From positions 1 through 25,144 of IMG/VR virus record IMGVR_UViG_3300028027_000223: a DNA stretch of 25,144 bases. One strand, written 5' to 3'. Both the position numbers and the translations under genes were made by a program. Origin of the DNA: a virus. Of the stretch, positions 1-25,144 are shown one piece after another (the first letter of the stretch is position 1; each line of letters opens with the position of its first letter). Below the pieces are notes generated by a model. It worked only from the letters and a program-made list of their open reading frames with translations. It was not told the DNA's origin and made no database searches.

Positions 1-123
1 GTCTACTACATTGCACAGTATGGAGTAGACGCAGTGATGACAGATATTTATAACTACATTGAGATGGAGAAGGTAAGCTACTTAAAACAAAAGAACAAGG
101 AGATATGCTTTGAAGACCAATGA
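1..123 (+). CDS. 3' end of an unknown protein (partial)
   Basis: An open frame enters from the left edge and runs 40 codons to TGA at 121-123. The visible tail is rich in Tyr, Lys and Glu (for example YGVDAVMTDIYNYIEMEK) and shows no motif I recognise. Its stop lies 14 bases inside the next gene (primase-helicase, start 110), which fits the overlapping style of the rest of this strand and supports it being a real gene. A small early or regulatory protein is as likely as a larger enzyme; the N-terminal part is outside the window. Confidence 0.6.
   Translation, partial: VYYIAQYGVDAVMTDIYNYIEMEKVSYLKQKNKEICFEDQ
97..102 (+). promoter_or_regulatory. Ribosome binding site that selects a TTG start
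   Basis: AAGGAG sits 7 bases before the TTG at 110 but only 2 bases before an ATG at 105. The ATG at 105 opens a two-codon frame (Met-Leu-stop). The spacing therefore favours TTG 110 as the start of the primase-helicase, and the conserved zinc-binding N-terminus is reached only from that frame. Confidence 0.6.
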
Positions 124-1750
124 TTCAGTATTCCTAAAGCATATTGAGTGTCCGAAGTGTGGATCAAGCGATGGGAATGCTTTATTTGATGATGGTCATA
201 CATTCTGTTATGTCTGTAAGGCTTACGAGAAAGCTCCTAGAGCCACGATAGAAGACTTAGAAGGGCTAGGTATCACCTCCTTTAAACAAACTCAACCAGA
301 GGGCTATAAACCAGTGCTAGAGGTATTTAAAAACACAGAGGCAGTACATGTGGTAGAGCGTGGCATATCTGCAGCTACTATGCACCACTTTGGGGCAGGT
401 TCTGATGGTAAAAGCTACTACTTTCCGTATTGCGATGCAACAGGCAAGGTAATTGCAGCTAAGGTACGATCAGTAGAAGCTAAGGACTTCTCTATTCAGG
501 GTGACTGGAAGCATGCTGTATTGTTTGGTCAGAATAAGTTTACCCCTGGAGGGAAAGCTATTACGATTACTGAGGGTGAGTTTGACGCACTTGCAGCATT
601 CCAGTTAACAGGGTCTAGATTTCCTGTAGTGTCTATCCGTAACGGAGCACAGTCTGCATTGAAGGACTGCAGGGCAAGCTTTGAGTACTTGGATAGCTTT
701 GATAGGATTACTATCTGCTTTGATAACGATGAGCCAGGTAAGGAGGCAGCTAAAGAAGTGGCTGAGTTGTTCGGTAGTAAAGCATTCGTATTTAAACCTA
801 AGCAGGATGGACTCAAGGATGCATGTGATTACCTTGCTAAGGGATTGAATAAGGAGTTTGTAGATACTTGGTGGGACGCAGAGAAGTATGTACCTGACGG
901 GATTGTCTCAGGGTCTACCTTGTGGGAGCTAGTCAATCAAAAGGAAGAGAAGGCTGAGGTAATGTATCCGTATCATGGTATCAACGACTTAACCTATGGC
1001 ATTAGACTAGGTGAACTTGTTACAGTAACGGCAGGATCAGGACTAGGTAAGTCTCAATTCTTGCGTGAGATTGTGTGGCAGATACTGAGTAAGACAGAGG
1101 ATAACATTGGTCTAATGTTCTTGGAGGAATCAGTCAAGAAGACTGCTAAAAGCTTGATGGCGTTGGCTGCAGATAAACCGTTGCATTTACCTGATTGTGA
1201 GGTTACAGATGAAGAGTTGCGTAGAGCGTTTGATAATACCCTTGGTACTGATAGGTTGTTTTTGTTTGATCACTTTGGTTCTACTAGTGTTGACAACATT
1301 ATCAATCGTGTTAGGTTCATGGCTAGGGGGCTTGCTTGCAAGTATGTATTCGTAGATCACGTTAGCATTATCGTATCTGCTCAGGAGTCTGGCGACGAGC
1401 GTAAAGCTATCGATGAGATCATGACTAAGTTGCGTATGCTAGTGCAAGAGACAGGTATTGCGTTGTTCGTAGTGTCTCACCTTAAGCGTCCTGATTCTAA
1501 GGGGCATGAGGAGGGTGCAGTGACATCGTTAGCACAACTACGTGGGTCAGGTAGTATCGCACAGTTGAGTGACATGGTGATAGGTTTAGAGCGTAATGGG
1601 CAGCATGTTGAAACTAACGAAAGGAATACTACTTATGTTCGAGTTCTCAAGAATCGTTTCTCTGGTCTCACTGGGCTTGCTTGTCGTTTGTTATATAGTC
1701 GTCACACTGGGCGTATGAATGAATTACCACCTGAGGAGAATAGTTTATGA
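110..1750 (+). CDS. T7 gp4-like DNA primase-helicase
   Basis: Bifunctional replication protein of 546 residues, close to the 566 of T7 gp4. It would unwind the fork as a ring hexamer using nucleotide hydrolysis and lay down RNA primers. An N-terminal zinc ribbon is visible (C14/C17 and C33/C36). The TOPRIM primase core shows EGE at 155-157 and DND at 205-207. The C-terminal RecA-like helicase has a Walker A motif GSGLGKS (309-315, Lys314), a Walker B strand ending in Asp416 (YVFVDH) and the VVSHLKR motif. The tail is mildly acidic (PPEEN), as in T7 gp4, where the tail contacts the polymerase. Start is TTG, chosen by the AAGGAG at 97-102. The stop overlaps the next ATG (ATGA). It heads the replication block and presumably works with the polymerase at 3032. 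Confidence 0.95.
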   Translation: MKTNDSVFLKHIECPKCGSSDGNALFDDGHTFCYVCKAYEKAPRATIEDLEGLGITSFKQTQPEGYKPVLEVFKNTEAVHVVERGISAATMHHFGAGSDGKSYYFPYCDATGKVIAAKVRSVEAKDFSIQGDWKHAVLFGQNKFTPGGKAITITEGEFDALAAFQLTGSRFPVVSIRNGAQSALKDCRASFEYLDSFDRITICFDNDEPGKEAAKEVAELFGSKAFVFKPKQDGLKDACDYLAKGLNKEFVDTWWDAEKYVPDGIVSGSTLWELVNQKEEKAEVMYPYHGINDLTYGIRLGELVTVTAGSGLGKSQFLREIVWQILSKTEDNIGLMFLEESVKKTAKSLMALAADKPLHLPDCEVTDEELRRAFDNTLGTDRLFLFDHFGSTSVDNIINRVRFMARGLACKYVFVDHVSIIVSAQESGDERKAIDEIMTKLRMLVQETGIALFVVSHLKRPDSKGHEEGAVTSLAQLRGSGSIAQLSDMVIGLERNGQHVETNERNTTYVRVLKNRFSGLTGLACRLLYSRHTGRMNELPPEENSL

Positions 1751-1881
1751 AGAAGATTTTACTTGCAGTAACACTAGTAATGGTGTATAATATTAGTATG
1801 GCATGTACAACAACAATCGTAACAATCAACGGAAAGACTCAAATATGTACAGTATGTCCAAACGTAATCACTTGCAGTTAG
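1747..1881 (+). CDS. Small secreted cysteine-containing protein
   Basis: A 44-residue protein that starts in an ATGA overlap with the primase-helicase. Residues 1-19 form a typical Sec signal peptide: two lysines, a hydrophobic run, then SMA just before Cys20. The mature part would be about 25 residues with four cysteines (20, 34, 37, 43), including CTVC at 34-37. The residues before Cys20 do not make a good lipobox, so cleavage by signal peptidase I and export to the periplasm is more likely than lipidation. Threonine-rich spacing between cysteines suggests disulfides. Role unknown; an envelope-acting phage peptide is an inference only. Confidence 0.65.
   Translation: MKKILLAVTLVMVYNISMACTTTIVTINGKTQICTVCPNVITCS
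1763..1791 (+). promoter_or_regulatory. Possible weak sigma70-type promoter
   Basis: TATAAT at 1786-1791 lies 17 bases after TTGCAG at 1763-1768. The -10 is perfect but the -35 matches only three of six consensus bases, and the site is inside the small gene at 1747. It would feed the membrane protein gene at 1845. A chance match in AT-rich DNA is quite possible. Confidence 0.28.
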
Positions 1882-2117
1882 TGCCTATAAAATGGTTAGG
1901 AACTACGTTGTGCCTAGTAGGTATTGGACTGACAAGTTTGAATGTGTATCCATTGAATCTATTATTTGGTTTGATTGGGTCAGCATTGTGGACTTTAGCA
2001 GGTATATTGCAGCAGGATGCACCACTAGTCTTGGTTGAACTTGTTGCAGCAGTTATGTATCTACTAGGTATTATGGTTTATATTATTAATGCATTATCAT
2101 TATGGGGAATTGTATGA
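1845..2117 (+). CDS. Small three-helix membrane protein
   Basis: A 90-residue, strongly hydrophobic protein with a short basic N-terminus and three probable membrane segments at about 14-32, 36-54 and 60-80. A Tyr-Pro-Leu-Asn turn lies between the first two. I start it at ATG 1845 because GGAAAG lies 8 bases upstream; an in-frame ATG at 1803 would add 14 Asn/Arg-rich residues with no better ribosome site, and ATG 1854 is also possible. It overlaps the preceding gene by 37 bases in another frame and ends in an ATGA overlap with the next. The host inner membrane is the likely location. Function unknown; it does not look like a classical holin because it sits in the replication block. Confidence 0.65.
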   Translation: MYSMSKRNHLQLVPIKWLGTTLCLVGIGLTSLNVYPLNLLFGLIGSALWTLAGILQQDAPLVLVELVAAVMYLLGIMVYIINALSLWGIV

Positions 2118-2287
2118 GTTTGTTACAACTTACGAAAGTAATTAGTGCAGTAAATGAGTTAGCATTGAAGGTACAGAAGTTAGAGATCCAAGTACAGTCA
2201 ATACTAAATGATAAACACAATGAGAAGGTAACAGTAATTGAAGAACCTATTGTTAATAAGAAACCAGTACTTAAGAAGTCTGCTTAG
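2114..2287 (+). CDS. Small coiled-coil hypothetical protein
   Basis: A 57-residue protein starting at ATG 2114 in an ATGA overlap with the membrane protein; GGGGAA at 2104-2109 is a fair ribosome site for it. An in-frame ATG at 2102 would add four residues. Residues about 5-35 have a leucine/valine heptad-like pattern suggesting a short coiled coil, followed by a Lys/Val/Glu-rich tail (KKPVLKKSA). No enzyme motif. Its last 50 bases are shared with the next gene in another frame. I do not recognise a family. Confidence 0.55.
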   Translation: MSLLQLTKVISAVNELALKVQKLEIQVQSILNDKHNEKVTVIEEPIVNKKPVLKKSA

Positions 2288-2489
2288 TGCAACTATATTA
2301 TGCGTAGGCGTTTGCATAGGATGGGTATCTAAAGGAATTTACCTTGATATTCAAGCACTTACGTGTAATGATTTTAGTACTAAGCATACTATGTGGAGAG
2401 GTTTCTTATCCACTAAGCACGGAGAGATGAGATGCTTTTGGTTAGAGCAGTCATACCCCTGGAGAGTTAGACAAGGAGTAACAGAATGA
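2238..2489 (+). CDS. Small single-pass membrane protein
   Basis: An 83-residue protein with a basic N-terminus, one membrane segment at about 15-31 (ATILCVGVCIGW) and a polar C-terminal half with Cys42 and Cys66, Trp and Arg residues. TTG 2238 is the most likely start, with AAGG at 2225-2228 nine bases upstream; TTG 2250 is an alternative. An N-in, C-out topology would put the two cysteines in the periplasm, where they could pair. It shares 50 bases with the end of the previous gene and ends in an ATGA overlap. Function unknown. Its position among other small membrane and secreted genes hints at an envelope role, but this is inference. Confidence 0.55.
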   Translation: MKNLLLIRNQYLRSLLSATILCVGVCIGWVSKGIYLDIQALTCNDFSTKHTMWRGFLSTKHGEMRCFWLEQSYPWRVRQGVTE

Positions 2490-2605
2490 GTTTTACTATC
2501 ACTACGCATGATGGCATGAAAGTGATTCAGTGGTTTAGATCAGTAGACGAGCTGCTTAAGTCTATGTTAGCTAACCCTAAAGATAGGTACTGGAGAAATA
2601 AATGA
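2486..2605 (+). CDS. Small hypothetical protein, 39 aa
   Basis: A 39-residue frame beginning in an ATGA overlap with the gene before and ending in one with the gene after. A strong ribosome site, AAGGAG at 2473-2478, lies 7 bases ahead of ATG 2486, which is the best argument that it is translated. The peptide has a central Trp-Phe-Arg and an amphipathic helix (SVDELLKSMLANP). No recognised family. Confidence 0.55.
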   Translation: MSFTITTHDGMKVIQWFRSVDELLKSMLANPKDRYWRNK

Positions 2606-2862
2606 ACGCAAACGAACTAGCTAACAACTTGGATAAGCACTACGACTTTAAAAAGAAGTTTCCACAAACTGCGGACGATGTAATTATCATGTTACGTCAG
2701 CAACAAGCTGAAATAGCAAATTTAAAAGCTGGTTTGTTAAGCCACCATGACATTTATCCATTAAAAGAACTAACAGATGAGGAAATAACAAGTTTGTTTC
2801 GTGTTTCGTCTGACCATATTGAATTTGCTAGAGCAATACTAAAAAAGGCACAAGAGAAATGA
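2602..2862 (+). CDS. Hypothetical helical protein, paralogue of the next gene
   Basis: An 86-residue, charged, mostly helical protein. Residues about 29-38 read IMLRQQQAEI, and the protein ends in KAQEK. Both features recur in the 58-residue gene immediately downstream, so the two look like a tandem duplication. The central RQQQAEIANLKAGL stretch could form a coiled coil. Start ATG 2602 overlaps the previous stop, with GGAG about 7 bases upstream; the stop overlaps the next ATG. No enzyme motif is visible and no function can be given. Confidence 0.65.
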   Translation: MNANELANNLDKHYDFKKKFPQTADDVIIMLRQQQAEIANLKAGLLSHHDIYPLKELTDEEITSLFRVSSDHIEFARAILKKAQEK

Positions 2863-2863
2863 A
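2845..2863 (+). repeat. Direct repeat, copy 1 (19 bases)
   Basis: AAGGCACAAGAGAAATGAA occurs here and, identically, at 3018-3036. It spans the end of one gene (codons for KAQEK) and the start codon of the next. An 18-base identity also links 2698-2715 with 2943-2960 within the two genes. Confidence 0.9.
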
Positions 2864-3035
2864 CAATGAACTAATTGAACTGTTAGAGAAAAATGCTGGG
2901 GAAGGTAATACACCGATTAGGCAAGCAATTACCATGCTTCGCCAGCAACAAGCTGAAATAGAGTCGTTGCTTACATTTATTAAAGATCGTGGTGAAACAG
3001 GGCAGTTAATTATTTGGAAGGCACAAGAGAAATGA
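2859..3035 (+). CDS. Small helical protein, shortened paralogue of its neighbour
   Basis: A 58-residue gene starting at ATG 2859 in an ATGA overlap and ending in an ATGA overlap with the DNA polymerase. It carries ITMLRQQQAEI and the C-terminal KAQEK also found in the upstream 86-residue gene, so it is probably a diverged and shortened copy. Its C-terminal half (LLTFIKDRGETGQLIIWK) differs. Position just ahead of the polymerase suggests co-translation with it, perhaps with a replication role, but nothing in the residues proves that. Confidence 0.65.
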   Translation: MNNELIELLEKNAGEGNTPIRQAITMLRQQQAEIESLLTFIKDRGETGQLIIWKAQEK

Positions 3036-3036
3036 A
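3018..3036 (+). repeat. Direct repeat, copy 2 (19 bases)
   Basis: Identical to 2845-2863. Here it covers the end of the 58-residue gene and the ATG of the DNA polymerase, so both junctions have the same sequence around the start codon. Confidence 0.9.
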
Positions 3037-4714
3037 GATTGTACTGGACATAGAAACAAACAGTACACACGATAAGATATGGTTGGTAGTAACAAGGGAC
3101 ATCGAGACAGGAGCAGTAGTATCATGGAAACAAGCAAGCGGATTACAAAAGTATTTGGACAGTTGCGATTTGATTATCATGCACAACGGAATATGCTTCG
3201 ATGCCCCAGTACTGAAAGAGACTTGGAAGATTTCGATAATGCCGAACCAAATGTGCGACACGCTCGTTTTAAGCAGATTACTAAATCCAAGTCTGGAAGG
3301 AGGTCATGGTCTCGCATCATGGGGTAAGCGATTAGGTTTTCCTAAAGGTGACTTCAGTGATTGGGATGGTGGACTAACTCCAGAGATGGAGACGTACTGT
3401 ATCCAAGATACTTTAGTAACACAGAAGTTGTATGATGTATTGACTAACGAATTGAAGTATAACAAATTTGAACAGAGGAGTATTGAACTTGAACACAAGG
3501 TCCAAGCGATCATCGCAAAGCAAGAACGAAACGGTTTTAGACTGGATGAAAAGAAAGCTACAATCCTTTTATCTGAACTTAGCAGTAAGCTGGCTGCTAT
3601 TGAAGTTGAGATGCAGGGTATTTTCCCAGCAAAAACAATTGAAAGAGTCTCAGAAAAAACAGGTAAGAGTCTCAAAGCCAAAGTCGAAGTCTTCAACCCA
3701 GGCAGTCGCAAGCAAATCGGTGAACGCCTCATCGAAAAGGGCTGGAAACCAGACAGGTTCACGGAAACAGGGCAGCCAATCGTCGACGAAGGGACGCTCG
3801 AAGGGTTAGATATACCTGAAGCTAAAGCGATCAATGAGTACCTCATGCTACAGAAGAGGATAGCTCAAATAGAATCGTGGCTCAAGGCACTAGGTAGTGA
3901 TGGTAGGGTACATGGTAAGGTGATTACAAATGGTGCAGTCACAGGACGTATGACGCATATGTCACCCAACATGGCACAAGTACCAAATAGTGGAAGCCCC
4001 TATGGTGAAGACTGCAGGGATCTATGGATTGTAGACAAGGGATATAAGTTAGTTGGTATCGATGCTTCAGGGTTGGAGTTGAGAATGCTTGCTCACTATA
4101 TGAAAGATGATGCGTACACGAGTGAAGTCGTTTCAGGTGACATCCACACGGCAAACCAAAAAGCTGCTGGGCTTGAAACAAGGAATCAAGCAAAGACGTT
4201 TATATATGCATTCCTCTATGGTGCAGGGGATGCCAAGATCGGGAAGGTTGTTGGTGCTGGAGAGAAAGAAGGCAAAGAACTTAAGTCTCGTTTTCTTCAG
4301 AATACACCGTCACTCAAAATCCTTAGAGAGAAAGTTAGTAGTATCGCTAAGAACACGGGAACGCTACCAGGTCTTGATGGACGTAGGTTACAAGTTAGGT
4401 CTGACCACGCAGCACTTAACACATTACTCCAGAGTGCGGGTGCGATTGTTATGAAGCAAGCAGTTGTGCTGTTAGATGAATCACTTAGTAAGTTTGGAAT
4501 AGACTACAAGTTTGTAGCTAACGTGCATGACGAATGGCAGATTGAAGTAGAGGAATCATACGCAGATATGGTAGGTAAAATAGGAGTACAGTCAATTGAG
4601 AATGCAGGTAAATTATTAGGAGACTTAGATAAAATAACTAAGCTTCCTTTAGGTATGCGTTGTCCGTTGGGTGGTGAATATAAAGTAGGTAACTCATGGA
4701 AGGAAACACACTGA
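3032..4714 (+). CDS. Family A DNA polymerase with 3'-5' exonuclease (compact T7 gp5-like)
   Basis: Replicative polymerase of 560 residues. The proofreading domain shows Exo I DIETN (D6, E8), Exo II HNGICFD (D57) and Exo III YCIQD (Y122, D126). The polymerase domain shows motif A GIDASGLELR (D344), motif B around AKTFIYAFLYGAG (K388) and motif C VHDEWQ (D500, E501). All catalytic residues are therefore present. It is about 140 residues shorter than T7 gp5 (704). The interval from Exo III to motif A is 218 residues against about 301 in T7, a loss that matches the thioredoxin-binding insertion of T7. ATG 3032 is chosen because it overlaps the upstream stop and starts right before the exonuclease strand; TTG 3014 would add six residues. 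The end overlaps the next gene (TGATG). Confidence 0.95.
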   Translation: MKIVLDIETNSTHDKIWLVVTRDIETGAVVSWKQASGLQKYLDSCDLIIMHNGICFDAPVLKETWKISIMPNQMCDTLVLSRLLNPSLEGGHGLASWGKRLGFPKGDFSDWDGGLTPEMETYCIQDTLVTQKLYDVLTNELKYNKFEQRSIELEHKVQAIIAKQERNGFRLDEKKATILLSELSSKLAAIEVEMQGIFPAKTIERVSEKTGKSLKAKVEVFNPGSRKQIGERLIEKGWKPDRFTETGQPIVDEGTLEGLDIPEAKAINEYLMLQKRIAQIESWLKALGSDGRVHGKVITNGAVTGRMTHMSPNMAQVPNSGSPYGEDCRDLWIVDKGYKLVGIDASGLELRMLAHYMKDDAYTSEVVSGDIHTANQKAAGLETRNQAKTFIYAFLYGAGDAKIGKVVGAGEKEGKELKSRFLQNTPSLKILREKVSSIAKNTGTLPGLDGRRLQVRSDHAALNTLLQSAGAIVMKQAVVLLDESLSKFGIDYKFVANVHDEWQIEVEESYADMVGKIGVQSIENAGKLLGDLDKITKLPLGMRCPLGGEYKVGNSWKETH

Positions 4715-4863
4715 TGGACGAGATGCGTAAATTAATCTTTCAACTACTGCGTCGTGGTGAATCGATTAGTCAGATACTAAAATGGCAAACAGCACTTGAA
4801 GAAGAACTGTTAACAATGAAGGACTATGCTAAGGCAATGGAAGAAGCGGACAGAGCACCATGA
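4714..4863 (+). CDS. Small helical hypothetical protein, 49 aa
   Basis: A 49-residue frame that begins in a TGATG overlap with the polymerase stop and overlaps the next gene by four bases (ATGA). It is almost entirely charged helix (LRRGESISQILKWQTALEE), with an acidic C-terminal half. GGAAGGAAAC lies about 10 bases upstream as a possible ribosome site. No family recognised. Its polymerase-coupled position is the only clue to its role. Confidence 0.55.
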   Translation: MDEMRKLIFQLLRRGESISQILKWQTALEEELLTMKDYAKAMEEADRAP

Positions 4864-5039
4864 ATGTTCAAGGAATACCTGCGTCAGTAGATCAAATGCT
4901 TGTTCTTGGTAATGATAAAGATTATCTTGTAGTGTATACATACCTAAGCAATGATACAGCTATCGAGTTACTAGAAAGAGCATTAGAAGTATTACGTCAT
5001 GAACAACAATTAGAGTTGGAAACCTTGACGAAGCATTAA
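4860..5039 (+). CDS. Small hypothetical protein, 59 aa
   Basis: A 59-residue protein starting in an ATGA overlap with the previous gene. The first half looks like a small beta unit (MLVLGNDKDYLVVYTYLS); the second half is one amphipathic helix (AIELLERALEVLRHEQQ). It may be a small dimerising protein, but no function is recognisable. The -35 box of the promoter for the next gene lies within its last codons, so the transcription unit changes here. Confidence 0.6.
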   Translation: MNVQGIPASVDQMLVLGNDKDYLVVYTYLSNDTAIELLERALEVLRHEQQLELETLTKH

Positions 5040-5053
5040 AAGTATGGTATAAT
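5025..5053 (+). promoter_or_regulatory. Strong sigma70-type promoter for the ssDNA-binding protein gene
   Basis: TTGACG (5025-5030) and TATAAT (5048-5053) are separated by exactly 17 bases: five of six and six of six consensus bases. Transcription would start near 5060, giving a leader of roughly 28 bases with AGGAG at 5075-5079, 8 bases before ATG 5088. The 48-base gap before the gene is one of the few on this strand, which also supports a real promoter. It implies use of the host RNA polymerase. Confidence 0.8.
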
Positions 5054-5087
5054 ATATGTGTAGTAAAACTAAATAGGAGAAATACAA

Positions 5088-5507
5088 ATGGATGTTACTA
5101 AACCTTTACCGATTCAAGCTGATCTTTTCTGGGCTGCTCTTGATGAGCCAAATAAACTCTCAGGAAAATACCAAGTAGACTTGAGTAATCTAAGTAAGGA
5201 TGCTGTTAAGACTTTGATGGACATGGGTATCAACGTAAAGAACGATGCCAAGAAACCAGACCAAGGATTCTACATCACTGCTAAGAGCAAGCTTTATCCT
5301 ATCACTGCAGTAGATGAGCAGGGTAACTTTATCAAGGCTAAGGTAGCTAATGGATCTAAAGCAGTAGCTTTGATTAAGCCATTCGACTACAACTTCCAAG
5401 GTAAGAAGGGTGTTGGAGTAGGAGTTAGCAAGCTTATTATCAAGGAATTGATTGAGTACAAACCTGAAGGTGTGAACTTAGCTGACCTAGAAGAAGAAGC
5501 TCTTTAA
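5088..5507 (+). CDS. Single-stranded DNA-binding protein (T7 gp2.5-like)
   Basis: A 139-residue protein likely to coat ssDNA during replication and recombination. It is beta-rich and carries patches of basic and aromatic residues (KSKLYPI, KPFDYNFQGKKG), as expected of an OB fold. The C-terminus is acidic and ends in a hydrophobic residue (ADLEEEAL), the layout by which T7 gp2.5 contacts polymerase and helicase. T7 gp2.5 is longer (232 residues), so this is a compact relative or a functional analogue; the assignment rests on pattern and position between polymerase and exonuclease. It has its own strong promoter and ribosome site, fitting a protein needed in large amounts. The stop overlaps the exonuclease start (TAATG). 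Confidence 0.8.
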   Translation: MDVTKPLPIQADLFWAALDEPNKLSGKYQVDLSNLSKDAVKTLMDMGINVKNDAKKPDQGFYITAKSKLYPITAVDEQGNFIKAKVANGSKAVALIKPFDYNFQGKKGVGVGVSKLIIKELIEYKPEGVNLADLEEEAL

Positions 5508-6184
5508 TGTTTAAAGCCCTGATTGATGGGGACATCTTAGTCTATCGCATTGGCTTTGCTTCTGAAGAAGAACCAGAGTCAATTGCGTTAGCTAGGTGTA
5601 GCGAGTTCATTGAGGACATGCTGTTGTACAACGAGTTCAATGAGTATCAGGGATACTTAACTGGTAAGAAAAACTTTAGGAATGATGTAGCTATTACTGC
5701 ACCTTACAAGGGTAATCGTAAAGCTGCTAAGCCTAAGCATTATGATAGACTTCGGGACTATATGTTAAAGACCTGGAACTTTATTATGATTGAAGACCAA
5801 GAAGCAGATGATGCTATTGGTATTGCTGCTTATGAACATCAAGTAGGTGAGTATTGTATTTGTTCTATTGACAAAGATTTAGACATGCTCCGAGGAGATC
5901 ACTACAACTTTGTTAAGGATGAATTCTACTTTATTGAAGAAGAACAAGGCATTAAGAACTTTTATAAACAGATGCTAATGGGAGATCGAGTTGACAATAT
6001 CATCGGTATCAAGGGCATTGGTACAGTTAAAGCGGAAAGGCTACTTAAAGAATGCAAAGACGAAAAGGAGATGTATCTTGCTGTACTCGAAGCCTACAAG
6101 GGAGACGACAAGCGAGTCTTGGAGAACGGTCAACTGTTGTGGATAAGAAGAGAACAAAACCAAATGTGGCAACCTCCAGTCTAG
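5507..6184 (+). CDS. FEN-like 5'-3' exonuclease (T7 gp6-like)
   Basis: A 225-residue nuclease of the 5'-nuclease/PIN-like fold, shorter than T7 gp6 (300). It would remove RNA primers and degrade duplex ends. Metal-binding acidic motifs appear in the expected order: DGD at 7-9, EADD at 99-102, SIDKDLDML at about 120-128 (D122, D124, D126) and GDRVDNI at 159-165 (D160, D163). The helix-hairpin-helix-like GIKGIG follows directly. ATG 5507 overlaps the stop of the ssDNA-binding protein gene, indicating translational coupling. The next gene starts within its last codons in another frame. All four acidic clusters are intact, so an active enzyme is likely. Confidence 0.92.
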   Translation: MFKALIDGDILVYRIGFASEEEPESIALARCSEFIEDMLLYNEFNEYQGYLTGKKNFRNDVAITAPYKGNRKAAKPKHYDRLRDYMLKTWNFIMIEDQEADDAIGIAAYEHQVGEYCICSIDKDLDMLRGDHYNFVKDEFYFIEEEQGIKNFYKQMLMGDRVDNIIGIKGIGTVKAERLLKECKDEKEMYLAVLEAYKGDDKRVLENGQLLWIRREQNQMWQPPV

Positions 6185-6480
6185 TAGTGATTGAGTGGTT
6201 GGATGCATTAGCTCAGGGAGAATGGCACGAACCTAAGCGAGAAGACTTGCAGTGTAAGAGTGTTGGATTCGTTGTATACGAAGATGAACAACAGATTGAA
6301 CTAGCAGGTACTATCACAGACGGCATGTGCAACAACAGCATTACTATCCCTAAGCAGATGATAGTTAAACGAAAGGTAATTAAACTTGAAGCCCCAGTCA
6401 GCAAAAGCAAAAGGAAGAAAGCTACAGCAGTGGACAAGGGATCAGATACTCAATCGATTTCCAACTCTACACCAAGATGA
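6166..6480 (+). CDS. Hypothetical protein overlapping both neighbours
   Basis: A 105-residue protein read from GTG 6166 (alternatives GTG 6187 and TTG 6196; the start is uncertain because no strong ribosome site is visible). The first 60 residues look folded: WLDALAQGEWHEP, then a beta-like SVGFVVYEDEQQIELAG and a TITDG...SITIPKQMI segment. The last 35 residues are low-complexity Lys/Ser/Thr. It overlaps the exonuclease end by 19 bases and the following nuclease gene by 95 bases, in different frames. I do not recognise a domain with a known activity. Confidence 0.6.
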   Translation: MATSSLVVIEWLDALAQGEWHEPKREDLQCKSVGFVVYEDEQQIELAGTITDGMCNNSITIPKQMIVKRKVIKLEAPVSKSKRKKATAVDKGSDTQSISNSTPR

Positions 6481-6772
6481 TGTACGGTCAACGAGCATGG
6501 GGGCGGGTGGAGAAGATGTGCAACTCAGTCCTTTGGCTAGGTCATTGTTTAATTACACAGTTGAATGCAAGAACAGAGCAGCTATTGCAGTATACAAAGA
6601 CTATGAGCAAGCAAAGACACATGGATTAGTTGAGCCACTAGTTATCTTAAAACAGAATAACAGTAAGCCACTAGCCCTTGTAGATGCCGAGCACTTCTTA
6701 GATTTAGTACAGAAGGTTAACGATTTAAAACACCAGGTAGATGTACTTCTACTAGTGAAAGGAAAGAAATGA
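6386..6772 (+). CDS. PD-(D/E)XK-like phage endonuclease
   Basis: A 128-residue protein with a pattern typical of small restriction-like or resolvase-like nucleases: GAGGEDVQLS followed about 15 residues later by VECKN, giving probable catalytic D44 (or E43), E60 and K62. N-terminal KAKGRKLQQWTRDQI is a basic helix suited to DNA contact. The C-terminal part (SKPLALVDAEHFLDLV) is a conserved-looking beta-alpha unit. TTG 6386 is chosen with GAAAGG at 6371-6376 nine bases before it; a start at ATG 6497 would remove the basic helix and is less likely. Likely roles are resolving branched replication intermediates or cutting host DNA; which one cannot be read from the sequence. It ends in an ATGA overlap. 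Confidence 0.72.
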   Translation: MKPQSAKAKGRKLQQWTRDQILNRFPTLHQDDVRSTSMGAGGEDVQLSPLARSLFNYTVECKNRAAIAVYKDYEQAKTHGLVEPLVILKQNNSKPLALVDAEHFLDLVQKVNDLKHQVDVLLLVKGKK

Positions 6773-6960
6773 GAATCAATATTAGTCTTTCAGAATATGA
6801 ACTTGATTTAGACGGAGGAACTTCAGTACATTTAAACACTACAGTACCTGATGGTTCTACTCATTATGAAGTAACAGCAGTATTTAATCGTGCGTTGTCT
6901 GCGTTGTATGGATACCAAATTGGAGGAGCTTACTTTGACAATTCATCTGATCCTGCCTGA
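6769..6960 (+). CDS. Small beta-rich hypothetical protein, 63 aa
   Basis: A 63-residue acidic protein starting in an ATGA overlap after GGAAAG. Predicted mainly beta: INISLSEYELDLDGG and an Asn/Ala/Tyr-rich second half. The last 26 bases are shared with the metallophosphoesterase start in another frame, and that gene's ribosome site (GGAGGAG) lies inside this one. No recognised family and no catalytic motif. Confidence 0.55.
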   Translation: MRINISLSEYELDLDGGTSVHLNTTVPDGSTHYEVTAVFNRALSALYGYQIGGAYFDNSSDPA

Positions 6961-7699
6961 TGTACAAGTAAAGCCAGATCATGATTACTCATTCCTTGAA
7001 GCGATTGGAAACTACATTGTTAAGAAGCGTCCTGATGTTATTATTAATATTGGCGACTTTGCGGACATGCCAAGTCTCTCCAGTTACGATAAAGGAAAGA
7101 AATCATTTGAAGGCAGACGATATAAGCATGACATACAGGCAACACATGCAGCAATGGATACCTTACTAAAGCCACTACGCAACTTACAAGAACGACAGCG
7201 TAAGAACAAGGATAAGGTCTACAAGCCACGCATGGTGTTAACACTAGGTAACCATGAGCATAGAATAGATCGTGCAATAGAGAACGATTCAATGCTTGAA
7301 GGAACTATTTCAATAGAGGATCTTGGATATGCTAAAGCTGGTTGGGAAGTTTTACCGTTTGAGCAGCCTATCATTATTGATGGTGTTCTATATGCCCATT
7401 ACGTTACTGCGGGAGCACTTAACAGACCTGTTGGATCGGCAGCAGCCATTATCTCTAAGAAACACCAATCGTGTGTGGTGGGGCATCAACAAGGCAGACA
7501 AGTTGCTTACGCTATTAGAGCAGATGGCAAAACTCTTACGGCTATCATAGCTGGTAGTTGCTACGAGCATGACGAAGGTTACATGGGTGCTCAAGGTAAT
7601 CATTACTGGCGAGGTATCGTAGTGTTGCATGAAGTTAATGATGGTTGTTTCGATGAGATGTTTGTGTCTCTAGACTTTCTTAAGAAGAGGTATCTATAA
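6935..7699 (+). CDS. Calcineurin-like metallophosphoesterase
   Basis: A 254-residue enzyme of the metallophosphoesterase superfamily, which hydrolyses phosphomono- or diesters with two metal ions. Recognisable motifs are LPDVQV (D9) at the place of the usual DxH, GDFAD (40-44), GNHE (105-108) and GHQQ (183-186) in place of GHxH. DxH to DxQ and GHxH to GHQQ are variants, so metal site 1 may be altered. TTG 6935 is preferred because GGAGGAG at 6922-6928 is well spaced before it; an upstream TTG at 6890 would add 15 non-conserved residues. Substrate unknown: a nucleic-acid end or nucleotide is plausible given the DNA-metabolism neighbours. The stop overlaps the next start (TAATG). Confidence 0.85.
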   Translation: MTIHLILPDVQVKPDHDYSFLEAIGNYIVKKRPDVIINIGDFADMPSLSSYDKGKKSFEGRRYKHDIQATHAAMDTLLKPLRNLQERQRKNKDKVYKPRMVLTLGNHEHRIDRAIENDSMLEGTISIEDLGYAKAGWEVLPFEQPIIIDGVLYAHYVTAGALNRPVGSAAAIISKKHQSCVVGHQQGRQVAYAIRADGKTLTAIIAGSCYEHDEGYMGAQGNHYWRGIVVLHEVNDGCFDEMFVSLDFLKKRYL

Positions 7700-8031
7700 T
7701 GGATTGGAGTTACAGAGATTTTCCTGGTACTACAGTATGTCCTCCTCCTTATACAAAAGAATATAGTTTAGAGGATTACTTTAAAGGGTTACATAAGATT
7801 ACAATGGCAGACGATAAAGATATGGTTAACTCTCCAAGTCATTACACACAAGGGAGTATAGAATGTATCGATGCTATTGCAGAGGTGGTGAAAGATTTAG
7901 ATGGGATGGAAGCTATGTGTACTGGCAACGCTATCAAGTACCTATGGCGATGGAAGCACAAGAATGGAATAGAAGATCTGAAGAAAGCACAGTGGTATCT
8001 GCAACGGATGATTGACAATTACAAAGAATAG
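7699..8031 (+). CDS. DUF3310 protein (domain found in T7 gp1.7 nucleotide kinase)
   Basis: A 110-residue protein with a clear DUF3310 signature in residues 43-108: VNSPSHYTQGSIECIDAI, then CTGNAIKYLWRWKHKNG and LKKAQWYLQRM. This domain is common in phages and is part of T7 gp1.7, a nucleotide kinase, so a role in nucleotide metabolism is a reasonable guess. The first 35 residues (Tyr/Pro-rich) are an extension; an internal ATG at 7804 would remove them, but the TAATG overlap with the phosphoesterase supports 7699. Its last codons contain the -35 box of the next promoter. It is followed by the ribonucleotide reductase cluster, in keeping with dNTP supply. Confidence 0.8.
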   Translation: MDWSYRDFPGTTVCPPPYTKEYSLEDYFKGLHKITMADDKDMVNSPSHYTQGSIECIDAIAEVVKDLDGMEAMCTGNAIKYLWRWKHKNGIEDLKKAQWYLQRMIDNYKE

Positions 8032-8040
8032 GTGTATATA
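8012..8040 (+). promoter_or_regulatory. Sigma70-type promoter ahead of the ribonucleotide reductase cluster
   Basis: A perfect TTGACA (8012-8017), a 17-base spacer and TATATA (8035-8040) lie across the end of the DUF3310 gene. Transcription would start near 8047, followed by AAGGAG at 8060-8065 and ATG 8072. The layout copies that of the promoter at 5025: -35 in the last codons of one gene and a short gap to the next. Confidence 0.68.
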
Positions 8041-8071
8041 TATGTTACTACAATCAATTAAGGAGTATAAA

Positions 8072-8371
8072 ATGTTTGGTGAAGAAAAGAAAGTAAAAGA
8101 CAAGATTAACTTTAATAAGTTTTTTCCTGGTGAGAACTCATTTGTTAATGTAGATGGTGGATTCAAAGATGCTTGTGATTGGTGGGTAGATCTTACACTA
8201 CAAACTGGACTACGTGAGTCAACTCAGTTGTGGGTATCTGATTTTAAACCACAGGATTCACTTAAGCAATTACGTGCATTGTTAGAAGGTACTCAGAAAG
8301 CTATTGCATTCGCTGAGAAGTGTATGGAAGCTAAGCCAGAAAAAGTAGCAGTTAAGAAAGCAAAGAAGTAA
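8072..8371 (+). CDS. Hypothetical protein with Lys-rich tail, 99 aa
   Basis: A 99-residue protein with a good ribosome site (AAGGAG, 8060-8065) 6 bases before ATG 8072. A compact N-terminal part is rich in Phe, Asp and Trp (FKDACDWWVDLTL), the middle is helical (LKQLRALLEGTQKAIAFAEK), and the tail is lysine-rich (EKVAVKKAKK). The tail may bind nucleic acid. It is the first gene of the transcript that includes the ribonucleotide reductase. I do not recognise it. Confidence 0.65.
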   Translation: MFGEEKKVKDKINFNKFFPGENSFVNVDGGFKDACDWWVDLTLQTGLRESTQLWVSDFKPQDSLKQLRALLEGTQKAIAFAEKCMEAKPEKVAVKKAKK

Positions 8372-8374
8372 ACA

Positions 8375-8548
8375 GTGAATACTCTTACACTGCCAGAGTT
8401 AAAAGAACGGTTGAAGAGTCTAGATGAAGTTATACTTCTGGAGCTACTCGACATAGCTTCAGAAGATTTAGTTGAGACTTTTGGCGAAATCATTGAGAAT
8501 AATTATAACAGGCTTCTTAAAGAAGTAGATTGGAACGAAGACGAATGA
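8375..8548 (+). CDS. Small acidic helical protein before the reductase, 57 aa
   Basis: A 57-residue acidic protein from GTG 8375, three bases after the previous stop, ending in an ATGA overlap with the ribonucleotide reductase. It consists of leucine/glutamate helices (LPELKERLKSLDEVILLELL, then an acidic tail). Similar short acidic proteins occur in many phages, though I cannot name a function. The tight coupling to the reductase suggests co-expression, possibly only for translation. Confidence 0.6.
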   Translation: MNTLTLPELKERLKSLDEVILLELLDIASEDLVETFGEIIENNYNRLLKEVDWNEDE

Positions 8549-10452
8549 CAGCATACAGCATGACACCTTATAATACCTTTATTGCTAAGTCCAGGTATAG
8601 TCGTTACCTAGATGACAAGGGACGCAGAGAGCATTGGAATGAAACAGTAGCACGTTACTTTGATTTTATGGAGAAACACTTAGCAGAGAAACAGAAGTAC
8701 ACACTGACTAAGGAACTACGTAACGAATTAGAACAAGCAGTAGTATCATTAGATGTAGTACCTAGTATGCGAGCTATCATGACTGCAGGTCCTGCGTTAG
8801 AGCGTCAGAACGTGGCTGCATTCAATTGTTCTTATCTTCCTATCGATGACCCTAAAGCCTTTGATGAAGCGATGTATATCCTTCTCTGTGGTACTGGTGT
8901 TGGATTCTCAGTGGAGCAACAGTATGTTAAGAAATTACCTGAAGTCCCAGAGCAGTTGTTTGATAGTAAGAGTTCTATTGTTGTTTCGGATTCTAAAGAA
9001 GGATGGGCAAAATCACTTCGACAGCTCTTGGCTCTTCTATACGCTGGCGAGATTCCAAAGTTCGACGTATCACGAGTTCGCCCAGCAGGAGCTAGACTTA
9101 AGACATTTGGGGGACGAGCTTCTGGACCAGGACCTTTGGAAGAACTTTATAAATTTTGTGTCACCAAGTTTAAAGGGGCAGCAGGTAGGCGTCTCACTTC
9201 CCTTGAGTGTCATGATATTCTGTGCAAGATCGGGGAAGTTGTTGTCGTGGGTGGAGTCAGACGGTCAGCAATGATTAGCTTGTCTGATCTATCAGATGAT
9301 AAGATGGCACACGCTAAGGCAGGTAATTGGTGGGATGGTCAAGGTCAACGTGCATTAGCTAACAACTCTGCTACGTATGAAGAGACGCCATCTATTGGAC
9401 AGTTTATGAGAGAGTGGAGTTCTATCTATGAGTCACATTCAGGGGAGCGTGGTATCTTCAATCGTGAAGCAAGTAAGGCTCAGGCTGCTAAAAATGGACG
9501 ACGTGATTCGACTTATGAATTTGGAACAAACCCGTGCAGTGAAATCATTTTACGTCCTTACCAATTCTGTAATCTGTCTAGTTGCATCATTAGAGCTGAT
9601 GATACTTATGATAGTATTGCTAATAAGATCCGTTTGGCTACTATTCTTGGAACTTTTCAAGCTAGCCTTACAGACTTCCCTTACTTGCGTAAGATATGGC
9701 AAAAGAATACAGAAGAAGAAGCATTACTTGGTGTATCGATGACAGGGATATGTGATAACACTTTGTTGAATAACCCTGATGATGAATCATTACCTGCTCG
9801 ATTGGAGGCACTACGTGATATTGCTGTCGCTACAAACGCTGAGTTTGCAAATGCTATTGGAATCAATCAGAGTGTGGCTGTCACTGCTGTCAAGCCTGAA
9901 GGTACTGTATCTCAGTTGTGCAGCACTGCTAGTGGTATCCATCCTCAGCATAGCAAGTATTATATTCGACGTGTACGTGCTGATAACAAAGATCCACTAA
10001 CACAGTTTATGATTCAAGCTGGGTTTGTTGCAGAGCCTTGTGTTATGAAACCAGAGTCTACTACAGTATTTAGTTTCCCTGTAGCAGTAGCAGAAGGTGG
10101 TCTACTACGTGAAGACTTGTCAGCAATACAGCACTTGAAGTTGTGGTTATTATTTCAGCGTCATTACTGTGAACATAAACCATCAGTAACAATCTCTGTA
10201 TTAGAGAAGGAATGGATGGATGTTGGGGCTTGGACGTTCAAACATTTTGATGAGGTGACTGGTGTATCATTCCTACCTATGGATGGTGGAACATACAAGC
10301 AAGCACCTTATCAAGACTGTACTAAAGAAGAGTACGAGCAGTTAAAGCTTCTTGTTCCAGAGTCTGTTGATTGGAATAGTTTTACAGAATATACAGACAA
10401 TGTAGAGGGTGCTCAACAACTTGCCTGTACCGCAGGATCTTGTGAGATTTAA
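8545..10452 (+). CDS. Adenosylcobalamin-dependent (class II) ribonucleoside-triphosphate reductase
   Basis: A 635-residue monomeric class II enzyme that reduces ribonucleotides to deoxyribonucleotides using a B12-derived radical, so oxygen is not needed. The Lactobacillus leichmannii enzyme has 739 residues. Catalytic features line up: NCS (C95), NPCSEI (C331 and E333), FCNL (C342, 11 residues after C331, as C408/C419 in L. leichmannii) and a C-terminal pair C628/C633 in CTAGSC, matching the C731/C736 spacing used for thioredoxin re-reduction. GGVRRSA and RPAGARLKTFGGRASGPGP are also typical. ATG 8545 overlaps the previous stop; TTG 8530 would add five residues. It supplies dNTPs for the polymerase and presumably borrows cobalamin and thioredoxin from the host. 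The stop overlaps the HNH gene (TAATG). Confidence 0.95.
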   Translation: MTAYSMTPYNTFIAKSRYSRYLDDKGRREHWNETVARYFDFMEKHLAEKQKYTLTKELRNELEQAVVSLDVVPSMRAIMTAGPALERQNVAAFNCSYLPIDDPKAFDEAMYILLCGTGVGFSVEQQYVKKLPEVPEQLFDSKSSIVVSDSKEGWAKSLRQLLALLYAGEIPKFDVSRVRPAGARLKTFGGRASGPGPLEELYKFCVTKFKGAAGRRLTSLECHDILCKIGEVVVVGGVRRSAMISLSDLSDDKMAHAKAGNWWDGQGQRALANNSATYEETPSIGQFMREWSSIYESHSGERGIFNREASKAQAAKNGRRDSTYEFGTNPCSEIILRPYQFCNLSSCIIRADDTYDSIANKIRLATILGTFQASLTDFPYLRKIWQKNTEEEALLGVSMTGICDNTLLNNPDDESLPARLEALRDIAVATNAEFANAIGINQSVAVTAVKPEGTVSQLCSTASGIHPQHSKYYIRRVRADNKDPLTQFMIQAGFVAEPCVMKPESTTVFSFPVAVAEGGLLREDLSAIQHLKLWLLFQRHYCEHKPSVTISVLEKEWMDVGAWTFKHFDEVTGVSFLPMDGGTYKQAPYQDCTKEEYEQLKLLVPESVDWNSFTEYTDNVEGAQQLACTAGSCEI

Positions 10453-10826
10453 TGAAGACCTGCTCTGAGTGTAAACAAGTAAAGAGTTTAGACTTATTCA
10501 GTCCTGATAGGCGACGCTTTGATAATAAACAATCAAGGTGTCGTCCTTGTGGGTATTCTCTAAAGAAAGAAAAAAGACTAGAGAATAAACAAAAGGCTGT
10601 GCAATACAAAGGTGGAAAATGTAACAGATGTGGTTTGCTGTTTGAATGTCTTGATGTATATGATTTTCATCATCGAGATCCAAAACAAAAAGAAGATAGT
10701 TTAAATAAGCTTATGAATTCAAACTGGGATAAGATAATTCCTGAGTTAGATAAGTGCGATTTACTGTGTTCTAATTGTCATAAAATAACTCATTGGGAGT
10801 TACGAAACAAAAAGGAAAAGATATGA
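10452..10826 (+). CDS. HNH endonuclease with zinc ribbons
   Basis: A 124-residue free-standing HNH nuclease. A first zinc knuckle is formed by C4/C7 and C30/C33, and a second by CNRC (57-60) with CSNC (106-109). The HNH core is DFHH (H73, H74) followed by N108 and H110/H114 in CSNCHKITH. It would nick or cut DNA; such genes in phages are usually homing endonucleases or packaging nucleases. It sits directly after the reductase (TAATG overlap). Since reductase genes are frequent homing targets, a mobile origin is plausible; no intron or split is seen in the reductase itself. It ends in an ATGA overlap. Confidence 0.88.
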   Translation: MKTCSECKQVKSLDLFSPDRRRFDNKQSRCRPCGYSLKKEKRLENKQKAVQYKGGKCNRCGLLFECLDVYDFHHRDPKQKEDSLNKLMNSNWDKIIPELDKCDLLCSNCHKITHWELRNKKEKI

Positions 10827-10972
10827 TAGTAGAACTACATTTTATTATGGGATTTATGATAGGCTTTGAGTACGTCAACATAGAAGAAGACGATGCTACT
10901 CATTTAGTAATTGACTTAGGAATTGTGAGAATCATGTTCTCATTCCTTAAAGATGGTGTAGACTTTAACTAA
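10823..10972 (+). CDS. Small hypothetical protein at the end of the + strand operon, 49 aa
   Basis: A 49-residue frame starting in an ATGA overlap with the HNH gene after GGAAAAG. The N-terminus is hydrophobic (FIMGFMIGFEY), the middle acidic (IEEDDATH) and the end beta-like (LVIDLGIVRIMFSFL). No recognised domain. Its stop overlaps by four bases the stop of the lysozyme gene on the other strand, so it is the last gene before the operons converge. Confidence 0.55.
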   Translation: MIVELHFIMGFMIGFEYVNIEEDDATHLVIDLGIVRIMFSFLKDGVDFN

Positions 10973-11445
10973 GACTTAAAGAGGGCTCGTTCATCGTTAC
11001 GACGGTTTACGAGTCCTTTCAGTACCTTACCACCACCTATTGTGTACTTGAGAAACTCTTCTGCAGCACCGTCCATATCTCCACGAAGAACCTTCTGACG
11101 GAGGGTTGAACGCTGTAGTGTTCCCAAACCAACATTAAAACTAAAGCTGACAAGAGCATCAAACTGACCTTGTGTAAGAGGAACAGGACAGTATCGCTCG
11201 ACACCACGCTCAAAGTTTGTAAGATCTCGTTTAAGAATATCATCTACTTCTCCCATCGTTATTGTCCTATTCCATCCTTCAGGGATAGGTAACGCTTTAC
11301 GCTCTGCTAGGGGTACTCTAGCATGATTAGGGTCAATCACATGACCAACACCAACAGTCCAAAGAAGAGCAGGACATTGATAAGGCTTAGTCCTAACACC
11401 TTCATGATGACGGATAACTTCAAGAGCTTTGTCACTTACTTTCAT
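10969..11445 (-). CDS. Endolysin, GH24 lysozyme (E-C-T type)
   Basis: A 158-residue muramidase that would cleave peptidoglycan for host lysis. The N-terminal HEGVRTKPYQC...LLWTVGVGH matches the GH24 catalytic region: Glu15, Cys24 (+9) and Thr30 (+15) take the places of T4 lysozyme E11, D20 and T26. Cys in the Asp position is a known GH24 variant. QFDALVSFSFNVG (helix of the large lobe) and RRNDERALF at the end are typical of the family. No signal peptide is visible, so release probably depends on the holin encoded immediately upstream (four-base overlap). It is the last gene of the - strand operon. Confidence 0.95.
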   Translation of the reverse strand: MKVSDKALEVIRHHEGVRTKPYQCPALLWTVGVGHVIDPNHARVPLAERKALPIPEGWNRTITMGEVDDILKRDLTNFERGVERYCPVPLTQGQFDALVSFSFNVGLGTLQRSTLRQKVLRGDMDGAAEEFLKYTIGGGKVLKGLVNRRNDERALFKS

Positions 11446-11927
11446 TTCTTAGAGAATGCTTGAGTCCCAAACCAGAAAGCAATAATAGAAGCTAAAATCT
11501 GCATCTCATCTGTGTCAAATACTAAAGGGATAGCTTCAGCAAAAGCTGCTCCAGTGGACCAAGCCCACCAAATAGAAGCAATATCTACTACAATCAACAG
11601 CAATACAAATAGATAGGTCACAGCAGGTCTTACAGAGGCTCTGAGGTTGATTACCCACTGAGAAGCACCCTGACCTATAGCGATGTCGTGTGCGTACATT
11701 GCAGAGCGTTCCTGAGCCTGTGTCTCCATCTGTACTTGCTCTGTTCTAATCTCTTCTACTCTAGCTTGTGCAGCATAGCCACGCTCAAGCATCTGTAGTT
11801 CTCTTTCAGTCTGCATCTGAGCCATCTGTAGTTCATGAGACTTATCAGACTTGTCTTGAAAGAAGTCCATCAGTTTAGGTAGACCACCCATCAGGAAGGA
11901 CAGTGCAGTTGAAATCAATGTTAACAT
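11442..11927 (-). CDS. Probable holin, three-membrane-segment type
   Basis: A 161-residue protein resembling the GTA/phage 3TM holin family. A hydrophobic N-terminus (residues about 1-20) is followed by a long Gln/Glu-rich helix (about 25-80) and two clear membrane helices at 101-123 (VTYLFVLLLIVVDIASIWW) and 142-157. It directly precedes and overlaps the lysozyme gene (ATGA), the usual holin-endolysin order. It would permeabilise the inner membrane at lysis time. An alternative is a structural membrane protein of the injection apparatus, since the ejection protein genes lie just upstream. Start ATG 11927 overlaps the preceding stop (TAATG). Confidence 0.72.
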   Translation of the reverse strand: MLTLISTALSFLMGGLPKLMDFFQDKSDKSHELQMAQMQTERELQMLERGYAAQARVEEIRTEQVQMETQAQERSAMYAHDIAIGQGASQWVINLRASVRPAVTYLFVLLLIVVDIASIWWAWSTGAAFAEAIPLVFDTDEMQILASIIAFWFGTQAFSKK

Positions 11928-12376
11928 TATTTAATTCCCCAGGTTAAGAACCACGCAATAACTGCAGCAGCAGCAAAGCAATAAAACTGTACTCGTCTTA
12001 CAGCTTTAAGATCGTGTTGATACTCTTCTTTGTTTTTCTGTTCCATCTTCTCTATATCTAACTTAATCTTAAGTAGTGCTTCCCACTCTTTAGCACCGTG
12101 CTTCTTAATAAAATCTATCTTTATTTTTGCTTCTTGGTCGCTAATTTGTTTCTTGTGATTCCAGTCGTTTAGTGCTTTAATAAGAGCAGTTTCTTTTCTA
12201 AACTCTGCTTCTCTAGCTGCTCTACGTCTTTCTGTTGCTTTTCGTTGTGCAACATCTGCTGCGTCTTGCTGTATAGCTTCTACTTGTTTACCTAGTGCTT
12301 TACCACTCTCTCGACTAGCATCAAGACTACCAGTGAGTAGCTTTACTCCTTCGTTTATTCCGTATGGATCTGGCAT
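11927..12376 (-). CDS. Coiled-coil protein with C-terminal membrane anchor
   Basis: A 149-residue protein: PDPYG at the N-terminus, a charged Lys/Glu/Ala-rich helical body (about 25-128), and one membrane segment at about 130-147 (YCFAAAAVIAWFLTW) at the very end. It is therefore tail-anchored. Lying between ejection proteins and holin, it could be a virion or injection component or a lysis accessory (spanin-like), although the anchor is at the wrong end for a classical i-spanin. The PDPYG motif also appears near the C-terminus of the 373-residue ejection protein. The 16-base gap before it contains GGAAGAG as a ribosome site. Confidence 0.6.
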   Translation of the reverse strand: MPDPYGINEGVKLLTGSLDASRESGKALGKQVEAIQQDAADVAQRKATERRRAAREAEFRKETALIKALNDWNHKKQISDQEAKIKIDFIKKHGAKEWEALLKIKLDIEKMEQKNKEEYQHDLKAVRRVQFYCFAAAAVIAWFLTWGIK

Positions 12377-12392
12377 GAATCATTACTCTTCC

Positions 12393-15107
12393 TTATTGGG
12401 GTTGAAAAGAACCAAACTCAGGTGTTGTATCTTGTAAAGGAGCTGTAGGAGGAGTAAACACAGCTTCCTTGACACCACCGTACATATAACGAGGGACAAC
12501 ATTAGCTACAGTATCTGCAATTTCCTTCATGCTTGTAGGACTACGTAGTTTAAAGTCCATAGTATTCTTAATAGCTTGAAGCTTTTTAAGACCCTGACGA
12601 TCTCCCATCAGTTGTTTCAATGCCTCGTCTGTATCAGTCTTTAACTGAGCAGTTTTAGCACGAGATATTAGACGAACAGCTTTCTGAGTAGTACTAGAGA
12701 TACGATCACGAAGAGTAGATGCGACATAAGGAATATCAAGACCAGGAGCATACTGAGCTAATACGTCTAAGTTCTTTTGATCAATTACAGCACTTATTTT
12801 AGACAGGTCTGCTTTGTTTAGAGCATCAGAGACTATCATTAAGTCTTTAATTTCTTGCTGATATCCAGGACCAAACACCTTGTTGATAACAGGAGCATTC
12901 TTAGGGCTTGTTAAGAAGCCAATACCACCGTCAGTGCTATTACGAGCCTTGTCAATTACCTCAGCTTGTATATTACGCATAACAGCCTTAGAAGTCTTTT
13001 TATCAAGCTGTGATAGGTCTTTCTGAATCTTACCAAAGAAGTTAGGATCTGTAAATATTCTATTAGCAATCTGTTCGTAGTTAGGAACAGCAATTCCATC
13101 AGAATCTTTAACACTTAATACAAAATTATCAGCTACTTGCTTTTCAGCAATCTTAACTTTATCATCAAGATCCGCACGAGCAATCTTAAGAGCACTATCG
13201 TCAAACAAAGCAGCACGAAGCATTTCATCAGATCCAGGTAACTGAGCTAAAACACCGCTATCAGTTTTGTTCTTAATAAATGTCTGTAATGCTCTAGCAT
13301 CTAATGCACCGCCCTTAATTACTTTACTGTAGGCTTCTGCCATTAAAGCATTCTGAGCAATAGTAACTCCTTCTTGTCCTGCAGCTTTTAAGAAAGGACG
13401 TAGTTTATCGCCAGAGCCAATGATCTGAGGAGCTACTTGATCAGCATACTTCTTAGCGTCAATATCTTTAATACCTTGTGAATTAAAAGGAACTCCAATC
13501 TTCTCATAATAAGCTTTATCAGCTTCTACAAGAGCTTGATTCCACTTACCAGGGATCTGTTGACGAGCTCCATCAACTACATTTTCTAATTCACCTAGAC
13601 GCATCTTAGCAGTATCATCCATTTTAACTGCTCTCTGAATGCGATTGATTTCTTTCTTCAAAGAATCTACAGCTTCAAATGTAGCAGGATAATACTCTCC
13701 ATTAATAGGAGCAAAGTTTTCTGTAATAAGTTTATCTAAAGGAGTTTTACGTCCGAAGATATCTGACATGTTGTTAGCAACTACAAAGCTATGAATATCA
13801 CGTACACCTGTATCAGGAAGGACTGCACCAGCTTTTTTAGCACCCTCCAATATAGATTTATAAACAGGCTGCATTTCTTTAGTTGCAGCAGCTTCACGTA
13901 AGTCTAATAACTTAGTAGCTTGTGTACCTAAATCAGATAAATTCTGCTCAGGAAATCTCTCTACTACGCTATCTATTTTAGTGTCAATGGCTTCACGTAA
14001 TTTAAGATTTTTATTTATTTCTTTTGTAAGTGGAGTAGTCATTCCTTCTACTGGAGTGTAACGAGTACCTGCAATATTTCTAAAACCCTCATCTAGTCTT
14101 CCTAAGATAGTTTGAATCTCTGTATCAAACTGTTGACGAATACCAGCACCTTCAGGAGACTTAACCAAGCGAATAACTTCACTACGTGCAATAGGGTTAT
14201 TAGATAAAGATACAACTAGAGGAATACCTTCAACCCCAATCTTGTCGCCAATCTTATTGAATGTGTCTACAATCTCATCAATGTTTTCGCTAGGCATGCT
14301 TTTAGATACTAGCTCCATAAAATTCTTAGCTGCACCAGAAGCATAGGCTTGACTAGCTGCATCAGGATCTGCCTTAACCATTTTATATTTGTCATATAAC
14401 TGCTTACCCATGTTTGTGGTAGCGTTAGTTAAAGCCTCTAAGCCAGCAGATGTCTTAATACCTACAGCAAGACCACCAAGAGTACCTATAGCACGTCCAG
14501 TACCTGTATCAGTACCTGTTTGCTTTTCAGCCATCTCTCCTAATACACCGCCTGTTTGAGAAGTTACACCCATGCCAAATAAACCTGTAGCACGAGGAAG
14601 AGCCTGAGTAATTACTCTACCAGTTTCTGCTACAATAGATTTACCAACATCAGTAAGTCCAGTATCTCCTGCAACTTTACCTGCAATCTTCTGAATTCCT
14701 TCTTTACCTGCTTTAAATAATCCTGTTCCTAAGTATCCTACAGGATCTGCTAACATACGAGCACCACCTCCTACAACCTCAGCTACAGCACTAGGGGCTT
14801 TAGTTTCTTCTTGAGCACCTGTGATAGTCCCTGCAGCCTTCTGTAGACGCTTAATATTCTCACCAAAGGTAGGTTGCTTCTCACCAGTAATAACACCTTT
14901 AAATGGCTGAATAGCAAAAGTATCAATTAAAGCTTGACCAAGGACGGCAGTATCAGTTAGTCCTAATTTAGCTTGATTAGCAACATAGTTGTATGTGCTC
15001 ATCTTTTCTTGCGGAGACGTATCTACTGTAGCACCTACCTCAAAAGGATCTACAATACCTGTTACAGTAACACTACCTTGCTGCTCAAAAGGATCGACAA
15101 TAGCCAT
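12393..15107 (-). CDS. Large internal virion (ejection) protein, 904 aa
   Basis: The largest protein in the window. Its N-terminus carries two copies of IVDPFE (residues 3-8 and 18-23), then a Gly/Ala/Thr-rich region with hydrophobic stretches (about 95-230), then several hundred residues of charged helix. By size, composition and place after the tail genes it corresponds to the large ejection proteins of podoviruses (like T7 gp16/gp15 or P22 gp16), which leave the capsid first and form a channel through the envelope. No lytic transglycosylase motif was recognised, unlike T7 gp16. Start ATG 15107 overlaps the stop of the previous gene (TAATG). Function is inferred from context. Confidence 0.7.
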   Translation of the reverse strand: MAIVDPFEQQGSVTVTGIVDPFEVGATVDTSPQEKMSTYNYVANQAKLGLTDTAVLGQALIDTFAIQPFKGVITGEKQPTFGENIKRLQKAAGTITGAQEETKAPSAVAEVVGGGARMLADPVGYLGTGLFKAGKEGIQKIAGKVAGDTGLTDVGKSIVAETGRVITQALPRATGLFGMGVTSQTGGVLGEMAEKQTGTDTGTGRAIGTLGGLAVGIKTSAGLEALTNATTNMGKQLYDKYKMVKADPDAASQAYASGAAKNFMELVSKSMPSENIDEIVDTFNKIGDKIGVEGIPLVVSLSNNPIARSEVIRLVKSPEGAGIRQQFDTEIQTILGRLDEGFRNIAGTRYTPVEGMTTPLTKEINKNLKLREAIDTKIDSVVERFPEQNLSDLGTQATKLLDLREAAATKEMQPVYKSILEGAKKAGAVLPDTGVRDIHSFVVANNMSDIFGRKTPLDKLITENFAPINGEYYPATFEAVDSLKKEINRIQRAVKMDDTAKMRLGELENVVDGARQQIPGKWNQALVEADKAYYEKIGVPFNSQGIKDIDAKKYADQVAPQIIGSGDKLRPFLKAAGQEGVTIAQNALMAEAYSKVIKGGALDARALQTFIKNKTDSGVLAQLPGSDEMLRAALFDDSALKIARADLDDKVKIAEKQVADNFVLSVKDSDGIAVPNYEQIANRIFTDPNFFGKIQKDLSQLDKKTSKAVMRNIQAEVIDKARNSTDGGIGFLTSPKNAPVINKVFGPGYQQEIKDLMIVSDALNKADLSKISAVIDQKNLDVLAQYAPGLDIPYVASTLRDRISSTTQKAVRLISRAKTAQLKTDTDEALKQLMGDRQGLKKLQAIKNTMDFKLRSPTSMKEIADTVANVVPRYMYGGVKEAVFTPPTAPLQDTTPEFGSFQPQ

Positions 15108-16228
15108 TATTGGGGCTTTCTATATTTTGTATTATAGTATGTTGTTAAGTCTGCTTCAGTTGAATTAGGATTAGCTATTTTAGCTTTAGCTAAGAATTCA
15201 GACAAAGTTGGAGCAGTCACAGTAGGTACTTTTTTAGCTAATCCATAAGGATCAGGAAGCACTGCAGCTTGTGTCTCAGGATCAATCTTACCTTGTGCTA
15301 GAACTTTCTGAGCTTTCTTTCTACCTGTCTCATATTGATTAGCTGTATACTTTTCAAGTGCTTGTACACCTTGCAGTACTTTATCAATTTTAACATCAGT
15401 TGGAGCACCTGTTAAGAATGTATTAACAGCGTCAACAACGTCTGCACCTAAGCCTTCAGATCCTAGAATACTTTTAACTTCAGCTTGACCAATCTGATTG
15501 TCTCCTGCAAGTTTAACTAATTCACGTTTAAGCAGTGGAAGAGATGTAGGATTTTGCTTAACTTCTTTAGCAATAGCAACAATTCCTCCTATATTCTCAA
15601 GTCTAGCAAAAGGTTTAGCAGTATATTTATCAGCAATGTCTTGAGCTTGTCCAAGAACAGTTAAAGGAACTTGTCCAGGAGGAGGAGCTACACCAGAAGC
15701 AGCAATGCGCTGTCTCTTAAGCTGCTCTTCTTGATCATAGATCTGAGCAGCCCTTACAGGGTCACCACCAGCACGACGCAGTGCATCAGCATACAATGCT
15801 TGATTAACTTGTTCACCGATAACAGGCATCTTCTCACGAGTCTTCTGTTCTACAGTGGCTTCATTCAACAACACCTTCTGATACTGTGAAGCAGCTTGTT
15901 GTGCTAAGCCAGCCAATATAGGACTATTAGTCTCTTGAGCACGTTTCATTAGCCCTAAAGACAATCCCTTTAAGCCCTCTGAAGTAGATATGTCATACTG
16001 ACCCATCATAGACTGAGCTTCTTTACTTGCTGTAATCTGAGGATCTTCCATTCCAAGCATGCCTTGACCAACTCTTCCAAGCTGAGTAGCTCCTTGATAG
16101 ATACTTGCAGTAGCTCTCTGAAAAGGATCTAAAGCAGCATACTGAACAGATCTATTAAAGTCTTGTTGATTTTGTTGTTGTTGATATGACATAGGATCGA
16201 TACCAAACATATTAGGTGCAATAGCCAT
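15107..16228 (-). CDS. Internal virion (ejection) protein, 373 aa
   Basis: A 373-residue, Gln/Ala-rich, mainly helical protein. The N-terminal GIDPMSYQQQQNQQ and ALDPFQRA (DPF at 34-36) are followed by helical repeats (GLKGLSLGLMKRAQE, ILAGLAQQAASQYQ), and the C-terminal region includes VLPDPYGLAKK. Its place between the two other ejection-protein candidates suggests it is the middle member of a three-protein set, as in T7 gp14-15-16 or P22 gp7-20-16. No catalytic motif seen. Start ATG 16228 follows a 12-base gap with GGAAAG upstream. The assignment rests on context and composition. Confidence 0.65.
   Translation of the reverse strand: MAIAPNMFGIDPMSYQQQQNQQDFNRSVQYAALDPFQRATASIYQGATQLGRVGQGMLGMEDPQITASKEAQSMMGQYDISTSEGLKGLSLGLMKRAQETNSPILAGLAQQAASQYQKVLLNEATVEQKTREKMPVIGEQVNQALYADALRRAGGDPVRAAQIYDQEEQLKRQRIAASGVAPPPGQVPLTVLGQAQDIADKYTAKPFARLENIGGIVAIAKEVKQNPTSLPLLKRELVKLAGDNQIGQAEVKSILGSEGLGADVVDAVNTFLTGAPTDVKIDKVLQGVQALEKYTANQYETGRKKAQKVLAQGKIDPETQAAVLPDPYGLAKKVPTVTAPTLSEFLAKAKIANPNSTEADLTTYYNTKYRKPQ
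15131..15159 (-). promoter_or_regulatory. Possible weak promoter for the large ejection protein
   Basis: On the - strand a perfect TATAAT (15136-15131) is preceded by a 17-base spacer and CTGAAG (15159-15154), which matches only three of six -35 bases. Transcription would begin about 17 bases before ATG 15107, leaving room for AGAAAG. The site is inside the previous gene and may be fortuitous. Confidence 0.27.
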
Positions 16229-16240
16229 TATTCTTTCCTA

Positions 16241-17266
16241 TTAATCGTAAGAGTTGTAGTCAAACCAGTTGCTAGGAACATTAGGATTGCTTCCATAGCT
16301 AGGTCCTGTATACGTAGCAGGAGATCCTCCACCAAAGCTAGGCATCTTACCACCACCGCCAAAGTAAGAACTACCTGCTGCACTCAATGCTGTTCCCCAA
16401 GGACTCCATGCATTAGCTGCTTGTTGAGACTGAGCTGCTGCCATGCCACTAGTTAATAATGATTTACCAGCATTAGCACCTGCTGAAGCATTCTGACCAC
16501 CAACTTGTAATCCAAGTCCAAGAGACTGCTGACCCATCTCTTCGATAGAACCAGCTAATCCAAGTTGAGTTTGTAACGGAGCGTAACCTTGTAAAGTTAG
16601 AGGTGTTACTTGACCTAACAAGTTACCAGCAGTACCAAACATACCAGCACCGTAGGCTTGACGTTGTTGTGCAGCATTCTCTGCTTGTGTAGCTAACTGT
16701 AGATCCTGCTGTGCTATAGAGTTATAATAAGCAGCCATCTCAGGATTAGTTTGCATCATACCAGTAGATGTACCGCCTGTAGCTAAACCACCACGACCTG
16801 TCTGAAATACTTGATTACGCATACCAGCTAGTTGCTGTTCACGACCAGGAGCTAATGCAGCACGCTGGGTAGCCATGTAATCTTGACGAGCTTGCTCAGG
16901 AGAAGTAGATAGGTATTGTTGACCTAGATTAAATAACTGTTGTGCTCCTCCATATAGAGGCTGTGCAGCTTGACGCATTCTGGTAGTATCTTCCATACCA
17001 GCTTGTGAGATCATCTGATCACGAATAGCTTGCATCTCTGGTGTCAGAGTATACTTAGCAGACTCTACTCCATAAGGACCTTGAGTGAATTCAGAAGTAC
17101 CAAAACCAGTAGTAATTCCTACAGGTCTAAACTTTTGATATTCAGCAGCTTGTTGACCTGCTTCTCTCTGTTGTTGTGCTGCTTGCTCTGCAGCAGATTT
17201 AGCTTGCTGCCCCTGAATGTAGCCTCCTGCTACAACTGCTGCTGCTGCGGCTGCTCCCCATGGCAT
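16241..17266 (-). CDS. Internal virion (ejection) protein, Ala/Gln/Gly-rich, 341 aa
   Basis: A 341-residue protein with an N-terminal hydrophobic alanine stretch (AAAAAAVVAGG, residues about 4-15) that may insert in membranes, then AAEQAAQQQREAGQQAAE helix, a Gln/Gly/Met-rich middle and a Gly/Ser/Tyr/Asn-rich C-terminus. This composition is typical of podovirus ejection proteins such as P22 gp7 or T7 gp14, which form the outer-membrane end of the injection channel. AGGAGCTTAAT lies before ATG 17266, a strong ribosome site. The cupin gene ends one base upstream, so it is part of the same operon. No enzyme motif. Confidence 0.68.
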   Translation of the reverse strand: MPWGAAAAAAVVAGGYIQGQQAKSAAEQAAQQQREAGQQAAEYQKFRPVGITTGFGTSEFTQGPYGVESAKYTLTPEMQAIRDQMISQAGMEDTTRMRQAAQPLYGGAQQLFNLGQQYLSTSPEQARQDYMATQRAALAPGREQQLAGMRNQVFQTGRGGLATGGTSTGMMQTNPEMAAYYNSIAQQDLQLATQAENAAQQRQAYGAGMFGTAGNLLGQVTPLTLQGYAPLQTQLGLAGSIEEMGQQSLGLGLQVGGQNASAGANAGKSLLTSGMAAAQSQQAANAWSPWGTALSAAGSSYFGGGGKMPSFGGGSPATYTGPSYGSNPNVPSNWFDYNSYD

Positions 17267-17267
17267 A

Positions 17268-17627
17268 TTAAGCTCCTTCTTTCATAATTAATACCTCATC
17301 TATTTTGTCTGTATTTGTTTCTTCTGTTGCATGAATGCAAAACCATACTGCGTCTTGTAACGCTGTGATGGAATGATGTACACCTTTGTGTATAGTAATA
17401 CAAGCAGGAGCAGTGTACTTAATTGCTTTCTCATCTGTCTTAACAATTACTTCTCCTGATGATAGAATACTTAAATGGTCATAGTTATGAGCATGACTTA
17501 ATGCAAAATAGCCTTTAGGAAGCATCATCTGTTTAGCGTATACTCCACTAGAGAAGTGATGTTGAGTTCCTAAATCTACTTCAAAAGTTCCTTGAAGCTC
17601 TTTAAACTGTTCAGATACGGTGTGCAT
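17268..17627 (-). CDS. Cupin-domain protein
   Basis: A 119-residue single-domain cupin. Motif 1 is nearly canonical: G39, five residues, H45-A-H47, three residues, H51 in place of the usual Glu, six residues, G58. Motif 2 is visible as HKGVHH (80-85). The likely metal ligands are H45, H47, H51 and H84 or H85, an all-histidine set. Cupins range from dioxygenases and isomerases to non-enzymatic binders, so the reaction is unknown. The start lies 17 bases inside the upstream hydroxylase gene, which points to the two being made together. Found among tail and ejection genes, it may modify a virion or envelope component; this is inference. Confidence 0.8.
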   Translation of the reverse strand: MHTVSEQFKELQGTFEVDLGTQHHFSSGVYAKQMMLPKGYFALSHAHNYDHLSILSSGEVIVKTDEKAIKYTAPACITIHKGVHHSITALQDAVWFCIHATEETNTDKIDEVLIMKEGA

Positions 17628-18198
17628 TCCTATCCTTAAATAATTCTGTTCTTATGCAAACAATCATTCCTACACGATCTATATCTGAGTTGTTAGTAAC
17701 CCAGTGTGGATTAGAGTTATCAAACCACCAAGCTTCACCTTCTGTAGCATGGATGTCTCCATCATCAAATCCAAATATAGCACCTTCTTTAATTAGGATA
17801 GGAACAAAGAACTTGTCATAGTACTGTGCATGCCATCCTGCATCTGTATGTCTTGTGATATGTCCACCAGGAGGAAGCTTAGTAATTAATATTCCACCTA
17901 ATCTTTCACCTTCTACTTTAGACATCAATTCAAACACTACTTTCTTTACTGCAGGTATTTTATCTATTACTGGATACCATACTGAATCGTGCTCTGCTTC
18001 AAATCCTTTTAAATCGCCCTTTTCAAGGAAAGGTTTAATATCGTTATACCTAGCCCATATATCAGTCATCTGAGCGTGTGGTGAATTAGGAAAAGTTCTA
18101 CGTTGATCGTACTTATCAAACTCTTCATAATGGCTTAGTATCTCTTTCTGTAATTCAGAGACATCCAAGTCACTACATACTAACTCGTGTGTTACCAT
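17611..18198 (-). CDS. Aspartyl/asparaginyl beta-hydroxylase-like 2-oxoglutarate oxygenase
   Basis: A 195-residue Fe(II)/2-oxoglutarate-dependent oxygenase of the Asp/Asn (Asp_Arg) hydroxylase type. Visible features are GGHITRHTDAG with H117-x-D119, a distal iron ligand H165 in NSNPHWVTN, and R175 ten residues later (SDIDRVGMI), the usual site for the 2-oxoglutarate carboxylate. The core double-stranded beta helix spans about 100-185. These enzymes hydroxylate amino-acid side chains in proteins or small molecules. It lies directly after a tail-fibre gene (TAATG-type junction at 18198) and overlaps the cupin gene by 17 bases. A virion protein as substrate is attractive but unproven; a host target is the alternative. 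Confidence 0.85.
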   Translation of the reverse strand: MVTHELVCSDLDVSELQKEILSHYEEFDKYDQRRTFPNSPHAQMTDIWARYNDIKPFLEKGDLKGFEAEHDSVWYPVIDKIPAVKKVVFELMSKVEGERLGGILITKLPPGGHITRHTDAGWHAQYYDKFFVPILIKEGAIFGFDDGDIHATEGEAWWFDNSNPHWVTNNSDIDRVGMIVCIRTELFKDRNAHRI

Positions 18199-18971
18199 TA
18201 ATACAGTTCAGTCCAAGCAGTTACAGTCATATTGCTTACGTTTACTTGATAAGTTCCACCTGCTGGTACAATACCAGACATTGTTCCATAACTAAAATTA
18301 CTTGCAATTCCATATTGATACACAGTTATACCACCAATTATAAGTTGTGCATTACAATTATTAGATGTAAGTTGAACAGTGACATTAACCATAATAGGAT
18401 AAGAACGAGAGTTAGTATAAGAAGTACCAGAAGTTTTACTTTCAGTTCTCCAAGTTTCACCATTTAAACCCAATCCAGAGGTAACTGTCTGTGCTGCAGA
18501 AGTCCATGTAGTTCCATTAGACTTAAGAACATTCCCTGAAGTTCCAGGAGCTACTAAGTTACCTGATAAAGCAGATCCACCGTTACCAAGGATTACACTA
18601 TTAGCGGTAATAGAAGAAGCACCTGTGCCTCCATCAGCTACAGTTAAGTCAGTAATACCTACAATAGTACCACCAGTAATATCTACTGCACTCTTAGCTT
18701 GAGTAGACATGTTACCTAAACTTTGAGCAGTAATCTCTTGTTTAACATACGCTGTATTAGCTAACTGAGTTGTATTAGAACCAGTAGTAGCAGTAGGTGC
18801 AGCAGGAGTTCCTGTGAATGTAGGAGATGCAATGTCTGCTTTAGAGCTAATAGCACCAGAGATAGAATTAAACTCGTTGTCAATCTCTGTACCTTTAACA
18901 ATCTTATTAGCATCGCCAGTAGGTAATGTATCTTTAGTAGCAAAGTTAGTTGCTTTGGTGTAATTACTCAT
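18198..18971 (-). CDS. Tail fibre protein
   Basis: A 257-residue fibre-like protein. The N-terminal region includes TLPTGDANKIVKGTEIDNEF, a head or tail attachment style common in podovirus fibres. Next comes the SPTFTGTPAAPTATTG stretch and TTQLANTAYV, both frequent in tail-fibre shafts. The rest is Gly/Ser/Thr/Asn-rich beta sequence ending in a domain with several Tyr and Trp residues that could bind a receptor. No enzyme motif. It overlaps the tail nozzle gene by four bases (ATGA) and is followed by the hydroxylase. Confidence 0.82.
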   Translation of the reverse strand: MSNYTKATNFATKDTLPTGDANKIVKGTEIDNEFNSISGAISSKADIASPTFTGTPAAPTATTGSNTTQLANTAYVKQEITAQSLGNMSTQAKSAVDITGGTIVGITDLTVADGGTGASSITANSVILGNGGSALSGNLVAPGTSGNVLKSNGTTWTSAAQTVTSGLGLNGETWRTESKTSGTSYTNSRSYPIMVNVTVQLTSNNCNAQLIIGGITVYQYGIASNFSYGTMSGIVPAGGTYQVNVSNMTVTAWTELY

Positions 18972-20566
18972 AATGTTTTACCTTGTTTAAGGAAGAAGTC
19001 AATCTTTTGAATGGATAAAGGAGTACCATCAATGTCAGACTCAAAGCCTAACTGTAATACTGTACCTGAACCTGATGCTGGAATGTTAGCAATGTCTAAC
19101 GCAATACCATTAGTGTATGTAGCAATGTTGTATTCTGCTGTGCCATATTCCCACACCTCTACTCGCTGTAGTACAATACCACGAGAGAAGTAGTTACGAG
19201 TGTAGTCATAGCCCCACTTAATAGCGATAGGCTGAGCAGAACCGCCAATAGCAGTTACGTTAATACGCTTAAGGATCTTGTTAGTTGTAGCAGATCCAAA
19301 GTCAAAGTAGTTAGTAAAATAAGACATACGATAGGTAGCACCGTTATCTTCATATAGTTCATACTTACCAATGTAGCCTGGCTTACCGATGTATAGTTGT
19401 CTGTCTTGAGTAACACAGAATGCTGTAGGATTTATTTGTTTCCAGATTGTAGTTCTTGCAGCACCATTCTGTAGTACACCCCTGGTGTCAAAGCAATATG
19501 TATATCCTGAGCTAGGTAAAGACAACAAGTAGAAAGCATCAGTAGGGAAGTAAGTAGCCTTGATGTTCTTTAATGTCTCAGAGTTAACCAATGTAATTAA
19601 CTCATCTCGTACATTCTTAGATATATCTCTGAATGGTAATGACTTCTCTTGGATAACTCGCTGCAGGGAATGAACACCAGTAGAAGCTAAGAACAATAAG
19701 TCTGTACCAATAGAAGCAACAGAGTCTCTAGCTAAGCAACCAACACCTACGATAACATCTTCTAAAGCTAAGTTAGAAGGGTCTACAGGGTTACGATAGA
19801 TAACAATATGCTTAGTACAGAAGATAATCAAGAAGCCGTTGTGATCTGCAATAGCTACAATAGGATCGTTGTTAGGAACTACTTCACTGATATTTAAATA
19901 ACCTGATGTACCAGTTTGCCATTCAGCAGGGTTTAGTAAGTCACTGAAGTATACAGTCTGTGTATGTCCAGAAATATTAGCAGCCCACACACGACCATAA
20001 GCAGTCATAACGCAGTTAGGTGTAAAGCTAGATACTGTATGTCCTGATGGTAGATTAGTAGCAATATCACCTAGTCTTTGGAATCCATAAGAACCAGTAT
20101 GAGCATGAGCAGTAGCACCAAGCTTATGATAAAGTAATGTAGGATGTCCTGCTTGAGCTAAGATAGCATGCCCTGAAGGAGTAGCCCCTGTATCGTAAGG
20201 CATACCACTGATCTGCCAGTTGTCATCAGAGATAGTATATGTCAGATTACCTGTATCAGTACCATTACGAACTACAGCTTCAGTTAGAGTAGTAGATCCA
20301 GTATAGATCTTATTGTTAGCTGCAGAAATGAATACATCCCCATCATCTTTAATAAGGTTGTAGATAGCTCTAAAAGCCCCTGTAGAGGCTGCAGTAGAGT
20401 TTACCTTAGTCCACCCCTTACGAGCACCAATACGTCCGTATCTGTCGATTACGCAGTTATTAGCCTCTAGTGCAAATCCACTATCTAGCTGGATGGAGCT
20501 ATCCTGGGTATTTAAACCACTAAATCCTGGGGCTGCAATTGAGCCTGTGACTAGTTCTTCAGCCAT
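18968..20566 (-). CDS. Tail nozzle / packaged-DNA stabilisation-like protein
   Basis: A 532-residue beta-rich protein. FALEANNCVIDRYGRIGARKGW near the N-terminus, NGFLIIFCTKHIVIYRN, and LLFLASTGVHSLQR in the middle are typical of the tail nozzle proteins of short-tailed phages (T7 gp12 / P22 gp10 role), which close the tail and stabilise packaged DNA. The repeated beta units suggest a propeller-like fold. I use ATG 20566 (Met-Ala-Glu-Glu-Leu) because it overlaps the stop of the adaptor gene (TAATG); TTG 20581 would add five residues. Which of the two family names fits is not decided here. Confidence 0.7.
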   Translation of the reverse strand: MAEELVTGSIAAPGFSGLNTQDSSIQLDSGFALEANNCVIDRYGRIGARKGWTKVNSTAASTGAFRAIYNLIKDDGDVFISAANNKIYTGSTTLTEAVVRNGTDTGNLTYTISDDNWQISGMPYDTGATPSGHAILAQAGHPTLLYHKLGATAHAHTGSYGFQRLGDIATNLPSGHTVSSFTPNCVMTAYGRVWAANISGHTQTVYFSDLLNPAEWQTGTSGYLNISEVVPNNDPIVAIADHNGFLIIFCTKHIVIYRNPVDPSNLALEDVIVGVGCLARDSVASIGTDLLFLASTGVHSLQRVIQEKSLPFRDISKNVRDELITLVNSETLKNIKATYFPTDAFYLLSLPSSGYTYCFDTRGVLQNGAARTTIWKQINPTAFCVTQDRQLYIGKPGYIGKYELYEDNGATYRMSYFTNYFDFGSATTNKILKRINVTAIGGSAQPIAIKWGYDYTRNYFSRGIVLQRVEVWEYGTAEYNIATYTNGIALDIANIPASGSGTVLQLGFESDIDGTPLSIQKIDFFLKQGKTL

Positions 20567-21213
20567 TAGGTCCAGTCCCAAGCTTGTTCTTCAATATATC
20601 TACCTGATTCGATGGCTATAGCGTCTCCAAGAGACTGTCTGTATAAAGAGTACATCTCACCTGAAGTAATACCACCATCCTCACCACGCTCTGCTAAAGC
20701 CCTTGCAAAGGCATTAAATACTACAGGCTCATGAGGTACAAGAAGTACATCAGCATCTGAAGCTAAAGGTACTTGTGGTTTGATGATGTTGAAACGAATG
20801 TTATAAACCCCATTAGGAATAGGGTATAGGTCTACCTGAGTATCTCCGTTGGAGTTTAAACCATTGAAGTTATAGTATCGAGGAGAACCCTTTTCAGTAT
20901 TAGTCAGGAGGAATCTTTCATCCATCCACTTAGTAGGGGCATTTACTACAATATTATTACTGGTATCATTAAGTACATCAATGACTCTGAATCGTTGTCC
21001 AGAGCCAGTAAGTACATAGTTAAATACATCTGCACCAGTGACTGCAGTAAGGGTATCAGATAAAGCATTCCAAGGATAGGCATCTTCTGTCTGACGCTTA
21101 GCATCATTAACAAACTCACCGATCATCTTAGAATAGGCATTATCAGCTACAGAAGAAACCTCAGTCTCTCGTAGCCTTCTTAGTACGGAATTTACAAGCT
21201 GGATGTAGTTCAT
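20566..21213 (-). CDS. Tail adaptor protein (T7 gp11 / P22 gp4-like)
   Basis: A 215-residue protein with the N-terminal pattern MNYIQLVNSVLRRLRE followed by FVNDAKRQTEDAYPWNAL, characteristic of the helical adaptor subunits that sit below the portal (tail tubular A or P22 gp4 type). A central beta part (TQVDLYPIPNG) and C-terminal helices (NAFARALAERGED, EMYSLYRQSLGDA) complete the pattern. It is the first gene after the terminator/promoter element at 21224-21257. AGGA lies only four bases before ATG 21213. The next gene is the tail nozzle, joined by TAATG, as expected of a tail module. Confidence 0.8.
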   Translation of the reverse strand: MNYIQLVNSVLRRLRETEVSSVADNAYSKMIGEFVNDAKRQTEDAYPWNALSDTLTAVTGADVFNYVLTGSGQRFRVIDVLNDTSNNIVVNAPTKWMDERFLLTNTEKGSPRYYNFNGLNSNGDTQVDLYPIPNGVYNIRFNIIKPQVPLASDADVLLVPHEPVVFNAFARALAERGEDGGITSGEMYSLYRQSLGDAIAIESGRYIEEQAWDWT

Positions 21214-21223
21214 ATTGTCCTAT

Positions 21224-21252
21224 ATTATAACATAAAAATGCTTAAAAGTCAA
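21224..21252 (-). promoter_or_regulatory. Strong sigma70-type promoter for the tail/ejection/lysis operon
   Basis: On the - strand TTGACT (21252-21247), a 17-base spacer and TATAAT (21229-21224) give five of six and six of six consensus matches. Transcription should start about 7 bases later, near 21217, only a few bases before ATG 21213. The mRNA would be almost leaderless. The -35 box lies partly in the loop of the hairpin described below. Confidence 0.78.
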
Positions 21253-21257
21253 GCATT
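21231..21257 (-). terminator. Weak intrinsic terminator overlapping the promoter
   Basis: A 7-base inverted repeat, AATGCTT (21237-21243) and AAGCATT (21251-21257), with a 7-base loop. On the - strand it is followed by a run of five T. It begins one base past the stop codon of the gene at 21259. The stem has only two G-C pairs, so termination would be partial. Confidence 0.45.
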
Positions 21258-21258
21258 A

Positions 21259-21519
21259 TTACCACTTTACTTTGTCTGCCCAGTATGCAGCAGACATCCT
21301 GCCTTTAGCAATGTTCTTAGCATGACGGTCTTTGAAGGCTTTGTTCCTGGCTGATCCATCTGGACTACCTTTAACACCCTGTTGACCGAATCTGATGGTC
21401 TTAACCTGGTCACCTGACTTAGCCACTACTACATGGGACTTAGTAGGGTGGGAAGGAGTAGACTTAGGTTTATTGAACCCTGATACACCAGCTCTTTCTA
21501 ATCTAGAATCTTTCTTCAT
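21259..21519 (-). CDS. Small basic phage protein, 86 aa
   Basis: An 86-residue basic protein with a low-complexity N-terminal half (Lys/Ser/Pro: SRLERAGVSGFNKPKSTPSH) and a more ordered C-terminal half (VKTIRFGQQGVKGS, HAKNIAKGRMSAAYWADK). This type is frequent in phage genomes of aquatic origin, as far as I recall, but has no established function. It is the last of four consecutive small lysine-rich genes. ATG 21519 overlaps the upstream stop by four bases. The terminator hairpin follows its stop directly. Confidence 0.7.
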   Translation of the reverse strand: MKKDSRLERAGVSGFNKPKSTPSHPTKSHVVVAKSGDQVKTIRFGQQGVKGSPDGSARNKAFKDRHAKNIAKGRMSAAYWADKVKW

Positions 21520-21671
21520 TTCTTCTTCTTTGCAGTCTTAGCAGAGTCTTTAAAGTCCTGAGCAGTAGGAGCACCTTTACTGCCTACCTTACGCATCTTT
21601 TCACCAGAGCCTTGAGCAATACGCTTTTTCTTAGCAGCGATATTAGCATACAATCCAGGTTTAGTAGCCAC
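21516..21671 (-). CDS. Small Lys-rich phage protein, 51 aa
   Basis: A 51-residue protein starting at GTG 21671 (Met-Ala-Thr-Lys-Pro-Gly), which lies inside the end of the preceding gene in another frame. Thirteen of 51 residues are lysine. The pattern YANIAAKKKRIAQGSGEKMR and GSKGAPTAQDFKDSAKTAK is one I have seen in other phages, without a known role. It ends in Lys-Lys-Lys-Lys and overlaps the next ATG by four bases. Nucleic-acid binding is plausible from charge alone. Confidence 0.68.
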   Translation of the reverse strand: MATKPGLYANIAAKKKRIAQGSGEKMRKVGSKGAPTAQDFKDSAKTAKKKK

Positions 21672-21804
21672 GCATTGATCCCATCTTCTTAGCTGGTTTA
21701 GCTTTAGGAGTAGTCATCTTAGCTCCTGTCTTCTGTGCATAAGCTTTAGCTTCTTTCTTACCCTTAGCTGTGTAAGGGAACTTCTTGTCTTTTACCATTG
21801 GCAT
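21661..21804 (-). CDS. Small Lys-rich phage protein, 47 aa
   Basis: A 47-residue protein from ATG 21804, one base after the preceding stop, with AAGGAAAT upstream as ribosome site. Thirteen lysines. FPYTAKGKKEAKAYAQKTG is followed by a Pro/Lys-rich tail (TTPKAKPAKKMG) that resembles histone-like tails. It overlaps the GTG start of the next gene by 11 bases. Function unknown; the sequence looks DNA-binding or disordered. Confidence 0.62.
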   Translation of the reverse strand: MPMVKDKKFPYTAKGKKEAKAYAQKTGAKMTTPKAKPAKKMGSMRGY

Positions 21805-21805
21805 A

Positions 21806-21952
21806 TTATTTCCTTTTCTTGGTTTGGGTTTTAGATTTACCTGCTGTACTCAGTGCAATAGCTATTGCTTGCTTCTGAGGTCTGCCTTCTTTAACCATCT
21901 TAGAGATGTTCTTACTTATTGTCTTCTCTGATTTACCTTTAGCTAGTGGCAT
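21806..21952 (-). CDS. Small Lys-rich protein, DUF6496-like, 48 aa
   Basis: A 48-residue protein from ATG 21952 with the pattern [22 protein letters not shown] and [14 protein letters not shown], which resembles the small conserved family I know as DUF6496. Twelve lysines; basic tail KTQTKKRK. The short helix [10 protein letters not shown] is the most conserved-looking part. It is the first of four tiny basic genes in a row. No activity is established. Confidence 0.65.
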
Positions 21953-21954
21953 AG

Positions 21955-22299
21955 TTAGCTTCCATTCTGATAGGCTGTTGATTGAATAATTTCTACTGTT
22001 AGTATAACTGACATGCTAGAACCTGTCTCGGTAGTTACCTTTACATAGTCCCCTTCATCCATAACCATACGTCCATCACTAAACTGAATATATTTATTAG
22101 CATCTAAGTTAGAAGTACCTAAGATAACAATGTCGTCAGTCTCGCTGAGGTCGTGCCATACAGCAGATACAGTCTTATTAGACCCAGTACTGTTGCTAAT
22201 AAATAACAAAGTAGCAATAGCTTTACATCCTTTAGGTACTGTGTAAACAACTGTAGGGGTGTTAGCTACAATGTTCTTACCTATTGTTAGTTCTCTCAT
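21955..22299 (-). CDS. Probable small structural (beta-sandwich) protein, 114 aa
   Basis: A 114-residue protein predicted to be nearly all beta: [26 protein letters not shown], then TVSAVWHDL and [21 protein letters not shown]. The alternating hydrophobic pattern and a NSTGS turn fit a small jelly-roll or Ig-like virion protein, such as a head or tail decoration subunit. The position among tail-fibre genes supports this. No catalytic residues visible. Six bases separate it from the membrane protein gene upstream. Confidence 0.6.
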
Positions 22300-22305
22300 A
22301 TTACC

Positions 22306-22515
22306 TTAAGCAAAGTGTTTTAAAATCCAGTCTTTGAAGACTGTTAAGAATATACCGATACCAGAAGCTAAGAAAGCTACTCCACCGAGGAAACCTTTAT
22401 AACGCATCATCTCATCACGCACGGCATGAATACAGTCCAGTATCTCTTTCTGGCTTTCTTGTAGCTTTTCTACTTCAGCTTCTAAGACAGCTATACGCTC
22501 TATGGAATCTGTCAT
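22306..22515 (-). CDS. Small coiled-coil/one-TM membrane protein (XhlA-like)
   Basis: A 69-residue protein: residues 5-36 form an amphipathic coiled coil (RIAVLEAEVEKLQESQKEIL), and 41-60 are a single membrane helix (GFLGGVAFLASGIGIFLTVF), followed by a short basic end. This layout resembles the XhlA haemolysin family and some small phage holins or holin partners. It lies far from the lysozyme gene but on the same strand. It could act with the other holin candidate at 11442 or be a virion membrane component; neither can be settled from the sequence. Confidence 0.6.
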   Translation of the reverse strand: MTDSIERIAVLEAEVEKLQESQKEILDCIHAVRDEMMRYKGFLGGVAFLASGIGIFLTVFKDWILKHFA

Positions 22516-22516
22516 C

Positions 22517-22729
22517 TTAGCCTACCAAAGCCTTAACTTCGTCTTGAGTTAAACCTAATGCAGCTAGTTTAGCTAGTGCAGAAGCCTTTGCAGTTGCTTG
22601 TGCTTGTTCTTCTTGTGCTTTAGCAGCATCTATAGCTTGTGAGTTTGCAATTTCTTGAGCAGTAAATTGGCTTACTGTTTGAGTTACTTCACCAGTAATA
22701 ACATCTACATTAATTTCAATTTTGTCCAT
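22517..22729 (-). CDS. Small acidic phage protein, 70 aa
   Basis: A 70-residue protein: a short beta hairpin (KIEINVDVITGEVTQ), an Ala/Gln/Glu-rich helix, and the C-terminal ALAKLAALGLTQDEVKALVG helix-turn-helix-like unit. This type is common next to phage tail-fibre genes, possibly as an assembly factor; that is a context-based guess. Tight packing (one and three bases to its neighbours) shows it belongs to the fibre operon. Confidence 0.58.
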   Translation of the reverse strand: MDKIEINVDVITGEVTQTVSQFTAQEIANSQAIDAAKAQEEQAQATAKASALAKLAALGLTQDEVKALVG

Positions 22730-22732
22730 GAT

Positions 22733-23299
22733 TTACTCGTAAAGAATGTTAATAGTGCCATTATCAAATGTATTTGTTCCATTTGTAGTAGTAATTCTTA
22801 CCATTCCAAGAGTTCCTGATAATGAGCCATTTCCACCAGCTTGTCCTGTATAAGGAAGAATATTTGTATTTGCAATCAAACCATTACAAACCCAATTGTT
22901 TCCTGAGATGTTAGTAAGTGTCATAGTTCCGTATATAGCATACGTAGCAGTACCTAGATACATACAATAGCCAGCAGTAGAAGTTATACCTAATGTGTTC
23001 GATTGAGTAATGAGAGCATAAGATGAGCCTGACAAATACCCTGAAGTAGTTGGGGTTGTATTCACTCCTATTTGCACTAACAAGTGAGCAGTACCATTTA
23101 AACTTACATCATTAAAAATTAAAGTAATGCGTTTAACCCAACTAGGAATACTAGTAAAATCAATGCTTGTGCCTGATGTAGAAGCTACCGCAGTTCCTCT
23201 AGTAACAGGGCTTGCAGAACCTACTACTAAACCACCACCTGATTGTGTAGTGCTATTAGGAAAGGTAATGCCAGCAGTTCCATCAATTGTTATAGCCAT
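22733..23299 (-). CDS. Fibre- or adhesin-like structural protein, 188 aa
   Basis: A 188-residue Gly/Ser/Thr/Asn-rich beta protein. The N-terminus AITIDGTAGITFPNSTTQSGG is characteristic of phage tail fibres and appendages, and PSWVKRITLIFNDVSLNGT followed by LLVQIG is typical of their C-terminal binding domains. It would contribute to host recognition. ATG 23299 overlaps the stop of the 50-residue gene upstream (TAATG). Confidence 0.78.
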   Translation of the reverse strand: MAITIDGTAGITFPNSTTQSGGGLVVGSASPVTRGTAVASTSGTSIDFTSIPSWVKRITLIFNDVSLNGTAHLLVQIGVNTTPTTSGYLSGSSYALITQSNTLGITSTAGYCMYLGTATYAIYGTMTLTNISGNNWVCNGLIANTNILPYTGQAGGNGSLSGTLGMVRITTTNGTNTFDNGTINILYE

Positions 23300-23451
23300 T
23301 ATGTATTCTCCGCAGGCTCTGGTTCGTTACCTTCGCTCACCCATTTTAGGTAGGCTTGGTAGTCTGTGTTGTCAGGATTGAATGGAATTGAATCTTTGCC
23401 ATTACGCAAAATTCCAACTACAACATTATTTTCTGTTAATAATTTATACAT
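23299..23451 (-). CDS. Small tail-associated protein, 50 aa (XkdW-like pattern)
   Basis: A 50-residue protein from ATG 23451, which follows directly after the stop of the 371-residue fibre gene upstream. VVGILRNGKDSIPFNPDNTDYQAYLKWVSEG followed by EPEPA has the feel of small phage tail proteins of the XkdW type, which carry a Tyr-x-x-Tyr-Leu-x-Trp helix. The partial gene at the right edge of the window has a related feel. Role unknown, probably fibre assembly or a minor tail part. Confidence 0.6.
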   Translation of the reverse strand: MYKLLTENNVVVGILRNGKDSIPFNPDNTDYQAYLKWVSEGNEPEPAENT

Positions 23452-24567
23452 TTACAACTCCGCAGAAAAATTAAGTATGCCGCTTGTAGTATTTCCAACT
23501 AATGCCGCACCTTGACCAGCCACTAATCCAGCAGTTACAGTAGCAATAATACGAATACGATTAGCGTCTGATGCCGTTCCAGTTGGAACTACTGAACAAG
23601 CAGTAACTGTACTTGCAGAAGACCTAACAGAATAATCTGATGCAGTTCCGCTTGTACCAAAAGTCGGTGCAGTTCTCATGCTAACTGGCAAATAATAATA
23701 AGTTAAAAGACTTGTAGTAGCATCAACAAACCCTAAAATTCCTAATGTAGATGGATTTTCATTAAGTTGTTGATAATAGCGTTGGCAAGCTAGTAGTTCT
23801 TGGTTATATAAACGATATTCATAACCCGTACCACTAGAACCGACCTCTAATTGCACCGCAGTTAGGTAGAAAGTTGCTCCGTTTGTACCGACTACGGATG
23901 TTGCTCCTGTGGCTGATTGATAATCTGCTCCAGCCCATGCTCCAGCAGTTCCGCTATAAGTAGCACCCGCACCAACAGAAAAATGAAGATACATACCAAC
24001 GCCATTAGTTGCACCAATCCAAGTTCCCGAAGTATCACCAGCAATAGTTACGCTAATTTGTGTCCAAGTATTTGCCGTAGAAATTGTGTAGCTAAAAGGA
24101 TAACTTCTATTTCTAGCACTATTTTGAACAGAACCACCAAAAGTTCCTGTAAGGCTTGAATAAACCAATGCTGAAACTGTAATTGTTTTTGCATTAGCAG
24201 TTCCAAAATTTAAATCAGCCGTATTAAACCCTTCAATCTTTTGACAAATTGTAAGTGATTCACCAGCAGCTATTGAATAAGCCGATGTTGAAGTAAAGCC
24301 AAGATAATTTTTAAATCCTGCTGGGGTTGTTACCGAGCCAGCGTTTTGTTGTAGTGTTCCTTTTCCATTTACATAAGCATAATAAAAAAATCTATCTACT
24401 GGAAAAACTGAATCATTAGCCGTAACACTAGCACCAGCATTTCTTTGGTCAATAACCATGCTGCCATTTATTATTCTGTTTTTCATTATGCTTGCATTAC
24501 CTGCTCCAAGCACTCCGCCTTGTGTACTCGTGGTAACTGTGTCTACATTTAAATTACCATACGGCAT
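23452..24567 (-). CDS. Tail fibre / receptor-binding protein with carbohydrate-binding-type fold
   Basis: A 371-residue protein. After a short N-terminal attachment part it has NRIINGSMVIDQRNAG, a recurrent signature in phage appendage proteins, then a large Gly/Thr/Ser/Ala-rich beta region. TFYLTAVQLEVGSSGTGYEYR and LACQRYYQQL near residue 240-265 are typical of the C-terminal half of these fibres. It probably binds cell-surface glycans. By eye its codons look a little richer in GC (GCG, GGC) than neighbouring genes, which may point to exchange, but I did not count them. ATG 24567 overlaps the GIY-YIG gene stop. Confidence 0.82.
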   Translation of the reverse strand: MPYGNLNVDTVTTSTQGGVLGAGNASIMKNRIINGSMVIDQRNAGASVTANDSVFPVDRFFYYAYVNGKGTLQQNAGSVTTPAGFKNYLGFTSTSAYSIAAGESLTICQKIEGFNTADLNFGTANAKTITVSALVYSSLTGTFGGSVQNSARNRSYPFSYTISTANTWTQISVTIAGDTSGTWIGATNGVGMYLHFSVGAGATYSGTAGAWAGADYQSATGATSVVGTNGATFYLTAVQLEVGSSGTGYEYRLYNQELLACQRYYQQLNENPSTLGILGFVDATTSLLTYYYLPVSMRTAPTFGTSGTASDYSVRSSASTVTACSVVPTGTASDANRIRIIATVTAGLVAGQGAALVGNTTSGILNFSAEL

Positions 24568-25025
24568 TATTGTTGCTCCTTGCGTTTTGTACCAAGTTTA
24601 GCTAATCGCATTTTATCTTTCGTTTCTTCAGATGCTTTACGACCAGTATTAAAATGTACATCAATACCAGCTAAATATCTTTTCTGACCTTCGCTCATCT
24701 TAGCTTTTGTTTCTTCTGTGTGTGGAATACCTAGTTGTGGTTTGTGGATAACTGTTTTATATCGTCTTCCGCCACTCTCAAGATTGTATCCATTAGGAGC
24801 TAGGCTACCCATTACATTAATCCAAAACTGTTCCAGAAAATCTAATGTAGAGTGATTGTCTACATTGCTACACACTGCTTCATAAGTAAATGATTTATGT
24901 CCGTACTTCTTGTAAGCGTCAGCTAAAGCGTGTCCATGACCTTTACGAGAATGTTTCGTAATTGTCTGACCAACATACTGCTTGCCGTTAAGCGTGTTGG
25001 TAACTAAATAGACACGACCCTGCAT
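24567..25025 (-). CDS. GIY-YIG endonuclease with NUMOD3-like repeats
   Basis: A 152-residue free-standing GIY-YIG nuclease. The catalytic module is residues 1-85: VYLVT (Y6), KQYVGQ (Y17), R27/H30, Glu65 in FLEQFW and NGYN (78-81). Two DNA-binding repeats follow: HTEETKAKMSEGQK (102-115) and ASEETKDKMRLAK (131-143), NUMOD3-like. Such proteins are usually homing endonucleases that spread between related phages. It is inserted between two tail-fibre-type genes, with TAATG overlaps at both ends (25025 and 24567), so it has settled into the operon without breaking it. Confidence 0.9.
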   Translation of the reverse strand: MQGRVYLVTNTLNGKQYVGQTITKHSRKGHGHALADAYKKYGHKSFTYEAVCSNVDNHSTLDFLEQFWINVMGSLAPNGYNLESGGRRYKTVIHKPQLGIPHTEETKAKMSEGQKRYLAGIDVHFNTGRKASEETKDKMRLAKLGTKRKEQQ

Positions 25026-25144
25026 TATGCTAATTCCTCATCAGTAGGTCTAGCTAGTGTAGGGTGTTCCCATTTAGCAATGTAATCGCCTTTTCCGTCA
25101 TTTTGAAGTGCAATAGTGCCTGTTTTTGGCAAAAAATCTGCATC
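25025..25144 (-). CDS. 3' end of a small tail-associated protein (partial)
   Basis: The last 39 codons of a gene that begins beyond the right edge. The visible tail (TIALQNDGKGDYIAKWEHPTL, then RPTDEELA) matches the style of XkdW-like phage proteins linked to tail fibres, with a Trp-Glu-His-Pro segment. The stop overlaps the GIY-YIG start (TAATG). Length and N-terminus are not visible. Confidence 0.65.
   Translation of the reverse strand, partial: DADFLPKTGTIALQNDGKGDYIAKWEHPTLARPTDEELA

Follow-up and report, generated by a model that had tools for sequence, protein, structure and literature searches.

A hydroxylase–cupin gene pair before the first ejection-protein gene of a phage: a possible cassette for modifying virion proteins

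Phage 2-oxoglutarate (2OG) oxygenases have been treated as auxiliary metabolism, at least in the available parts of two studies (PMC9599517, PMC7029224). The window analysed here, the full 25,144 bases of IMG/VR virus record IMGVR_UViG_3300028027_000223, raises the question of what such a gene does when it lies among virion genes. The first-pass annotation described two overlapping open reading frames (ORFs), a hydroxylase and a cupin, within the virion operon and between fibre and ejection-type genes. Both ORFs and their location were recovered, as listed below.

18968..20581, (-) strand: tail hub / head-closure Hc3-like protein, 537 aa (PHROG 578 head closure Hc3, E 1e-11)
18198..18971, (-) strand: tail-fibre-like protein, 257 aa, upstream of the cassette (several PHROG tail fiber families, best E 6e-11)
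17611..18198, (-) strand: hydroxylase ORF, 195 aa, predicted 2OG/Fe(II), Asp_Arg_Hydrox type; H117, D119 and H165 as iron ligands, R175 likely 2OG-binding
17611..17627, (-) strand: overlap of hydroxylase end and cupin start, 17 nt
17268..17627, (-) strand: small cupin, 119 aa; four candidate metal-binding histidines (H45, H47, H51, H85)
16241..17266, (-) strand: first ejection-protein-like gene, 341 aa; MPWGAAAAA start and Gln-rich coil; candidate substrate
15107..16228, (-) strand: second putative ejection/internal virion protein, 373 aa; gene order as P22 gp20 / T7 gp15, from which its function is assigned
12393..15107, (-) strand: third putative ejection/internal virion protein, 904 aa; gene order as P22 gp16 / T7 gp16, function likewise assigned by position

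The order on the (-) strand is fibre, hydroxylase, cupin and first ejection-protein-like gene. Most cupin-paired relatives likewise carry the cassette in this slot, flanked by hub/fibre genes on one side and the first ejection-protein gene on the other. The fibre stop and hydroxylase start have one base in common (TAATG), and a 1-nt gap separates the cupin stop from the ejection-protein start; together with the 17-nt overlap, these junctions make it very likely that translation of the four genes is coupled. A coupling to lysis genes, also claimed at first, was without support. Between relatives, the hydroxylase gave dN/dS values of 0.05-0.12 and the cupin 0.05-0.14, below the values of the fibre or ejection-protein genes in most comparisons. 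The check for conserved pairing proposed in the first-pass annotation was run and recovered the pair at about 70 non-identical loci, with either gene first. Low dN/dS and this retention are more than chance, and the hydroxylase and cupin are confirmed as real, closely coupled genes under purifying selection. The remark that no other metabolic gene is around holds for the late operon only, as a ribonucleotide-reductase-like ORF is located at 8530-10452 on the opposite strand. A GIY-YIG-like ORF (24567-25025, (-) strand) and an HNH-like ORF (10452-10826, (+) strand), both recognised by eye, flank the structural module and are possible homing endonucleases.

The hydroxylase matched Pfam Asp_Arg_Hydrox (PF05118) with E 2e-10 and 41.1 bits, above the gathering cut-off of 22.6. 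The folds of the hydroxylase and the cupin were predicted separately. The AF2 model of the hydroxylase (mean pLDDT 95.9) contained the double-stranded beta-helix and HxD...H triad of the 2OG/Fe(II) oxygenase superfamily, with fold matches at Z 14-16, and the 17611-18198 product is confidently modelled as a predicted 2OG/Fe(II) oxygenase. H117, D119 and H165 were invariant in an alignment of 37 relatives, and the iron ligands were invariant across distant relatives too. The early description of the active site as intact was accurate, with these three residues at the positions given; R175 is present in the window too, and is replaced in a few relatives. Three distant relatives (L298, L299, L301) were located on alphaproteobacterial chromosomes, adjoining a hydrolase-like ORF and with no phage context.

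The cupin scored slightly under the cut-off of Cupin_2 (E 1e-5, 25.4 bits, cut-off 27.2) and falls in PHROG 12032/24280. Its AF2 model (mean pLDDT 91.0) resembled many small cupins (Z ~12), and the barrel carried the HxH...H and motif-2 His set (H45, H47, H51, H85), in line with the all-histidine metal set seen in the first pass. The 17268-17627 product is confidently modelled as a four-histidine cupin with a predicted metal site. Homologous podovirus cupins belong to PHA00672 / PHROG 12032 and 24280, and those of VPMS1, VvAW1, X14 and BA3 are located in the same slot, before a DNA ejection gene; the window clade keeps the four histidines, whereas the wider family is longer and has lost most of them. 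In the open-access literature searched, the cupin appeared only as a hypothetical PHA00672 protein (PMC3558961).

All four histidines were kept in 72/72 hydroxylase-linked cupins, 37/86 cupins without an enzyme partner and 0/13 SET-fused cupins. In a tree of the cupins, made quickly from few columns and with many weak forks, the four-histidine state changes once and hydroxylase presence at least 13 times, and all hydroxylase changes fall on the four-histidine side except for one weakly placed row at the root. As judged from these sequences, the hydroxylase appears to join only four-histidine cupins, as one evolutionary split. The four-histidine state was rejected as an independent proof of joint catalysis because it changes only once on the tree. 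In two loci (L012, L015) the cupin is 95% identical to that of the window, against 75-76% for the hydroxylase and 56-65% for the hub and ejection protein, which suggests cupin exchange by recombination.

Loci were gathered by IMG/VR scans with each protein, and counts were made over non-identical loci using HMM searches of stop-to-stop frames, as greedy gene models missed some cupins. In this sample, which is partly biased because some of the loci came from cupin and GNAT queries, the hydroxylase had a recognised partner at 148 of 162 loci. A cupin followed it at 52 loci and preceded it at 19, a GNAT followed at 66, a sulfotransferase-like ORF preceded at 11, and no partner was recognised at 14. 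The term sulfotransferase-like derives from a GLPRSRT motif together with a weak Pfam match (E 0.019, below the cut-off). This ORF of 154-177 aa was seen directly before the hydroxylase, replacing the cupin, in L030, L155-L157, L159-L161, L166, L172, L175, L176 and L203. Natural fusions of the hydroxylase were found once with a cupin (L190) and once with a GNAT (L413). The hydroxylase itself is accessory, as close relatives such as L054 carry the cupin directly behind the fibre. Bacterial relatives were mostly Burkholderiales loci, which share the late-gene layout and are therefore probably prophages. Cultured phages bearing the hydroxylase include Pseudomonas fluorescens phage PfAn1 and DC33. 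The latter (Limnohabitans phage DC33, PQ492659.1; L108) has Inoviridae in its taxonomy line, yet its 39-kb genome carries genes resembling the large terminase and portal of tailed phages.

P22 gene 14 (order 10-26-14-7) and, in T7, gene 13 (order 12-13-14) occupy the corresponding position. The product of 16241-17266 had no Pfam or PHROG match of its own; its place and N-terminal type match annotated DNA ejection proteins of relatives. When the slot was surveyed from the ejection-gene side, 76 non-identical slots contained a cupin (51), a cupin-SET fusion (8), a GNAT (3), a hydroxylase with a cupin (1) or other proteins (13); cupin, cupin-SET methyltransferase fusion or GNAT were thus present in 63/76. 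Lone cupins are the commonest occupants, so a helper role for the hydroxylase does not fully describe the cupin. The fused SET domains retain the catalytic NHS..PN-type and DY motifs, and their cupins have lost the four-histidine site. Cupins with a C-terminal SET domain (lysine methyltransferase type) were seen in L114, L123, L112, L125, L127 and eight loci among L210-L278. Slot proteins of 150-156 aa with no family match, probably helical, were seen in four loci (L222 3520-3990, L248 3553-4008, L252 3526-3978, L277 3529-3999), and a strongly conserved ORF of 110-111 aa between fibre and cupin in many relatives (L216, L220, L228, L233, L236, L240, L262, L266, L276).

An ejection-type gene came next after 129 of 152 hydroxylase cassettes, compared with 63 of 2321 positions (2.7%) drawn at random from these loci, a descriptive contrast in which ejection-type was called by a simple N-terminal rule set after examples had been seen. 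DC33-like phages carry the hydroxylase-GNAT pair between terminase and portal, and directly after it an ejection-protein-like product of 107-120 aa whose start is hydrophobic and rich in Ala/Gly and which contains a Gln-rich stretch.

The folds that recur in the slot (AspH-type hydroxylase, SET, GNAT) are ones often used for protein modification, and modification of a virion protein is the simplest account. Tentatively, we read the hydroxylase and cupin as a late cassette for protein modification that targets a virion component, an ejection protein being the likeliest one, and hold this somewhat short of an even expectation. The alternation of GNAT and SET in the slot raises the likelihood of a virion substrate, as does the ejection-type adjacency even where the cassette is located elsewhere in the genome. 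The tail fibre, initially suggested as target, is not supported, given that the ejection-type gene is consistently 3' of the cassette and no fibre residue tracks the hydroxylase. In a comparison of 20-25 bearers with 4-5 hydroxylase-free close relatives, no hydroxylase-tracking residue was found in conserved columns of the hub, fibre, adaptor, ejection A/B or cupin. Counting against modification are the dispensability of the hydroxylase in close relatives and the many slot cupins without a metal site.

In another explanation, rather unlikely in our judgement, the folds are mainly assembly factors or virion parts: the cupin would be a chaperone or minor structural protein loading ejection proteins, and the hydroxylase an added binding subunit. 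Such a loading role has been suggested for T7 gp13 (Pfam: probable scaffold protein) and P22 gp14 (head morphogenesis), which are of similar size and likewise encoded after the hub/tail genes and ahead of the first ejection protein, but neither the cupin nor the hydroxylase resembles them detectably in sequence. P22 gp14 was compared with the slot GNAT proteins using a very shallow gp14 alignment (hhalign probability 0.5%), and T7 gp13 matched a spermine/spermidine acetyltransferase at E 0.39 only. Most slot cupins are without an enzyme partner, many have lost the metal site, and PHROG names their family short tail fiber / tail fiber adhesin, all consistent with such a role. That name, however, comes from annotation, and no proteomic support for the cupin as short tail fibre or adhesin was found in the open-access literature searched; the iron ligands invariant across distant hydroxylases and the conserved SET motifs also argue against this explanation.

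Late-operon genes of phages can act on the host. An enzyme of this kind could hydroxylate a host protein or a host envelope component such as lipid A, the substrate of LpxO, for release or for excluding other phages, which we consider improbable. The window hydroxylase shares its Pfam domain PF05118 with human AspH and bacterial LpxO, keeps the His ligands, matches the AspH fold at Z 15.0 and has a weak LpxO similarity. The NCBIfam LpxO score of 15.7 bits, however, is far from the cut-off of 500, and LpxO membership was rejected; no membrane segment was found in the hydroxylase (maximum 19-residue hydropathy 0.88), and the ejection-type adjacency, kept when the cassette is elsewhere in the genome, also counts against a host target. 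Unlike AspH and LpxO, the hydroxylase is small and soluble and consists of one domain with the full HxD...H triad; it lacks the TPR domain of AspH, and in phage loci it always adjoins phage late genes. A role in defence or counter-defence was also rejected, with no PADLOC match.

Free proline hydroxylases (cis-4, 3-) were the top sequence and fold matches of the window hydroxylase. The closest folds were proline 3-hydroxylase (Z 16.0) and a nucleoside antibiotic biosynthesis hydroxylase (Z 15.5), followed by L-proline cis-4-hydroxylase (Z 15.0; sequence match E 4e-5) and, equally, AspH; with Z so similar for proline hydroxylases and AspH, the fold cannot separate protein from free amino acid substrates. 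Identity to the free proline hydroxylases is ~14-18%, and the window protein is without the extra C-terminal part of those 260-290 aa enzymes and has a gene context of virion assembly. Ordinary metabolic cargo, in which a free-amino-acid or small-molecule hydroxylase is followed by a cupin processing its product, agrees with these matches but is very improbable, as AspH, a protein hydroxylase, ties at Z 15.0, no pathway genes lie beside the pair, and partners vary while the ejection-type gene is constant.

Under modification of a virion protein, the cassette would be expressed late, from its place ahead of the first ejection-protein gene. With O2 and 2-oxoglutarate at its HxD...H iron centre, the hydroxylase would hydroxylate a side chain on a freshly synthesised virion protein during assembly, and the best substrate candidate would be the product of the next gene, the gp7/gp14-like ejection protein. 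As core protein of the slot and here with four metal-binding His, the cupin would work jointly with the hydroxylase; it may be a second metalloenzyme for that substrate or the component holding it. Where a relative has a GNAT or sulfotransferase-like partner, hydroxylation may be followed by capping of the new hydroxyl. An ejection protein must be loaded into the particle and then pushed out, and the modification may affect ejection. The wider proposal, that in short-tailed phages a swappable enzyme cassette (hydroxylase, SET methyltransferase, GNAT, sulfotransferase-like, cupin) puts post-translational modifications on ejection proteins during assembly, here as hydroxylation jointly by the 2OG hydroxylase and four-histidine cupin, is a more doubtful possibility.

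Auxiliary 2OG oxygenases of marine phages are phage-borne too and include Asp/Asn hydroxylase-type genes in pelagimyophages, but the cupin/GNAT pairing and the position beside ejection genes are not described in the available parts of those reports (PMC9599517, PMC7029224). No description of the slot or of modified ejection proteins was found in the open-access literature, most subscription journals being outside its range.

Ejection proteins are poorly understood, and the cassette, present next to ejection genes in many short-tailed phages, suggests that these phages may chemically modify parts of their own infection machinery. The labels 'auxiliary metabolic' for the hydroxylase and 'short tail fibre' for the cupin may be wrong. 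With cultured hydroxylase-bearing phages in existence (PfAn1, DC33), the hypothesis is directly testable. If true, it would add a new layer to genome delivery and give a reason for the frequent occupancy of the P22 gene 14 / T7 gene 13 position.
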